Below, in pieces: positions 1 through 64,000 of a DNA stretch of 64,000 bases. The notes under the pieces were generated by a model, which saw only the letters and a program-made list of their open reading frames with translations, did not search any database and was not told the origin of the DNA. The translations under genes were made by a program, and so were the position numbers. The stretch is taken from positions 62,001 to 126,000 of the forward strand of contig NZ_BCSG01000012.1 in the NCBI RefSeq assembly GCF_001570745.1, given 5' to 3'. This DNA is from Alicyclobacillus mali NBRC 102425 (GTDB lineage Bacteria; Bacillota; Bacilli; Alicyclobacillales; Alicyclobacillaceae). Every line of letters starts with the position of its first letter. Positions within the stretch are counted from its first letter, which is position 1.

Positions 1-1
1 G

Positions 2-772
2 ATGATCGGGAAGCCGCTGTGGCAGCGAGCAGCCATCATTCTGGCGGGTCCCATTATGAACCTCATCTTGGCCGGTGTCCTGTTCTCCGCCGTCAACACG
101 TATACGGGTGTCCCCACCACGACCGTGGGGCATGTCGAGCCGGGCACTCCCGCGGCGCACGCGGGTCTCGTGCCCGGAGACACCATTTTGGCGGTCGACG
201 GCCGCTCGATACACTCCTGGGCGGGTCTCGTGCGCGCGGTGTCGGAGGACGGCGTGCGCGGCGGCCACCCGCAACCGCTCGTCCTCGAGGTGAAAACTGC
301 CAATGGCGCGCGTTCCATCGCCGTGACGCCACACTTGGTGAGCGGAGCGCCGATGATCGGAATCGATGCCCAGATTTCTCACAGCCCGCTTCACACCATT
401 CCGGCCGGCTTCTCCGCGCTGGTTCGGGACATCGGCATGACCATCCAGGGATATGTGGGGCTGTTTGTGCACCATCAGTTTCAATCGCTGTCCGGTCCTG
501 TCGGCATCGCGCATGTGATCACCGAGCAGGTGAGGTTTGGCATCTGGAACGTGATTGCCGTGACCGGTGCGCTCAGCCTGGGGCTCGGCTTGTTCAATCT
601 GCTTCCCATTCCTGCTCTCGACGGCGGGCGGCTGTTGTTCATGGCGATTGAGCTCATCCGGGGGCGGCGAGTGGATCCCGAAAAAGAAGGATTTGTGCAT
701 TTTGTGGGCTTTGCGATTGTCATGCTGTTCGCGGTCGTGATCACCTATCGCGACGTGACGCACTGGTTCTAG
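2..772 (+). CDS. rseP: RIP metalloprotease RseP/RasP (5' truncated by window edge)
   Basis: Site-2 intramembrane zinc protease that cleaves anti-sigma factors and leftover signal peptides in the membrane. The 256 visible residues are the C-terminal part. They begin in a KPLWQR...AGPxxN membrane segment, followed by a PDZ domain (about residues 40-110, with VEPGTPAAHAGLVPGD) and the C-terminal active-site helix NLLPIPALDGG, whose Asp is a zinc ligand. The N-terminal HExxH motif lies upstream of the window, so the first in-frame ATG here is internal. polC follows 21 bp downstream; proS, usually between the two in Bacillales, is missing. Confidence 0.93.
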   Translation: MIGKPLWQRAAIILAGPIMNLILAGVLFSAVNTYTGVPTTTVGHVEPGTPAAHAGLVPGDTILAVDGRSIHSWAGLVRAVSEDGVRGGHPQPLVLEVKTANGARSIAVTPHLVSGAPMIGIDAQISHSPLHTIPAGFSALVRDIGMTIQGYVGLFVHHQFQSLSGPVGIAHVITEQVRFGIWNVIAVTGALSLGLGLFNLLPIPALDGGRLLFMAIELIRGRRVDPEKEGFVHFVGFAIVMLFAVVITYRDVTHWF

Positions 773-793
773 ACGGTAGCGCGAGGTGAAATC

Positions 794-3700
794 ATGGCTA
801 TCCCCGAACATCTTGTCCGAGATCGGGCGCTGGCGAGGGTTCGCAGCGTCCGTGTCCGCAGGGCGACCCGGGAAGTCCGCGTACACGTGGATTCGCCCTT
901 TTTGTCTTCGGGCTTGGATGCGGACGCGTTCTCTTCTTTCTATCGCGATCTCGCCGAGATTCACGAACTTTGCGCCTCGACGTTCGGTGCCTCGTGCGCA
1001 TGGGAAATCGCGGTCACGCCTCCGGAGAAGGTTTCTGCGGCAGCAGCGGAGACCGCGATGCTCGCCCTTGCTGCCGCCTACGAGGCGCGGTCTCATCTTT
1101 CGGGCAAATGGCTGTCGCAGGCGAGACTCATGGTGGAGGAAGTGGACGAGCGGCGTGGTTTTCGCGCCAGAATTCACGTTCCCAGCCAGCCGATTGCCGA
1201 GCAGCTCGTGCAGAAGGGTGTGGCGGATTGGCTCGCGTCGGAGGCTCGTCGCGCGTTTGGCCTGGACGTCGCGGTCCTCATCGAGGTGGACGAGACGGCT
1301 TGTGAGGATGTCCTTGCGGCGGGCGAGAAGCTGAAGCAGGAGGCAGAGGCGCGCTGGAGGCGTCAGCTCGCCGAAGAGGCGAAGGCGGCGAAAGAGCAGC
1401 AGAAAGAGTCGGATGCGCAGAATGAGGGCGGCGCCTCGCAAGGCGCGGAGGCGCTTGTGGTCGGCCAGATGTACGACGAACCCTCGCCCATCTCATTGCG
1501 AGACATCGTCGACGAGATGCGACGCGCCACTGTGGTGGGTGAAGTGTTCAACGTGGACCGAAGGACGCTGCCGAGCGGCCGCACGCTCATTCAATTTGCC
1601 ATCACGGATCACACAGACTCCATCTCCGCAAAGATGTTCGTGCAGTCGGAGCGAGACTTGCAGGCCACGTCGCATCTCGCCGACGGCGCGTGGGTGAAGA
1701 TTCAGGGTCAGGTGCAGTTCGACCCGTATGCCAAGGAAATTGTGTTCATGGTGCAGTCGATGCGCCCGCACAATCCTCCTCGGCGCACCGACACTGCGGA
1801 AGTCAAGCGCGTCGAGTTGCATGCCCACACGACCATGTCGGCGCTCGATGGCGTCGTGGGCGCCGCAGCGCTGGTGAGGCGCGCGGCGGAATGGGGGCAC
1901 GACGCCATCGCCATCACGGATCACGGCGTATGTCAGGCGTATCCGGAGGCGTATCAGGCGGCTAAGAAACACGGGGTGCGTCTTGTGCTTGGCCTGGAGG
2001 CGTATGTGGTGGACGACGGCGGGCTGCTCGTGTACCGGGAGTGTGATCGAGCGCTCGACGACGAAACTGAGTACGTCGTGTTCGACACGGAGACGACTGG
2101 GCTCAATGCGCGAGAAGACACGCTCATCGAGATCGCCGCGGTGAAGGTCAAGGCTGGACAAATTGTGGATACCTACGCGACGCTCATCGACCCGCAGCGC
2201 GCTCTGGACGCGAAGATCGTCGAGCTGACGGGCATCACGAACGAGATGGTGGCAGGTCAGCCGAAGCTGCACGAGGCGCTCGACGGATTCCGCGAATTCG
2301 TGCGCGGCGCTGTGTTGGTGGCGCACAACGCGGAGTTCGACGTCGGTTTCTTGAATCAGTGTGCTGAGCGGCTGGGCATGGATCCTTGGACGGAGCCTGT
2401 AATCGACACCCTCGCCCTCGCGCGCGTGCTATACCCGGGCGAGAAGAACTACAAGCTGAAGACGCTCACCCAGAAGTTTTCGGTTGAGCTCGTCAATCAC
2501 CACCGCGCGTTGGCCGACAGTGAAGCGACCGCGAAGGTGTTCGTGCAGATGCTCAAAGACGCGAAGGCGCGCGGAATCCAGAACCTGCTGGATATGAACC
2601 ATCTTCGTGGTCAGATTGACATCTCGCGCGTTCGGCCGTTCCACGCCACCGTGCTCGTCCGCAATCGCGAGGGACTGAGGAATCTGTACCGCCTCGTCTC
2701 CATTGGGCATACGCAGTATCTGCACCGCGTGCCGCGCATTCCGAAAAGCGCGCTTGCGCGCCACCGCGAGGGGCTGCTCATTGGCACGGCCTGTCGGCAA
2801 GGCGAGCTCGTCGAGGCTTTCTTCCGCGGCAAATCCGAGGACGAGATCGACACCCTGCTCGAGTTCTACGATTATCTGGAGATTCAGCCGGTCAGTCACT
2901 ACGAGCCGCTGGTCCGCGAGGGTGTCGTCGCGTCGTTTGAGCAGGTGCGCGAGCTGCTGAAAAACATCGTCGACATCGGCAAGCGCCTGAACAAGCCGGT
3001 GGTGGCCACGGGCGACGTGCATTTTCTGGACGAGCAGGACGCCGTCTATCGGGAGATCTTTCTTCAGTCGCAAAAGGCCGACACGAAGCAGCCGCCACTT
3101 CACTTCCGCACGACCGACGAAATGCTGGAGGAATTCGCGTTTCTGGGAGAAGAGGACGCGCGCGCCGTCGTGGTCGACCATCCACGCCGTCTGGTGGCGC
3201 TGTGCGACGACGTGAAGCCGATTCCAGACGATCTTCACACGCCGGTCATTGAAGGGGCGGAAGACGAGATCCGGAAGCTCGCCTACGACAAAGCCAAGCG
3301 CATCTACGGGGATCCACTGCCCGAGCTGGTCGAGAAGCGGCTCGAGCGCGAGCTCAACGCCATTATCTCGCACGGCTACGCGGTCATCTACCTGATTGCG
3401 CACAAGCTCGTCACGAAGTCTCTAAGCGACGGGTACCTGGTCGGCAGCCGCGGATCGGTCGGTTCATCCCTCGTGGCCACCATGACGGACATCACCGAGG
3501 TCAACCCGCTGCCGCCGCACTATGTGTGTTTGTCGTGTCACTATCACGAGTTTTTCCTGCGCGGGGAGTACGGATCCGGCTTCGACCTCCCGGACAAGGC
3601 GTGCCCGAACTGCGGTGCAAAGTTGCACAAGGACGGGCAGGACATTCCGTTCGAGACGTTCATGGGTTTTGATGGGGACAAGGTCCCGGATATCGACCTG

Positions 3701-5116
3701 AACTTCTCTGGGGAATATCAGCCGAGGGCGCACCGGTACACGGAGGAGTTGTTTGGAAAGGATCACGTGTTTCGGGCGGGCACCATCTCTGTGGTGGCCG
3801 AGAAGACGGCTTACGGGTATGTGCGGAAGTTCGCCGAGGAGCGCGGCTTGGTGCTTCGCAATGCCGAGATCGACCGATTGGTGCGGGGATGCACGGGCGT
3901 GAAGCGCACCACCGGACAACATCCCGGCGGGCAGGTGGTGGTTCCGCATTACGTGGAGATCTACGACTTCACGCCGATACAGTATCCGGCGGACGATACG
4001 TCGTCGGAGACGCTCACGACGCACTTCGATTACCACTCCGGGCTTGAGAACTGCCTGTTGAAACTGGATATCCTCGGTCACGACGATCCGACCGTCATCC
4101 GCATGCTTCAGGATCTCACGGGCGTCGATCCGAAGTCCATCCCGCTTGACGATCCCGACGTGCTGGAGCTATTCCGAAGCACGCGGCCGCTCGGCGTGAC
4201 CCCGGAGGAAATTCGATCCACGACGGGCACGTATGCCATTCCCGAGTTCGGTACGCGCTTTGTCCGCCAGATGCTTGAGGACACGCGGCCCACGACGTTC
4301 TCGGAACTCGTGCGCATCTCCGGCCTGTCGCATGGTACGGACGTCTGGTTGAACAACGCCCAGACGCTCATCCGCGAGCAGGTCGCGACGCTGTCCGAAG
4401 TGATCTGCGCGCGAGACGACATCATGCTCTACCTCATTCAGAAGGGGCTCGATCCGGCGCGCGCATTCAAGATCATGGAAGGTATCCGTAAGGGCAAAGG
4501 CGTCAAGCCGGAAGACGAGGCGTACATGCGCGAGCATGGCGTGCCGGACTGGTACATCGAGTCTGGTAAGAAGATCAAGTACATGTTTCCGAAGGCGCAC
4601 GCCGCGGCTTACGTGCTGATGGCCGTCCGAATCGCATGGTTCAAAGTGCATCGGCCGCTCGCATTTTACGCGACCTATTTCACGGTGCGCGCGGACGACT
4701 TCGACGTGGCCGTGATGACCGCGGGCCGGGAGGCCATCTTGAAGAAGATCGACGAGATCGAGGCGAAGGGCAGCGCGGCCTCGGCGAAGGAGAAGAGCTT
4801 CCTGACGGTGCTCGAAGTCGCGCTGGAGATGGTGGCCCGCGGGTACCGGTTTTTGCCCATCGATCTCTACAAGTCGCACGCGACCCAGTTCCTGATTGAG
4901 GAGGAGGCGCAGGGGCTCAGGCCGCCTTTCGCCGCCATCCCCGGAATTGGAGAGACAGCGGCCCGCAACCTGTATGAAGCGGCCCAGCAGGGCGAATTCC
5001 TGTCGCTCGAAGACCTTCAGTCGCGGGCGCGCGCGTCGCGGGCCGTGATCGACTTGCTCATGGAACTCGGTTGCCTCGACGGGCTGCCGGAGACCAACCA
5101 GCTTTCCTTGTTCTGA
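794..5116 (+). CDS. polC: DNA polymerase III PolC-type, alpha subunit
   Basis: Replicative Gram-positive DNA polymerase with built-in proofreading. It has 1440 residues, the usual PolC length. Domains in order: N-terminal region; OB fold (about 235-330); PHP domain (VELHAHTTMSALDG near 339); an inserted DEDDh exonuclease (VFDTETTG near 428, later HHRALADSEAT); second PHP half; a zinc-binding Cys4 pair (CLSC near 911 and CPNC); and the polymerase core with PDIDLNFSG near 965, whose Asp residues bind metal. A GAGGTGA ribosome site lies 5 bp before the ATG. The exonuclease inserted within PHP is diagnostic for PolC rather than DnaE. Confidence 0.98.
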   Translation: MAIPEHLVRDRALARVRSVRVRRATREVRVHVDSPFLSSGLDADAFSSFYRDLAEIHELCASTFGASCAWEIAVTPPEKVSAAAAETAMLALAAAYEARSHLSGKWLSQARLMVEEVDERRGFRARIHVPSQPIAEQLVQKGVADWLASEARRAFGLDVAVLIEVDETACEDVLAAGEKLKQEAEARWRRQLAEEAKAAKEQQKESDAQNEGGASQGAEALVVGQMYDEPSPISLRDIVDEMRRATVVGEVFNVDRRTLPSGRTLIQFAITDHTDSISAKMFVQSERDLQATSHLADGAWVKIQGQVQFDPYAKEIVFMVQSMRPHNPPRRTDTAEVKRVELHAHTTMSALDGVVGAAALVRRAAEWGHDAIAITDHGVCQAYPEAYQAAKKHGVRLVLGLEAYVVDDGGLLVYRECDRALDDETEYVVFDTETTGLNAREDTLIEIAAVKVKAGQIVDTYATLIDPQRALDAKIVELTGITNEMVAGQPKLHEALDGFREFVRGAVLVAHNAEFDVGFLNQCAERLGMDPWTEPVIDTLALARVLYPGEKNYKLKTLTQKFSVELVNHHRALADSEATAKVFVQMLKDAKARGIQNLLDMNHLRGQIDISRVRPFHATVLVRNREGLRNLYRLVSIGHTQYLHRVPRIPKSALARHREGLLIGTACRQGELVEAFFRGKSEDEIDTLLEFYDYLEIQPVSHYEPLVREGVVASFEQVRELLKNIVDIGKRLNKPVVATGDVHFLDEQDAVYREIFLQSQKADTKQPPLHFRTTDEMLEEFAFLGEEDARAVVVDHPRRLVALCDDVKPIPDDLHTPVIEGAEDEIRKLAYDKAKRIYGDPLPELVEKRLERELNAIISHGYAVIYLIAHKLVTKSLSDGYLVGSRGSVGSSLVATMTDITEVNPLPPHYVCLSCHYHEFFLRGEYGSGFDLPDKACPNCGAKLHKDGQDIPFETFMGFDGDKVPDIDLNFSGEYQPRAHRYTEELFGKDHVFRAGTISVVAEKTAYGYVRKFAEERGLVLRNAEIDRLVRGCTGVKRTTGQHPGGQVVVPHYVEIYDFTPIQYPADDTSSETLTTHFDYHSGLENCLLKLDILGHDDPTVIRMLQDLTGVDPKSIPLDDPDVLELFRSTRPLGVTPEEIRSTTGTYAIPEFGTRFVRQMLEDTRPTTFSELVRISGLSHGTDVWLNNAQTLIREQVATLSEVICARDDIMLYLIQKGLDPARAFKIMEGIRKGKGVKPEDEAYMREHGVPDWYIESGKKIKYMFPKAHAAAYVLMAVRIAWFKVHRPLAFYATYFTVRADDFDVAVMTAGREAILKKIDEIEAKGSAASAKEKSFLTVLEVALEMVARGYRFLPIDLYKSHATQFLIEEEAQGLRPPFAAIPGIGETAARNLYEAAQQGEFLSLEDLQSRARASRAVIDLLMELGCLDGLPETNQLSLF

Positions 5117-5130
5117 GGAGGTACCCACGC

Positions 5131-5520
5131 ATGGCGATGATCAAGCTGGAACATACGGGCGTCATGGTGTCGAATTTGGATCGCTCCATCGCGTTTTACA
5201 CCGACGTGCTCGGCATGGAACTCCTGGGCACGCTCGATCACAACACGCCAGGCATCCGGCTCGCGTTCCTGTCGTATCCGGGGCAGACTGCGCAGCTCGA
5301 GCTCATCGAGGGCTATGCGGATGAGCTGCCGGACGAGGGGCAGGTGCATCACCTGGCCATCACGGTCGACGACATCGAAGCCGAGGTGGATCGGCTGCGC
5401 GCGGAGGGCGTGCGTTTTCTCGATGAGGCCATCACGACGCTCCGCAATGGCGCACGATACATCTTCTTTTCAGGGCCTGACGGAGAGCGGTTGGAGCTGT
5501 TCCAGCCAGCGCGCGGTTGA
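5131..5520 (+). CDS. VOC (glyoxalase/bleomycin resistance) family protein
   Basis: A 129-residue metalloenzyme of the vicinal-oxygen-chelate superfamily, built from two beta-alpha-beta-beta-beta modules. The metal ligand positions are visible: His near residue 8 (LEHTGVMV), Glu near 49 (QLELIEG), His near 71 (HHLAITVDD) and Glu near 122 (RLELFQP). Its length matches lactoylglutathione lyase and methylmalonyl-CoA epimerase. I start at the ATG after a perfect GGAGGT site rather than at upstream in-frame codons inside polC. It sits 14 bp after polC and 16 bp before pheA, probably in one transcript. The substrate cannot be told from sequence; an epimerase acting with the propionyl-CoA-yielding valine genes further on is only a possibility. 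Confidence 0.85.
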   Translation: MAMIKLEHTGVMVSNLDRSIAFYTDVLGMELLGTLDHNTPGIRLAFLSYPGQTAQLELIEGYADELPDEGQVHHLAITVDDIEAEVDRLRAEGVRFLDEAITTLRNGARYIFFSGPDGERLELFQPARG

Positions 5521-5536
5521 AAGGTGAGGTGGAGTC

Positions 5537-6433
5537 GTGAGCGCGTGGGAAGTCATGTATCTCGGGCCTGAGGGCACACACAGCCACGAGGCTGCCGACC
5601 GCATTGCGTCGGTCCTGTTGGCGGACCAGCCTGTGAAGCAAGTGGCGATGCAGAGCTTCGCCGAGGTTTTCGAGGCGCCGAAGTCTGCGGCAAGACTCGC
5701 CTGCGTCCCGATTGAAAACAGCATTCAGGGATCGGTCTGGCAGGTGTGGGACGCGCTCACGCGCGAGCACCCCGGGGATGGCGCGCGTCAAATCCTCGCC
5801 GCCGTGACGTTGCCGATTCATCAATGCGCCATCTATCGGGAGGGGCTCGATCTCGACCACGTGGACGAGGTGGTCTCTCATCCCCAGGCGCTCGCCCAGT
5901 GCAAGGAACACATCAGGCTCCGCTTCCCTGGCGCCCGGGAGGTCGCGGTCTCCAGCACGGCCGAGGCCGTGCGGCAGATCGCCACGGGCGAGCGCGCCCG
6001 AGCGGTGGCCATCGGCAGCCGGCGCGCCGCCCAGTTGTACGGGCTCTCGGTCTGGCCGGAGCCCTTCGAGGATCGAGCGGGGAACGTGACGCGCTTTGCG
6101 CTCGTCGGATCGCCCGAGGTCGCGTTGCCCAGTCCATCATGGAGCCTGACGGATTGGACCGCGTCCTTGTGTCTTCGCGGCGTGCCGCATCGCCCGGGAG
6201 GACTCGCGCTCGCGCTGCACACGTTTGCGGCAGCCAACCTGAACCTCACGCGCCTTGAGTCGCGCCCGGTGGGCGACGCCATTGGGAACTACGTGTATTA
6301 CCTGGATGCCTCCGTCCGGCCCTACGAGGACCGGGGCGAGCGGGTGCTCTCTGTAGTTCGGGAGCTCTTGGCGCTCCAGGGCGTGGAGATTCTCGTGCTT
6401 GGCATCTACCCTGTGTACAGCCCTGCAGAATAA
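5537..6433 (+). CDS. pheA: Prephenate dehydratase
   Basis: Converts prephenate to phenylpyruvate in phenylalanine biosynthesis. The 298-residue monofunctional form has a PDT catalytic domain (GPEGTHSHEAADRI near 11; CVPIENSIQGSV near 55) and a C-terminal ACT domain (about 205-290) holding the conserved ESRP motif, where phenylalanine binds as feedback inhibitor. The start is GTG, preceded by GAGGTGGAG. The gene is last in the polC transcript and is followed directly by a strong terminator. In B. subtilis pheA lies elsewhere (next to obg), so its place here is a local rearrangement. Confidence 0.95.
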   Translation: MSAWEVMYLGPEGTHSHEAADRIASVLLADQPVKQVAMQSFAEVFEAPKSAARLACVPIENSIQGSVWQVWDALTREHPGDGARQILAAVTLPIHQCAIYREGLDLDHVDEVVSHPQALAQCKEHIRLRFPGAREVAVSSTAEAVRQIATGERARAVAIGSRRAAQLYGLSVWPEPFEDRAGNVTRFALVGSPEVALPSPSWSLTDWTASLCLRGVPHRPGGLALALHTFAAANLNLTRLESRPVGDAIGNYVYYLDASVRPYEDRGERVLSVVRELLALQGVEILVLGIYPVYSPAE

Positions 6434-6435
6434 TC

Positions 6436-6475
6436 GAAACGGCGCCGGGTCATCCCTGGCGCCGTTTCAGTTTTT
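6436..6475 (+). terminator. Rho-independent terminator after pheA
   Basis: A perfect 11-bp stem (GAAACGGCGCC with GGCGCCGTTTC) around an 11-nt loop is followed by TTTTT. It ends the pheA transcript. The 3' half of the hairpin also encodes the last codons of typA on the other strand. Confidence 0.9.
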
Positions 6476-8279
6476 CCCGCTCGCTCTTGCCGAGGATTTT
6501 CTTTCGAAGCCGGATGGACTTGGGTGTCACCTCGCACAGCTCGTCGTCTTCGATGTACGTGATGGCTTCTTCGAGCGAGAGCAGGTGCGGCGCTTTCAGT
6601 TTCAACGTCTCTTCCTTCGTCGAGGATCGAATATTGGTCTGGTGCTTCTCCTTCGTGACGTTCACGACCAGATCGTTTTCGCGGTTGTGTTCGCCGACGA
6701 TCATGCCTTCGTACACCGGTGTCCCGGGCGTGATGAACATCACTCCGCGGTCCTCAAGGTTGCCGATGGCGTACGCCGTCGCGAGCCCCGTCTCGCTCGC
6801 CACGAGCACGCCCTGCCGGCGCGCCTGGATGGGCCCTCGCCAAGGGGCGTACGCCTGGAATCGGTGATGCATGATCCCGTATCCGCGGGTCATCGTAAGG
6901 AACAGGGAGCGAAACCCGATGAGCCCTCGGGTCGGCACCTGGAAGACGAGCCTCACCATGCCGCCCTGGCCGATGGGCTGCATGGCCACGAGCTCTCCCT
7001 TTCGAAGGCCGATTTCCGCAATCACGCTGCCAGCGGCATCCTCGGGCACGTCGGCGACGAGCTCTTCGATGGGTTCGTGCTGCTCGCCCCCTTCGTCGCG
7101 CAAAATCACGCGCGGCTTGGACACCGCGAGCTCGTATCCTTCTCGGCGCAGTGTCTCAATCAGGATGGAGAGGTGAAGCTCGCCGCGGCTTTTGACGAGA
7201 AACACGTCAGCGTCGTCCGTGTCCTCGACTCGAAGGCTGACGTCCGATTCCATCGCCAGATTCAGGCGATCGCGCAGCTTCCGGCTCGTCACATGCTGCC
7301 CTTCGCGGCCCGCAAACGGGCTGTCGTTGACGTGAAATGTCATCTCGAGCGTAGGCTGGTCAATCTTGATGACCGGGAGTGCCTCGGGTCGTTCCGGCGA
7401 CGCAAGCGTGTCACCGACCGTGATGTCACCGACGCCGGCAACCGCAACGATGTCGCCCGCGGAAGCGGACTCGACCTCCACGCGGCGGAGACCCTGATAC
7501 ACGAACAGCTTCTGTACGCGCCCTTCCGCAGCGCCCTCCGCCTCGCGCAGGCGAATGACCGCCTGTCCTTGGCGGATATCGCCGCGGTGCACGCGTCCGA
7601 TGCCGATGCGACCGAGGTACTCATCGTAATCGATGATGGTGGCCTGCCACTGAAAGGGGCCTTCCGCATCCACCTGTGGGCTCGGGATGTGGGCGACGAT
7701 GGCGTCAAAGAGCGGCCGCATGTCGCTGCCGAGGTTGTTGGGGTCCGTCGAGGCGCGGCCTTCGAGCGCCGACGCATAAATCACCGGAAAGTCGAGCTGC
7801 TCCTCGGACGCGCCGAGGTCGATGAACAGCTCGAGAACCTCGTCGATCACGTCCGCGGGCCGCGCGTTCGGCCGATCCATCTTGTTGATGACCACGATGG
7901 GGACGAGATCGGCGGACAAGGCCTTGTCCAGGACGAAGCGCGTCTGCGGCATGACGCCTTCAAAGGCATCCACCACGAGCAGCACGCCGTCCACCATGCG
8001 GAGAATGCGCTCGACCTCTCCGCCGAAGTCGGCGTGGCCGGGGGTGTCCACGATGTTGATGCGGTACGAGTCGTACGGGATGGCCGTCGCCTTCGCGAGA
8101 ATCGTGATCCCCCGTTCGCGCTCGAGGTCGTTGTAATCAAGCGCCCGCTCCGCAAGTTGCTGATTTTCGCGGAACAGGCCGGATTGGCGAAGCATTTGAT
8201 CCACAAGGCTGGTCTTGCCGTGATCGACGTGAGCGACAATCGCCACGTTTCGCAATCGATCGGGCGTAATGGTACGCAT
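6450..8279 (-). CDS. typA: Translational GTPase TypA/BipA
   Basis: Ribosome-associated GTPase of the EF-G family involved in stress growth and 50S assembly. It has 609 residues. G1 is [10 protein letters not shown] near residue 13, with [14 protein letters not shown] and NKMDRP (G3 and G4) further on, then EF-G-like domains and the TypA-specific C-terminal domain. I chose the ATG at 8279 because AAGGAGG lies 5 bp upstream; an in-frame ATG 18 codons earlier has no such site. It is a lone convergent gene between pheA and the rimP operon. Confidence 0.97.
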
Positions 8280-8309
8280 GACGTCCTCCTTTGCGCGGTT
8301 GCGGTAATC

Positions 8310-8338
8310 ACGATAACACGTCGTTCGGCGCAAGACAA
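8310..8338 (-). promoter_or_regulatory. Putative sigma-A promoter for typA
   Basis: Read on the minus strand, TTGTCT (8338-8333), 17 bp, then TATCGT (8315-8310). It lies 31 bp before the typA ATG. The match is moderate. Confidence 0.4.
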
Positions 8339-8357
8339 CGAAGGGAGGCGCTTCACG

Positions 8358-8386
8358 TTGCGAAATGCGGACGGCAGTGATATACT
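8358..8386 (+). promoter_or_regulatory. Sigma-A promoter of the rimP-nusA-infB operon
   Basis: TTGCGA (8358-8363), exactly 17 bp, TATACT (8381-8386). Transcription would begin near 8393, giving a leader of about 125 nt before rimP that holds a terminator-like hairpin. Confidence 0.7.
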
Positions 8387-8419
8387 GGCTGCGTCAGGCT
8401 TCGTATACCGTGTGCGGAC

Positions 8420-8450
8420 AAGAGTGGGGCCCCCCCACTCTTTGATTTAT
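8420..8450 (+). terminator. Terminator-like hairpin in the rimP-nusA leader (possible attenuator)
   Basis: A perfect 10-bp stem AAGAGTGGGG/CCCCACTCTT with a CCC loop (8420-8442), followed by TGATTTAT. It sits between the operon promoter and the rimP start, so it can only act on this operon. The U-tract is short and interrupted, so partial termination is more likely than full. Confidence 0.5.
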
Positions 8451-8517
8451 GCTCGGCACTTTTTGGCGTACGCGAGGCGAGGATTGGAGACACAAGCGGC
8501 ATGTGGGAGGATGACGC

Positions 8518-8991
8518 GTGACGAGAGATCGCGTGACCGAAATCGTCGAACGCTTGGTGCTGCCCATCGTGGAGCGGGAAGCGGTCGAATTGGTGGACAT
8601 CGAGTACACGAAGGAAGGGAAGAACTGGTACCTGCGCGTGTACATCGACAAGCCGGGCGGCGTCGACATCGACGACTGCAGCCGCGTGAGCGAGCAGCTG
8701 TCCGAGGAGCTCGACCGCGTGGACCCGATTCCCAACGCGTACTTCCTCGAGGTGTCTTCGCCTGGCGCGGAGCGGCCTCTGAAGAGGCCGGCCGACTTCG
8801 AACGCGCCGTGGGCAGGTACGTACACGTGTCGCTGTACGAGCCGCTTATGGGAGCCAAGACGCACGAAGGGACGCTCGTCTCTTACGACGGGGAACGTTT
8901 GATCCTCGAGATCAAGCGCCGCTCCAAGACCGCCACCCTGGCTGTGCCCATTGAAAAGATTGCGCACGCGCGGCTGGCTCTGGAGTGGTGA
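8518..8991 (+). CDS. rimP: Ribosome maturation factor RimP
   Basis: Needed for late 30S subunit maturation. The 157 residues cover the two-domain RimP fold, with the family signatures VELVDIEY near 22, LRVYIDKPGGVDIDDC near 40 and LEVSSPGAERPL near 80. The GTG start follows GGGAGGATG. First gene of the nusA operon, in the order seen in most bacteria. Confidence 0.96.
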   Translation: MTRDRVTEIVERLVLPIVEREAVELVDIEYTKEGKNWYLRVYIDKPGGVDIDDCSRVSEQLSEELDRVDPIPNAYFLEVSSPGAERPLKRPADFERAVGRYVHVSLYEPLMGAKTHEGTLVSYDGERLILEIKRRSKTATLAVPIEKIAHARLALEW

Positions 8992-9034
8992 CCCGAGCGC
9001 GCCTGAGATTTCGCGATGGGGAGGTTCCCTGGTC

Positions 9035-10153
9035 ATGAATGTAGATTTTCTGGAAGCGCTGGACCAACTGGCGCGCGAAAAGGGAATTGATAAAGAAGTA
9101 TTGCTCGAGGCCATTGAGGCGGCGCTCATCGCGAGCTACCGCCGCAACTTCCACTCGGCGGCCAACGTGCGCGTGGAGGTGAAGCGCGACTCCGGTGAGG
9201 TCCACGTGTATGCGCGCAAGACCGTCGTCGAGGAACCGAAGGACACGCGCCTCGAGATCTCGCTCGACGCAGCGCGGGACATCAATCCAAGCTATCAAAT
9301 CGGAGATGTCGTCGAAATTGAGGTCACCCCTCGGGATTTCGGGCGCATTGCCGCGCAAGCTGCGAAACAGGTGGTCATGCAGCGCGTGAAGGAAGCCGAA
9401 CGGTCCGTGATTTACAGCAAATTCGCGGATCGCGAGGAGGAAGTTGTGAGCGGGACCATCAGTCGGCTCGAACCGCGCGTGGCGTATGTCGATATCGGCG
9501 ACACGGAAGCCATCCTACCCCAATCGGAGCAGATGGCGTCTGACAAGCTCCAGATCGGCAAGCGGTTGAAGGTGTTCATCGCGCGGGTGGAGCGGACGTC
9601 GAAGGGACCGCAGATCGTGGTGTCCCGCACGCATCCAGGGCTGCTACGCCGCTTGTTTGAACTCGAGGTGCCGGAAATTTACGAGGGCATCGTAGAAATC
9701 AGGGCTGTTGCCCGCGAGGCGGGATCGCGTTCCAAAATCGCAGTGCACTCGCGCAATCCCGAGGTGGATCCCATCGGGGCGTGCGTCGGCGCACGGGGTT
9801 CGCGCGTTCAGGCGATTGTGAATGAGTTAAACGGCGAAAAGGTCGACATCGTGGAGTGGAGCGAAGATCCGGCGACGTTCGTGGCCAATGCGCTGTCTCC
9901 GGCGAAAGTGGTGGACGTGCACATCTATGAGGACGAACGCGTGGCGCGGACGATTGTCCCGGATTATCAGTTGTCCCTAGCCATCGGGAAGGAGGGACAG
10001 AACGCCCGGCTTGCCGCGCGGCTGACGGGTTGGAAGATCGACATCAAGAGCGAGTCGCAGGTGGCGTCCCATTCGCTGCTCGATCAGCTTGAGGACACGA
10101 GCGAGGAGCCCGAGTTTGCCACGCTGTCCGACGACTGGCTGAACGAACCCTGA
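9035..10153 (+). CDS. nusA: Transcription termination/antitermination protein NusA
   Basis: Binds RNA polymerase and nascent RNA and modulates pausing, termination and antitermination. The 372 residues hold the N-terminal polymerase-binding domain (1-125), an S1 domain (about 135-200), KH1 with [11 protein letters not shown] near 248 and KH2 with [16 protein letters not shown] near 314. There are no C-terminal acidic repeats, as is normal in Firmicutes. The ATG at 9035 follows GGGGAGG. NusA autoregulation is known in other bacteria, so the leader hairpin upstream of rimP may be its target (inference). Confidence 0.97.
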
Positions 10154-10169
10154 ATCGGGAGGGCGCCCC

Positions 10170-10451
10170 ATGAATCGCGTGAGAAAGGTGCCGCTTCGCA
10201 AGTGCGTGGGTTGCCAGGAAATGAAGCCGAAGGCGGAACTCACGCGCGTTGTTCGAACGCCAGAGGGAGACATCGTGCTTGATTCGACTGGCAAGCGAAA
10301 TGGCCGAGGCGCGTATTTGTGCAGGTCTGAAGCGTGCCTTCAAATCGCCGTCAAGCGAAGGGCGCTGGAACGGGCGCTGAAAGCGGCCATTCCGCAGGAG
10401 ATCCATGAATCTCTCCGTCGCCAGCTGGTGGGAGACGGAGATGCGCACTGA
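10170..10451 (+). CDS. ylxR: YlxR/RnpM family RNA-binding protein
   Basis: A 93-residue basic protein of the YlxR family, described as a nucleic-acid-binding modulator of RNase P in B. subtilis. Family marks are RKCVGCQEMKPK near 10 and NGRGAYLCRSEAC near 42. GGGAGGGCG lies just before the ATG. It overlaps the next gene by 11 bp, which suggests translational coupling. Confidence 0.93.
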   Translation: MNRVRKVPLRKCVGCQEMKPKAELTRVVRTPEGDIVLDSTGKRNGRGAYLCRSEACLQIAVKRRALERALKAAIPQEIHESLRRQLVGDGDAH

Positions 10452-10890
10452 CAAGGAGACCATCTTGGGGCTACTCGGCTTGGCGCGCAGGGCCGGGGCC
10501 GTGATCGACGGCCAGAAGCGCGTGTTGGACGCCGTGAAAACGCGGCGAGCCCAATTGGTGATGATCGCGGAGGACGCGGGAGACAATGGCCGAAAGAAAC
10601 TGACAGACAAGGCGGCGTCGTACGGCATTCAGGTCGTGTGTTTCGGGACCAAAGCGGAGATCGGTCGAGCCATTGGACGGGATACGTCCGGTGCCGTTGC
10701 CGTCGTGGAGCCTGGATTTGCGCGCGAGGTCGTGGCGCGGCTTGGGGAATTCCACGGAGGTGGAGCGTTTGACGAAGTTGAGAGTGTACGAGTACGCGAA
10801 GCAGATGAACATGTCGAGCAAGGAGATTGTGACGATTCTCAATCGGCTCGGCGTGCCCGTCGCGAATCACATGAGCGTGATGGACAATGA
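10441..10890 (+). CDS. ylxQ: L7Ae-family ribosomal protein YlxQ, with an unusual C-terminal overlap into infB
   Basis: RNA-binding protein of the L7Ae/L30e family, which binds kink-turns. The first ~105 residues ([27 protein letters not shown]) match the family, whose members are usually about 100 residues. Here the frame stays open for about 40 more codons, reaching 122 bp into infB. The extra tail is charged and has no family likeness; it reads the infB N-domain codons in another frame. Either the overlap is real and harmless or a frameshift has removed the normal stop. The ATG at 10441 is used because upstream codons belong to ylxR. Confidence 0.85.
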
Positions 10891-13405
10891 GATGGTTCAA
10901 AAAGTGGAGCAGTTCTTCGAAGATGTGAAGCGCCGTGCGGCGGAAAGGCGTGCTCAGGAGATGGAGAAGGAATTGCGCGAGCGTCAGCAGAAGGCGAAGG
11001 CCGAGGCGCAGGCAGAACAGACGCAGGGCCGAGCTTCAGCGACGCCGGCGAGCGGAGGGCGCGATCGCCAGGCTCAAGGGCAGCGGGATGTGGAGCACGC
11101 GAGCGCAAGCCATCAGGGGCATCCGCCGCGGCGCGAACGCGACGGAGGCAGGGATCGCGGCGGTGCGCAAGGGCGCGGGCGCGATCGGCGTGAAGGAGCG
11201 CCGAACGGGTCTGGGGAGCAGCGGCCGGATCAGCGGTCGCGGTCGGATCGACCCGGCGATCGACCCGGCGATCGACCCGGCGGGCAGCGCGGTCCGAATG
11301 GCGGTCACGGGCGCAACGGCGCGCCGGGCCAGGGAGATAGGCATCGGGATCATCGAGGAGGCTATGCGGGGCGGCCACAGGGCCAGCAGGGGCACGGCGA
11401 CCGCCCCAACGGGCGCGGGCGCGACGGTCAGCGTTCCACGCCGGGCAACGGCGGAGGGGCTCGGTTCCCCCGCGCGCCGCGGCCCCCGCAGGCGGTGGCG
11501 GCGCAGGCCGCGCAGCAGAAGCCGGTTGCGCCGGGATCGCAGCGCAAGGAGAAGGAGCGCAAGGATCGCGACGGGTATCAGCGCCACGAAGAGTTCAACG
11601 AGACGAAGCTCCAGCGGGCGCCGAAGCGTCGCGCGGGCAGGCAGGAGAAGCCCCTGCCGACCGAGGCGACCGTCGAGGGTCCGATGACGGTCGGCGAGTT
11701 CGCGAAGCTGTTGCAGCGCGAGCCAGCGGAGATCATCAAGCGCCTGCTGATGCTTGGCGTGATGGCCACCATCAACCAGGACATCGACACGGACACGATG
11801 GAACTCATCGGTTCGGACCTAGGCGTCACCGTGCACGTGAAAGAACCGGTTGACGAGGAGGCGCTCGAACTCCTCGTGGAGCCGGATGATCCGTCCGAGC
11901 TCGTGTCGCGGCCGCCCGTGGTCACCATCATGGGCCACGTCGATCACGGAAAGACGACGCTGCTGGACGCGCTGCGCGAGAGCCGCGTGGCTGCTGGTGA
12001 GGCCGGCGGCATCACGCAGCACATCGGCGCGTACCAGGTTGAAGTCGGCGGTCGGCTCATCACGTTCCTCGACACGCCGGGGCACGAGGCGTTCACCACC
12101 ATGCGGGCGCGCGGTGCCCAGGTAACGGACGTGACCATCCTCGTCGTGGCTGCGGACGATGGCGTCATGCCGCAGACGGTGGAGGCTGTCAACCACGCGA
12201 AGGCCGCCAACGTGCCGATCATCGTCGCCATCAACAAGATCGACAAGCCGGATGCCAATCCGGACCGGGTCAAGCAGGAACTCGTGCAGTACGGCCTCGT
12301 TCCCGAGGCGTGGGGCGGCGACACAGTTTTCGTCGAGATCTCCGCGCTCAAGCGCCTGAACCTGGATACTCTGCTCGAGATGGTGTTGCTCGTCGCGGAC
12401 ATGCAGGATCTCAAGGCGAACCCGAATGCGCGCCCGCGCGGCACCGTCATTGAGGCGAAGCTCGATCGCGGCCGTGGGCCGGTGGCGACGGTGCTCGTGC
12501 AGAACGGTACGCTGAAGGTCGGGGACATCGTGATCGCTGGCACGACGTATGGCCGCGTCCGCGCGATGGTGAACGAGAGCGGCCGGCGACTGAAGGCCGC
12601 GCCGCCATCCACGCCGGTGGAGATTCAGGGGCTCAACGGGGTGCCGCAGGCGGGCGATCTGTTCGTGGTGTACGATGATGAAAAGAGCGCCCGTTCCGTC
12701 GTGGAGAAGCGCCTCGAGCGGGAGCGGCAGCAGATGCAGGCCACGGCGCGTGTCACGCTGGACGATCTGTACCGCCAGATCAAGGAAGGCAACGTCGCGG
12801 AATTGAATGTGATTGTGAAGGCGGACGTGCAGGGCTCGGTCGAGGCCCTGGTCCAGTCCATCGAAAAGATCAACGTCGAAGGCGTCCGCGTGCGCGTGAT
12901 TCACAAGGGCGTCGGCGCCATCACGGAATCGGACGTGCAACTCGCCTCCGCGTCGAATGCCATCATCATTGGCTTCCATGTGCGCCCAGATGCGAACGCG
13001 CGGCGGGTCGCGGAGCAGCAGAAGATTGACATCCGCCTGTACCGCGTGATTTACGACGCCATCGCCGAAATCGAGTCGGCCATGAAGGGTATGCTCGCGC
13101 CTGAGTACAAGGAGGTCATCGTCGGCCATGCGGAGGTGCGCGAGACCTTCAACATCTCGAAGGTCGGCACCGTCGCAGGTTGCTACGTGACCGACGGGCG
13201 GGTCCCTCGCGATGCGGACGTTCGGGTGGTGCGCGACGGCATCGTCATTTACGAGGGCAAGCTGTCGTCTCTGCGCCGGTTCAAGGATGACGTGCGCGAG
13301 GTGGCGTCAGGCTATGAGTGCGGCCTGACCATCGAGAAGTTCAACGACATCAAGGTGGGCGACGTGATCGAAGCGTTCACGATGGAACAGGTCGCGCGGG
13401 TTTGA
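10769..13405 (+). CDS. infB: Translation initiation factor IF-2
   Basis: GTPase that brings initiator tRNA to the 30S subunit. The TTG start is fixed by GGAGG 8 bp upstream and by the IF2 N-domain ([13 protein letters not shown]), giving 878 residues. After the N-domain comes a long Gly/Arg/Gln-rich linker (about 75-290), a second IF2N domain ([14 protein letters not shown] near 306), then the G domain ([12 protein letters not shown] near 389; [20 protein letters not shown]) and domains II-IV. The linker holds a 12-bp tandem repeat. Central gene of the nusA-infB operon. Confidence 0.98.
11246..11281 (+). repeat. In-frame 12-bp tandem repeat (x3) in the infB linker
   Basis: Three perfect copies of GATCGACCCGGC encode the repeated tetrapeptide DRPG in the low-complexity linker of IF-2. 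Whole-codon repeats like this expand or contract without disrupting the frame. Confidence 0.9.
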
Positions 13406-13433
13406 GAGCCAACGCCGTGGAGGTGCGTGAACG

Positions 13434-13790
13434 TTGACGCGAATTCGGGCACAGAAAGTGGCCGAACAGATGAAGAAAGAACTCGCGGATCTCCTTCAGC
13501 ACGAGCTGAAGGATCCGCGGCTTGGGTTTGTCACCATCACGCGCGTGGACGTCTCGGGCGATCTTCAGCACGCCAAGGTGTACGTGAGCGTGTACGGCGC
13601 GGAAGAGGCGAAGGAGACCTCGCTCGGCGTGCTGAGCAAGGCGGCGGGGTTCCTTCGCGGCGAGATCGCGCGCAGGCTGCACATGCGTATGGCGCCCGAG
13701 CTGGTGTTCAGGCTGGATGAGTCGGGCGAGTACAGCGAGCGCATTGAGCAGGTGCTGAAGTCGCTGAACGAGCATGACGCAAACGATTGA
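13434..13790 (+). CDS. rbfA: 30S ribosome-binding factor RbfA
   Basis: Assists 16S rRNA 5'-end maturation and cold adaptation. It has 118 residues with a KH-like fold (RIRAQKVAEQMKKELADL at the start, DPRLGFVTITRVDVSGDL near 27, RLHMRMAPELVF near 80). The TTG start follows GTGGAGGTG at 8 bp. Conserved position between infB and nrnA. Confidence 0.95.
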   Translation: MTRIRAQKVAEQMKKELADLLQHELKDPRLGFVTITRVDVSGDLQHAKVYVSVYGAEEAKETSLGVLSKAAGFLRGEIARRLHMRMAPELVFRLDESGEYSERIEQVLKSLNEHDAND

Positions 13791-13811
13791 GCGGCCGAGG
13801 GGAGTCAGGGG

Positions 13812-14831
13812 ATGACGAGTTGGCAGCCCGAGCCACGGGACAAGGACGCCATCGCGCGCACCGCAGAGGCGCTTCGCGGCCTCGATGATTGGTTGATTGT
13901 CACGCACGAGCGCCCGGACGGGGACGCGCTCGGGAGCGCACTGGCGGTGGCCCATATGCTGGATGCGCTCGGCAAGCGATTCGCGATCGCGGCAGGGGAG
14001 GCGCTGCCTCCGCGGTTCCGCTTCCTGCCCATGTACGACCGCGTCCAAGCGCTGGAGGATCTAGCTCCGCGCCGGTTTCAGCACATCGTCGCGGTCGATT
14101 GCGCGGACGAACAGCGGTTTGCGCCGGTCGCGGCGCTCGTCGCGACCGACCCGTTGATCGTGAACATCGATCACCATCAGACCAACCCCCGTTACGGGTG
14201 GGTGGCGTGCGTGGATCCGCTGGCAGCCGCGACCTGCGAGGTGCTGTATCACGTGGCGAGGGCGCTCGATGTGCCGCTCAACGTGGATCTCGCCAAATGC
14301 CTCTACACCGGGATTCTCACTGACACGGGTGGCTTCAGCTATCCCAACACGACGCGCGAGGTGCACCAGATTGCCGCGGAACTGCTGGCGAGCGGGGTCC
14401 AGCCGTACGACATCGCCGAGCCCGCCCTCGAGGCGCGGACACTCGAGCAGATGAGACTGCTGCAGATTGCCCTCCGCGACATGACTATCGCACCCGACGG
14501 GCGGTACGCGTTCATCCTCGTGAGCCAGGAGATGCTGGCGTCCTGCCATGCCAGTGAGGACGACGTGGAAGGGCTCGTTGGCTTTGCGCGATCCGTCGAG
14601 ACGGTCGAAGTGGGCGTTCTCTTGCGGGAGCGTCCAGACGGGCTCGTCAAGGCGAGCCTGCGTTCGAAGCGGCGCGTTGACGTGGCGGCCATCGCGCAGC
14701 AATTCGGCGGCGGCGGTCACGCGCGCGCGGCTGGGTGCGTACTCAAAGGCACGCTCGCAGAAGCGAAGCTGGCGGTGGAATCAGCCGTGATCGCGGCGCT
14801 GAGGGAAGTGGATGAGGCGTGCAAGCGCTAG
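13812..14831 (+). CDS. nrnA: Bifunctional oligoribonuclease/pAp phosphatase NrnA (DHH family)
   Basis: Degrades nanoRNAs of 2-5 nt and dephosphorylates 3'-phosphoadenosine 5'-phosphate. The 339 residues have the DHH catalytic motifs ERPDGDALGS near 33, AVDCADE near 94 and NIDHHQTN near 117, then a DHHA1 substrate-binding domain ending in GGGGHARAAG near 300. The 3' end overlaps truB by 13 bp. The ytqI-type name is used in B. subtilis, where the gene lies elsewhere; placement inside the infB operon is common in other Firmicutes. Confidence 0.93.
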   Translation: MTSWQPEPRDKDAIARTAEALRGLDDWLIVTHERPDGDALGSALAVAHMLDALGKRFAIAAGEALPPRFRFLPMYDRVQALEDLAPRRFQHIVAVDCADEQRFAPVAALVATDPLIVNIDHHQTNPRYGWVACVDPLAAATCEVLYHVARALDVPLNVDLAKCLYTGILTDTGGFSYPNTTREVHQIAAELLASGVQPYDIAEPALEARTLEQMRLLQIALRDMTIAPDGRYAFILVSQEMLASCHASEDDVEGLVGFARSVETVEVGVLLRERPDGLVKASLRSKRRVDVAAIAQQFGGGGHARAAGCVLKGTLAEAKLAVESAVIAALREVDEACKR

Positions 14832-15727
14832 ACGGCGTCCTGCTCATCGATAAGCCGGAGGGAATGACGTCGCACGACGTCGTGAACCACGTCCGCCGCA
14901 AGCTCGGCGTGCGGCGCGTTGGGCACGCGGGGACGCTCGACCCGATGGCGACCGGTCTCCTAATGATCTGCGTCGGCCGCGTCACCCGCCTGCTGGAGTA
15001 CCTCGGCGACGGCGACAAGGCGTACGGGGGCACCGTGGTGTTCGGCCTCGGCACGGATACGGACGACGCGGAAGGCGCGGTCGTCGCACAGGCGTCCGCG
15101 TTACACCTGGACGTCGCCAAGGTGCGCGAGGCCGCGAGCCAGCTCACCGGCGAGATCCGCCAGCGGCCACCGCAATACTCCGCGGTCCACGTCGACGGCC
15201 GCCGCGCTTACGATCTTGCACGCCAAGGTAAAAAGGTGGAACTCCCGGAGCGCACGGTGCACGTGCAGGCGTTCCAGATTGACGATCTCCGGCACGAAGG
15301 AGATCTCGCCCTCGCCCGCTTTCACGTGCGCTGTTCCAAAGGCACTTACGTCCGTGCCCTCTGCCGAGATCTCGGCGCACTTCTCGGCGTGCCGGCTCAC
15401 ATGCGCTCGCTTCGCAGACTCGCCATCGGCTGTGCGCGCGTCGAGGACGCTGTCCCGCTCGACGATTGGTTGGCCTCGAATGATCCCGCTTCGCACCTGC
15501 GCGATCCGCTGCTGTACCTGGAAGGTCTGCCGATGTGGCGTCCCGCTCGCGACGCGTTGGAGCGCCTCGCCAACGGCCAAGCGGTGGAGTTGGGGCAAGC
15601 GCTGTCTGTGTCGCCGGGCGCTCTCGTCCTCGTGATTTACGCCGGCACCGTGGCCGCAGTCGGCGAAGTCGCCGATGGCGAGCCGACCATGGTGCGGCCG
15701 AAGAAGGTGTTTTGGAAGAGGGGATGA
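14819..15727 (+). CDS. truB: tRNA pseudouridine(55) synthase TruB
   Basis: Makes the universal pseudouridine in the T-loop of tRNAs. In 302 residues it has the catalytic loop GHAGTLDPMATGLL near 39 (Asp nucleophile), the YxGxxxFG-type strand (YGGTVVFGLGTDTDD) and RQRPPQYSAV near 117; a PUA-like C-terminal region follows. The GTG start lies within the end of nrnA, so translation is probably coupled. Confidence 0.96.
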   Translation: MQALDGVLLIDKPEGMTSHDVVNHVRRKLGVRRVGHAGTLDPMATGLLMICVGRVTRLLEYLGDGDKAYGGTVVFGLGTDTDDAEGAVVAQASALHLDVAKVREAASQLTGEIRQRPPQYSAVHVDGRRAYDLARQGKKVELPERTVHVQAFQIDDLRHEGDLALARFHVRCSKGTYVRALCRDLGALLGVPAHMRSLRRLAIGCARVEDAVPLDDWLASNDPASHLRDPLLYLEGLPMWRPARDALERLANGQAVELGQALSVSPGALVLVIYAGTVAAVGEVADGEPTMVRPKKVFWKRG

Positions 15728-15731
15728 GTCC

Positions 15732-16718
15732 GTGGAGTTTGTCATCATGGAGAACCAGGCGCCCGCTTCGCCTGCACCGCAGGTTTTGGCCATCGGGAAG
15801 TTCGACGGTGTGCACCTGGGCCATCGGGCCATTTTGAATACAGCCAGGACGCTGTTGGGGCCGGGAGAGCGTCTCGCCGTGATGAGCTTTGAGCCGCACC
15901 CAACGTTCGTGCTCACCGGAGACCCGGAGTACGCCAGATGGCTTACCCCTCGCCGCGAACGCGTTCGGCTCTTCACCGAGCTCGGCGTCGACGCGTTTTA
16001 TGTCGCTCAATTTAACCGCGCATTTCAACAGCTGGAACCGGCGGAATTCGTGGACGGATATCTTGTGCCGCTGCGAGTGCGGTGCGTGGTCGTGGGCCCC
16101 GACTTCCGGTTTGGACGAGGTGGTCAAGGCACGGTCGACGTTCTGCGTCAGCTCGGCCATGCGCGAGGCTTCGATGTGCATGTGGTCCAACCCGTGGAGG
16201 AACATGGGCACAAGATTTCAAGTTCCCGCATTCGCGAGCACCTTCGCGAAGGTCGTGTCGAGGCGGCGCAGGCGCTTCTCGGACGGCCGTACACCATCTC
16301 GGGCGAGGTGGTCCACGGGGACAAGCGCGGCCGGACCATTGGCTTCCCCACCGCGAACCTCGGCGGCATCGATGCGTACGTCTTGCCGAAGACCGGCGTG
16401 TACGCCGCGTTTGTCGAAGTGGAAGGCGCGCATCATGCCTTTGCGGCTCATGCGTTTGGCGTGCTGAACGCCGGATATCGCCCGACCGTCGATGGCCGCG
16501 TGTTTCAACTCGAGGTGCATCTCCTCGACTTCGACGGCGATTTGTACGGCAAGACGCTTTCCGTCTCGTTTCTCCGGCGCATTCGCGATGAGATGAAGTT
16601 TGACGGCCTCGACGCGCTGAAAGCTCAGATTGCCCGCGACTGCGAACTCGCGCGGGCGCTGGTCGGCTTGACCAACAGGGCGTCGGCAATGCCGCCATCT
16701 TCCCATGGAGGGCGGTGA
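15732..16718 (+). CDS. ribF: Bifunctional riboflavin kinase/FAD synthetase
   Basis: Turns riboflavin into FMN and then FAD. The N-terminal nucleotidyltransferase domain has GKFDGVHLGH near 23 and SSSRIREHL near 165; the C-terminal flavokinase domain has GRTIGFPTANL near 200 and the R-rich end of the family. I favour the GTG at 15732, 4 bp after truB with AGAGGGGAT upstream, which gives 328 residues; ATG 15747 is the alternative. It is the last gene before the rpsO promoter region. Confidence 0.95.
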   Translation: MEFVIMENQAPASPAPQVLAIGKFDGVHLGHRAILNTARTLLGPGERLAVMSFEPHPTFVLTGDPEYARWLTPRRERVRLFTELGVDAFYVAQFNRAFQQLEPAEFVDGYLVPLRVRCVVVGPDFRFGRGGQGTVDVLRQLGHARGFDVHVVQPVEEHGHKISSSRIREHLREGRVEAAQALLGRPYTISGEVVHGDKRGRTIGFPTANLGGIDAYVLPKTGVYAAFVEVEGAHHAFAAHAFGVLNAGYRPTVDGRVFQLEVHLLDFDGDLYGKTLSVSFLRRIRDEMKFDGLDALKAQIARDCELARALVGLTNRASAMPPSSHGGR

Positions 16719-16783
16719 AGGAGCCCGGGGCGTCACACGGTGTCCGTGGATGCCAAGCATCGGTTGGGCGATTTCCGAGCCGC

Positions 16784-16812
16784 TGGCATTCACATGCACG
16801 CTGTGGTATAGT
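16784..16812 (+). promoter_or_regulatory. Putative extended -10 promoter for rpsO(-pnp)
   Basis: TGGCAT (16784-16789), 17 bp, TATAGT (16807-16812) preceded by TGG, an extended -10. It leaves a leader of about 90 nt before rpsO. The S15 leader is an autoregulatory site in several bacteria; I could not fold this one with certainty. Confidence 0.55.
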
Positions 16813-16907
16813 GTTGACCGTGTGCGCAACACGATGAACTGCACCGCGGATCAGGAACCTCCGGCCTGTTCTTCGATGCAGCGATTTCACGTTCAAGGAG
16901 GACCATC

Positions 16908-17174
16908 ATGCTAGAAGCGGATAAGAAGAAGGAAATCATCGCAAAGTATAAGTTGCACGATCTCGACACGGGTTCGCCGGAAGTGCAGATTGCGCTTCTG
17001 ACCGAGCGCATCAACTCGCTGACGGAGCACTTCCGCGTTCACAAAAAGGATCATCATTCGCGTCGCGGCCTGTACAAGTTGATCGGCCGGCGCCGCAACC
17101 TGTTGAATTACCTGCGCAAGACGGACGTCAACCGGTATCGGCAGTTGATTGAATCCCTCGGATTGCGCCACTGA
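16908..17174 (+). CDS. rpsO: 30S ribosomal protein S15
   Basis: Primary 16S rRNA-binding protein of the platform. It has 88 residues with the full S15 pattern: [16 protein letters not shown] near 23, [18 protein letters not shown] near 40, and RRRNLLNYL near 64. A strong AAGGAGG precedes the ATG. A terminator separates it from pnp, an arrangement that in other bacteria allows separate and read-through transcripts. Confidence 0.98.
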
Positions 17175-17180
17175 GACGAG

Positions 17181-17203
17181 GCGGGCTTCGGCCCGCTTCT
17201 TTT
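17181..17203 (+). terminator. Rho-independent terminator after rpsO
   Basis: GCGGGC-TTCG-GCCCGC hairpin with a stable tetraloop followed by TTCTTTT. It begins 6 bp after the rpsO stop codon. Confidence 0.85.
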
Positions 17204-17284
17204 GCATGTGTGGTGGAACCCCCGTTTGTACATAGCATGTCATGCGGCGGACGGCCGCTTCGAATGGTAGGAGGTTGGAGATCC

Positions 17285-19492
17285 ATGGTGGTTCGCCATG
17301 AGTTTGAACTGGCGGGCCGGCGTTTTGTCTTGGAGACCGGGAAACTGGCCCGACAGGCGACGGCTGCAGTCCACGTGCAGTACGGTGAAACTGTGGTGCT
17401 CGCCACGGTCACCGCTTCAAAAGAGCCAAAAGAGCTCGACTTCTTCCCGCTCACCGTGAACTACGAAGAGCGATTGTACGCGGTCGGGAAAATTCCCGGC
17501 GGTTTCATCAAACGCGAGGGGCGCCCGAGTGAGCATGCAATTCTCGCGTCCCGTCTGATTGACCGCCCCATTCGACCGCTGTTTCCGGATGGATTTCGCA
17601 ACGACGTGCAAATTGTCGATCTCGTCCTCTCCGTCGACCAAGACTGCGCGCCGGAAATCGCGGCGATGATCGGTACGTCCGCATCGCTCACCATCTCGGA
17701 CATTCCCTTCAACGGTCCCATCGGGGGCGTCATCGTGGGGCTGGTGGACGGCGAATTTGTCATCAACCCCACAGTCGAACAGGCTGAAAAGAGCGACCTT
17801 CACCTGGTTGTCGCCGGCACGAAGGACGCCATCGTGATGGTGGAGGCGGGCGCCAATCAGGTGCCGGAAGACGTGGTGCTTGAGGCCATCCTGTACGGAC
17901 ACCAGGTCATTCAGACCATCTGCGACGAAATCAACGCGTTTGCCGAAAAGGTCGGTGTGGCTAAGCGCGAGGTAGAGCTTCATCGGGTGGACCCGGATCT
18001 GGAGGCTGCCGTGCGCGAGTACGCGACAGACAAGGTGAACGCGGCGGTCCGCAATCCGGACAAGCTCGCGCGGGAAGAGGCGCTCGCCAATCTGAACGCG
18101 GAAGTGTTGGAACACTTCAAGGAGAGCTTCCCCGAGAAGGAGGCGGACATCGCCGAAGTCATGCACACCATCCTCAAGGAGCGGGTGCGCGAGGCCATTC
18201 TGCAAGAAGGTATTCGCCCTGACGGGCGCCGCCTGGACGAGATTCGCCCCATCTCCTGCGAAGTGGGACTTCTGCCGAGGACGCACGGATCGGCGCTGTT
18301 TACGCGCGGCCAGACGCAGGCACTGTCCGTCTGCACGTTGGGCTCCATGGGCGACGAGCAGCTCCTCGACGGGCTGGAAGTTGAAAAGTCCAATCGCTAC
18401 ATGCACCATTACAACTTTCCGCCGTTCAGCGTCGGCGAGGCCAGACCGCTTCGGGCACCGAGCCGCCGGGACATCGGCCATGGGGCGCTCGGTGAGCGCG
18501 CGCTCGATCCCGTCATTCCCTCGCCGGAGGAGTTCCCGTACGCCATTCGCGTGGTATCCGAAATCCTCGAGTCGAACGGTTCCACCTCCCAGGCGAGCAT
18601 CTGCGGCAGCACCATGGCGCTCATGGATGCGGGTGTGCCCATCAAGGCGCCGGTGGCCGGGATCGCGATGGGACTCGTGAAGGAGGGCGACCAGGTCGCC
18701 ATTCTGAGCGACATCCAGGGTATCGAGGATCACCTGGGCGATATGGACTTTAAAGTGGCGGGCACCGAGCGCGGCGTCACGGCGCTGCAGATGGACATCA
18801 AGATCAGCGGCATTGACCGGTCTATTCTGGAGCGCGCACTGAAGCAGGCGCGGGAAGGCCGGATGTTCATCCTGGGCAAGATGATGGAGGCCATTTCGGA
18901 GCCTCGCGCGGACCTTTCGAAATTTGCGCCGCGGGTCATCACGGTGAAGATCCATCCCGACAAAATCCGCGACGTGATTGGCCCGGGTGGGCGTGTGATC
19001 AACAAGATTATCGAGGAGACGGGCGTCAAGATCGACATCGAGCAGGACGGCCGCGTGTACATTCACAGCACAGACGCCGAGCAGGCGAGCCGCGCCCGCG
19101 AGATGGTGGAGAACATCGTACGCGACGTCGAGGTCGGCGCCACGTACAACGGGAAGGTGACGCGCGTCGAGAAGTACGGCGCATTCGTCGAGATCCTGCC
19201 TGGCAAGGAGGGCCTCGTGCACATCTCGCAGCTGGATCTGAACCGCGTGGCGAAGGTGGAGGACGTCTGCCAAGTGGGTGACACCCTGACCGTCAAGGTC
19301 ACCGAGATCGATAACCAGGGGCGGATCAACCTGTCGCGGAAAGAGGTGCTGAAGGCGATGCAGCCGCCGTCGCCGCCTCAGCCCCCGCGCTCCGCGGGCG
19401 GACCGGGTCGCGGGCCGCAGGGCGGGCATGCGCGGCGCGATCACGGCCATCCGGCCGGACCCAAGGGAACTCCTCGAACGCCCAACGCCTGA
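17285..19492 (+). CDS. pnp: Polyribonucleotide nucleotidyltransferase (PNPase)
   Basis: Phosphorolytic 3'-5' exoribonuclease and core RNA decay enzyme. The 735 residues hold two RNase PH domains ([14 protein letters not shown] near 95; [12 protein letters not shown] near 342) joined by a helical domain, then KH ([16 protein letters not shown] near 567) and S1 ([20 protein letters not shown] near 630). A Pro/Gly-rich tail of about 40 residues ends the protein. ATG 17285 is chosen because AGGAGG lies 10 bp upstream; in-frame codons before it run into the terminator region. Confidence 0.97.
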
Positions 19493-19509
19493 TTGGCCGT
19501 CTGGGTCTG

Positions 19510-19553
19510 GAGGCATCCTAATCCGCGTGTAATGCGGATGGAGGGGATGCCTC
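19510..19553 (+). promoter_or_regulatory. Hairpin enclosing the ylxY ribosome-binding site
   Basis: Two nested stems, GAGGCATCC/GGATGCCTC (19510-19518 with 19545-19553) and ATCCGC/GCGGAT (19521-19526 with 19534-19539), end exactly at the base before the ylxY ATG. The Shine-Dalgarno GGAGGGG (19540-19546) lies between and partly inside the stems, so the fold would hide it. No U-tract follows, so it is not a terminator. Confidence 0.55.
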
Positions 19554-20516
19554 ATGAAGTCCAAGCAAATGGCGCTCGCTCTGTGTGCCACGGCCTGCAG
19601 TTGGATGTTCGACGCCGGACGCTTCCTGCGCGCTGACACGTCGCCTCGACCCGCGTCGGTCTTGTCGGCGCGCGTCTGGGAAGAGGCGAGCCGCGCGTGG
19701 GCGAATCCGCCCGTCGACGCGAGGCGGGATCGCGTGTGGCACAACATCCCTGGTCTGTCGGGCTTCGCGCTGGACACGGCGGCGAGCGAGCGCGAGACAA
19801 CGCGAGCGCACGACGGCGCAGTGCACCTCGTGTGGCGCACCGTGCCGCCCAAGGTGAGGCTCTGCGATCTGCCGGCCGACGTGATCTACCGCGGCCCGTC
19901 GACAGAAAAATCGGTTGCCCTCATGGTGAACGTGTCCTGGGGCGAGGCGTATGTGCCAAAGATGCTTCAGATCTTACGGGATGCGCACGTGAAGGCGACG
20001 TTTTTTATCGACGGCGCATGGGCAAGCAAGTTTCCCGACCTCGTGCGCGCCATCGCCCGAGACGGGCACGCGGTGGAGTCGCACGGATACGGTCATCCGG
20101 ATTTTCGCCGGCTTGGCGAGGCGAAACTTCGCGCGCAAATCGACGAGACGAATCGAGTGCTCGCGGAGATCACTGGCAAAGCGCCGCGGCTCATTGCGCC
20201 GCCTGCTGGATCGTACGATGCACGCCTCGCGCCACTCGCCAAGTCGCGAGGAATGTACGCCATTCTGTGGACGGCGGACACGGTCGATTGGAAGAACCCG
20301 CCGCCTGCTGCGATCCTGGAGCGCGTGCAGCGAAACGTGACGCCTGGTGCGCTCGTGCTCATGCATCCGACGGCGTCGACCGTCGAGGCGCTCCCGGCGA
20401 TGATCCGCTGGCTTGAGGCGCGTGGGTACCGGATGAAGACGGTGGAAGACGTGATCGACGAGCGGCCTGCGGCCATGCCTCCCGTGACGCTTGCGCGGGA
20501 GACCATCCGTTCTTGA
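19554..20516 (+). CDS. ylxY: YlxY-type polysaccharide deacetylase-like protein
   Basis: A 320-residue exported protein with a hydrophobic N-terminus (about 5-20) and a NodB-homology domain (about 120-300). YlxY is a sporulation-linked member next to pnp in Bacilli. The metal-binding SHGYGHPDF motif near 180 is kept, but the usual TFDDG motif reads MVNVSWG near 124, so the catalytic Asp and the first metal-binding Asp are both missing. It may bind rather than deacetylate glycan, as other YlxY proteins also diverge here. Its ribosome site is inside a hairpin. Confidence 0.88.
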   Translation: MKSKQMALALCATACSWMFDAGRFLRADTSPRPASVLSARVWEEASRAWANPPVDARRDRVWHNIPGLSGFALDTAASERETTRAHDGAVHLVWRTVPPKVRLCDLPADVIYRGPSTEKSVALMVNVSWGEAYVPKMLQILRDAHVKATFFIDGAWASKFPDLVRAIARDGHAVESHGYGHPDFRRLGEAKLRAQIDETNRVLAEITGKAPRLIAPPAGSYDARLAPLAKSRGMYAILWTADTVDWKNPPPAAILERVQRNVTPGALVLMHPTASTVEALPAMIRWLEARGYRMKTVEDVIDERPAAMPPVTLARETIRS

Positions 20517-20564
20517 ACGCGGCGCCGCGCGACGGCGTCAACAGCGATGTAGGAGGCCATGCGG

Positions 20565-21830
20565 TTGACCTATCGAGTGACTTTGAACAACGGGCTGCGC
20601 GTGGTGGGGGAAGAGATGTCCTCCATCCGCTCGGTGAGCCTGGGAATCTGGGTGGAGACCGGTTCCCGCTATGAATCCCAGAGCGAGAATGGCATCAGCC
20701 ACTTTCTTGAACACATGTTCTTCAAGGGCACGTCGCGCCACTCCGCCAAGGAACTGGCGCATTTGTTTGACGATCTCGGCGGACAGGTGAACGCGTTCAC
20801 CGCGAAGGAGTTCACCTGCTTTTACGCGCGCGTGCTCGACGAGCATTTTTCCACGGCGCTCGAGACGCTGGCGGAGATGCTCACGGACTCGCGCTTTGCG
20901 CCCGAGGAGATGGAGAAGGAGAAGCGCGTCGTGATCGAGGAGATCCGGATGTACGAGGACACGCCGGATGAACTCGTCATGGACCTGATTGCGCGTGGCG
21001 TCTATGGAGATCATCCGCTCGGGTACACCATTCTCGGCCGCGACGAAAACCTGCTCCGCTTCTCTCGGGAGGATCTCGTCCGGTACGTGGACCGGCACTA
21101 CCAGCCAGAGCGCATGGTGGTCTCGATCGCGGGCCATGTTCCACAGGACGTGGCGATTCGCGAGGTGGAGCGCGTCTTCGGCGGCTGGGGCAAGGGTGTG
21201 AACAAGGCGCCTGCGCTGGCGCCTCCGCCATTCCGCAAGACCGTCACCACGGAGGACAAGGATATCGAGCAGGTTCACATCTGTCTGGCCGCGCCGGGCT
21301 ATCCGGCCGGATCGCGCGAATTGTATCCGTTGCTTCTGCTCAACAACGTGCTCGGAGGTACGCAATCCTCGCGCTTGTTTCAGGAAATTCGCGAGGAGCG
21401 CGGCATGGCCTACGCCGTGTACTCGTTTCACAGCGGGTACCGCGATGCGGGCATGTTCGGCATCTACGTGGGCACGTCGCCGGAGACGGCTGAAGAAGTG
21501 CTGGCGCTCGTGCAGCAGGTCACGGCGCGCATGTGGCAAGCGCCCATGTCTCGCGACGAGCTCGAAAAGGCGAAGCGGCAGGTGAAAGGGGCGCTCATGC
21601 TCGGCCTCGAGAGCTCCGGCAGCCGCATGAGCCGGCTGGCGAAAAACGAGATTCTGCTCGGCCGCGAGGTGCCGCTCGAGGAGACCATCGCGGGTATCGA
21701 AGCGGTCACGCCGGAAGACGTCCAGCGCGTGGCGGAGGACGTGCTGAGCCATGGTTTCGCCCTCGCGGCCGTCGGTCCGCTTGCCGAATTCGCGTTCGAT
21801 CGCGCCGCAAAGGTGTGTGTGCCGTCGTGA
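20565..21830 (+). CDS. ymxG: M16 family zinc protease YmxG/MlpA (mitochondrial-processing-peptidase-like)
   Basis: Zinc endopeptidase of family M16 with about 421 residues. The inverted zinc motif HFLEH is near residue 46, with the distal Glu further along (VVIEEIRMYED near 124). Two homologous halves are visible. The TTG at 20565 (TYRVTLNNGLRVV) lies 8 bp after AGGAGG, while ATG 20559 would be only 2 bp away, so TTG is preferred. Conserved neighbour of ylxY and dut. The stop overlaps the dut start by one base. Confidence 0.93.
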   Translation: MTYRVTLNNGLRVVGEEMSSIRSVSLGIWVETGSRYESQSENGISHFLEHMFFKGTSRHSAKELAHLFDDLGGQVNAFTAKEFTCFYARVLDEHFSTALETLAEMLTDSRFAPEEMEKEKRVVIEEIRMYEDTPDELVMDLIARGVYGDHPLGYTILGRDENLLRFSREDLVRYVDRHYQPERMVVSIAGHVPQDVAIREVERVFGGWGKGVNKAPALAPPPFRKTVTTEDKDIEQVHICLAAPGYPAGSRELYPLLLLNNVLGGTQSSRLFQEIREERGMAYAVYSFHSGYRDAGMFGIYVGTSPETAEEVLALVQQVTARMWQAPMSRDELEKAKRQVKGALMLGLESSGSRMSRLAKNEILLGREVPLEETIAGIEAVTPEDVQRVAEDVLSHGFALAAVGPLAEFAFDRAAKVCVPS

Positions 21831-22294
21831 TGGACGAGTGGGTGATGGACGTCCGCGTCAAGATGGTATCGCCGCTTCTCACCGCCGACGACCTACCGCG
21901 ATATGCCACGCAAGGCTCGGCCGGGCTGGATCTGCGCGCGTGCTTGGATTCGCCTCTGATCATAAGGCCGGGCGAGATCGCGCCCGTGCCGACGGGACTC
22001 GCCATTCAATTGCCTCGCCGCGACGCCGTGGCGCTGGTGTTCGCGCGAAGCGGGCTCGCCGCGAGGCATGGCATCGCGCTGGCGAACGGCGTCGGGGTGA
22101 TCGACAGCGACTACACGGGCGAGATCGTCGTGCCGCTCATCCATCAAGGCGCGCAGGACTTCGTGCTGCAGCCAAAAGAGCGCATCGCACAGCTCGTCAT
22201 TGCCCCCATCTATGTGGCGCGACTCGTGCCGGTGGACGATCTCGGCCCGACGGCGCGCGGCGGCGGTGGATTTGGCTCCACCGGTCGCCTGTAA
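21830..22294 (+). CDS. dut: Deoxyuridine 5'-triphosphate nucleotidohydrolase
   Basis: Hydrolyses dUTP to dUMP, keeping uracil out of DNA and feeding dTMP synthesis. The trimeric dUTPase motifs are all present in 154 residues: GSAGLDLRA, FARSGLAARHGI, GVIDSDYTGEI, KERIAQLVI and the C-terminal RGGGGFGSTG arm. The ATG start shares a base with the ymxG stop; GTG 21827 and ATG 21845 are alternatives because the upstream AAAGGTG site is weak. A terminator follows 30 bp later. Confidence 0.95.
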   Translation: MDEWVMDVRVKMVSPLLTADDLPRYATQGSAGLDLRACLDSPLIIRPGEIAPVPTGLAIQLPRRDAVALVFARSGLAARHGIALANGVGVIDSDYTGEIVVPLIHQGAQDFVLQPKERIAQLVIAPIYVARLVPVDDLGPTARGGGGFGSTGRL

Positions 22295-22323
22295 GACGGT
22301 CGACAAAATCGCGTTTCCGAAGA

Positions 22324-22351
22324 CCCAGGTGCCCGTGCACCTGGGCTTTTT
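22324..22351 (+). terminator. Rho-independent terminator after dut
   Basis: Perfect 9-bp stem CCCAGGTGC/GCACCTGGG with a 4-nt loop, followed by CTTTTT. It closes the nusA-infB supra-operon before the dipicolinate genes. Confidence 0.92.
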
Positions 22352-22359
22352 GCGTTTTC

Positions 22360-22387
22360 ACCGCCCGTGGGCGCGTGTCATAAGCTA
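22360..22387 (+). promoter_or_regulatory. Sigma-K-type promoter for dpaAB
   Basis: AC (22360-22361), 17 bp, CATAAGCTA (22379-22387) matches the mother-cell sigma-K consensus AC-N16/17-CATANNNTA exactly. Transcription would begin near 22395, about 20 nt before the dpaA start. In B. subtilis spoVF is sigma-K dependent, which agrees. Confidence 0.8.
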
Positions 22388-22416
22388 TGGCGCATGCCAA
22401 TCGCGAGGTGAGGTCG

Positions 22417-23328
22417 ATGCTCACGGGAAAACATCTGGTTTTCGTCGGCGGCGATCGTCGCCAGCTCGAGGTCATCGCGCAAATCACGGACAACGACGCC
22501 AGTGCGACGCTGATTGGATTCTCCGATCTCGGTCGCACGTTTGCCGACACCACGTTCGCCGAGCCAAGCGACGCGATCTTCGCCCAGGCGGACGCCCTTG
22601 TCCTGCCCGTGGCCGGCATGGATGACGACGGGCGCGTCGAAACCTCGTTCGCACCTCATCCCGTGGAGTTGAAAGAGTCGCATTTTCAGGCCATGCGGCC
22701 AGGCACCTTTGTGTTCACGGGCATCGCGCACCGCGCGCTGACAGAGTGGTGCGACCGCTATTCGCTGCGGCTTGTGAAGCTCATGGAGCTCGACGAGGTG
22801 GCCATTCTCAACTCCATTCCGACCGCTGAGGGCGCCATTGCCATCGCCATGCAGGAGACGGACATCACGCTGCACGGCGCCAAAACCGTCGTGCTCGGGT
22901 TCGGGCGTTGTGGCCAGACACTCGCGCACAAACTTCACGCGATGGGTGCCGTCGTACACGTCTGCGCGTCCGATCCGCGCGATCTCGCCCGGATCCACGA
23001 GCGGTCGCTCGTCCCCGTCTCGCTCAGGCACATCGAGCACGCCGTCCACGACGCCGATATCGTGTTCAACACCATTCCCGCCATGGTGCTGCCGGCGGCT
23101 GTGCTCAAGCGCATGCGCCGAGACGCGGTCATCATTGACATCGCGTCGAAGCCGGGCGGCACTGACTTTCGATACGCGGAGCGGCGCGGCATCAAGGCCA
23201 TTCTCACGCCAAGCCTGCCAGGGCTCGTGGCGCCGAGGACGGCGGGGCGAATCATCGCGGCATCCATCACGCGCATGCTGGCGGACGACGAAGAAGCGGA
23301 GTTCGAGGAGGAAGAACTATGGATCTGA
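22417..23328 (+). CDS. dpaA: Dipicolinate synthase subunit A
   Basis: With DpaB makes dipicolinic acid from the lysine-pathway intermediate 4-hydroxy-tetrahydrodipicolinate in the mother cell. The 303 residues have a SpoVFA N-domain (LTGKHLVFVGGDRRQLEVI) and a Rossmann NAD(P) domain (VVLGFGRCGQTLA near 157). The ATG at 22417 follows GAGGTGAGG and fits known SpoVFA N-termini; ATG 22387 lies inside the promoter -10. The stop overlaps dpaB by 10 bp. Confidence 0.96.
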   Translation: MLTGKHLVFVGGDRRQLEVIAQITDNDASATLIGFSDLGRTFADTTFAEPSDAIFAQADALVLPVAGMDDDGRVETSFAPHPVELKESHFQAMRPGTFVFTGIAHRALTEWCDRYSLRLVKLMELDEVAILNSIPTAEGAIAIAMQETDITLHGAKTVVLGFGRCGQTLAHKLHAMGAVVHVCASDPRDLARIHERSLVPVSLRHIEHAVHDADIVFNTIPAMVLPAAVLKRMRRDAVIIDIASKPGGTDFRYAERRGIKAILTPSLPGLVAPRTAGRIIAASITRMLADDEEAEFEEEELWI

Positions 23329-23921
23329 GCGGCAAGACCATCGGCTTCGGAGTCACAGGGAGCCACTGCACCTATGAGGAAATTTTCCCGGAGGTCAAAC
23401 GTCTGTGCGATCTCGGCGCGCGCGTGGTGCCGGTGTTTTCGCATCACGTCATGAATACCGATACGAGGTTCGGGCAAGCGGGGGAGTGGGCTCAAAAAAT
23501 CGAGGAAGTCACGGGCAACAGGGCCATCACCACCATTCCCGAAGCTGAGCCACTCGGGCCGAGCAAGGCCCTTGACGCCTTCGTGATTGCGCCGTGCACA
23601 GCCAGCACCTTGAGCAGATTCGCTCAAGCCAACACCGATTCCCCTGTGCTCATGGCGGCCAAGGCCACGCTGCGCAATGGCAGGCCTGTCGTGGTTGCCA
23701 TCTCGACCAACGATGGGCTAGGCTTGAGCTTGTACAACATCGCCACCCTCATGAACGCGAAGAACGTCTATTTTGTGCCGTTTGGCCAGGATGCGCCGCA
23801 TGTTAAAATGAATTCGCTTGTTGCGCTCATGCGGCTCATTCCAGACACGATCGCCGCCGCGATGGAAGGGCGCCAACTGCAGCCCGTTCTCATCGAACGC
23901 TGGCGTGAAGACAGGCCCTGA
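23319..23921 (+). CDS. dpaB: Dipicolinate synthase subunit B (flavoprotein)
   Basis: Flavoprotein-family partner of DpaA, needed for spore DPA. It has 200 residues: GFGVTGSHCTYEEIFPEV near 10 is the flavin-binding start typical of SpoVFB, and PCTASTLSRFAQANTDSPV near 93 matches the flavoprotein signature. GAGGAGGAAG gives the ribosome site inside dpaA, so the two are translationally coupled. Confidence 0.96.
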   Translation: MDLSGKTIGFGVTGSHCTYEEIFPEVKRLCDLGARVVPVFSHHVMNTDTRFGQAGEWAQKIEEVTGNRAITTIPEAEPLGPSKALDAFVIAPCTASTLSRFAQANTDSPVLMAAKATLRNGRPVVVAISTNDGLGLSLYNIATLMNAKNVYFVPFGQDAPHVKMNSLVALMRLIPDTIAAAMEGRQLQPVLIERWREDRP

Positions 23922-23950
23922 GCGCGCATCTTGGGAGAAGGAGTCTGGGG

Positions 23951-24988
23951 ATGGAGAGAAAAAACCGCTATCGCATGGCGATTCTCGGGGCGACGGGGGC
24001 CGTGGGCAGGCGCATGCTCTCGACCTTGGAGCGCCGCGGAGTGCCTGTGGAAGACATCCGCTTGTTGGCCTCGCCTCGTTCTGCGGGAACCACCATTTCG
24101 TTTCGTGGCGAGGATCTCGTCGTGGAGGCCGTGTCGCCCGAATCCTTCGAAGGGGTGGATATCGCGCTGTTCAGCGCCGGTGCGTCCGCCAGTGCGGAAT
24201 GGGCGCCCGTCGCGGTGGAGCGAGGCGCCGTCGTGATCGACAACTCGTCGGCGTTCCGGATGCACGAGGACGTGCCGCTCGTCGTGCCGGAGGTCAACCC
24301 GCACGCCCTCGCGCACCATCGCGGCATTATCGCGAATCCGAACTGTTCCACCATTCAGTTGGTGGTGGTGCTTCATGCGCTGCGCGAGTTTGGCCTCGAG
24401 CATGTGACCATTTCGACGTACCAGGCTGTGAGCGGCATGGGACAGCGCGCGATCGACGCGCTCTTGGAGGAGGTCCAGCGGACGCAGGCAGGTGAATCCG
24501 ACGTCACCACGGTGTTCCCGGTTGTCAAGCAGGACCGCCACGTACCCATGGCGTTCAACGTCGTTCCGCAGTGCGACATCTTCCTCGACAACGGCTACAC
24601 GAAGGAGGAAATGAAGCTCGTCAATGAATCGCGCAAGATTCTGGAATTGCCTTCGCTGCGGGTGACACCGACCGCGGTGCGGGTGCCTGTTCTGTACGGG
24701 CATGCGGAGTCGGTCTCCGTTCGCTTCCAGCAGCCCGTGACCGTGGAGCAGGTGCGAGAGCGCCTGGCAAACGCGGAAAACGTCGTCTTGGTTGACGATC
24801 CGGCGTCCTACTCCTATCCGCATCCTCGCCTGGCGGAGGGGCGCGGAGAGACGTTCGTCGGTCGCATCCGACAAGATCTGGATGATCCCTGCGGGGTCCT
24901 CATGTTCATCGTCGCCGACAACCTGCTGAAGGGCGCGGCGTGGAACGCGGTGCAAATCGCCGAAAAGCTGATGGAGATGGCGCGTTGA
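23951..24988 (+). CDS. asd: Aspartate-semialdehyde dehydrogenase
   Basis: Reduces aspartyl phosphate to the semialdehyde, the branch point to lysine/DPA, threonine and methionine. The 345 residues have the NADP-binding GATGAVGRRML near 13, the catalytic Cys in ANPNCSTIQ near 131, and the active-site QAVSGMG near 157. GGAGAAGGAG lies upstream of the ATG. It sits 29 bp after dpaB, the standard dpaAB-asd-dapG-dapA order of Bacilli. Confidence 0.97.
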   Translation: MERKNRYRMAILGATGAVGRRMLSTLERRGVPVEDIRLLASPRSAGTTISFRGEDLVVEAVSPESFEGVDIALFSAGASASAEWAPVAVERGAVVIDNSSAFRMHEDVPLVVPEVNPHALAHHRGIIANPNCSTIQLVVVLHALREFGLEHVTISTYQAVSGMGQRAIDALLEEVQRTQAGESDVTTVFPVVKQDRHVPMAFNVVPQCDIFLDNGYTKEEMKLVNESRKILELPSLRVTPTAVRVPVLYGHAESVSVRFQQPVTVEQVRERLANAENVVLVDDPASYSYPHPRLAEGRGETFVGRIRQDLDDPCGVLMFIVADNLLKGAAWNAVQIAEKLMEMAR

Positions 24989-25007
24989 GCGAAGGAGTCG
25001 AACCGCT

Positions 25008-26225
25008 GTGAAAATTGTGGTGCAGAAGTTTGGGGGCACGTCGGTGGCGACACCCGAGACGAGGCGGGCGGCGTATCGCCATGTGGAGCGCGCACTGGAC
25101 GAAGGATATGCGGTGGCCATCGTGGTCTCCGCCATGGGGCGGCGGGGAGACCCGTACGCGACGGACACGCTTCTCAGCCTGCTCGATTCGGGGGATGGGG
25201 CGGGGCGCGAACCCCATCCGCGCGATCGCGACCTTCTGATGAGCTGCGGCGAGATCATCTCGGCGGTGCTGTTCGCGCACGAGCTTCGCGCTCGGGGTCA
25301 CCAGGTGCGCGTCTTCACGGGAGCGCAGGCCGGGATTGTCACCTCGGACGACTTCGGCAACGCGCGCATCCTGGACGTGCGAACGGATGGCCTGCGGGCC
25401 GCGCTAGCGGCGGGCGAGATCGCGGTGGTGACGGGATTCCAGGGAAGTACGGAATCGGGCGACGTGACCACGCTCGGGCGAGGCGGCAGCGACACGACAG
25501 CTACGGCGCTCGGCGTCGCGCTCGGGGCGGAGGTCGTGGACATCTTCACCGACGTCTCGGGCATCATGACCGCGGATCCGCGCATTGTCGAGGACGCGCG
25601 CCAGTTGCGCCAGGTGACGTATACTGAGATTTGTAACATGGCGTACCAGGGGGCGAAGGTGATTCACCCGCGGGCCGTGGAGCTCGCGATGCAGGGCAAC
25701 GTGCCCATTCGGGTGCGGAGCACCCTTTCGGACGATCCCGGCACGCTCGTGACGCAAGCCGCCTCGCATCTCGAACACGGCCGCGTGATGGACCGCTACG
25801 TCACCGGCATTGCACATACGCCCAACGTCACGCAGATTCGCGTGCGCGGCGAGGGCATCGGGGCGTCGTCCATTTTCCGCCTGATGGCGGAACACCGCAT
25901 CTCCGTGGACTTCATCTCGGTGACGCCTTCGGAGGTCGCGTTCACGGTGCCGGACGCGCTCGCGGACGCCGCCGTTCACCATCTGTCTCAGCTCGGCTAC
26001 CGCGTCGAGACGCGCTCCGGATGCGCGAAAGTGTCGGCCGTGGGCGCGGGCATGATGGGCGTGCCCGGCGTGATGGCTCGAATCGTGGACGCGCTGGCGG
26101 AGGCCGGGATCGAAATCTTGCAGTCCGCGGATTCGCACACGACCATCTGGGTGCTCGTGGATGGAACTCAGATGGAAGACTCGGTTCGCGCTCTTCACCG
26201 CGCCTTCCAGCTTTCGGGAACCTGA
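25008..26225 (+). CDS. dapG: Aspartokinase I (diaminopimelate-type)
   Basis: Phosphorylates aspartate at the entry to the lysine/DAP pathway. The 405 residues have the kinase motif VQKFGGTSVATPETR at the N-terminus, LGRGGSDTTATAL near 160, and two C-terminal ACT domains (about 270-400) that bind the allosteric effector, DAP in the B. subtilis homologue. The GTG start follows GAAGGAG. It is 19 bp after asd and 15 bp before dapA. Confidence 0.95.
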   Translation: MKIVVQKFGGTSVATPETRRAAYRHVERALDEGYAVAIVVSAMGRRGDPYATDTLLSLLDSGDGAGREPHPRDRDLLMSCGEIISAVLFAHELRARGHQVRVFTGAQAGIVTSDDFGNARILDVRTDGLRAALAAGEIAVVTGFQGSTESGDVTTLGRGGSDTTATALGVALGAEVVDIFTDVSGIMTADPRIVEDARQLRQVTYTEICNMAYQGAKVIHPRAVELAMQGNVPIRVRSTLSDDPGTLVTQAASHLEHGRVMDRYVTGIAHTPNVTQIRVRGEGIGASSIFRLMAEHRISVDFISVTPSEVAFTVPDALADAAVHHLSQLGYRVETRSGCAKVSAVGAGMMGVPGVMARIVDALAEAGIEILQSADSHTTIWVLVDGTQMEDSVRALHRAFQLSGT

Positions 26226-26240
26226 ACAGGGGAGATGCGT

Positions 26241-27131
26241 ATGGATTTTGGAAGCCTGATCACGGCGATGGTCACGCCCTTTGATGCCACGGGTGCGCTC
26301 GACGAGGGACGGCTGCGGCGGTTGGTGGATCATCTGATTGACACGGGCACGACCGCGGTCGTGGCGTGTGGGACGACAGGTGAATCCCCTACCCTGAGCC
26401 ACGCGGAAAAGCTGCGCCTCTTCGACGCTACCCTCCGGGCGGTGGACGGCCGGATCCCGGTCATCGCGGGCACGGGGACGAATTCGACCAAGGATTCGAT
26501 TGAGCTCACGCTCGAGGCGGCCCGGCTTGGCGTGCAGGGTGTCATGCTCGTGACGCCGTATTACAACCGCCCATCGCAAGAAGGGCTGTACTTGCACTTT
26601 GCCAGCATCGCGGAGTCCACCACTTTGCCCGTCATGTTGTACAACGTGCCGGGGCGGACGGGGGTGAACCTTCAGCCACAGACTGCGCTTCAACTGGCGG
26701 CCATTCCGAACATCGTGGCGCTTAAGGAGGCGAGCGGCGACTTTTCGCAGATTCTCCGCATTGCGGCCGAGAAGCCGGACGACTTCCTGCTCTACAGCGG
26801 GGATGACAAGTTCACGCTGCCGATGCTCGCCATCGGCGCAGCGGGCGTCGTGAGCGTCGCGGGCCACGTCGTAGGCCGGCAGATCCGCACGATGATGGAT
26901 CTGTTCTGGCAAGGGCAGGTGGACGAGGCGGCTTACTGGAGTGCAAGGCTGTTGCCCGTCTTCGAGGCGATGTTCATGGAGGCGAGCCCGGCCCCGGTAA
27001 AGGAGGCGCTCTCCATCGTGGGGATCGACGTGGGCTCCGTTCGTTCACCGCTTGTGCCGGCCTCGAAGGCGCTCCGCGAGCACCTGTATACGCTTTTGAA
27101 CGCGCTCGGCGTCATCGAGCCAAGCGCATGA
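26241..27131 (+). CDS. dapA: 4-Hydroxy-tetrahydrodipicolinate synthase
   Basis: Condenses pyruvate with aspartate semialdehyde; the product feeds both lysine and DPA. The 296 residues have the GTTGESPTL motif near 43, YYNRPSQEG near 107 (Tyr) and the Schiff-base Lys in VALKEASGD near 161. I start at ATG 26241, 6 bp after AGGGGAG; the ATG at 26235 would overlap that site. The stop overlaps the next start (ATGA). Confidence 0.97.
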   Translation: MDFGSLITAMVTPFDATGALDEGRLRRLVDHLIDTGTTAVVACGTTGESPTLSHAEKLRLFDATLRAVDGRIPVIAGTGTNSTKDSIELTLEAARLGVQGVMLVTPYYNRPSQEGLYLHFASIAESTTLPVMLYNVPGRTGVNLQPQTALQLAAIPNIVALKEASGDFSQILRIAAEKPDDFLLYSGDDKFTLPMLAIGAAGVVSVAGHVVGRQIRTMMDLFWQGQVDEAAYWSARLLPVFEAMFMEASPAPVKEALSIVGIDVGSVRSPLVPASKALREHLYTLLNALGVIEPSA

Positions 27132-28393
27132 CAGAGAGGAGAGACGGGCTGTTGCCAACGCGCCTCGTCTTGCGCCGCGATCGAAGGCGGCGCTTGGAAC
27201 AAGGTCATCCCTGGATTTATCGCTCGGAGGTGGAGCGGGTGGAAGGCCCGCTCGCTCCCGGCGATCTCGTCGATATCGTCAACCACCAAGGCGCCTTTTT
27301 GGCCCGCGGCTACGCGAATCCTCAGTCGCAGATTTTTGCCCGCGTTCTGACGTATCGGCCGAGCAAACCCATTGACGCCGACTTTTTCATCCGGCGCTTT
27401 CACCAGGCGCAGGAATACCGGCGCAGGTTTCACCCACAAGCGCTCGCCTATGGTCGCGCGGTCTACGGCGAAGCGGACTTTGTGCCTGGACTCGTCGTGG
27501 ATCGGTTCGGCGAGGTGCTCGTCGCGCAGGTGCTGACGGCGGGGATGGAGCGGCTGTTCGCCCAAGTGCTTGAAGCGCTCGTCGCAGTGTACAAGCCTGC
27601 CGGGATCCTGGCGCGAAACGACGTGCCTGTGCGAGCGCTGGAGGGGCTGCCTCTGGTGGTGGAGACGGCCTACGGCGAGGTCCCCGACGTGGTCGACGTG
27701 ATCGACAACGGCCTCACGTTTTCGGTGGATCTTCGCGAAGGCCAAAAGACGGGGTATTTTTGGGATCAGTCGGAGAACCGGGCGGCGATTCGCCCGCTCA
27801 TGACCGGCTGGAGGGCGAGGCGCGAACTGTTCGGCGAGGACCCGGTCCATGTGGACGGCGCCCATGTGCTCGACTGCTTCTGCCACACGGGCGCGTTCGC
27901 CGTGCACGCGCTGCACTATGGGGCCGCGCGCGTCACAGCGGTGGATATCTCCGCAGACGCGGTGGAACTCGCGCGGCAGAACGCTCGCCGAAACGGCGTG
28001 CTGGATGGTGCGGAGTTCGCCGTGGCCAACGCGTTCGATTACCTGCGCGAACAGGATGCGCGCGGCGCGCGTTACGACGTGGTCATCCTGGATCCCCCGG
28101 CGTTTGCGAAATCCCGCCAGTCCATCGAGAGCGCGGCGAGAGGCTACAAGGAGATCAATCTGCGCGCCATGCGCATCCTGCGGGAGGGCGGCTTCCTCGT
28201 CACGGCGAGCTGTTCGTACCACATGTCGCCCGATCGGTTTCGCGAAACGGTCCTGGACGCGGCGATCGATGCCCACAAGGTGCTGCGGGTCGTGCGAGAC
28301 GCGCGCGCCGCAAGCGATCACCCCCAAATCGCCGGCGCGGCGGAGCAGCACTACCTAAAGTTTCTCGTCTACGAGGTGCGCAGTCGGCGGTGA
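27128..28393 (+). CDS. Class I SAM-dependent rRNA methyltransferase (RlmI/YwbD-like)
   Basis: Likely a 23S rRNA m5C methyltransferase of the RlmI family. It has 421 residues: an N-terminal PUA-like domain (about 15-85, with GHPWIYRSEVERVEGPL), a central EEHGD-like region, and a Rossmann methyltransferase domain with DCFCHTGAFAVHAL near 247 (SAM motif I) and VVILDPPAFAKS near 318. The start overlaps the dapA stop by 4 bp. This gene is not in the B. subtilis dap cluster. The target base cannot be read from sequence. Confidence 0.88.
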   Translation: MTERRDGLLPTRLVLRRDRRRRLEQGHPWIYRSEVERVEGPLAPGDLVDIVNHQGAFLARGYANPQSQIFARVLTYRPSKPIDADFFIRRFHQAQEYRRRFHPQALAYGRAVYGEADFVPGLVVDRFGEVLVAQVLTAGMERLFAQVLEALVAVYKPAGILARNDVPVRALEGLPLVVETAYGEVPDVVDVIDNGLTFSVDLREGQKTGYFWDQSENRAAIRPLMTGWRARRELFGEDPVHVDGAHVLDCFCHTGAFAVHALHYGAARVTAVDISADAVELARQNARRNGVLDGAEFAVANAFDYLREQDARGARYDVVILDPPAFAKSRQSIESAARGYKEINLRAMRILREGGFLVTASCSYHMSPDRFRETVLDAAIDAHKVLRVVRDARAASDHPQIAGAAEQHYLKFLVYEVRSRR

Positions 28394-28404
28394 GCCGACT
28401 GCGC
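28378..28404 (+). terminator. Perfect 11-bp hairpin across the methyltransferase stop codon
   Basis: GCGCAGTCGGC/GCCGACTGCGC with GGTGA in the loop; the TGA stop is in that loop. No U-tract follows, so it may be a weak terminator or a 3'-end stabiliser rather than a classical terminator. Confidence 0.45.
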
Positions 28405-28411
28405 CGGACCC

Positions 28412-28441
28412 TTGCGCTCAACGTCGCCGTCGGGGTATAGT
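28412..28441 (+). promoter_or_regulatory. Putative sigma-A promoter of the acyl-CoA catabolic operon
   Basis: TTGCGC (28412-28417), 18 bp, TATAGT (28436-28441). It is the only good promoter between the methyltransferase and the acyl-CoA dehydrogenase, and an inverted repeat overlaps its -10. Confidence 0.55.
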
Positions 28442-28451
28442 GAATCTATAC
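28435..28451. promoter_or_regulatory. Inverted repeat overlapping the -10 (candidate operator)
   Basis: GTATAG-TGAAT-CTATAC is a perfect 6-bp dyad with a 5-bp spacer. It covers the -10 and the predicted transcription start, the usual place for a repressor. No regulator gene lies nearby. Confidence 0.4.
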
Positions 28452-28512
28452 AATGATTGCATAATGTTGTTCGCGCGCCGCGCCATGCGGGACGCGTAAG
28501 GCTTTAACTCAA

Positions 28513-28527
28513 TTGAAACCGCTTGCA
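28513..28527 (+). promoter_or_regulatory. cre-like CcpA site before the acyl-CoA dehydrogenase
   Basis: The 15-mer TTGAAACCGCTTGCA fits the Bacillus cre consensus WTGNAANCGNWNNCW at every position. It overlaps a perfect 9-bp-arm palindrome at 28517-28536 (AACCGCTTG, CA, CAAGCGGTT). It lies about 70 bp after the predicted start site, a roadblock position. Confidence 0.55.
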
Positions 28528-28548
28528 CAAGCGGTTCGGCGGAAGGGG

Positions 28549-30297
28549 ATGCGTCGCACGGTGGATGTCATCCAAGAATTTCACCCAGGTCTGAAACGCG
28601 CACTGACGCCGGAGATCCGAAGCGACGAACATGATCTCATCGAGGAGACGGCCCGCGCCTTTGTGGAGCGAGACGTGCTTCCGCGCATGGAGGCCCTCGA
28701 GTCGGGCGACATCGGCCTGCTGAAAGCGCTTTATCGACAGGCCGGGGAACTGGGCCTCATCGGCGTGGATCTGCCGGAGGCGTACGGCGGGCTGGAACTA
28801 GATCCCCTGTCGTCCCTGCTGGTATCCGAGGCGCTCGGAGAAACGGCGGGATTTGGCGTGTCCATCAACATTCACAGCGGGGTCGCACTTCACCCAATTC
28901 TCTATTTCGGCGATGAAGCGCAGCGTTCTTCGTATCTTCCGCGGCTTGCGGCGGGCGAAGTCATCGCGGCGTACGCGCTGACGGAACCGGATGCGGGTTC
29001 TGATGCGCTCCACGGCAAGACCAGCGCGCGCCCGGACGAAGGGCGCGGATGCTACGTGCTCTCTGGACAAAAGCAGTGGATCTCGAACGCGCGCGTGGCC
29101 GGCGTGTACGTGGTGTTCGCGCAGCTCGCCCATCGTGGCATGACCGCCTTCGTTGTGGACCGAGATCGACCAGGTGTCTCCGTGGGCAAGGAGGAGCACA
29201 AGGTGGGCATTCACGCGAGCCCGACGGCCTCGCTCATCCTCGACGACGTGGAAGTACCGGAGTCGGCCCTGCTCGGCGCGCCCGGCCATGGACACCGCAT
29301 TGCACTTTCGGTTCTCAATCTGGCGAGGCACAAGATGGCGCTGTACGCGCTGGGCCAAACGCGCCGAGCCATCCGGATTGCAGCGGCGTATGCCAAGGAG
29401 CGCCGCCAATTTGGCGTGACCATCGCCTCGCTCGGCATGATCCGGGAAAAGCTCGGCTACATGGCGGCGCGGTACTTTGTGGCGCGGAGCGCGGCCTATC
29501 GAACGGCGGGCGAACTCGCCCCGGGCAAGAAGCAGGCACTTGGTCTCGCGCTCCGGGCGGATCTCGAGCCGGAGATGAAGGTGCGCGGCGTGGCGTCGGC
29601 TCTGTCGTCGTGCATCGCTGCGTGTTCGCTCAACAAGGTGCTTGCCACGGAAGTTCAGGCGTTCGCCATCGACGAGGCGGTGCAGATTCACGGCGGCTAT
29701 GGCTACATGGAGGACTACGAGATTGCGCGGATGTACCGGGACGCGCGGATCACCCGCATCTTTGAAGGGACGAACGAGATCAACCGACTGGCCGTCGTAC
29801 GGGATGTGCTTTCGTCTCGCGCTCGTGAAGCAAGCGCTTGTTCATTGAGCGATCCTTCGTCGCAAGCGGCATCGCCGTCTTTGGCCGCTCACCTCCCCGC
29901 AGGCCGCCTCCGCGCGACGCTCGAGGGGGCGGAGCAGGTGCTTCGGTCCATGAAGACGGGGTTCGATGCTGTCGTCGAGGCGGCAGTCGCCCGTGAGGGC
30001 GAGAGACTCGTGGATCACCAGCCGCTCGTGCGCCGCCTGGCGGATGCCCACATGTGGATGTACGCGTTTGAGTCCGCGCTTGTGCGGGTCGCTCTCGCCG
30101 CGGACGGACGAGGGCCCGCGCGCGATCTCGGCGCGGAGCTCGCCGCAGTCGCCTGGGCGGACGCCGTTCGCCTTGGCTTCACACCGCTCCTCGAGGCCGC
30201 GCGCCACGTCGGCGTGGAGTTGCACGACTTGGCGTATCCAGACGAAATTGGCCAACTTCAGGCCATCGCAGAGTACGTATTGGATAGGGTGAGGTGA
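28549..30297 (+). CDS. Acyl-CoA dehydrogenase (FadE-like, C-terminally extended)
   Basis: FAD enzyme that makes the alpha,beta double bond in acyl-CoA. It has about 582 residues: the classical dehydrogenase fold (YALTEPDAGSDA near 144; QIHGGYGYMEDYEIARMYRD near 380; IFEGTNEIN) plus about 150 extra C-terminal residues, as in Bacillus FadE. In this operon isobutyryl-CoA from valine is a likely substrate, but longer acyl-CoA is possible. The start is uncertain: ATG 28549 is too close to GGAAGGGG, GTG 28561 rather far; a TTG at 28513 lies in the cre site. Confidence 0.9.
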   Translation: MRRTVDVIQEFHPGLKRALTPEIRSDEHDLIEETARAFVERDVLPRMEALESGDIGLLKALYRQAGELGLIGVDLPEAYGGLELDPLSSLLVSEALGETAGFGVSINIHSGVALHPILYFGDEAQRSSYLPRLAAGEVIAAYALTEPDAGSDALHGKTSARPDEGRGCYVLSGQKQWISNARVAGVYVVFAQLAHRGMTAFVVDRDRPGVSVGKEEHKVGIHASPTASLILDDVEVPESALLGAPGHGHRIALSVLNLARHKMALYALGQTRRAIRIAAAYAKERRQFGVTIASLGMIREKLGYMAARYFVARSAAYRTAGELAPGKKQALGLALRADLEPEMKVRGVASALSSCIAACSLNKVLATEVQAFAIDEAVQIHGGYGYMEDYEIARMYRDARITRIFEGTNEINRLAVVRDVLSSRAREASACSLSDPSSQAASPSLAAHLPAGRLRATLEGAEQVLRSMKTGFDAVVEAAVAREGERLVDHQPLVRRLADAHMWMYAFESALVRVALAADGRGPARDLGAELAAVAWADAVRLGFTPLLEAARHVGVELHDLAYPDEIGQLQAIAEYVLDRVR

Positions 30298-30304
30298 AAG
30301 GATC

Positions 30305-31195
30305 ATGGAAAAACCGGTGGTTGGATTTTTGGGGCTCGGCAAGATGGGGCTGCCCATGAGCCTGAATTTGGTGCGCGGCGGGTATGAAGTGTACGGCTAC
30401 GACGTCGTGCAGCGATCTCGAGACGCGTTCGCGCAAGAGGGCGGCAAAGCGTGTGAATCCGCTCTCGACGTGGTGCGCGCGGCGGACGTGTTGTGCGCGA
30501 GCCTGCCAGGGCCCGCAGAAGTGACCCAGGTGTTCGGCGAACTCGTGAGCCAGGAGGGGCGCGCGGGGCAGCTTGTGATTGACTTCAGCACCGTGTCGCC
30601 TCAGGTCAACCATCGAGTCGCTGAGGCGCTCGCGAACCGCGGCATCGACTATCTCGGCGCCCCGGTCTCGGGCGGCGTCGAACGAGCGGTGGACGGGTCA
30701 CTCACCGTCATGGTGGGTGGGGCGAAGGCGGCCTTTGACCGCGCGAAGCCGCTACTTGACCTCATCGGCCAAAACGTGTTTCACATCAGCGAGGACGTTG
30801 GCGCCGGATCGGTGGTGAAGTTGGTCAACAATTACTTCATTGGATATTACACACTTGCGGTGGCCGAGGCCCTCACGCTCGCAGGCGAGATGGGGATGGA
30901 CTTGGAGCAGTTGTTCTCCATTCTCAGCGTGAGCTACGGGCAGAGCCGAATCTACGAGCGCAACTGGAAATTGTTCATTTCGAAGGATTTTTACGAACCC
31001 GGCTTCACCACGAGGCTTCTCATCAAAGACCTGCACCTCGCCAAGGATATGGCCGCCGCCAAGGGGCTCGATCTGCCGATGACGGACGTGCTCATCGGCA
31101 TGTACGAAAAGGCCGCGGCGCGCGGATATGCCGATCTCGACATGGCCGCCGTGTATCGTTACATCCAGGAGGTCAAGAACGAACGCCAGGCGTGA
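30305..31195 (+). CDS. mmsB: 3-Hydroxyisobutyrate dehydrogenase
   Basis: Oxidises 3-hydroxyisobutyrate to methylmalonate semialdehyde in valine degradation. The 296 residues have the beta-hydroxyacid dehydrogenase marks GFLGLGKMGLPMSLNL near 7 (NAD site), APVSGGVERAVDG near 120 (substrate loop) and the catalytic Lys in GAGSVVKLVNNYF near 173. GAGGTGAAAGG precedes the ATG. Being beside mmsA and the hydrolase makes this role more likely than tartronate semialdehyde or glyoxylate reduction. Confidence 0.9.
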   Translation: MEKPVVGFLGLGKMGLPMSLNLVRGGYEVYGYDVVQRSRDAFAQEGGKACESALDVVRAADVLCASLPGPAEVTQVFGELVSQEGRAGQLVIDFSTVSPQVNHRVAEALANRGIDYLGAPVSGGVERAVDGSLTVMVGGAKAAFDRAKPLLDLIGQNVFHISEDVGAGSVVKLVNNYFIGYYTLAVAEALTLAGEMGMDLEQLFSILSVSYGQSRIYERNWKLFISKDFYEPGFTTRLLIKDLHLAKDMAAAKGLDLPMTDVLIGMYEKAAARGYADLDMAAVYRYIQEVKNERQA

Positions 31196-31219
31196 TCGCA
31201 AGGAAAGAGGGGAACGTGC

Positions 31220-32662
31220 ATGCGACGCTTGAACAACTATTTGAATGGAAGTTGGGTGGAAGTTGAGAGCGAAGGCGCCGTACCGGTCTACAATCCCGCG
31301 ACGGGCGAGGTGATCGCCGAGACGCCGCTTTCGACGCACGCCGACGTGGCGCGGGCCGTCGAGGGCGCGAAGCGGGCGTTTGCATCGTGGAGCCGGGTGC
31401 CCGTCGTCAAGCGGGCTCGGGTGTTATTCGATTTTCTGGCGAAGCTGAAGGCGGAGCGGGACAACATCGCGAAGATGATCACGACGGAGCACGGAAAGAG
31501 CTACGTGGATGCGCAAGCCGAGGTGGATCGCGGCATCGAGGGCATTGAGCACGCCCTGTCCGCGCCCACGCTGATGATGGGCGAATCGCTCGCCGAGGTG
31601 TCCGAGGGTCTGGAGCAGACGTACTACCGATATCCCTTGGGCGTTGTCGCGAGCATCACGCCGTTCAACTTCCCGGCCATGATACCCCTCTGGGTGATGG
31701 GGTGGGCGGTGGTCACTGGCAACGCGCTGATTTTGAAGCCGTCGGAGCAGACGCCGATGACCACGCTTCGCCTGATCGAGATGTTCCACGAAGCGGGGCT
31801 GCCGTCGGGTGTGCTCCAGGCGGTGAATGGCGGCAAGGAGGCCGTGGACGCCATCCTGACGCATCCTGAGATTGTCGCCGTGAATTTCACCGGCTCCACG
31901 AGGACGGCCGCCTACGTGTACGAGACGGCCGCGCGCCACCACAAGCGGGTGCAGGCCTTCGCGGGCGCGAAGAACCACGCCATTGTGCTTGAGGACGCGG
32001 TGCTCGACCCGACCGTCGACGGCATTCTGCGCGCGGCGTTTCACAACGGGGGTCAGCGCTGCATGGCCACGTCCGTCGTCGTGGCCGTGGGCTCCGTCGC
32101 GGATGAAGTGGTGGAGCGGCTGGCGGAAGGCGCGCGGCGCATGAAGATTGGCCACGGTTTTGAGGAAGGTGTCGACGTCACGCCGCTGATTCGAAAGGAA
32201 CATCGCGATCGCGTCCGGGCCTACGTCGACGAGGCCGCGATGTCTGCGCGGCTCGTGGTCGACGGTCGGCCGGCCATCGAGGAACATCCCGAAGGATTTT
32301 ATCTCGGCCCGTGCCTGCTCGATTGCGTCACGCCTGACATGCGCGTCTGGCAGGAAGAGCTGTTCGGCCCCGTGCTCTCTGTCGTGCGGGCGCGCGATCT
32401 CGACGAGGCCATCGCCATCGCGAATCGCTCGCGCTACGCGAACGGCGCGATCGTCTACACGCAGAGCGGCAAGGCCGCACAGGTGTTCCGCGATCGCATC
32501 GACGCTGGCATGGTCGGGGTGAACGTCAACGTGCCGCTGCCCGTGGCCTTCTTCCCGTTCGGCGGGCACAAGGACTCCTTCTACGGCGTGACAGGCGAGA
32601 ACGGCAAGGAGCTCGTCCAGTTCTTCACGCGGAAGAAGGTCGTCTCGACGCGGTGGTTTTGA
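31220..32662 (+). CDS. mmsA: Methylmalonate-semialdehyde dehydrogenase (CoA-acylating)
   Basis: Turns methylmalonate semialdehyde plus CoA and NAD into propionyl-CoA and CO2. The 480 residues are an aldehyde dehydrogenase with the family-specific GVVASITPFNFPAMIPLWV near 140, FTGSTRTAAYVY near 220 and the catalytic Cys in GGQRCMATS near 280; the active-site Glu of ordinary aldehyde dehydrogenases is not at its usual place, as expected for this CoA-dependent class. AGAGGGG precedes the ATG. It lies 24 bp after mmsB. Confidence 0.92.
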   Translation: MRRLNNYLNGSWVEVESEGAVPVYNPATGEVIAETPLSTHADVARAVEGAKRAFASWSRVPVVKRARVLFDFLAKLKAERDNIAKMITTEHGKSYVDAQAEVDRGIEGIEHALSAPTLMMGESLAEVSEGLEQTYYRYPLGVVASITPFNFPAMIPLWVMGWAVVTGNALILKPSEQTPMTTLRLIEMFHEAGLPSGVLQAVNGGKEAVDAILTHPEIVAVNFTGSTRTAAYVYETAARHHKRVQAFAGAKNHAIVLEDAVLDPTVDGILRAAFHNGGQRCMATSVVVAVGSVADEVVERLAEGARRMKIGHGFEEGVDVTPLIRKEHRDRVRAYVDEAAMSARLVVDGRPAIEEHPEGFYLGPCLLDCVTPDMRVWQEELFGPVLSVVRARDLDEAIAIANRSRYANGAIVYTQSGKAAQVFRDRIDAGMVGVNVNVPLPVAFFPFGGHKDSFYGVTGENGKELVQFFTRKKVVSTRWF

Positions 32663-32680
32663 CTTCAAGCGAGGTGGACT

Positions 32681-33751
32681 ATGGATAGCGTGGTGTCTGA
32701 CAAGACAGGTACAGTCGCTTGGCTCGGGCTCAATCGCCCGAAGCAGTTGAACGCGCTCAGCCTCGAGATGATTCGCCTTCTTCGCCAGCAGTTGGACGAG
32801 ATGGCGCAGGATCCGTCGATCCAACTCGTGGTGTTGTACGGCGAGGGCGACCGCGCCTTCTGCGCCGGCGGCGACATCCGGGCGCTGTACGACGCCAAGG
32901 ATGAACCGAATCTCGACACCGCGGCCGCCTTTTTCTCCGAGGAGTACGCGCTCGACGATCGCGTCGCGCGGTTTCCAAAGCCGGTCGTCGCGCTGTGGGA
33001 CGGCATCGTGATGGGAGGCGGCGTTGGGCTCACGTATGGCGCGACGTGGAAGGTGGCGACGGACCGCACGCGGTTCGCCATGCCCGAGACCGGGATCGGT
33101 TTCTTTCCGGACGTCGGCATGTGCCACGCGCTCAGCCGAATGCAGGGTGGGCTCGGACACTATCTGGCGCTCACCGGCGAGTCCGTTGGGTCCGATGTGC
33201 TCCTCGCGGCGGGCGTGGCCAACGGCTGGCTCGCGAGCGGCGAGCGCCCGTCCTTTGAGGCGGAGCTCGTCAAGCGAGGTGAACAGGGAGAAACCGCGGA
33301 GCAACTCCAGCGCTGGTTGAACGAAAGGTTTACCCCAGAGCACCGGCCAGCGGAGGACGTCGCGGACTTTCTCCAGCGGGTGCAGGCGTACTTCGACAGC
33401 CCGTCGCTCTCCGACATCTTGGCTCGCCTGCGGGAGGGATCCACGCGCGACCCGTTCGCCGCGAAGGCGCTCGATATCTTGCGCCAGCGCTCGCCGCTCT
33501 CGTTGGCGGTGACCTTCGAGGCGCTCCGCCGCGCGCGGAACGCCACGTACCGCGAGGTCCTGGAGACCGATCTCAACCTCGCGCTTCAATTCATTCGCCG
33601 GGGCGATTTTGTCGAAGGAGTGCGCGCCCAGCTCGTCGACAAGGACCGGCGCCCCAGGTGGCGCCACGCCGACCTGGCGAGCGTGACGCACGAGGAAGTG
33701 GAGGCGTTTTTTGAGCCCATCACTCACCTTTCCATCCCGTTTGCCGATTGA
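32681..33751 (+). CDS. 3-Hydroxyisobutyryl-CoA hydrolase (crotonase family)
   Basis: Releases free 3-hydroxyisobutyrate from its CoA ester, the step that feeds mmsB. It is a 356-residue crotonase, longer than an ordinary enoyl-CoA hydratase. The oxyanion-hole motifs are CAGGDIRALYD near 65 and MGGGVGLTYGA near 109; the hydrolase-specific PETGIGFFPDVG near 133 and the C-terminal RGDFVEGVRAQLVDKDR near 307 point to the HIBCH branch. GAGGTGG precedes the ATG. A plain enoyl-CoA hydratase is the less likely alternative. Confidence 0.88.
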   Translation: MDSVVSDKTGTVAWLGLNRPKQLNALSLEMIRLLRQQLDEMAQDPSIQLVVLYGEGDRAFCAGGDIRALYDAKDEPNLDTAAAFFSEEYALDDRVARFPKPVVALWDGIVMGGGVGLTYGATWKVATDRTRFAMPETGIGFFPDVGMCHALSRMQGGLGHYLALTGESVGSDVLLAAGVANGWLASGERPSFEAELVKRGEQGETAEQLQRWLNERFTPEHRPAEDVADFLQRVQAYFDSPSLSDILARLREGSTRDPFAAKALDILRQRSPLSLAVTFEALRRARNATYREVLETDLNLALQFIRRGDFVEGVRAQLVDKDRRPRWRHADLASVTHEEVEAFFEPITHLSIPFAD

Positions 33752-33787
33752 GCGCCCGACGAGCTTCCTGGAGAGGAGCGTTTTGAC

Positions 33788-35434
33788 ATGGAGCCAACCC
33801 AAACCGCCGCATTTACGGACCTTCTGGCGCCGGACGTGTTTAACATCGCGGGCGCCATTTTGGACCGGGACGAATCGAGGCGCGCGCTCGTGTGGCGTTC
33901 GGAGGCCGGGGCGAAGCGGACGCTGACCTACGGCGAGCTTCGCCGCGAGTCCCTTCGCCTGGCGCAGTCCCTTCACGATCTCGGCCTTCGAAAAGGCGAC
34001 CGGGTCCTGGTGTTGATGCCGCGCCGCCCGGAGACGTACGCCGTGTATCTCGCGATCCTCTCGCTCGGCGCCGTAGTTCTGCCGGGGTCGGAATTGCTCA
34101 TGCCGAACGACATCGCCTATCGCCTGAAGCATGCGGAAGCGAAGGGCGTGATCGCCCACGCGGCACTCGCGGAGCGGGCCGAGGCGGCCATCGCCGAGGC
34201 GCCGTGGCTGCAGTTGCGCGTGGTGGTCGAGGGCCCGCGCGAAGGCTTTTTGGCGTACGAGGACCTCGTGCGCGGCGCGTCCGGAGAGTGGGACGTGGTT
34301 CCGACCCGTCGGGACGATCTCGCCTTCTTGTCGTACACCTCCGGCACGACGGGCTATCCCAAGGGCGTGATGCACGTCCACGGCTGGGCGTACGCGCACT
34401 GGCACATCGCGGCGAAGCGGTGGCTTGGCATTGAGCCGGACGACGTCGTGTGGGCCACCGCCGGGCCCGGATGGGCGAAGTGGATCTGGAGTCCATTCGT
34501 CGCCACGCTCATGTCGGGAGCCACGGGGTTTCACTACGGCGGCCGTTTCGACGCGGAGACGTTCCTTCGGCTCATCGACGAGGAAGGCGTGAATGTGCTC
34601 TGCGCGACCCCTACGGAATATCGGATGATGGCGAAGGTGGATGGACTGGACAGGTTTCGCCTCTCGTCGCTGCGCCAGGCCGTGAGTGCGGGCGAGCCTC
34701 TCAATCGGGACGTCATTGACACGTTCCGTCGCCATTTTCAGATCACCGTGCGCGACGGGTACGGGCAGACGGAGAACACGCTTCTTGTCGCGACGTGCGT
34801 CGATACAGAGGTGCGCCCCGGGTCCATGGGGCTGCCGACGGTGGAAGGGGCCGTCGACATTGTCGTCGAAGAGGGCAGGTCGCTTCCGCCGGGCCAGGTG
34901 GGGGACATCGCAGTCAGGCGGGACTTCCCGGCCCTCTTCCGGGGCTACTACAAGGACGACGAGCGGACAGAGGCTCAGTTTCGGGGCGCGTGGTACATCA
35001 CGGGCGATCGCGCCGAGAAAGACCAGGACGGCTATCTGTGGTTCAGCGGTCGGGCGGACGACATCATCATCAGCGCGGGATACACCATCGGGCCGTTTGA
35101 GGTGGAGGATGCGCTTGTGAAGCATCCGCTGGTGCGCGAGTGCGCGGCGGTTTCGAGCCCGGATGAGGTGCGGGGCGCGATTGTCAAGGCGTTCGTCGTC
35201 TTAAAGGATCTCAACCTTCACCGAGCGTTGGCATCCGACGGCGAGCGGCGCGAAGCCCTGGTGCGCGAACTGCAGGAACACGTCAAACGGATCACCGCGC
35301 CCTACAAGTATCCGCGCGCAATCGAGTTTGTGGATGATTTGCCGAAAACGACGTCGGGGAAGATTCGCCGCGTCGAGCTCAGAGAACAAGAGTGGAAACG
35401 GCACCGCAAGCTGAACGAGGGGCAGGGAGGGTGA
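33788..35434 (+). CDS. Acyl-CoA synthetase (AMP-forming; acetyl/benzoate/medium-chain type)
   Basis: Activates a carboxylic acid to its CoA thioester through an acyl-AMP. The 548 residues have the ATP loop SYTSGTTGYPKGVMH near 180, DGYGQTE near 322, the hinge YITGDRAEKDQDGY near 402, and the catalytic Lys in PKTTSGKIRR near 520. The overall pattern (AHWHIAAKRW; GPGWAKWIWSP) is like the MACS/benzoate-CoA ligase branch. A branched-chain or short-chain acid substrate fits the neighbours, but this is inference. Confidence 0.85.
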   Translation: MEPTQTAAFTDLLAPDVFNIAGAILDRDESRRALVWRSEAGAKRTLTYGELRRESLRLAQSLHDLGLRKGDRVLVLMPRRPETYAVYLAILSLGAVVLPGSELLMPNDIAYRLKHAEAKGVIAHAALAERAEAAIAEAPWLQLRVVVEGPREGFLAYEDLVRGASGEWDVVPTRRDDLAFLSYTSGTTGYPKGVMHVHGWAYAHWHIAAKRWLGIEPDDVVWATAGPGWAKWIWSPFVATLMSGATGFHYGGRFDAETFLRLIDEEGVNVLCATPTEYRMMAKVDGLDRFRLSSLRQAVSAGEPLNRDVIDTFRRHFQITVRDGYGQTENTLLVATCVDTEVRPGSMGLPTVEGAVDIVVEEGRSLPPGQVGDIAVRRDFPALFRGYYKDDERTEAQFRGAWYITGDRAEKDQDGYLWFSGRADDIIISAGYTIGPFEVEDALVKHPLVRECAAVSSPDEVRGAIVKAFVVLKDLNLHRALASDGERREALVRELQEHVKRITAPYKYPRAIEFVDDLPKTTSGKIRRVELREQEWKRHRKLNEGQGG

Positions 35435-35438
35435 CACC

Positions 35439-36617
35439 ATGTACGAGGCCGTGATCGTCGACGCTATCCGCACGCCCATCGGGCGCCGAAATGGCGCGCT
35501 GAAGGACGTGCACCCGGTGGATCTTTTGGGACACGTCCTGCGCTCCATCGTCGAGCGCAACCAGTTGCCGCCTGAGGCGGTGGACGACGTTATTGCAGGG
35601 TGCTTGACGCAGATTGGCGATCAGGCGGTGAACATCGCGCGAAACGCCTGGCTCGCGGCGGGGCTCCCGGAGTCGGTGCCGGGGTGCACCATCGATCGCC
35701 AGTGCGGATCGAGCCTGCAGGCGCTCCACTTCGCCGCGCAGGGCGTGATGAGCGGGGCGTACGAGATCGCCATCGCCTGTGGCGTCGAGGCAATGTCGCG
35801 CGTGCCGATGATGTGTTCCATTGGCGTCTATGGCACGCCGATGACGGAATCGCTGGAAGCGCGCTACCACATGCGGCAGTACAACCGCTCCTTCTTCGAT
35901 CAGGCGCTCGGTGCCGAGCTCTTGGCGAAGGAATGGGGCTTTTCCAGGGAAGATCTCGATCGATTTGGTCTCCGGAGTCATCAGTTGGCGGCCAAGGCGA
36001 GGACCGAAGGGAAGTTTCGCCGCGAAATCGTGCCGGTCCCGCTTTCGCTCGCCGATTCGTCCGGGTTCTTTGAACAGGACGAGGGCATTCGGACGGACAC
36101 CTCCCTCGAGAAGATGTTGTCGCTGAAGCCGGCGTTCCCCGATCTGGAGCGCATCACCGCAGGCAACGCGAGCCAGATCTCGGATGGGGCCAGCGCAGCC
36201 CTCGTCATGCGCAAGGAGACGGCCGAGAAGCTGGGACTGCGGCCGCGCGCGCGGTTTGTCGCGTTCAGCGTGGTGGGCGTGAACCCCGTGACGATGTTGA
36301 CCGGTCCAATTCCGGCGACCCGAAAGGTGCTGCAGAACGCCGGGCTCAAGGTGGATGACATCGATCTGTTCGAGGTGAACGAGGCGTTCGCGCCCGTGGT
36401 CCTGGGGTGGCAAAAGGAGGTAGGCGCACCGTGGGATCGCGTGAACGTTCACGGCGGCGCCATCGCGCTCGGACATCCGCTCGGCGCGACGGGGACCCGG
36501 ATTGCGGCGACGCTGTTAAACGCGCTCGAGGATCGCGGAGGGCGCTTCGGGCTCATCGCTATTTGTGAAGGGGCGGGCATGGCGAACGCGACCGTGATCG
36601 AACGGTTGAATGCCTGA
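35439..36617 (+). CDS. Acetyl-CoA acyltransferase (thiolase)
   Basis: Splits 3-ketoacyl-CoA with CoA (or condenses two acyl-CoAs). The 392 residues have the nucleophile Cys in DRQCGSSLQAL near 89, the His in HGGAIALGHPLGATGTR near 349 and the second Cys in ICEGAGMANA near 378. The start is 4 bp after the ligase stop with GGGAGGG inside the ligase end. With the SDR downstream it could complete isoleucine or fatty-acid beta-oxidation. Confidence 0.9.
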   Translation: MYEAVIVDAIRTPIGRRNGALKDVHPVDLLGHVLRSIVERNQLPPEAVDDVIAGCLTQIGDQAVNIARNAWLAAGLPESVPGCTIDRQCGSSLQALHFAAQGVMSGAYEIAIACGVEAMSRVPMMCSIGVYGTPMTESLEARYHMRQYNRSFFDQALGAELLAKEWGFSREDLDRFGLRSHQLAAKARTEGKFRREIVPVPLSLADSSGFFEQDEGIRTDTSLEKMLSLKPAFPDLERITAGNASQISDGASAALVMRKETAEKLGLRPRARFVAFSVVGVNPVTMLTGPIPATRKVLQNAGLKVDDIDLFEVNEAFAPVVLGWQKEVGAPWDRVNVHGGAIALGHPLGATGTRIAATLLNALEDRGGRFGLIAICEGAGMANATVIERLNA

Positions 36618-36649
36618 AATGGCAGTAGGAAGATCAGGGAGGTTGCGGC

Positions 36650-37408
36650 ATGAAACTTGACGGAGCGACGTTCATCGTGACGGGAGGCGGGTCCGGGCTC
36701 GGCGAAGCGACAGCGCGGGTGTTCGCTGAGGCCGGGGCGCGCGTCGCCATCTTCGATATTCAGGAGGAACGGGGCAAGCGAGTGGCCGAGGAGATCGGCG
36801 GCCGGTTTTTTCAGGTCGACGTGACGGACGAGGACGCCGTGCGCCGCGCGGTGGACGAAGCAGCGGAGGGCGGTGTGCTCCGGGGCGCCGTGAACTGCGC
36901 CGGGATCGCCACGGCGGAAAAGATCCTCTCGAAGCGCGGCGTGCATGCGCTGGAGAGCTTCGCGCGCGTGATCCAGATCAATCTCGTCGGTACGTTCAAC
37001 GTGTTGCGCCTCGTGGCGGCGCGCGTAGCCGAGGCGCCAGCGATGGAAGACGGCGAGCGGGGGGTCATCATCAACACCGCGTCCATCGCGGCCTACGAGG
37101 GTCAGATTGGCCAGGCGGCCTACTCGGCGTCCAAGGGCGGGATTGCAGGTCTCACGCTGCCAGCAGCGCGGGAACTGGCCGCGTATGGCATTCGCGTGAT
37201 GGCCATCGCGCCGGGCATCTTCGAGACGCCGCTTCTCATGGGCCTGCCCGAAGCCGCGCGCCAGTCGCTCGGGCAGCAGGTGCCGTTCCCGCAGCGGCTG
37301 GGACAACCGCGCGAGTACGCGTTCTTGGCGCGCCACATCGTGGAAAACCCCATGCTGAACGGCGAAGTGATCCGCCTCGACGGGGCGTTGCGCATGCAAC
37401 CCAGGTGA
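36650..37408 (+). CDS. Short-chain dehydrogenase, probable 3-hydroxyacyl-CoA dehydrogenase
   Basis: NAD-dependent SDR with 252 residues. It has [15 protein letters not shown] near 12 (cofactor), NCAGIA near 83, the catalytic Ser in [11 protein letters not shown] near 141 and YSASKGG near 157. The pattern [19 protein letters not shown] is typical of the HSD17B10-like branch, which oxidises 2-methyl-3-hydroxybutyryl-CoA in isoleucine breakdown. Last gene of the catabolic operon, which runs convergently into bcd. Confidence 0.87.
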
Positions 37409-37420
37409 GTGAGGTACATG

Positions 37421-37447
37421 CAAAAGGCGCGGGGCTCCCCCGCGCCT
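37421..37447 (-). terminator. Rho-independent terminator after bcd (may act both ways)
   Basis: Perfect 10-bp stem AGGCGCGGGG/CCCCGCGCCT with a 3-nt loop. On the minus strand it runs into TTTT, so it ends bcd. On the plus strand only CTTTG follows, so it is weaker for the catabolic operon. Confidence 0.85.
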
Positions 37448-37461
37448 GAAGCTTTGACAGG

Positions 37462-38556
37462 TCAGCGCCCGCGCCGCATCGGTTCGTGATGCCCGAGGTG
37501 CGTGCTCCGCACCTGCCGCAGGGTCTCGATGCGCTTCATGGCCATCTCATCGGCTGCGCGATAGGTCGGGATGTGTCGCTCCGACGAGAGCTGGTACAGA
37601 TGGAGCATGATGTCGTAAATGCGCTCCACCTTGGATCGCGCGCGGTCCGGATGATAGCCTTCGAGCTCGTCCGCCACGTTGATTAATCCACCGGCGTTGA
37701 TCACGTAATCCGGTGCGTACAAAATCCCCCGCTCGTGCAGCATGTCCCCATGCCGCTCCTCGGCCAGTTGGTTGTTGGCTGAGCCTGCGATGATCTGCGC
37801 CCGAATTCGCGGAATCGTTTCATCGTTCAACACCGCGCCCAGCGCGCACGGCGCGAGGATGTCACATTCAGCACTCAGGATGTCTTGGGGAGACAGTGCC
37901 TGTGCTGCAAACTCGTTGACCGCACGTTCCACCTGCAGAGGGTTGACGTCGGCCACAAGCAGGTCTGCTCCGGCCCCGCGCAAGAGGCGAGCAAGCTCGT
38001 ATCCCACGCTTCCCAGCCCTTGAATTGCGACGCGGCGCCCGGCGAGATCGTCCGTGCCGTACAGGTGTTTGGCGCTCGCCTGAATGCCGCGGAAAACACC
38101 AAGGGCGGTCATGCCGCTCGGGTTGCCGCTCGAACCATAGCTCGGGGAGATCCCGCACACGTACGGTGTCTCGAGGTGAATGAGGTCCATATCCTGGACA
38201 GTGGTCCCCACATCTTCGGCCGTGATGTAGCGCCCGCCCAAGCTGTGGATGTAACGCCCCAAGGCGCGAAACAGGGCCTCGCTCTTATCCTTTCGCGGAT
38301 CTCCCATGATGACGGTCTTGCCGCCTCCGAGGTTCAGTCCGGCCGCGGCCGCCTTGTACGTCATGCCGCGCGCCAAGCGAAGCGCGTCGACGACCGCATC
38401 TTCTTCGGACGCGTAGGTCCACATCCGGCACCCGCCGAGCGCAGGGCCGAGTGTCGTGTCGTGGATGGCGATCACGGCGCGCAAGCCGGAGGCCTCGTCG
38501 TAGCAGAACACCACCTGTTCGTAGTCGTATTGGGCCATGCTGGAAAAGAGTTCCAT
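37462..38556 (-). CDS. bcd: Leucine/valine (branched-chain amino acid) dehydrogenase
   Basis: NAD-dependent oxidative deamination of Leu, Val and Ile to 2-oxo acids. The 364 residues are of the Glu/Leu/Phe/Val dehydrogenase family: [10 protein letters not shown] near 38, the catalytic Lys in [19 protein letters not shown] near 66-80, and the NAD motif [12 protein letters not shown] near 176. GGGGAGG precedes the ATG. It faces the valine-degradation operon and would supply its 2-oxo acids; the branched-chain 2-oxo acid dehydrogenase complex is not in the window. Confidence 0.93.
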
Positions 38557-38606
38557 GTCGTTTAAGACCTCCCCACTGAGTATACCGCTCCGGCGGTCCT
38601 ACCAGA

Positions 38607-38635
38607 ACGATAGGGCGGCGCCTGCATAATTGCAA
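38607..38635 (-). promoter_or_regulatory. Putative sigma-A promoter for bcd
   Basis: On the minus strand: TTGCAA (38635-38630), 17 bp, TATCGT (38612-38607). The -35 lies inside the cre-like site next to it. Confidence 0.5.
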
Positions 38636-38644
38636 GCGCTTTCA
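38630..38644 (-). promoter_or_regulatory. cre-like CcpA site overlapping the bcd -35
   Basis: TTGCAAGCGCTTTCA (plus strand) fits WTGNAANCGNWNNCW at all positions and is nearly palindromic. Overlap with the -35 predicts repression of bcd when preferred sugars are present. Confidence 0.6.
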
Positions 38645-38800
38645 ATCAACCTCAATTGTAGCATGATTTCTGATTCAAGACTACATCTCTTCTCCCCTTG
38701 TCACCACTTCTCGCCTTGTCACCACGCCGACCTTGCGTTGCTGAAGTGCTAGGTATCTCACCGGCGCCCGAGCGGTCGCATCTGAGGTGTTGATTGATGG

Positions 38801-38829
38801 TTGTGTCAGGATCCGAACGGGAGTATAAT
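38801..38829 (+). promoter_or_regulatory. Sigma-A promoter upstream of the rnjB leader
   Basis: TTGTGT (38801-38806), exactly 17 bp, TATAAT (38824-38829). It is the best promoter in the 521-bp gap between bcd and rnjB. The part from 38645 to 38800 shows nothing I can assign. Confidence 0.75.
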
Positions 38830-38835
38830 AACACC

Positions 38836-38989
38836 GATAGTGACATGTGCGGCTTATTCGCTCAAGGGGTTGCGCACCCCGGCGCGAAGACAACGAATGG
38901 CGTGAAAGCGGATGGAACGGGTCGGGTGGTCCGCTTGAGCGCGTTCGATGCACAGAAAGACACGGCCTTGGTCTGAGCGGGCTTTTTTT
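38836..38989 (+). ncRNA. Structured leader or small RNA ending in a terminator-like fold, upstream of rnjB
   Basis: About 154 nt between a strong promoter and TTTTTTT (38983-38989). Segments compete for the same partners: CGCTCAAG (38859-38866) pairs fully with CTTGAGCG (38934-38941); AAGCGGA (38906-38912) pairs with TCCGCTT (38930-38936); and TGAGCGG (38974-38980) just before the U-tract pairs with CCGCTTG (38931-38937). A local hairpin GGGGT/ACCCC lies at 38866-38880. This is the layout of an attenuator or riboswitch, but I recognise no known class. It could also be a free small RNA. Confidence 0.5.
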
Positions 38990-39077
38990 GCATGTGGAGG
39001 AAAATGCGAAAGGAGACCGGGTGGGCGGGTCGTGATCGTGTCGCTGAATTCCATAAGTGTGGCAACGGAGGTGCAAA

Positions 39078-40733
39078 ATGCCAAGATCCAGATCAAGACT
39101 TTCCATCATCCCGCTCGGCGGAGTCGGGGAGATCGGAAAGAACATGACGCTCTATTGGTACGGACAGGACATGATTGTGGCCGATGCGGGGCTGAAGTTC
39201 CCCGACGAAGATATGCTCGGCATCGACATCGTCATTCCGGATATCACCTTTTTGGTCGAGAATCGCGAGAAAATTCGCGGCATCTTTCTGACGCACGGGC
39301 ATGAGGATCATATCGGTGGGCTTCCGTATGTGCTTCGGGAGATCAATGTGCCGGTCTATGGCACGCGACTGACGCTCGGACTCGTGGAGAACAAGTTGCG
39401 CGAGGCGGGTGTGCACGACGTGAAACTTGTCACCATGGACGGCAAGTCGCGGGTCCAACTGGGCCAGTTCTCGGTATCCCCGTTCTACGTGAATCACAGC
39501 ATTCCAGATACCGTCGGATTCGCCATCGAGACGCCGGAAGGCGTCGTCATCCACACAGGTGACTATAAGTTTGATCAGACGCCCATTGACGGTCGGCACG
39601 CGGACGTTCACAAGTTGGCGCAATGGGGAGCGCGTGGCGTCCTGGCGCTCGTGGGAGACAGCACGAACGCAGAACGTCCCGGTTATACGCCGTCCGAAAT
39701 GACGGTCGGCGTGAAGATCGACGAGATCATCAGCCAAGCTCCCGGGCGCGTGATTCTGTCCACCTTTGCGTCCAACATCCACCGCCTGCAGCTGATGATT
39801 CGGGCGGCCGAGCGTCACGGCCGGAAGGTCGCCATTGTCGGCCGGAGCATGGTCAACAACGTTCAGACTTCGCTACAACTCGGATATCTGGAGGCGCAGC
39901 CGGACACGCTCGTCGATCCCGACGAGGTCAATAAGCTGCCCCCAGAAAAGGTGGTCATCCTCTCGACGGGCAGCCAAGGAGAGCCCATGTCCGCGCTCAC
40001 GCGCATGGCTCGTGCCGCGCATCGGAAGATCGAGATCGTGCCGGGCGACACCGTGGTCTTGGCCAGTTCGCCGATTCCGGGCAACGAAAAGTTCGTGGCG
40101 AGGACCATCGATCAGCTGTTCCGGGCGGGTGCTCACGTGATTTACCGCGGCGTGCACGCCTCGGGCCATGGGAGCCAGGAAGAGCTGAAGTGGATGCTGC
40201 AGCTCGTGCGCCCGAAGTATTTCCTGCCTGTTCACGGCGAGTTTCGCATGCAGCGCATTCACGCCGATCTCGCCATCCAGCTCGGCGTTGAGCCAGATCA
40301 CATCTTCATCACCGAGATCGGCGATGTCGTGGAGTTTGAAGACGGGCGTGCCCGCCTCGGCGGCAAGGTCCCAGCAGGCTCCGTGATGATTGACGGGCTC
40401 GGCGTGGGGGATGTCGGCAACATCGTGCTGCGAGATCGCAAGTTGTTGTCCCAGGACGGCATCCTGGTTGTCGTGGTCACGCTGTCCAAGACGACGGGGC
40501 ATATCCTTTCGGGCCCGGACATCATCTCGCGAGGCTTTGTGTACGTGCGCGAGTCGGAGGCGCTATTGGATGAGGCCAACCGTCTCGTGGAGAGCACGCT
40601 CAGCAAACTTGTCTCCGACAACGTGAGCGAGTGGTCGTCGCTGAAGACGGCTGTGCGGGATACACTCGGCCGATACCTTTATGAACAGACGCGTCGGCGC
40701 CCGATGATCCTGCCCATCATCATGGAGGCGTGA
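39078..40733 (+). CDS. rnjB: Ribonuclease J (RnjB position)
   Basis: Metallo-beta-lactamase/beta-CASP ribonuclease with 5'-3' exo- and endonuclease activity. It has 551 residues: the zinc motif THGHEDHIGGLPYV near 74, the Asp in HTGDYKFDQTP near 163, beta-CASP motifs (STFASNIHR near 232; HASGHGSQEELKWML near 363; PVHGEFRMQ near 390) and the C-terminal domain. GGAGGTG precedes the ATG. Position before tepA matches rnjB of B. subtilis, though paralogue identity (J1 or J2) is inferred from position only. Confidence 0.93.
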   Translation: MPRSRSRLSIIPLGGVGEIGKNMTLYWYGQDMIVADAGLKFPDEDMLGIDIVIPDITFLVENREKIRGIFLTHGHEDHIGGLPYVLREINVPVYGTRLTLGLVENKLREAGVHDVKLVTMDGKSRVQLGQFSVSPFYVNHSIPDTVGFAIETPEGVVIHTGDYKFDQTPIDGRHADVHKLAQWGARGVLALVGDSTNAERPGYTPSEMTVGVKIDEIISQAPGRVILSTFASNIHRLQLMIRAAERHGRKVAIVGRSMVNNVQTSLQLGYLEAQPDTLVDPDEVNKLPPEKVVILSTGSQGEPMSALTRMARAAHRKIEIVPGDTVVLASSPIPGNEKFVARTIDQLFRAGAHVIYRGVHASGHGSQEELKWMLQLVRPKYFLPVHGEFRMQRIHADLAIQLGVEPDHIFITEIGDVVEFEDGRARLGGKVPAGSVMIDGLGVGDVGNIVLRDRKLLSQDGILVVVVTLSKTTGHILSGPDIISRGFVYVRESEALLDEANRLVESTLSKLVSDNVSEWSSLKTAVRDTLGRYLYEQTRRRPMILPIIMEA

Positions 40734-40752
40734 TCAGACCACCTCTCCCGTC

Positions 40753-40797
40753 AAAGGCCGTTCTTCGCCTTCCCTTGGAGGCGCAGAATGGCCTTTT
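40753..40797 (+). terminator. Rho-independent terminator after rnjB
   Basis: Long interrupted stem: AAAGGCC with GGCCTTT, then TTCT/AGAA and CGCCT/AGGCG, with TTTT at the 3' side. It separates rnjB from tepA. Confidence 0.75.
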
Positions 40798-40901
40798 GTC
40801 GCATGGATAACATCTGCACTTCTCCCCCCAAGTGGGCCCAAGTTTGCGTATGGATGCACACCTCGATGCCGATACTTTGACGGCAGGAGGCGGATGCATT
40901 C

Positions 40902-41681
40902 ATGGATTCAAAGTCAGCCTACGCGAGCGTGATGAAGGCCGGGGCCGCGAGCAGCGCGGACGCGCAGGAATCTAAGGAGGCGTCCACGTCCATCGAGCCA
41001 CTCGGCGCGAATGAACCCGCCGCAGTCGTGACGGGCGACATCTACTGTTTGACGGTCATTGGTCAAATCGAGGGTCACATGGTGCTCCCTCCCCAGAATA
41101 AGACCACCAAATACGAACACGTCATTCCCCAACTTGTTGCCGTGGAGGAGAGCGATAAAATCGACGGGCTCCTCATCATCCTCAACACGGTCGGCGGCGA
41201 CGTGGAGGCAGGTCTGGCCATCGCCGAACTGGTGGCGTCGATGTCCAAACCCACGGTGTCCATCGTGTTGGGTGGCGGGCACTCCATCGGCGTGCCCATC
41301 GCCGTGGCGGCGGATTACACTTTCATCGCGGAATCCGCCAGTATGACCATTCATCCCATTCGCCTGAACGGCCTCGTGATCGGGGTGCAACAGTCGTTTG
41401 AGTACCTCGAGAAGATGCAGGATCGCGTGATACGCTTCGTCGTCGAGCACTCGCGGATCTCCGAAGATATGTTTCGCCACCTGATGCTGAACACGGGGGA
41501 GATGGCGAAAGACATTGGTACGACCGTTGTTGGGCGAGACGCCGTGAAGTACGGCCTGTGCGACGAAGTTGGCGGCCTCGGGCATGCGATGCACAAGCTG
41601 AAAGCGCTCATTCGGGAACGCAGGGAATCTCGTCCAAACGGGGTGGTAACCCAAGCTCTTCAACCGGGGGTGATCCAGTGA
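40902..41681 (+). CDS. tepA: ClpP-like serine protease TepA (translocation-enhancing protein)
   Basis: Cytoplasmic ClpP/crotonase-fold protease reported in B. subtilis to help protein export and degrade small acid-soluble spore proteins. It has 259 residues: a variable N-terminus (1-45), then the ClpP core with the Ser in [12 protein letters not shown] near 128 and His in [11 protein letters not shown] near 150. AGGAGGCGG precedes the ATG. Its stop overlaps the ylzJ start (TGATG-type overlap). Confidence 0.92.
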
Positions 41682-41884
41682 TGCTCTGGACCACGTTGGC
41701 GGAAGGCGAAATCTACAGCGGCTGGTGGAGCCAAAGCCCTCGTTTCGAGGAATGGAGAGACGGACATCGAACCCTGATTGTAACCCGGGACGAATACGGC
41801 ACCCCAAGGCTGGTGAGGCTCATCAGCCCCGTTGCCAGCGACTATCTCAGGCCAGAGTGGCAGCCTGGCGCCGCGCTTCGGTGA
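41681..41884 (+). CDS. ylzJ: YlzJ-like small protein
   Basis: A 67-residue protein in the exact place of ylzJ, between tepA and spoIIIE. It begins [15 protein letters not shown] and ends with SPVASDYLRPEWQPG, consistent with the YlzJ family (function unknown). The ATG shares a base with the tepA stop; GGGGGTGAT lies upstream. Assignment relies partly on position. Confidence 0.8.
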   Translation: MLWTTLAEGEIYSGWWSQSPRFEEWRDGHRTLIVTRDEYGTPRLVRLISPVASDYLRPEWQPGAALR

Positions 41885-41941
41885 GGAAGGCGGGAGGAGT
41901 TTGCGCTCGAGGGTCGAATCATCAGTCTGAGGAAGGGACTG

Positions 41942-44374
41942 GTGAGGTTGGCGCGCAAGCAGCAGAAAAATGTCCTCAAATATGAAGTCACCGGTCTGGC
42001 CATGCTCACGGCCTGTGCCTTAGCCCTCGGGAGGTTAGGGCTCGTGGGCCAGTTTCTGGCCGTCGTAAGCATTTATCTCGCTGGAAGTTGGTATTTTCTC
42101 ATTCCGATTTTGGTCGGATACGCGGCCGTGTACATGATGGTGCGGAGAAGCCGCTTCGTGTGGGACGGACGCCACCTGGGTCTTTTGATCCTCCTTTTGT
42201 GCATGCTCGCACTCATTGAGATGAATTTTTACTCCAACCTTGCGGATCAGGGACTTCAGTCGTACTTCTGGTCGAGCGAGTGGAATGCGCTCCAGGCCCT
42301 GCGGGCCTATGTGTTTCATCCGACGTCGGGTGCACCCCCAAGCGCCGGAGGGGGACTCATCGGCTTTTTTGTGTTTCAACTTTTGCACCTCTTGTTCAAT
42401 TCGCCGCAGACGTACGAGCTTGGACCACGCCTGATCATTGTGGCGGGCGGACTGATAGGCATCGCCCTGGTGTTCCAGGTGTCGCTCGTGAGTGTCGTCC
42501 GCCGCGGGTCTCGGTACACCGAGCAAACGTTGGATCGCATGTGGTCGAACGTGCGTAGACAGGCGGGGCAAGTGTTTCGGCGAGAGAAAGACCCTGAGCC
42601 TGAAGTCGTTGAGGACGCGCCGCGGTCCACGCGGCCTTCCGTCGTGATCGACGGCGACGTGCTGGAGGAAGCGGAGCCGCAGGCTCCTCATGTGGAGGCG
42701 GAGCCAATCATTCACGACTTTGCCGCGCGCGCCGGTCGGCCCGAAAAGTCGGAGGATGTTCCCCCGTGGGCGGAATCGGATGAACCTGTGGTCGAACCGG
42801 ATGCGAAGGGGCTTGTTGTGAAGTTTCCCTCGCGGAACGAGCGAAAGCGGACCCCCGCCGTGCGCGAGGAGGAGCGACCGACAGCCGTCGTGCCGGAGTA
42901 CGAAGTTGGGCCGATGATCCACGACGAGTCGTATCAGCTCCCTCCGCTTACCCTGCTCGACCCGCCGTCAGGCAAGCACGCGCCTGTCGCGACTGCGAAT
43001 GTCCAGGAAAACGCCCAAAAGCTCCAATCCACGCTGCAGTCGTTCAACGTCCAGGCCCGGGTGGTGGAAATTCATCGTGGACCGACGGTCACGCGGTACG
43101 AAATTCAGCCAGCGGCCGGCGTAAAGGTCGCGCGGGTGCTGTCGCTGCAGGACGACATTGCCCTCGCGCTGGCCGCGCGGGATATTCGCATCGAGGCGCC
43201 GGTGCCAGGGAAATCGGTGATCGGCATCGAGATCCCAAACGACGAGATCGCCGTGGTGACGCTTCGCGAGGTGCTGGAGTCGCCGGAATTTCAGAATTCG
43301 TCCGCAAAGCTGGCGCTCGCGCTTGGGCGAGACATCACCGGTGCGCCGATTGTCGGAGATCTGCAGAAGATGCCTCACCTCCTTGTGGCGGGTGCCACCG
43401 GTTCGGGCAAGAGCGTCTGCATCAACGGGATGATCGCGTCGCTCCTGGTGCGCGCGAAGCCCCACGAGGTCAAGCTGATGATGATCGATCCCAAGATGGT
43501 CGAATTGAGCATCTACAACGGCATTCCGCACCTTTTGACGCCGGTCGTGACGGACGCTAGGCTGGCGGCAGGGGCATTGAAGAAAATCGTGCAGGAGATG
43601 GAGAACCGGTATCGGCTGATGGCGGAGCGAGGCGCGCGCGACATCGATCGGTTCAACGACATCATGCGCGATGAAGGACTTGACCCGCTTCCCTACATCG
43701 TCGTGATTGTGGACGAACTGGCCGATTTGATGATGGTAGCGCCGCACGACGTGGAAGATGCCATCTGCCGACTGGCCCAGATGGCGCGCGCAGCGGGCAT
43801 CCATCTCATCGTCGCCACGCAGCGGCCGTCGGTTGATGTCATCACGGGCCTTATCAAGGCGAATATTCCCAGCCGAATCGCGTTCGCCGTTTCGTCCATG
43901 GCGGACTCCCGCACCATCCTCGACATGGGCGGTGCGGAGAAGCTGCTCGGCCGCGGCGACATGTTGTACTATCCGGTCGGAGCGGCCAAACCGACGCGCG
44001 TGCAGGGGGCCTACGTGTCGGAACGCGAAATTGAGCGGCTCGTGGAGTACGTCAAGAATCAGCAGCACGCCGTCTACACGATGGATCTGAGCACTGCCAT
44101 CGAGGATGAACCGGAGGACGAGGAAGGGCCGGAGCTCGACAGCCTGTTCATGGACGCGGTCGATCTCGTCGTGGACATGGGGCAAGCGTCCGTATCCCTC
44201 TTGCAGCGGAGGTTCCGCATCGGATACTCGCGCGCCGCACGCATCATTGATCAAATGGAGCAGAGTGGCATTGTGGGGCCGTACGAGGGCAGCAAACCCC
44301 GGGAAGTCCTCATCACGAAGGAGCAGTGGCTGCAGGCGAAGTCCTCGTTCACGCGCCAGCATCAGGCGGAATGA
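41942..44374 (+). CDS. spoIIIE: DNA translocase SpoIIIE/FtsK
   Basis: Membrane-anchored ATP-driven DNA pump that moves the chromosome into the forespore. The 810 residues have about four membrane helices in the first 185 residues, an acidic linker (195-345), the alpha/beta motor domain with [14 protein letters not shown] near 485 (Walker A) and [13 protein letters not shown] near 585 (Walker B), and a C-terminal winged-helix gamma domain (about 735-800; [16 protein letters not shown]) that reads orientation sequences. The GTG at 41942 follows GAGGAAGGG; TTG 41948 is also possible. Confidence 0.95.
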
Positions 44375-44436
44375 GGCATACACCCGTCCGCCCGTCCGTA
44401 TACATGTCCTAGTCCAACACGAGGAGAGGACGACGG

Positions 44437-45018
44437 GTGGTACGCCAGAAATCGTCCATTGTAGTCATGACGGTCGCGTTCGTCGCGCTGTGCGCTTACA
44501 TGGGCCTGGCTCACGCGTTCTCGCAACGGGGAGCGGGACGCGATGTGACGGACGCGCATGGCGTCAGCGCCGCCGTCGCGCCAGTTGAAGCTGCGCCGTC
44601 GGAGGCCGAGATGGAGACCATCGCCGCGAGTCTGGCCGATATCCCCGGCTTGTATGACCTCGCCGTGCTGCCCGACGATCGCGGCGACGGCCAATTCGTG
44701 GTATCGGCGATGGTGGAAGTGGAAACGCCCGCAGGCACTATTTCCAATCCGACGGTTGCCTTCCGCGACATGCGCGCGGTTACGGACGCCTATTTGAGCA
44801 ATTTGTACTTGTTAAAGGAGCCGATTGCCGAAGCTGAGATCACCTTCACAGAGGGTGGAACCATCGTGGGGACGGCAGGGCTGGGGAGAAGCACATACGA
44901 GCATTTGGCCACTCGAGCGTCGGGAGAAGACCTCGCAGAGGCGATGCAGGGGGCAGCTCAGGACGCCACGGGCGTGGATCATGCCTGCTGGATGGAACTG
45001 AAGCCTCTTGCAAACTGA
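44437..45018 (+). CDS. Exported protein of unknown function
   Basis: A 193-residue protein I do not recognise. It has one N-terminal hydrophobic segment (about 7-26), which is a signal peptide or anchor, so most of it should lie outside the membrane. The middle is acidic and the C-terminal part holds LGRSTYEHLATRASGEDLAEAM. The GTG start follows GAGGAGAGG at 7 bp. It lies 62 bp after spoIIIE and is followed by a strong terminator, so it may be the last gene of that transcript. Confidence 0.75.
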   Translation: MVRQKSSIVVMTVAFVALCAYMGLAHAFSQRGAGRDVTDAHGVSAAVAPVEAAPSEAEMETIAASLADIPGLYDLAVLPDDRGDGQFVVSAMVEVETPAGTISNPTVAFRDMRAVTDAYLSNLYLLKEPIAEAEITFTEGGTIVGTAGLGRSTYEHLATRASGEDLAEAMQGAAQDATGVDHACWMELKPLAN

Positions 45019-45050
45019 GGTCCTTATCGGGGCACCGGGACACGTGAATG

Positions 45051-45082
45051 ACAAAAGGGACGCCTACGGGCGTCCCTTTTGT
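45051..45082. terminator. Bidirectional Rho-independent terminator
   Basis: Perfect 14-bp stem ACAAAAGGGACGCC/GGCGTCCCTTTTGT with a 4-nt loop gives a U-run on either strand. It ends the gene at 44437 and the convergent gene at 45064, whose last codons lie inside it. Confidence 0.92.
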
Positions 45083-45414
45083 CGGCTTGCGCCGTCGATA
45101 AACCGCTGGGTGACGGAGATCTGCTCGCGGCGAAACGACCGCATCAACGCGCGAACCACCGGCTCGTGACCTGTGCGCAGCAGCGCATCCACGATGGACT
45201 GCAGCGTAAAATTCTCGTCGAGCGACTCGCGTACATGCGGATGGTCGTCCAGATGATCGAGCCAGCTCTCGTCGTAATACTTCCCGCGCAGTTCTCGATA
45301 GGCCTCCTCGTAGAGGTCGTAAATGTCAAACGGCGCGTCGATCTGCTCCAAGTAAAAGTCAAGCTGGTAGAGCGCTTTGGCTACGGACACGTGGTCTCCA
45401 CTGATATCCCCCAC
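45064..45414 (-). CDS. Conserved-looking protein of unknown function
   Basis: About 116 residues, acidic and rich in aromatic residues (YQLDFYLEQIDAPFDIYDLY near 14), with a basic C-terminus. No signal peptide, membrane segment or known motif. The GTG at 45414 follows AAAGGATGATGG on the minus strand; the same frame is open far upstream but without a ribosome site, and that part overlaps the promoter and start of the lipoprotein gene. I cannot name a family. Confidence 0.7.
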   Translation of the reverse strand: MGDISGDHVSVAKALYQLDFYLEQIDAPFDIYDLYEEAYRELRGKYYDESWLDHLDDHPHVRESLDENFTLQSIVDALLRTGHEPVVRALMRSFRREQISVTQRFIDGASRQKGRP

Positions 45415-45490
45415 GGCGCCATCATCCTTTCGTATACCCTTATCATGTGAGAGAGACGCGTGAAAGGCAAGCGTGAGATTTCTCCTGGGT

Positions 45491-45519
45491 GAGACAAGCT
45501 GTTCGAGAAGGTTTACAAT
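45491..45519 (+). promoter_or_regulatory. Putative sigma-A promoter for the lipoprotein gene
   Basis: GAGACA (45491-45496), 17 bp, TACAAT (45514-45519), 44 bp before the ATG. Confidence 0.5.
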
Positions 45520-45562
45520 AGGGTGAAGCGACATTTGCGGAAGCCCTCGCAAAAGGAGTGGA

Positions 45563-46600
45563 ATGGCAAAAGTGCGAAGAAAGTGGCGGCTCGCGGTGGC
45601 GATGGCGGCAGTCGCGGCCAGTGCGGCGGGCTGTGGCGCGCCTGATCTGGCGGCCATGCGCCCGACGGTCAATAAGCCCGCGGTGCTGGTGGAGATTGTG
45701 GGTGCGCCGCCGTTCGCCCCGTCGGCGTCAGAGTTGGGAGCCGCAGGAGCGACGGCCGTGGAAGTGGTGCACACTTCTTTGAGCGCATGGCAGTCGGAAG
45801 CACAGAGCGAGCTGTCCAGGCGCCGACTCACCGGAGTCATGTTGGTATGTGACGATGCGAACCCTCTCGCGTCGGGCGTGAACGAGATGGCTTCGGCAAA
45901 CCCGTCAGTACACTTTCTCGTCGTGAGCGACCGAGCCGCTTCTCCGTCCTCACTCGCGAATGTGGCGGAAATGGCTCAGGATCCGGTCGGCGTCGCGTAC
46001 AGCATAGGGGTGCTCTGTGGAGACTGGATGACGTCGCTCGGTTCCGGTTCGGCCAGTGGGGCCGTGTACACCGGCGTGCCCAGCTTGGTGTACGTACCCG
46101 GCGGTGCCAGCGTTGCTGAACAAAAAGCGTTCTTTGTGGGTCTGTATCAGGCAGATGCGAATGCGACTGTGGTCGCAGTTCCGCAGCCCTCCGCCCAGCC
46201 GCTGTCGAGCTACGGATACGCAGTCGAGCTCGGCGCCATCGGCGGCAACGCGGCGCCGGGACAGCTTCAGACACTTCATGCGTTGACGCCGAACTGGGCC
46301 TGTTTTGGCACAACGTCCGCATCAGGGTGCGCCGTGTCTCCGGGCCATCTCGCCGACTCGGAGGTCCTGCGAGCGTTTCAAATGCTCCTTTCACCTGCTT
46401 CCTGGAAGCCGGGAGAGCATCTGGTGCTCGATTTGACTTCTGTCGCCTTGGACGACAAGCAGGTGCCTGCTTCTGTCGTCACGTCGTGGGCCGCGCTTCA
46501 GGTTCGCGCCGAATCGGAAGCAGCGGGCGCGGACGCCACCTTCGCTTCGCTCGCCCCCAGCGTGCGAGCCAACCTTCAGAACGCTTTTCATTTGTCCTAG
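45563..46600 (+). CDS. Lipoprotein, divergent BMP/Med-like substrate-binding protein
   Basis: A 345-residue lipoprotein: a basic N-terminus, a hydrophobic stretch and a lipobox ending SAAGC with Cys 24. Several spacings recall the BMP family (PnrA/Med): ANPSVHFLVVSD near 113, DPVGVAYSIGVLCGDW near 138 and KAFFVGLYQADANATVV near 190. No permease genes are near, so it may be a sensor or a Med-like regulator instead of a transporter part. AAAGGAG precedes the ATG. Confidence 0.75.
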   Translation: MAKVRRKWRLAVAMAAVAASAAGCGAPDLAAMRPTVNKPAVLVEIVGAPPFAPSASELGAAGATAVEVVHTSLSAWQSEAQSELSRRRLTGVMLVCDDANPLASGVNEMASANPSVHFLVVSDRAASPSSLANVAEMAQDPVGVAYSIGVLCGDWMTSLGSGSASGAVYTGVPSLVYVPGGASVAEQKAFFVGLYQADANATVVAVPQPSAQPLSSYGYAVELGAIGGNAAPGQLQTLHALTPNWACFGTTSASGCAVSPGHLADSEVLRAFQMLLSPASWKPGEHLVLDLTSVALDDKQVPASVVTSWAALQVRAESEAAGADATFASLAPSVRANLQNAFHLS

Positions 46601-46624
46601 GACCCCGAGAAAGGTTGAGATGGC

Positions 46625-47395
46625 GTGGCCGAGTATTATTTTCAGTATCATATTCGCCGGGACAGACCTGGTCTGTTGGGGGACATCGCTTCCCTGCTTG
46701 GCATGCTTGGCGTGAACATCGTACAATTATCAGGAGTGTCGGAGTATGGAAGAGGATTCCTGATCGATGTGGATCGAGCGGACATCCTCGATGTGCTTCG
46801 AACGATGCTCGAGTCGATGGAAGACATCGAAGTCACGGCGCTTAGGGAACCGACGCTTCGCGACAGGCTTGCGCTTCGGCACGGGCGGTTTATTGAGCGG
46901 AGTGACACGGAAAAACGCACATACCGGTTCGTTCGGGACGAGCTCGGGGTGCTGGTCGATTTTTTGGGCGAGATTCTGAAACGTCCGGGCCGGCAGATCA
47001 TCGGCGTGCGTGGGCAGCCGCGCGTCGGTAAAACCGAGGCCATCGTGGCCGCGAGCGTGTACGCCAACAAGCGCTGGCTCTTCGTGTCGTCCACGCTTCT
47101 GAAGCAGACCATCATGCGCGAGCTCCCTTCGGCCACGTTCCGAGCTGAACCGTTCGTCTACATCATCGATGGGGCCGTATCGGTCATGCGGGGCGGCGAA
47201 GAGCACATGCGCTGCGTGGACGAAATCCTCCGGATGAAGGCGCCGGTCGTGATCGAGCATCCAGACATCTTTGTCCGGCGTACGCGTTACACCTGGGATT
47301 TGTTCGATATGCTGATCGAACTGCGCCGAGATCCGCAGGAAGAAATTCGCTATGATATGTTCGAAGACGAACAGGCCTCGTGGGCTCACGAATAG
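46625..47395 (+). CDS. ymfK: YmfK family protein (DUF3388)
   Basis: A 256-residue protein like B. subtilis YmfK. The N-terminal ~75 residues look like an ACT-type regulatory fold (HIRRDRPGLLGDIASLLGML near 9). The rest has a P-loop-like segment GVRGQPRVGKTEAIV near 126, so nucleotide binding is possible. Function unknown. The GTG start has only a fair ribosome site (AAAGG). Position before ymfM and pgsA is as in Bacilli. Confidence 0.85.
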   Translation: MAEYYFQYHIRRDRPGLLGDIASLLGMLGVNIVQLSGVSEYGRGFLIDVDRADILDVLRTMLESMEDIEVTALREPTLRDRLALRHGRFIERSDTEKRTYRFVRDELGVLVDFLGEILKRPGRQIIGVRGQPRVGKTEAIVAASVYANKRWLFVSSTLLKQTIMRELPSATFRAEPFVYIIDGAVSVMRGGEEHMRCVDEILRMKAPVVIEHPDIFVRRTRYTWDLFDMLIELRRDPQEEIRYDMFEDEQASWAHE

Positions 47396-47424
47396 ATGCG
47401 CCAATGGGCAAGGGAGGGCGACGC

Positions 47425-48363
47425 GTGCACGAGCAGTTGGGGCAAATTCTGCGCGCAAGGCGCGAATCGCTCGGACTCACGGTGGAAGATGTCGAAGAGC
47501 GGACGAAAATTCGCAAGCGATACATCGAAGCACTGGAGTCGGGCCAGTGGGATGTGCTGCCGGGCCGCGTGTATGCGCGCGGTTTTGTGCGGAGTTACGC
47601 TGAGGTTCTCGGTCTGGACGGAAGTGACCTTTTGGAAAAATATGTGGATAGCGGTCATTCCAGCGCTGCTCAGCAGGGGACGAAGTCGGACGCATCGCCA
47701 GGGACGTCCGACGGCGCCGTAATGGACCGCAAACCTGCGGCGCGTATGGTGGAGCCGAGATCGCTCAATGAAATGGAGCGCACGCGGTCCCGCACGCAAG
47801 AACGGGCTGAGCGGCCTCGGCGAGACGTGTATGACCGACCTGTGCGATCGGTGGGCTCATGGTTTGGACAAGGTCTGCTCATCGTCGGTGCGCTCGTGGT
47901 GGTCGGAGGGGTGTACGTCCTTTTGCATCACCACCATGGCCAGGGCACTCACACGACCAACACGACCTCGTCGGGTCCGCCGAAGACGCAGGCCACCAAG
48001 CCTGCCGCGCACCAGACGGCTCCGCGTAAGCAACCGACGCAGCCCGTTCAACAGACTCAGCCAGCGGTGGTCGCCCTGCCGTATGCCAACGGGATGTACA
48101 CCTACAAGGTGCTTCACGCCTCGAATCTGCAGGTGGTGGTTACCGTGAATACGGGCGAACTGTGGTTCAGCGCGACCGCGGATGGTCAGGCGGTGGCGCC
48201 GAACGTCATCCTGAACCAAGGGCAATCCAAATCGTTCTCGGCGCAGAACAACGTCACCTTCCACCTCGGCCACGTTCAGGGCGTGTCCATTACGGTGGAC
48301 GGGAAACCGGTCCAGTTGCCGAATATCAATTGGGCGCCGGTCGTTGTGATTGAGCGAGGGTGA
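47425..48363 (+). CDS. ymfM: RodZ-like membrane protein (YmfM type)
   Basis: A 312-residue single-pass membrane protein linked to cell shape in relatives. It has an N-terminal helix-turn-helix domain (about 1-70: LGQILRARRESLGLTVEDV; VYARGFVRSYAEVLGLD), a charged linker, one membrane helix (about 149-170), a Thr/Pro/Gln-rich linker outside, and a beta-rich C-terminal domain of the DUF4115 type (about 225-310). GTG 47425, 6 bp after GGGAGGG, is chosen over ATG 47404. Confidence 0.88.
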   Translation: MHEQLGQILRARRESLGLTVEDVEERTKIRKRYIEALESGQWDVLPGRVYARGFVRSYAEVLGLDGSDLLEKYVDSGHSSAAQQGTKSDASPGTSDGAVMDRKPAARMVEPRSLNEMERTRSRTQERAERPRRDVYDRPVRSVGSWFGQGLLIVGALVVVGGVYVLLHHHHGQGTHTTNTTSSGPPKTQATKPAAHQTAPRKQPTQPVQQTQPAVVALPYANGMYTYKVLHASNLQVVVTVNTGELWFSATADGQAVAPNVILNQGQSKSFSAQNNVTFHLGHVQGVSITVDGKPVQLPNINWAPVVVIERG

Positions 48364-48408
48364 CGAGGACCGGTCGAAAGCGTACACTGGGTGTAGAGGA
48401 GCGGGAAC

Positions 48409-48903
48409 ATGGCCAAAGAGGCTTCGTTCGACATTGTGTCAAAGGTGGATCTTCAGGAGGTGTCGAACGCCGTTCAACAGTCTCGGCGGGAGATCGAGAC
48501 GAGGTTTGACTTCAAAGGCTCGAAGAGCGAGATTCGCCTGGACGGCGACAGGCTTACGCTGATCTCGGATGACGAGTACAAGCTTGAACAACTGTTGGAT
48601 GTTCTGCAGACGAAACTCGTCAAGCGAAACGTGTCGCTGAAGGCGCTCAGACCGGGTAAGGTCGAGCCTGCCGCGGGGGGCACGGTTCGCCAGGTGGTGG
48701 AACTCGTGAACGGCCTGGATGCCGATCACGCCAAACAGATCACCAAGCTGATCAAAGACTCTAAGATCAAAGTTCAGGCTCAGATTCAGGGCGACCAAAT
48801 TCGCGTCTCTGGCAAGAGTCGCGACGACCTCCAGGCAGTGATTCAGATGCTTCGCAGCGCAGAGTTGGATGTTCCGCTGCAATTCACGAACTATCGCTCG
48901 TGA
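48409..48903 (+). CDS. yajQ: YajQ family nucleotide-binding protein
   Basis: A 164-residue UPF0234 protein. The N-terminal [18 protein letters not shown] and [11 protein letters not shown] near 32 and the C-terminal [15 protein letters not shown] near 134 are family hallmarks. YajQ proteins bind nucleotides, and some are c-di-GMP effectors in other bacteria. It is inserted between ymfM and pgsA, as in several non-Bacillus Firmicutes. Confidence 0.95.
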
Positions 48904-48945
48904 CCGGGTGCCAGTGCGCAAATCGGACAAGAGGGGCGTGGGCCA

Positions 48946-49527
48946 TTGAATCTGGCAAATCGGATTACACTGGCCAGAATTTTGCTGGTGCCGGTCGTCT
49001 GCGTGATCTTGTTGGTCCCTTTTCACATCGGCTCCGTGACGTTTCACGGGCAGACCACAACCGTGAATGAGGCCTTGGCCGCGCTGGTCTTTATCGCAGC
49101 GGCGGCCACGGACGCGTTGGACGGGCGGATTGCGCGGAAGCGGAACATGATCACGAATTTCGGGAAGTTCCTCGATCCACTGGCGGATAAGCTTTTGGTC
49201 TCGGCGGTGCTCATCATTCTGGTTCAAATGCAGCGCATGCCAGCGTGGGTCGCGATTGTGATCATCAGCCGCGAGTTCGCGGTCACCGGGCTTCGCCTTA
49301 TCGCCGCGGGAGACGGGGTGGTGGTGGCCGCAAGCCAGTGGGGGAAGTGGAAGACGACCGCGCAGATGGTGGGCATTGTCCTGTTGATGCTGAACAATTT
49401 CCCGTTTTCTGTAATTCGTGTTCCGGTTGCTCAGGTGATGATTTACGTCATGGTGATTATGACCGTGGTGTCGGCAATCGACTATTTTATGAAGAATCGA
49501 GAGATGATCTTGTCTCGCGCCTCGTGA
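48946..49527 (+). CDS. pgsA: CDP-diacylglycerol-glycerol-3-phosphate 3-phosphatidyltransferase
   Basis: Makes phosphatidylglycerophosphate, the committed step to phosphatidylglycerol. The 193 residues span several membrane helices and carry the CDP-alcohol phosphotransferase motif DALDGRIARKR near 46 with the following G and two Asp (GKFLDPLADK near 66). The TTG start follows AGAGGGGCG. Confidence 0.96.
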   Translation: MNLANRITLARILLVPVVCVILLVPFHIGSVTFHGQTTTVNEALAALVFIAAAATDALDGRIARKRNMITNFGKFLDPLADKLLVSAVLIILVQMQRMPAWVAIVIISREFAVTGLRLIAAGDGVVVAASQWGKWKTTAQMVGIVLLMLNNFPFSVIRVPVAQVMIYVMVIMTVVSAIDYFMKNREMILSRAS

Positions 49528-49540
49528 GGCGCACGTCGGG

Positions 49541-50854
49541 ATGGAGAGGGTGGCTGTGGCCTTGGCAGAGCCTTGCCGCGCCGAACTGATTGCGGTGGGT
49601 ACAGAGATTGTCATCGGACAGATTCACAACGGGCATGCCCGGGAGATTTCGCAGGAACTTGCGAAGCACGGAATGTACGTGTACTATCACAGTGCGGTAG
49701 GAGACAACGAGGCGCGGATTATTGAGACGTTCTCCATCGCTTCCCGGCGCTCGAACGCCGTGATTGCGACAGGGGGACTGGGGCCCACGCAGGACGACTT
49801 GACGAAGGAAGCACTGGCGAAATTCCTGGGTAGAAACCTTGTGCTTTCCCAGGAGGCGCTGACGGAAGTCGAATCGTATTTCAAGCGAAGAGGCAGGCCC
49901 ATGCCGGAGCAGAACCGGAAGCAGGCCCTCGTCATTGAAGGCGGAGAATGGATTCCGAACCCGAACGGGACCGCACCGGGACAGTACGTATTTGACAACG
50001 GCGTGCATTACTTTCTTCTTCCGGGTCCGCCCCTCGAAATGCGTCCCATGCTGCAAAATTACGTGATTCCTCGCCTGGTAGACCACTTTGGTGGTACGCG
50101 CAAGTTGGTTTCCCGGATTCTCCATTTCTGCGGCATCGGCGAGTCAGATGTGGATGCGAGAATCGCCGATCTGACATGCAAGGATAACCCGACCGTGGCG
50201 CCGTACGCTGGCGAGGGCGAGATGGTCCTGCGGATTACAGCGTCCGGCCCGACCGAGGACGCGTGCTGGGAACTCATCCGCCCGGTCGAAGACGAGTTGC
50301 GCAAACGGTTCGCCCCCTTCATTTACGGGGTAGATGCCGATTCGCTGGCATCGGTCGTTTTGCGGCGGCTCCAAGAGACCGGCTCAACGCTGGCCGTGGC
50401 GGAAAGCTGCACCGGCGGCATGCTGGCCGAGATGATCACGGACGTGCCCGGCAGCTCATCGTCGTTTTTGGGCGGTGTCGTGGCGTATGACAATCGGGTC
50501 AAGGCGTCCGTGGTGGGGGTTCGTGAGGAGACCCTGGCCGCACACGGGGCCGTGTCGGAGCAGACGGCGCGCGAACTCGCTCAAGGTGTCCGCGACAAGC
50601 TCGGTGCGACGTATGGCATTGGCGTGACGGGCATCGCGGGCCCCGGAGGCGGCACGCCGGAGAAACCCGTTGGACTCGTGTACGTTGGGCTCGCGGGTCC
50701 TCGAGGCTGTCGAGTTTATGAACTCAGGCTGCGTGGATCGCGCGCCCAGATTCGGATCCGCAGCTGCAAACAGGCGCTATGGAGACTGTGGCAGGAGTTG
50801 AATGGAGATTCTGATGTGGGAAGAGACAAGACAGGCAGAGGAGAGAAAGGTTGA
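49541..50854 (+). CDS. cinA: Competence/damage-inducible protein CinA (NMN amidohydrolase domain)
   Basis: Two-domain protein of about 437 residues. The N-terminal MoCF domain (ELIAVGTEIVIGQIHNGH near 15; GGLGPTQDDLTKEAL near 78) is linked to ADP-ribose pyrophosphatase activity; the C-terminal domain (AVAESCTGGMLAEMIT near 285; GVTGIAGPGGGTPEKPVG near 363) is an NMN deamidase in homologues. GTG 49556, 7 bp after GGAGAGG, could be the true start in place of ATG 49541. Position before recA is standard. Confidence 0.95.
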   Translation: MERVAVALAEPCRAELIAVGTEIVIGQIHNGHAREISQELAKHGMYVYYHSAVGDNEARIIETFSIASRRSNAVIATGGLGPTQDDLTKEALAKFLGRNLVLSQEALTEVESYFKRRGRPMPEQNRKQALVIEGGEWIPNPNGTAPGQYVFDNGVHYFLLPGPPLEMRPMLQNYVIPRLVDHFGGTRKLVSRILHFCGIGESDVDARIADLTCKDNPTVAPYAGEGEMVLRITASGPTEDACWELIRPVEDELRKRFAPFIYGVDADSLASVVLRRLQETGSTLAVAESCTGGMLAEMITDVPGSSSSFLGGVVAYDNRVKASVVGVREETLAAHGAVSEQTARELAQGVRDKLGATYGIGVTGIAGPGGGTPEKPVGLVYVGLAGPRGCRVYELRLRGSRAQIRIRSCKQALWRLWQELNGDSDVGRDKTGRGEKG

Positions 50855-50858
50855 GAGT

Positions 50859-52439
50859 ATGTCATCGTTTGAGTCTTTTGGGTTGAACCGCCGCGTACTG
50901 CAGGCGATTCACGATATGGGGTTTGAAGAGCCATCGCCGATTCAGGCGGCGTGTATTCCTGTCGTGCTGGAGGGCCGGGACGTGATCGGCCAGGCACAGA
51001 CCGGCACAGGGAAGACCGCCGCGTTCGGCATCCCGTTGGTGGAACGGGTGTCGACCGAGCCGCGCGTGCAGGCCATCGTGCTGACGCCGACGCGCGAGTT
51101 GGCGATCCAGGTGGCTGGTGAGGTCCGCAAAATCGCGAAATACAAGCGCGTCCGATCCGTCCCGATTTACGGCGGACAGTCCATCGTGCACCAGATCCGC
51201 GCGTTGAAGCAAGGCGTGCAAATTGTCATCGGCACGCCTGGGCGGGTGTTGGATCACATCCACCGCGGAACGCTGTCGCTGAACGACGTGAAGATGGTTG
51301 TGCTCGACGAAGCCGACGAGATGCTCGACATGGGCTTCATCGAAGACATCGAGGCGATTTTGCGCGAGACGCCGAGCGACAGACAGACCATGCTGTTCTC
51401 GGCCACCTTCCCGAACGAGGTCAAGCGGCTCGCGCTGCGTTACATGCAGGATCCGCAGCACATCACGGTCAATCGCGGCGAGGTGACCGTACCGCAAATC
51501 GATCAGGTCTGCTACAAGGTGCTGGAGCGCAACAAGCTCGACAGCCTCTGCCGCATCGTGGACAGCGAGGACATCCAGCTCGGGATCATTTTCTGCCGGA
51601 CGAAGCGCGGTGTGGACGATCTCGTCGAGGCCCTGCTCGCGCGCGGCTACCTCGCGGATGGTCTGCACGGAGACCTGAGCCAGGCTCAGCGCGACAGGGT
51701 CATGCGCAAGTTCCGCAAGAATGAAATCGAGCTGTTGGTCGCGACAGACGTGGCGGCTCGCGGGCTGGACGTCGACGACGTGACGCACGTCATCAACTAC
51801 GACGTCCCACAGGATCCCGAGTCGTACGTGCATCGCATTGGCCGCACCGGGCGCGCTGGCAAGCGAGGTCTCGCGATTACGCTGGTGACGCCCCGCGAAT
51901 ACAAACTGTTGAAGCAGATTGAGCGGGAAATCAAGCAGAAGATCACGGTCCGCGAGGTGCCGTCGCTGGAGGACGTGGCCGAGCGGCAGGCGGAGATGTG
52001 GCGCAGCAAAATCGTGGACGTCATCCGCGAGGGCGGCCTCGCGCCGTATCGTGCGATCCTGAGCGGCCTCGTGGACGAGCACGATCCCATCGATATCGCG
52101 TCGGCCTTGCTGAAACTCGCTTCCTCAGGCGATGGGAACCGGTCGGAGGCGGACGAATACGACTTCGGAGACACGGGCGCGCGGCCGGGGATGGTGCGGT
52201 TCTTCGTCAATGTCGGCCGCACAGCTCGGATGAGCCCACAGGACTTCGTCCGCGCCATCTCGGAAGAGGCCGGCGTGCCGGGCGACGCGGTCGGCCGGAT
52301 CGACATGTTCGAGAAGTTTACGTTCATCGAGGTGGAGGAAGAGAGCGCGCCTTTCGTCTACGAGGCGCTGCGCCAAAGCCGAATCAATGGCACGCGGGTG
52401 AATTTGGAGCCCGCGAAGCCGCGCTCGTCGCGCCGCTGA
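50859..52439 (+). CDS. DEAD-box ATP-dependent RNA helicase with DbpA-type RNA-binding domain
   Basis: RNA helicase of the CshA/DeaD group, 526 residues. It has a Q motif (EEPSPIQAACIP near 25), AQTGTGKT near 45, DEADEMLDMGF near 149, SATFP near 185 and HRIGRTGRAGKRG near 325. The C-terminal ~80 residues (VRFFVNVGRTARMSP; KFTFIEVEEESAPF) form a DbpA-type RNA-binding domain. ATG 50859 is preferred (AAAGG upstream, 4 bp after cinA); ATGs at 50802 and 50814 are less likely. It is inserted between cinA and recA, which adjoin in B. subtilis. Confidence 0.95.
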   Translation: MSSFESFGLNRRVLQAIHDMGFEEPSPIQAACIPVVLEGRDVIGQAQTGTGKTAAFGIPLVERVSTEPRVQAIVLTPTRELAIQVAGEVRKIAKYKRVRSVPIYGGQSIVHQIRALKQGVQIVIGTPGRVLDHIHRGTLSLNDVKMVVLDEADEMLDMGFIEDIEAILRETPSDRQTMLFSATFPNEVKRLALRYMQDPQHITVNRGEVTVPQIDQVCYKVLERNKLDSLCRIVDSEDIQLGIIFCRTKRGVDDLVEALLARGYLADGLHGDLSQAQRDRVMRKFRKNEIELLVATDVAARGLDVDDVTHVINYDVPQDPESYVHRIGRTGRAGKRGLAITLVTPREYKLLKQIEREIKQKITVREVPSLEDVAERQAEMWRSKIVDVIREGGLAPYRAILSGLVDEHDPIDIASALLKLASSGDGNRSEADEYDFGDTGARPGMVRFFVNVGRTARMSPQDFVRAISEEAGVPGDAVGRIDMFEKFTFIEVEEESAPFVYEALRQSRINGTRVNLEPAKPRSSRR

Positions 52440-52458
52440 ACGCAGGTCGAGCAGGGAG

Positions 52459-52491
52459 AGAGCCGGACACGCGAGTGTCCGGCTCTTGCTT
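52459..52491 (+). terminator. Rho-independent terminator after the helicase
   Basis: Perfect 12-bp stem AGAGCCGGACAC/GTGTCCGGCTCT with a GCGA loop, followed by TTGCTT. It isolates recA from upstream transcription. Confidence 0.85.
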
Positions 52492-52517
52492 CGCCTGGGG
52501 GTCCGGAAACGTCGATG

Positions 52518-52531
52518 CGAACGTTTGTTTG
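52518..52531. promoter_or_regulatory. LexA (SOS) box of recA
   Basis: CGAACGTTTGTTTG resembles the Gram-positive SOS box CGAAC-N4-GTTCG with one change (GTTTG). It overlaps the recA -35, the expected place for LexA repression. Confidence 0.75.
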
Positions 52532-52556
52532 CATTTTTCGCAGGAACGTGTACAAT
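52529..52556 (+). promoter_or_regulatory. Sigma-A promoter of recA
   Basis: TTGCAT (52529-52534), 16 bp, TACAAT (52551-52556), giving a leader of about 100 nt. Confidence 0.65.
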
Positions 52557-52666
52557 CGGATCGAAGGATTCCTGCGAGCGTTCGCGAATAGGTTCCCGTG
52601 TTCGGGAGCGAGCGGAGAAGAGGCTCACGGGCATACGCGCTTGAAGAAATTGAGGGATGGTGTGTC

Positions 52667-53734
52667 ATGGGAGACAAAAAGGCGGCTTTGGAACAAGCCC
52701 TGCGAAAAATTGAGAAGGAATTTGGGAAGGGCTCCATCATGCGGCTCGGTGAAGCGGCTGCAATGACGGTGGAGACCGTGCCGACGGGGTCGATTGCGCT
52801 TGACATTGCGCTCGGCGTCGGAGGGCTCCCTCGTGGCAGAATCGTGGAAATCTACGGGCCCGAGTCGTCAGGCAAGACGACTGTCGCGCTGCACGTTGTC
52901 GCGGAGGTGCAGAAACTCGGCGGTCAGGCGGCGTTCATCGACGCGGAACACGCGCTGGATCCGGTGTACGCCCAAAAGCTCGGCGTCAACATCGACGAGC
53001 TTTTGATTTCTCAGCCGGACACGGGGGAGCAGGCGCTCGAAATCGCCGAGGCGCTCGTTCGGAGTGGCGCGGTGGACGTGATTGTGGTGGATTCCGTGGC
53101 AGCCCTGGTTCCGAAGAATGAACTGGAAGGCGACATGGGTGATTCGCATGTCGGATTGCAGGCCCGCCTGATGTCGCAGGCGCTGCGCAAGTTGGCTGGC
53201 GCCATCAGCAAATCGAAGACCATTGCCATCTTTATCAACCAAATCCGCGAAAAGGTCGGCGTCATGTTCGGTAATCCAGAGACGACGACGGGCGGACGAG
53301 CGTTGAAATTTTACGCTTCTGTCCGGTTGGAGGTCCGGCGCGTCGAGGCCATCAAACAGGGAAATGACGTCGTGGGATCGCGGACGCGCATCAAAGTGGT
53401 GAAAAATAAGGTCGCGCCGCCGTTTCGGCAGTGCGACGTGGATATCATGTTCGGAGAAGGAATCTCGCGAGAAGGCAGCCTGATCGATATTGCCGCCGAG
53501 ATCGACGTCGTGCAGAAGAGCGGAGCCTGGTATTCCTTTGGCGAGGATCGTCTCGGGCAAGGGCGCGAGAACGCGAAGCAGTATCTGAAGGAGCATCCGG
53601 AAATCGCGGAGCAAATCGAGGCGGCGGTTCGCGATTATTACCATGTGAATCCGGCCAAACCGCTGGTTGCCGCCGCTGCGGAGGATGCGGACGATGACGC
53701 AGATGACGCATTCGACGAATTCGACGCCTTCTGA
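52667..53734 (+). CDS. recA: Recombinase RecA
   Basis: Strand-exchange ATPase and SOS co-protease. It has 355 residues: the Walker [10 protein letters not shown] near 65, [13 protein letters not shown] near 142 (Walker B), the L2 loop region with [19 protein letters not shown] near 191, and a C-terminal acidic tail ([17 protein letters not shown]). ATG 52667 lies 7 bp after GAGGGATGG. The last 41 bp overlap recX. Confidence 0.99.
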
Positions 53735-54398
53735 GCACGAGCCGATCGTCCTCGTGCGCCGCAGCGAGGCCGCTGGAAAATGGCGGCCCCTGATCTGCGT
53801 CGAGTTCAAAGGGGCGCCCTGCTTGTACTTGACGGCGGAGGATTGGGTGCAGTGTGGCCTCCAGATGGGCATGCCCATACCGGATGAGCTCTACGCGGAA
53901 CTGGCGCAGCGCTCTGAGGTGGCAAGGGCTCTGCGCGACGCGCTGCGCCTGCTGGAAATTCGCCCGCGTTTTGAGCGCGAACTGAGCCAAGCGTTGCTGC
54001 GCAAGGGATGGGCACAAGAGAGCATCGACGGCGCGCTTCATCGCCTGCGCGAGAAGGGACTTCTCGACGATGAGAGGCTTGTGCGGGACCGCGTGGACGC
54101 TTGGGCAGGCACGCGTAGTCGACGGGAGATCCGGGCCAAATTGAGATCTCGAGGAGCGCCGGCTGAGCTGGTAAACCAATTTGTTGCGGCGTGTGTGGAT
54201 ACCGAGCAAGAGCGAGAGGCCGCCGTCAAGTTCGCAGAGAAATACTTTCGACGCGCGGCTGGCCGAACCAGCGATGTGGACGAGCGCCGTGCCGTGGCTC
54301 ACCTGGTGCGCAAGGGATTTTCGCTGTCCGTCGCGCGCCAGGCGGTGCAGGAAGCAGCTCGGCGGTATGGGGAGCAGGGGCGCAACGAATGGGCGTAA
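53694..54398 (+). CDS. recX: Regulatory protein RecX
   Basis: Modulator of RecA filaments. The 234 residues are mostly helical three-helix repeats: [20 protein letters not shown] near 84, [19 protein letters not shown] near 112 and [19 protein letters not shown] near 202. The ATG at 53694 has GGAGG 9 bp upstream inside recA, so recA and recX overlap and are probably coupled. Confidence 0.93.
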
Positions 54399-54408
54399 TC
54401 GCCTTTTC

Positions 54409-54438
54409 TTGACACCGTTTTGAAACAACACGTAGAAT
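54409..54438 (+). promoter_or_regulatory. Sigma-A promoter of rny
   Basis: TTGACA (54409-54414, perfect), 18 bp, TAGAAT (54433-54438), giving a leader of about 85 nt before the rny TTG. Confidence 0.75.
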
Positions 54439-54529
54439 AAAAGTGCGTATCACCTACGGCCTCTAGCTCGAAGACGTCATGGTTCCGATGCGAACAGGTG
54501 ATCGTCGACCGGAGCAAGGAGGCGCCTCA

Positions 54530-56077
54530 TTGGAAGTCGCAGTCTGGCTGTTGATCGTGGTTTCGCTTGCTTGTCTAGGCATTGGATTAGGTGTAGGGTA
54601 CGTGGTCCGGCGCATGGTCGCCGAGGCCAAAATAGGCGCCGCGGAAGCTCGCGCCTTGGAAATTATAGAAGCCGCGCAGCGAGACGTCGAGGCTCGCCGC
54701 AAGGAGGCGGTGCTTGAGGCGAAGGAAGAGACGCACCGCATCCGACAGGAGGCCGAGAAGGAGCTGCGCGAGCGACGCAACGAGATTCAGCGGATGGAGC
54801 GCCGTATTCTGCAAAAGGAAGAGGCGCTCGACAAGAAGCTCGAGGTTTTGGAACAGAAGTCCGAAGAGCTTCGCCGAGAAGAGATGGCCATTCAGACGCT
54901 GAAAGACGAGGCCGAGGCTTTGCGCCATGAGCAGGTCCGGGAACTCGAGAGGATTTCCGGCTTGACGCGGGAGAGCGCGCGGCAGCTCATTCTGGAACAG
55001 GTTGAGCGCGAGGTGCGTCACGATGCGGCACTGATGGTCAAGCAGATCGAGCAGGAGGCCAAGCGCGAGGCGGATCGCCGGGCGAGAGACATCGTCGCCA
55101 ATGCCATTCAGCGGTGTGCCGCGGACCACGCTTCCGAGATCACGGTGACGGTGGTCAACCTGCCGAACGACGAGATGAAGGGCCGCATCATTGGGCGAGA
55201 AGGGCGCAATATTCGAACCCTCGAGTCGCTCACGGGCGTGGATTTGATTATCGATGACACGCCGGAAGCCGTCATCCTGTCTGGATTCGATCCCATCCGC
55301 CGTGAAATCGCGAAAATTGCCCTTGAGCGGTTGGTTGCTGACGGGCGCATCCATCCCGCACGAATCGAAGAAATGGTGGAGCGGGCTCGCCGGGAGATCG
55401 AGGACGTCATCCGCGAGCAAGGCGAGCAGGCCACGTTTGACGCGAATGTGCACGGCTTGCATCCCGATCTGGTGAAACTGCTCGGTCGGCTCCGCTTCCG
55501 CACGAGTTATGGACAAAACGTGTTGAAGCACTCTATCGAGGTCGCGCATCTCGCAGGGATGATGGCTTCTGAGCTCGGTCTCGACGCAGCCATCGCGCGG
55601 CGAGGTGGATTGTTGCACGACATCGGTAAAGCGGTCACGCACGAGGTGGAGGGATCGCACGTCGAGATCGGTGTAGATCTCGCGCGCCGATATAAGGAGC
55701 ATCCCGTCGTGATCAACTGTATTGCCGCGCATCACGGCGATGTAGAATTCACGTCGCCGATCTCCGTGATTGTGGCGGCGGCGGACGCCATCTCGGCGGC
55801 TCGCCCGGGTGCGCGCCGTGAAACGCTGGAAGTGTACATGAAACGCTTGGAGAAACTCGAGCACATCGCGGATTCCTTCGCGGGTGTCGAGAAGAGTTAC
55901 GCGATTCAGGCGGGTCGCGAGATCCGCATCATCGTAAAACCCGAATTGGTCGACGATGCTGAGTCTGCGCTGGTTGCAAAGGAGATATCGAAGAAGATCG
56001 AGAACGAACTCGACTATCCCGGCCAGATCAAGGTGACGGTAATTCGAGAAACTAGAGCCGTTGAATACGCAAAATAG
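54530..56077 (+). CDS. rny: Ribonuclease Y
   Basis: Membrane-anchored endoribonuclease that starts mRNA decay in Firmicutes. The 515 residues are a membrane helix (about 5-25), a long coiled coil (30-200), a KH domain ([21 protein letters not shown] near 215) and an HD domain ([12 protein letters not shown] near 333; the His-Asp pair in LLHDIGKAV near 362). The TTG at 54530, 7 bp after AAGGAGG, gives the normal N-terminus; the upstream ATG would add 17 unlikely residues. Confidence 0.97.
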
Positions 56078-56104
56078 GGCAGCCTGACGGCTGACCCTAT
56101 TTTT
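56073..56104 (+). terminator. Rho-independent terminator after rny
   Basis: AATAGGG/CCCTATT with an inner AGCC/GGCT, followed by TTTTT. The rny stop codon TAG lies in the 5' arm. Confidence 0.85.
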
Positions 56105-56233
56105 ATAGATCGGGTGGATGGCCTCCGACGTAAACCAGCGACGCTGCGCCCTCTTGTCCGTTAGCATAATGGGCTTTCTGGCGAATATCGTATAGTGTCC
56201 CACTGCCGACGGAACAGAGGAGGTCATCTCACC

Positions 56234-56494
56234 GTGGATGTGTTAAAAGTCTCGGCAAAATCGAATCCCAATTCTGTCGCAGGCGCCCTCGCCGGCGTCG
56301 TGCGCGAGCAAGGTTCGGCAGAAATTCAGGCCATTGGTGCGGGGGCTCTGAACCAGGCCGTGAAGGCCGTCGCAATCGCGAGAGGGTTCGTCGCACCGAG
56401 CGGCATCGATTTGGTCTGCGTACCTGCTTTTACGGACATCAAGATCGATGGCGAAGATCGAACCGCCATTCGCCTGCTCGTAGAGCCTCGCTGA
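56234..56494 (+). CDS. spoVS: Stage V sporulation protein S
   Basis: Alba-like small protein needed for septation and coat formation steps of sporulation. It has 86 residues, the exact family length, nearly invariant in sequence (VLKVSAKSNPNSVAGALAG; IGAGALNQAVKAVAIARGF; PAFTDIKIDGE). The GTG start lies 9 bp after AGAGGAGGT. A TATAGT at 56191-56196 could be part of its promoter, but no good -35 or sigma-H pattern was found. Confidence 0.98.
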   Translation: MDVLKVSAKSNPNSVAGALAGVVREQGSAEIQAIGAGALNQAVKAVAIARGFVAPSGIDLVCVPAFTDIKIDGEDRTAIRLLVEPR

Positions 56495-56510
56495 GAAAGG
56501 ATGAAGACCG

Positions 56511-57467
56511 GTGGCGCGAATGCTTGTGGCCGACGCACACGTGGACGTCTTGATGAAGTTGGCGGAGGGCCGCGTGGCTTTTTTGGACGACTCGCCCCTT
56601 TTGCGCGCAAATTATCATTCCCTGCGCGAAGGTGGTGTCGCCACACAAGTGTTCGCGCTCTACGTCGATCCGTCTCTGGATTCGTACACGCAATTAGCGG
56701 AAGTTCTTCGGCAAATCGACGCCTTTTACCAACAAATTGCCATCCTGGCCGATGTGCGGGCGGTGCGCTCCAAGGAAGATCTGCGTGTCGCCCGCCAACA
56801 GGGACAGCTGGCGGCCATCTTGTCGCTCGAAGGTGGCGGCTGTTTGCGCGGGAGCGTCGAACTTCTTCGCGTGTTGCACCGCCTCGGCGTCCGAGGCGTC
56901 GGCCTGACGTGGAACGACGCCAATGAGTTGGCCGATGGGTGCGGCGAGTTGCGGGGGGCTGGGCTGACCCGCGCTGGCCGCGACGTGCTGCGCGAGATGC
57001 AGCATCTGTCGATGTGGATCGATCTCGCCCACCTGCACGACACCGGCGTGCGGGACGTGCTCCGCTTGACGGACGGCCCTGTCATCGCATCCCACGCGAA
57101 CGCTCGAGCTGTCCATCCGCACCGCAGGAACCTGACCGACGACGTCATTCGCGAGATTATCCGCCGCGACGGGTGGATGGGGCTGACGTTTCAGCCGTCC
57201 TTCGTCGGGCAGGACCCGGTCGGGGTGGACGACGTGTTCCGCCACTTGGACCACGTTCTCGATCTCGGCGGGCACCGCCACGTGGGCTTTGGTTCCGATT
57301 TCGACGGCACGTCCGCGGACATTCCCGGCCTCGCCGCGAGCAGGGACTACCGCGCGTTCGCCGAGCGACTTTGCGACCGGTACGGCACGGATCTCGCCCA
57401 GGACTTCCTCTTCCGCAACTTCGAGGCGTTTCTCATGCGCCAGCTTCCTTCCGCGTCGCCCCTTTGA
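56511..57467 (+). CDS. Membrane-type dipeptidase (peptidase M19)
   Basis: Zinc dipeptidase of the renal dipeptidase family, 318 residues. It has VADAHVDVLMKL near 7 (first zinc site), LSLEGGGCLRG near 104 (bridging Glu), MWIDLAHLHDTG near 166, IASHANARAVHPHRRNLTDD near 187 and GFGSDFDG near 259. No signal peptide, so it is cytoplasmic. The GTG start has AGAAAGGATG upstream. M19 enzymes hydrolyse dipeptides, some with D-residues; the spoVS/cotE setting suggests action during sporulation. Confidence 0.93.
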   Translation: MARMLVADAHVDVLMKLAEGRVAFLDDSPLLRANYHSLREGGVATQVFALYVDPSLDSYTQLAEVLRQIDAFYQQIAILADVRAVRSKEDLRVARQQGQLAAILSLEGGGCLRGSVELLRVLHRLGVRGVGLTWNDANELADGCGELRGAGLTRAGRDVLREMQHLSMWIDLAHLHDTGVRDVLRLTDGPVIASHANARAVHPHRRNLTDDVIREIIRRDGWMGLTFQPSFVGQDPVGVDDVFRHLDHVLDLGGHRHVGFGSDFDGTSADIPGLAASRDYRAFAERLCDRYGTDLAQDFLFRNFEAFLMRQLPSASPL

Positions 57468-57554
57468 AGAGATTCGCCGCCTGACGCGGCGTCTTTTCGA
57501 TCACGTCGCGAGCGTTGCGATCGAATCTCCGTAAATCTCCCCCTTGAGCTCCTG

Positions 57555-57575
57555 TGGGCTATGGCCCAATTTTTT
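57555..57575 (+). terminator. Short Rho-independent terminator in the dipeptidase-cotE gap
   Basis: TGGGC-TATG-GCCCA followed by ATTTTTT. The rest of the 278-bp gap holds a CATACGAT (57616-57623) that could be a sporulation -10 for cotE, but its -35 is poor, so I do not annotate it. Confidence 0.65.
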
Positions 57576-57745
57576 CCCGCCTGTGTTCACCGCGGAGCAC
57601 CTCCATTCGCCCATGCATACGATGTGCTGTGAGCGCGACTGGGCAGAAGCCGCCGGGCGCGATGCCCGCTGGCTCCTTGCCTCGCAATCGGTTCGATCCC
57701 TGCGAGCGCAGGTCCGCTCGATTTCTGCACAGAGGAGGTAGCCGC

Positions 57746-58282
57746 ATGGTGCTGTCCAGCAAAGACCTCAGCTACCGGGAAATCATGGCCAATGCCGTGT
57801 GTGGTCGCGGCAACAAGTATTCCCAGACCACGTATACGGTTCGCCCTGCCCACCGTCCGAGCACAATCGGAGGTTGCTGGGTGATGAACCACGTGTATGA
57901 GGCGGAGTTGGTCGGCGACTACGTCGAGGTCCGCGGTCGGTTTGACATCAATGTATGGTACTCGTACAACGGCAACACGGACACGGCCATCGCCAAGGAG
58001 ACCGTCACGTATACGGAACAGATCGCCCTGCGCGACATCGACGACGCCTGCGTCCGCGACAGCCGTGAGGTGTGCGTGCACGTGATTCAGAGCCCCAACT
58101 GCCTTGACGCCACGCTGACGGGCAACGGATCCGAGGTTTTGGTGCGCGTCGAAAAGGAACTCGGCGTCGAGGTCATCGGCCAGACGAAGTTGTGCGTTGT
58201 GACAGTTGACCTGGCGGAAAAGAAAGATCTCGACTTCTTTGAGGAAGAGAGCCAGGTAGAGGAAGTCGAGATCGAAGACTGA
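57746..58282 (+). CDS. cotE: Outer spore coat morphogenetic protein CotE
   Basis: Directs assembly of the outer spore coat. The 178 residues match CotE: REIMANAVCGRGNKYSQTTY near 11, PSTIGGCWVMNHVYEA near 39, the central FDINVWYSYNGNTDTAIAKE near 65 and a very acidic C-terminal tail (FFEEESQVEEVEIED). AGAGGAGG precedes the ATG. In B. subtilis cotE lies after miaB-ymcA; here it is before miaB, with the coat ATP-grasp genes in between. Confidence 0.97.
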   Translation: MVLSSKDLSYREIMANAVCGRGNKYSQTTYTVRPAHRPSTIGGCWVMNHVYEAELVGDYVEVRGRFDINVWYSYNGNTDTAIAKETVTYTEQIALRDIDDACVRDSREVCVHVIQSPNCLDATLTGNGSEVLVRVEKELGVEVIGQTKLCVVTVDLAEKKDLDFFEEESQVEEVEIED

Positions 58283-58298
58283 AGGCGCAAACGCGTTT

Positions 58299-58323
58299 GA
58301 GGGGGCAGGCGCCCCCTCCCTTT
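58299..58323 (+). terminator. Terminator-like hairpin between cotE and the ATP-grasp genes
   Basis: Perfect 8-bp GC stem GAGGGGGC/GCCCCCTC with a 4-nt loop, followed by CCTTTG. With such a poor U-tract it would allow partial read-through from cotE. Confidence 0.5.
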
Positions 58324-58344
58324 GTGTCCGGAGGGGGTGTGCGC

Positions 58345-59421
58345 ATGCGAAACGAGGGAGGACGGACGCACCTTTCCATCTACGTGGACGGCCCGAGCCC
58401 GGGGAGAAAGAGGTTTGGCGACCAGACTCGACTGTTCGAAGATCTGATCCTTCTCGGGCGCGACGCAGGCGTGGAGGTCCAGGTCCTCACGCCGGGCGAT
58501 CTCTCGGCCCGTCGCGCGCACACATTCACGGGCATGGAATGGGTTCTGACGCAGCCCGCCGGCGCTGACGTGGTGTTGCGCCGCTCCGGCCTTTTCCATC
58601 GGCAGCCTGCGCTCGCTGCGCGGGAGTTGGTCGCCCTTCGCCGCCAGGGACTTCTACATACGCTGCCTCGACAGAGTGGACAAAAATGGAGGCTCTACAC
58701 CTGGCTTCGCACCGATCATCGCCTGAGGTCTCACCTCCCGCCCACATGGCTGTGCGCGCGGGTGGAAGATCTCATCGCGCTTCTCGCCGCCCAGGATGAT
58801 CTGTACTTGAAGCCGCTCAATGGGACACAGGGCCAGGGCATCTACCGCGTGCGGAAGCGGGCCGGCAGGGTTGAACTGTGGTCCGCCGCGGCCAGCGCCC
58901 CACTGGTCATGTCGACGCCGTCCGAACTAGGTCGTGCCTGGCCCGCCGGATCATGGATTCCCTCCGTGGCTCAGCAAACCATTCCACTTGCCCAGATTGG
59001 CAACAGGCCGTTTGACCTCCGCTGGCTCGTCTGCGATGGCGATGATCCAACCATCATCGCCAGGGTTGCGCGCGTCGGCACGCCGCAGGCGGTGACCACC
59101 AACATTCACACCGGCAGCGAGCCTCGCTTCGCAGAGGATGTGCTTGAGGACGCCTTTGGGACAAAAGCCGCGCGCGATCTCGTCGGTCAACTGGACGAGA
59201 TCGCCTTGGCGGTCGCTGGGCGCGCCCGGCAGCGGTTTGGGCCATACGCCGAACTGGGCCTCGACCTCGCCGTCCGCGAGGACGGGCGCGTGTATTTCAT
59301 CGAGCTGAACCCTACACCCGGCAGAAAAATGTTGCGCCATCTGGATCCCGAGGTGCATCGTCTGTCACTCCAGGCGTTGCTGGAATATGCTATCCAAGTT
59401 CGACAGCGGCGCGGAGGATGA
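58345..59421 (+). CDS. YheC/YheD family ATP-grasp protein (1)
   Basis: A 358-residue ATP-grasp-fold protein of the spore-coat-associated YheC/YheD family. The glycine-rich ATP loop is LKPLNGTQGQGIYRV near 152 and the metal-binding end is ELGLDLAVREDGRVYFIELNPTPG near 308-330 (quoted in parts). ATP-grasp enzymes form amide or peptide bonds through acyl phosphates; no substrate is known for this family. ATG 58345 is 7 bp after GGAGGGGG. Its stop overlaps the region of the next start. Confidence 0.87.
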   Translation: MRNEGGRTHLSIYVDGPSPGRKRFGDQTRLFEDLILLGRDAGVEVQVLTPGDLSARRAHTFTGMEWVLTQPAGADVVLRRSGLFHRQPALAARELVALRRQGLLHTLPRQSGQKWRLYTWLRTDHRLRSHLPPTWLCARVEDLIALLAAQDDLYLKPLNGTQGQGIYRVRKRAGRVELWSAAASAPLVMSTPSELGRAWPAGSWIPSVAQQTIPLAQIGNRPFDLRWLVCDGDDPTIIARVARVGTPQAVTTNIHTGSEPRFAEDVLEDAFGTKAARDLVGQLDEIALAVAGRARQRFGPYAELGLDLAVREDGRVYFIELNPTPGRKMLRHLDPEVHRLSLQALLEYAIQVRQRRGG

Positions 59422-59438
59422 CCGCGGGGGTGATGAAA

Positions 59439-60551
59439 ATGACGAAACGGCCGCTCATCGGCATTCTCGATCACCCGCGATGGGACGATCGCCGGGAGAC
59501 ACTGCGCGAAAGCGATCAGATGGCGGGCATTCGGCGCATGGTCGAGATCGCGCAGTCGCTCGGTGCGGACGCGTTTGTGTTCGGGCTGGCGGACGTTGAC
59601 CTGAAGTCGAGGCGCATACACGGCTACTCTCGCGATGACGGAAAATGGATGGAGCGGGTCTTCCCGTTTCCCGACGTGATCTACGATCAGTTGCTGTCGC
59701 GCAAGCTGGAGCGTCGAGAAACCTATCGTTCCGTTCGGCACGCGCTTTCGGCAGAGTATGGCGACCTGTTTTTCAACGATGGCTTCTTCGACAAGTGGCA
59801 GATCTACGAATGGCTGCGCCGTTCCCCGGTGTGGCCGCACGTCCCTGAGACCATTCGCCACCGTTCTCTTGCGCAGGGTGCAACGTTCGTCGCACGTCAC
59901 CAGGTGACCTTTCTGAAACCTTTTCACGGGAGCCTTGGTCTCGGCATCATTCGCTTTGCGCTCGAGAAGGACGGCTCCGTTTCGTACGAATGGAAACGAT
60001 CGCGCCAAGGAATTGTCCGCGGCACCGCCGCTTCTCCCGCTGAGGCCGTGCAGCTGTTCCGCACGCAATTGCGCAGGCGGCCGTATATTTGGCAGCAGGG
60101 CATTGATCTCGTCGCGCTTGACGGTCGGCCCGTCGATATCCGCATCCTCCTTCAGCGCGACGGAACCGGGGCTTGGAAGCGCACCAAGATGTTCGCTCGC
60201 GTCGCGAAAGCGGGTGACTTCACGTCCAACCTTGCGACGGGCGGCGGGGCGATGCCGGTCGATCGAGCTATCCTCGGCGCCTTTCCGGACGACGTGAAAA
60301 GGCGCGTGCGAGCGTCCATTCGGAGGACCGCCGAGGCCGTGGCGGAGGCCGTGGAGGCCGGTGCGGGGCGAACCTTCGGCGAACTCGGTGTCGATCTCGG
60401 CGTCGATCGGCGTGGTTTCGTCTGGGTCATTGAAGTGAACTCCAAGCCGCGCAAGGCACCTGCGTCGGCGAGCGGCCGCGACGACTTGGTCGAACTCTCG
60501 TTCAGGCGACCCATGGAATACGCGCTGTTCCTCGCGCGGCGGCCGTCGTGA
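59439..60551 (+). CDS. YheC/YheD family ATP-grasp protein (2)
   Basis: About 370 residues, same family as the previous gene but clearly diverged. It starts TKRPLIGILDHPRWDD, with the ATP loop LKPFHGSLGLGIIRF near 160, IDLVALDGRPVDIRILLQRD near 218 and the end ELGVDLGVDRRGFVWVIEVN near 315 with NSKPRK. ATG 59439 has GGGGGTGA upstream; ATG 59418 overlaps the previous stop but is directly against its own GGAGG. Conserved DIR and EVN residues suggest an active enzyme. Confidence 0.87.
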   Translation: MTKRPLIGILDHPRWDDRRETLRESDQMAGIRRMVEIAQSLGADAFVFGLADVDLKSRRIHGYSRDDGKWMERVFPFPDVIYDQLLSRKLERRETYRSVRHALSAEYGDLFFNDGFFDKWQIYEWLRRSPVWPHVPETIRHRSLAQGATFVARHQVTFLKPFHGSLGLGIIRFALEKDGSVSYEWKRSRQGIVRGTAASPAEAVQLFRTQLRRRPYIWQQGIDLVALDGRPVDIRILLQRDGTGAWKRTKMFARVAKAGDFTSNLATGGGAMPVDRAILGAFPDDVKRRVRASIRRTAEAVAEAVEAGAGRTFGELGVDLGVDRRGFVWVIEVNSKPRKAPASASGRDDLVELSFRRPMEYALFLARRPS

Positions 60552-60579
60552 GCCCGTGCCGAACCAGGGGGGAGAGCAG

Positions 60580-62043
60580 ATGGCGTACTACCTTTTATTT
60601 AAGAATCAACCCTCGGCCAGACGGCTCATGGCAAGCGTTCCTCGCCTCTCCAGGTACACGGCGAGCAATCGGATGACGGATCGCGACGTGTTGGTTCGTT
60701 GGGGGATGGTGGAGGAGAGCGATCCCGCTCATGGGACGATTCTAAACGGCAGCGAAGCGCAGCGCCGCATCGCTTCGCGGGCCCAGATGGCGAAGTTTCT
60801 GCGGCGCATTGGGGTGAGGGTCGCGCCCCGCGTCAACCGGGACGGACTTCCCACGACGTTCAGCCGCCAATATCGCATCCCGATATTCGACTTTGTGCCC
60901 ATCGGATGTTTTCGCTCTGACTCGGGGGTGGACTGGACTTCATCCCGCATTTCGCGGATCCACGAGTCGTTCGAGGAAGTGCCGCTCGACGGAGACGGGC
61001 AAACGCGCCGAGCGACCTATCTGGCGACGCGCACGCTGCACGCGCTGGGGCTCGACTTCGGTCTGGTCTCCATTGGCGTGTCGGAACGAGGTCTTCTCCA
61101 GGTACTGGACGTGAGCGCGGCACCCATCTTGGAAGGCCGGCTGCTGGAGTTATATCGGGATGCGGTGCAGCGGTTTGTCGAGCGGGAGGACGAGTGGCGC
61201 CGGGCAGGTCCTCCCTCGGTGACCCTCGGCACCGACGTCGAAATGATGTTGCGGAACGCCCAGGGGAAGATGGTGCTGGCAAGCAAATATTTCTCTAGAA
61301 AAGGCCGTATCGGATGCGACGACCGGAGCGTCAACTTCGATGGCCGGCGGCTGCCCCTTATGGAGCTCCGGCCCGCGCCCGATCCTTCGCCGGATGGCCT
61401 CTTGTTGAATCTACGAGCTTTGATGCACGAAGCGAGCGAGGCCATCAATCGGCCCGGGGTCGAGTGGCGCGCGGGCAGTGCCCCCTTTCGCCCGTACTGC
61501 ACCGGCGGACACATTCACTTGTCCGGCGTGCCGCTCGGTGCGCGATTGGTGCGAGCGCTCGACCATTACGTGGGGTTGCCGCTCATGGCTGTGGAAGATC
61601 CGGTTCGCTCTCAATGGCGTCGCCCCAAATACGGTTTCCTGGGCGATGTGCGGCAAAAGGTGCACGGAGGCTTTGAGTACCGCACGCCCGCGAGCTTTGT
61701 GTGCAGCCAGGTGGCCACCCGCGCAGCCTTCCACCTGGCTCACATGGTGGCTCGCCATTACCGGGAACTTCCGCTGTACGACATGTACTCACCGCAACTT
61801 CAGTTCGCGTTTTACAGCGCAGACCGCGAGGCGTTGCGTCCGATTCTGATGCGCAACATGGAGGCCATCCGATCCCATCCCGAGTACGTCCGCCATCAGG
61901 ACGCCATCGAGCCCCTGTTCGCGATGATCGAGCGCGGGGAGACATGGGATGAGGCGGTGGACGTCCGTCAGGAGTGGGGCGTACCCCTCCGGCGCACGCA
62001 GAAGCCCAAGCAGGCAAAGACCACAGCGGTCCACACGGTGTAG
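60580..62043 (+). CDS. Amidoligase-domain protein (COOH-NH2 ligase type 2) with ATP-grasp-like N-terminus
   Basis: A 487-residue protein. The C-terminal half looks like the glutamine-synthetase-fold COOH-NH2 ligases: VTLGTDVEMMLRN near 214, a CDDRSVNFDG/MELRPAPDPSP block near 246-268 and CTGGHIHLSG near 306. The N-terminal half (DVLVRWGMVEES near 43; a C-terminal DVSAAPILEG near 180) recalls a shortened ATP-grasp domain lacking its glycine loop. Such ligases join carboxyl and amine groups. ATG 60580 follows GGGGGGAGA; GTG 60556 is the alternative. It lies between YheC/YheD copies 2 and 3. Confidence 0.8.
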   Translation: MAYYLLFKNQPSARRLMASVPRLSRYTASNRMTDRDVLVRWGMVEESDPAHGTILNGSEAQRRIASRAQMAKFLRRIGVRVAPRVNRDGLPTTFSRQYRIPIFDFVPIGCFRSDSGVDWTSSRISRIHESFEEVPLDGDGQTRRATYLATRTLHALGLDFGLVSIGVSERGLLQVLDVSAAPILEGRLLELYRDAVQRFVEREDEWRRAGPPSVTLGTDVEMMLRNAQGKMVLASKYFSRKGRIGCDDRSVNFDGRRLPLMELRPAPDPSPDGLLLNLRALMHEASEAINRPGVEWRAGSAPFRPYCTGGHIHLSGVPLGARLVRALDHYVGLPLMAVEDPVRSQWRRPKYGFLGDVRQKVHGGFEYRTPASFVCSQVATRAAFHLAHMVARHYRELPLYDMYSPQLQFAFYSADREALRPILMRNMEAIRSHPEYVRHQDAIEPLFAMIERGETWDEAVDVRQEWGVPLRRTQKPKQAKTTAVHTV

Positions 62044-62069
62044 ATGGCACGTCGCGTGAGGTGTCGATC

Positions 62070-63194
62070 ATGAGTCAAACGTTTCACGGCAATGTTCAAG
62101 GCGCCCAAACGGTGGGGGAGATGGCGTGGCGATCCGACGGCCCGGCGTTCGCGATTTTCACCGCCGATCACCCGTCTGGGTTCGCCGGATCGCGGCGTTA
62201 TTTCCGAGACATCATCGCGGCTGGGCAAAAACGAGGGTTTCTGGTCTATGTCATCACGCCCCAGTTCGTGGAAGAAGGATCGACCTGGCAAGGCTACGTG
62301 CGCGTGGGCTATCGAAATTGGAGACGGATGTGGCTGCCTCGCCCGCTCGCGGTGTACAATCGCATTCCAAACCGGGCGCTTGAGGCGAGCGCCACCGTAC
62401 AGAGGGCGCGTGCGACCTTTGAGGCCATGGGCATCCCATTTTTTAACCATCGCTACTTTAACAAGGCGAAGATTTACGAGGCCATTCGGCGCGTGGGGCT
62501 GGGTCAGCATCTGCCGGAGACGACAAGGTTTGCAGGCGCGGAATCTGTGATGGATCTCTTAAACCGCCACGGAGCCGTGTATCTGAAGCCCGTCGGGGGG
62601 AGCATCGGGCGCGGCATCGTGCGGGTGGAGCGCCGGGGCGACACCTTCGATGTGTGGGCGCAACGCGCGCATCGGGCGGAACATTGGTCGATTCGTGACG
62701 CGGCCGCGCTTGACGAAGCGCTTCGCCGCGCGCGTTTCCCGGGCGCATACGTGGCGCAGGCCGCGGTGCCCGTCATTCGGTTCGAAGGCCGGCCGTGTGA
62801 CGCGCGCGTACTTCTTCAGCGCCCGGGTTCCAGTTGGCAGGTCGTGGGCTATGGCATCCGCGTAAGCGGCGACGAGAGCATCACCACGCACGTCCCGAAC
62901 GGCGGCCATATCGCGGACCGGTGGACCGTCCTGCGCCAAGTGTTTGGGTCCCGCAGTGAAGAGGTGGATGCCAGGCTCGTCTCGTTCACCCGATCGGCCG
63001 CCGCGGCAATTGAACGGTCGATGCCGGGACACGTGCGCGAGATGTCCATCGATGTCGGCATCGACGAAGCCGGACATCCCTGGCTGTTCGAGGCGAACGC
63101 CAAGCCCATGCGGTTTGACGAGCCGGACATTGCGCGGCGCGCGAGCGCAGGCGTGATCGACATTCTGCGCGATCTCGTCCGTGTGACGCGCTAG
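62070..63194 (+). CDS. YheC/YheD family ATP-grasp protein (3)
   Basis: A 374-residue third copy. Its N-terminal ~115 residues differ (FAIFTADHPSGFAGSRRYF near 26; YNRIPNRALEA near 95), then come NHRYFNKAKIYE near 129, the ATP loop LKPVGGSIGRGIVRV near 171, CDARVLLQRPG near 246 and the metal-binding WLFEANAKPMRFD near 341. ATG 62070 is 7 bp after GTGAGGTG. The stop overlaps by 4 bp the stop of the convergent small gene. Confidence 0.86.
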   Translation: MSQTFHGNVQGAQTVGEMAWRSDGPAFAIFTADHPSGFAGSRRYFRDIIAAGQKRGFLVYVITPQFVEEGSTWQGYVRVGYRNWRRMWLPRPLAVYNRIPNRALEASATVQRARATFEAMGIPFFNHRYFNKAKIYEAIRRVGLGQHLPETTRFAGAESVMDLLNRHGAVYLKPVGGSIGRGIVRVERRGDTFDVWAQRAHRAEHWSIRDAAALDEALRRARFPGAYVAQAAVPVIRFEGRPCDARVLLQRPGSSWQVVGYGIRVSGDESITTHVPNGGHIADRWTVLRQVFGSRSEEVDARLVSFTRSAAAAIERSMPGHVREMSIDVGIDEAGHPWLFEANAKPMRFDEPDIARRASAGVIDILRDLVRVTR

Positions 63195-63439
63195 GCCAGA
63201 GGCCAGGGGAGCAGAAAGCGCTGCTTGCCCTTGGTGATATATTGAATCTGGTGCAGGGGAATATAGTGCCACTTGCTGTCGTACACCAGCAGAGCCTGAT
63301 GAGATTGGAGAATCTCGCCGATCTCCGGGAAGTCACTGGCGTACGACTTTTTATTGGGCGCGACCACAGCGCCGTCCAGCGGGTGCTCCCGAAACGCCAC
63401 GTGCACCTCAAAGGTCGGGACGTTGACTTTTTCGGACAT
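63191..63439 (-). CDS. Small protein of unknown function
   Basis: An 82-residue protein (SEKVNVPTFEVHVAFREHPL at the start) that I do not recognise. It has no membrane segment or signal; it ends in a basic-hydrophobic KGKQRFLLPWPLA. GAGGAGA lies 7 bp before the ATG on the minus strand, so it is probably translated. It is divergent from miaB and convergent with the last YheC/YheD gene, overlapping its stop. Confidence 0.78.
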   Translation of the reverse strand: MSEKVNVPTFEVHVAFREHPLDGAVVAPNKKSYASDFPEIGEILQSHQALLVYDSKWHYIPLHQIQYITKGKQRFLLPWPLA

Positions 63440-63457
63440 GCCGGTCTCCTCACCACG

Positions 63458-63486
63458 TTTATACGCTTTACTGCTTATGGTATCAT
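63458..63486 (+). promoter_or_regulatory. Putative extended -10 promoter for miaB
   Basis: TTTATA (63458-63463), 17 bp, TATCAT (63481-63486) preceded by TGG. It lies about 55 bp before the miaB ATG and next to the divergent small gene. Confidence 0.5.
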
Positions 63487-63541
63487 GTGAGATTAGATGT
63501 GCAAGACAAAACCACCATTCCAGACGACGGAGTGTTGAGAT

Positions 63542-64000
63542 ATGGAGAACCTGATTCGCCTCGCGCGCGAGGGAAGGCTCGAGAAGGGGCTTGGCCTCGT
63601 GTTTGGACAGACGCATCGGCCCAATCAGGCGGTGCGCGTGTCCTACGATGCCGATGAGCTCACGCGCGCGTATCGAGTGGGTCGGAAGCCAAGCGGAGAG
63701 CCGTACCGTTTCCTCATCCGGACGTACGGCTGCCAGATGAACGAGCACGACACGGAGGTCATGGCGGGCCTTCTTACAGCCATGGGCTATGAACCGACGC
63801 ACGATGTCGAGGAGGCCGATTTCATTCTCTTCAACACCTGCGCGGTTCGCGAGAACGCGGAGGAGAAGGTGTTTGGCGAGATCGGCCGTCTACGGCCTCT
63901 GAAGCGCCAGAACCCCGAGCTTATCTTCGGTTTGTGCGGCTGCATGGCTCAGGAGAAGGGCGTGCAGCGGATGGTGCGGGAGAAGTACCCGTGGATCGAT
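63542..64000 (+). CDS. miaB: tRNA-2-methylthio-N6-dimethylallyladenosine synthase (3' part outside window)
   Basis: Radical-SAM methylthiotransferase that modifies A37 of tRNAs reading UNN codons. The 153 visible residues are an N-terminal extension (1-55) as in Bacillus MiaB, then the UPF0004 domain with its three iron-sulfur Cys: RTYGCQMNEHDTEVM near 60, FNTCAVRENAEEK near 97 and LCGCMAQEKG near 133. The frame is open to the window end; the radical-SAM CxxxCxxC lies beyond. Read directly from the sequence. Confidence 0.95.
   Translation, partial: MENLIRLAREGRLEKGLGLVFGQTHRPNQAVRVSYDADELTRAYRVGRKPSGEPYRFLIRTYGCQMNEHDTEVMAGLLTAMGYEPTHDVEEADFILFNTCAVRENAEEKVFGEIGRLRPLKRQNPELIFGLCGCMAQEKGVQRMVREKYPWID

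Follow-up and report, generated by a model that had tools for sequence, protein, structure and literature searches.

Why a row of genes for predicted amide-bond-forming enzymes should follow the spore-coat gene cotE is the question raised by a locus of Alicyclobacillus mali NBRC 102425. The locus lies in a window (the whole stretch of DNA that was analysed) of 64,000 nucleotides. A first-pass annotation of this DNA had proposed a spore-coat amide-ligation pathway, with each enzyme adding a different residue, and had regarded it as an undescribed system.

Gene layout and transcription signals

Downstream of cotE, the window contains four ligase genes, three of which (A, B and D) encode YheC/D-type ATP-grasp enzymes, with the fourth (AML) encoding a COOH–NH2 ligase of type 2. 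The features of the locus are as follows:

57597..57626, + strand: putative cotE mother-cell promoter, GCACC-N14-CATACGATGT, about 130 bp 5′ of the cotE start
57746..58282, + strand: cotE, spore coat morphogenetic protein with an acidic C-terminal tail, DFFEEESQVEEVEIED (PF10628, E 7.3e-60)
58299..58318, + strand: terminator-like hairpin in the cotE/ligase gap, with a stem of 8 pairs
58345..59421, + strand: gene A, YheC/D-type ATP-grasp ligase (PF14398, E 1.2e-49)
59439..60551, + strand: gene B, YheC/D-type ATP-grasp ligase (PF14398, E 1.5e-74)
60580..62043, + strand: AML, COOH–NH2 ligase type 2 with an N-terminal pseudo-ATP-grasp domain (PF14395, E 3.6e-103, C-terminal half)
62070..63194, + strand: gene D, YheC/D-type ATP-grasp ligase with a RimK-like fold (PF14398, E 1.1e-59)

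The PF14398 profile scores of A, B and D are 169, 251 and 202 bits (curated cut-off 26.8) and the PF14395 score of AML is 344.7 bits (cut-off 25). The intergenic gaps, computed from starts preceded by ribosome-binding-like sequences, are 62 bp for cotE–A, 17 bp for A–B, 28 bp for B–AML and 26 bp for AML–D; gene B has alternative in-frame starts at 59418, 59430 and 59433. One further YheC/D gene is present elsewhere in the genome, where a second copy of AML was not found. The nearest named relatives of AML belong to A. fructus and A. sendaiensis (89% identity). The coordinates bear out the earlier description of four plus-strand genes, 17–28 bp apart, behind cotE. Its wording ‘directly after cotE’ is correct for the gene order and not necessarily for the transcript, since the terminator-like hairpin occupies part of the 62-bp gap.

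With a strict rule, a G+C-rich hairpin with a T-rich tail is recognised in the cotE–A gap of 16 of 27 relatives; inspection by eye adds more. These hairpins occupy the same place and differ in sequence, and none was found in the A–B, B–AML and AML–D gaps of the same relatives. The simplest reading is that the hairpin would act by partial termination, so that a single promoter would give abundant CotE but little enzyme.

The sequence CATACGATGTG occurs in 23 of 180 loci, always upstream of cotE, in most of the close Alicyclobacillus relatives and in Sulfoacidibacillus; its flanks diverge among the loci, while the sequence itself is identical. The sigma-K promoters of B. subtilis comprise a 5-nt −35 element, a gap of 14–16 nt and a 10-nt −10 element (PMC517825). 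The layout of the putative cotE promoter fits this architecture, but the promoter could also be of the sigma-E type. A second site in the genome resembles it with one mismatch, and no clear sporulation gene was found downstream of that site.

Domain architecture of the ligases

In a tree of 193 YheC/D proteins, A, B and D fall into separate clades containing 49 (SH-aLRT 99), 49 (counted within the order; SH-aLRT 100) and 47 (SH-aLRT 96) orthologues, respectively. A fifth ATP-grasp enzyme, encoded in sister lineages, forms a fourth clade with 19 members (SH-aLRT 97). By phylogeny, A, B and D are assigned to three old orthologous groups, whose identities have been kept apart, which fits separate substrates. 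Nine residues are the same in 193 of 193 proteins: K, K, the loop G, Q, D, R, G and the metal-end D and N; the metal-end E is conserved in 99% of them. The loss of catalytic residues, which the first-pass annotation had named as a refutation, is therefore not seen in A, B and D, and the catalytic signatures reported earlier hold for these three enzymes and for the C-terminal domain of AML.

Neither A nor B had a significant relative in the PDB at the sequence level, and folds were therefore predicted. The model of D (pLDDT 91.5) matches RimK (Z 23), ArgX/LysX (Z 22), GshB (Z 21) and tubulin ligases (Z 19).

The AlphaFold model of AML (pLDDT 89.8) has a two-domain architecture. Residues 211–467 match YbdK (Z 17), plant glutamate-cysteine ligase (Z 15) and PafA/Dop (Z 15), and the C-terminal domain is accordingly modelled as having a glutamate-cysteine ligase/Pup-ligase fold. 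Residues 1–206 match RimK (Z 16, with 191 of the 291 RimK residues aligned), ArgX/LysX (Z 16) and PsnB; as modelled, this part is an ATP-grasp domain lacking about a hundred residues. The metal-site D, E and N are replaced by S, D and S in the protein of the window, and these positions vary among relatives. Of the 49 columns invariant among 21 divergent AML proteins, 44 are located in the catalytic half and five in the N-terminal half. The N-terminal domain, which has neither the complete fold nor the catalytic residues of an active ATP-grasp enzyme, is a pseudo-ATP-grasp domain, truncated and RimK-like. The first-pass annotation had missed this degenerate domain of 206 residues. The assignment is based on the structural match (Z 16) and not on profile–profile comparison, in which the similarity of the AML N-terminus to YheC/D is weak (probability 36%); the sole PDB match of the AML profile is RimK, with an E of 0.6.

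Fusions of the two enzyme types occur in some Bacilli: five other genomes possess a second AML copy with a complete YheC/D ATP-grasp domain fused at the C-terminus. These fusions are direct evidence that both enzyme types work together.

Conservation and distribution

The order cotE–A–B–AML–D is identical in all Alicyclobacillus loci of sufficient length, flanked by rny–(spoVS)–M19 on one side and miaB–mutS on the other. With copy number and order relative to cotE fixed across the genus, the arrangement is not due to chance. In Sulfoacidibacillus, Ferroacidibacillus, Tumebacillus and Kyrpidia, the gene for the fifth ATP-grasp enzyme is located between AML and D. The order is (miaB–)cotE–AML–mutS, with no adjoining YheC/D genes, in Ammoniphilus, Aneurinibacillus, Brevibacillus, Paenibacillus and Shimazuella, so action from a single operon is not universal. 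In Clostridia such as Syntrophomonas, YheC/D genes lie immediately 5′ of AML. Among 21 AML genomes of a draw across the phylum, 14 had a CotE match, within about 7 kb of AML in all 14, and 19 of the 21 had a YheC/D gene at most about 5 kb from AML (distances worked out by hand from match coordinates). Across Bacillota, AML adjoins cotE and/or YheC/D genes, and the cotE/ligase neighbourhood is old and conserved.

Two further candidates were considered and rejected. The M19 dipeptidase gene next to cotE was not counted as a member of the set, because in species that have no ligase genes alongside, this gene comes after spoVS as well. A phage origin of the set was dismissed because the AML catalytic domain had no match in a phage collection and viral contigs contained only distant AML relatives, one of them with a weak ATP-grasp-like neighbour.

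AML is confined to spore formers in the genomes sampled. The class sample comprised 151 genomes, 114 with spoIVA and 37 without; spoIVA was present in 93 of 93 AML genomes and AML in none of the 37 genomes lacking spoIVA (Fisher p 1.4e-20, with relatedness ignored). In the phylum draw (159 genomes), spoIVA was found in 22 of 22 AML genomes and AML in 0 of 19 genomes without spoIVA; here, p is only 0.08 because most of the sampled genomes are those of spore formers. Lack of conservation of the neighbourhood in relatives, another refutation named by the first-pass annotation, is not seen either. AML is present in 93 of the 114 spoIVA-bearing genomes of the class sample. It was not found in the B. 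subtilis control genome, though yheC, yheD and cotE are present there; AML is therefore dispensable for coat formation in some spore formers.

As a separate observation, elements of about 3 kb and about 5 kb, each encoding a large serine recombinase, interrupt cotE after GQT(K/N)LC in A. suci (L080) and A. fastidiosus (L081), respectively. In both species, the cotE tail that has been cut off is found immediately 5′ of gene A, and the A. suci element carries the 8-bp repeat CAAACGAA at both ends. The same truncated cotE is seen in a third Alicyclobacillus genome (G013, L041). Elements of such a kind that are excised during sporulation are known in sigK, spsM, gerE and yabG (PMC5595907), and A. 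acidoterrestris has a prophage in sigK (PMC13141910). As in the skin, gin, SPbeta and yabG elements (PMC5595907), a serine recombinase element splits a sporulation gene; the target here, however, is cotE, in three Alicyclobacillus genomes. No description of an intervening element in cotE was found in the literature searched.

Proposed function and relation to known systems

The reading that we consider probable is that A, B, AML and D constitute a set of mother-cell ATP-dependent amide ligases acting during spore-coat assembly. AML would form one amide bond through its GCL/PafA-like C-terminal domain, while the probable task of its dead RimK-like N-terminal domain is to bind the acceptor or to offer a docking site to an active ATP-grasp partner. 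The RimK-like enzymes A, B and D, with their distinct N-terminal substrate regions, would each add further units in separate steps; we infer this step structure, of AML and three ATP-grasp enzymes with a substrate each, from orthology. The ancient core may have been a D-like enzyme and AML, with A, B and the fifth enzyme of the sister lineages as specialised additions. A single mother-cell promoter probably serves both cotE and the ligases, and the hairpin would ensure that less enzyme than structural coat protein is made.

A coat protein carboxylate, such as one in an acidic tail, would be the most likely acceptor, in analogy to RimK and tubulin ligases. We rate a coat protein at least as likely as a free metabolite and would favour it, given the cotE link, the RimK/TTL-like folds, the PafA-like fold of AML and the coat location of B. 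subtilis YheD. The acidic C-terminal tail of CotE is conserved in relatives. B. subtilis CotE, from a genome without AML, is likewise acidic, so the CotE tail is only a candidate acceptor. A more specific proposal, which we offer as speculation and hold to be rather doubtful, is a widespread, spore-specific protein modification. Coat proteins, perhaps CotE at its acidic tail, would receive a short amide-linked side chain or tail from AML and the YheC/D ligases, and the dead ATP-grasp domain would bind the acceptor. Such a modification would parallel tubulin glutamylation; many spore formers would have it, and B. subtilis would lack it in that form.

It is possible, though on the unlikely side, that the set makes a free small amide-linked molecule in the mother cell (a dipeptide, an oligo-amide or a conjugate) and that this molecule is later laid down in the coat or set free. 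Linked ATP-grasp and COOH–NH2 ligases often perform successive ligations in the synthesis of glutathione, cyanophycin and siderophores (PMC4431377), D resembles GshB as well as RimK, and the catalytic domain of AML resembles YbdK/GCS. However, no gene for a modified amino acid, a carrier or an exporter was found in the conserved set, the genomic link is to a coat protein gene, and YheD itself is located on the spore (PMC7911427).

That location, a shell round the forespore, together with the strong self-interaction of B. subtilis YheD in a two-hybrid assay (PMC7911427) and the lost catalytic residues of the AML N-terminal domain, could also be explained if the proteins were mainly structural coat components with a retained enzyme fold. 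We regard this as improbable: with a purely structural role, neither the nine invariant residues and the nearly invariant E of the 193 YheC/D proteins nor the 44 invariant columns in the catalytic half of the 21 divergent AML proteins would be expected. A graspetide-like RiPP pathway, with ATP-grasp enzymes cyclising a ribosomal precursor peptide, is very improbable: the fold matches do include PsnB and other graspetide synthetases, but RimK, ArgX/LysX and GshB match better, the 17–28 bp gaps leave no room for a precursor gene within the operon and none is present in the conserved set.

The amide-ligation pathway of the first-pass annotation is thus partly supported: in its favour are four proteins of amide-ligase fold with intact active sites, fixed order and copy number with cotE, restriction to spore formers in the genomes sampled, a conserved mother-cell-type promoter and AML–YheC/D fusions. 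Its stepwise addition of different residues to give a polyamide stays a suggestion, and its claim of an undescribed system is not supported. A CotE neighbourhood in Firmicutes is presumably mentioned in the Pfam notes of PF14398 and PF14395, and is said to be mentioned also by Iyer, Abhiman, Burroughs and Aravind in 2009 (Mol Biosyst 5:1636). Operons of linked ATP-grasp and COOH–NH2 ligases, with successive ligations, are already published, according to the restatement of Iyer et al. 2009 in PMC4431377. As restated there, those operons share with the present locus the enzyme kinds, the operonic linkage and the proposal of successive ligation, whereas here three distinct YheC/D orthogroups are combined with AML. 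The locus is a well-conserved member of a predicted, uncharacterised class and no new system; the details shown here are the dead ATP-grasp domain in AML, the AML–YheC/D fusions and the hairpin between cotE and the ligases.

Among the better-known relatives, YheC and YheD of B. subtilis belong, like A, B and D, to PF14398, and the pair is expressed in the mother cell and associated with the coat. Their genes are part of the sigma-E regulon and upregulated by SpoIIID (PMC517825); YheD coats the forespore under SpoIVA control, and its function was still unknown in 2021 (PMC7911427). Unlike A, B and D, they are not encoded beside cotE, and the genome is without AML. RimK, ArgX/LysX and tubulin tyrosine ligase-like enzymes, to which D is closest in fold, attach amino acids to the carboxylates of proteins or of carrier proteins; sequence identity is 20% or below, and the likeness to RimK-type enzymes is one of fold only. 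YbdK/GCS2, plant glutamate-cysteine ligase and PafA/Dop share the fold of the AML catalytic domain and an ATP-dependent carboxylate–amine chemistry, but belong to a different family (10–19% identity).

For most spore formers, the picture of the coat is carried over from B. subtilis, a species without AML. Since AML occurs in 93 of 114 spoIVA genomes of the class, the model organism may lack a chemistry related to the coat. If the proposed function is true, part of the coat chemistry would be explained in Alicyclobacillus (known for juice spoilage), Paenibacillus and Brevibacillus, and the coat-associated YheC and YheD would gain a testable job.

Variants of the amidoligase gene

Extra, second copies of the amidoligase gene at five loci from other genomes (L165, L166, L167, L168 and L169) encode proteins of about 870–940 aa that carry a complete C-terminal YheC/D ATP-grasp domain; the domain order is pseudo-ATP-grasp, amidoligase, YheC/D. 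At locus L171 (genome G176), a single cotE lies between two amidoligase genes, with two YheC/D genes adjoining; here, the amidoligase is duplicated within one cluster. In a single relative (L037:7684-9170, G010), the amidoligase frame is split into two overlapping ORFs, reflecting either a sequencing error or a real mutation.

Flanking and solitary genes

56511-57467: gene for an M19 membrane dipeptidase, with spoVS on one side and cotE on the other
63191-63439 (-): 82-aa ORF between ligase gene D and miaB, convergent with D
G000:C1:244848-245558 (L004, L180): fourth YheC/D gene, standing alone, 3′ of a presumably queF-like gene, named from its sequence

The dipeptidase gene keeps its position across the order and adjoins spoVS also in species without neighbouring ligases. 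The 82-aa ORF, kept by many Alicyclobacillus, had no above-cut-off Pfam family match.

Split cotE in relatives

Near its 3′ end, cotE is interrupted by a serine-recombinase element in A. suci (L080:3664-7010; about 3 kb, bounded by the 8-bp repeat CAAACGAA), A. fastidiosus (L081:1512-7010; about 5 kb) and L041 (G013), unlike the unbroken cotE of the window. The severed cotE tail lies immediately 5′ of ligase gene A. The element looks like a candidate of the skin type, which would restore cotE during sporulation.
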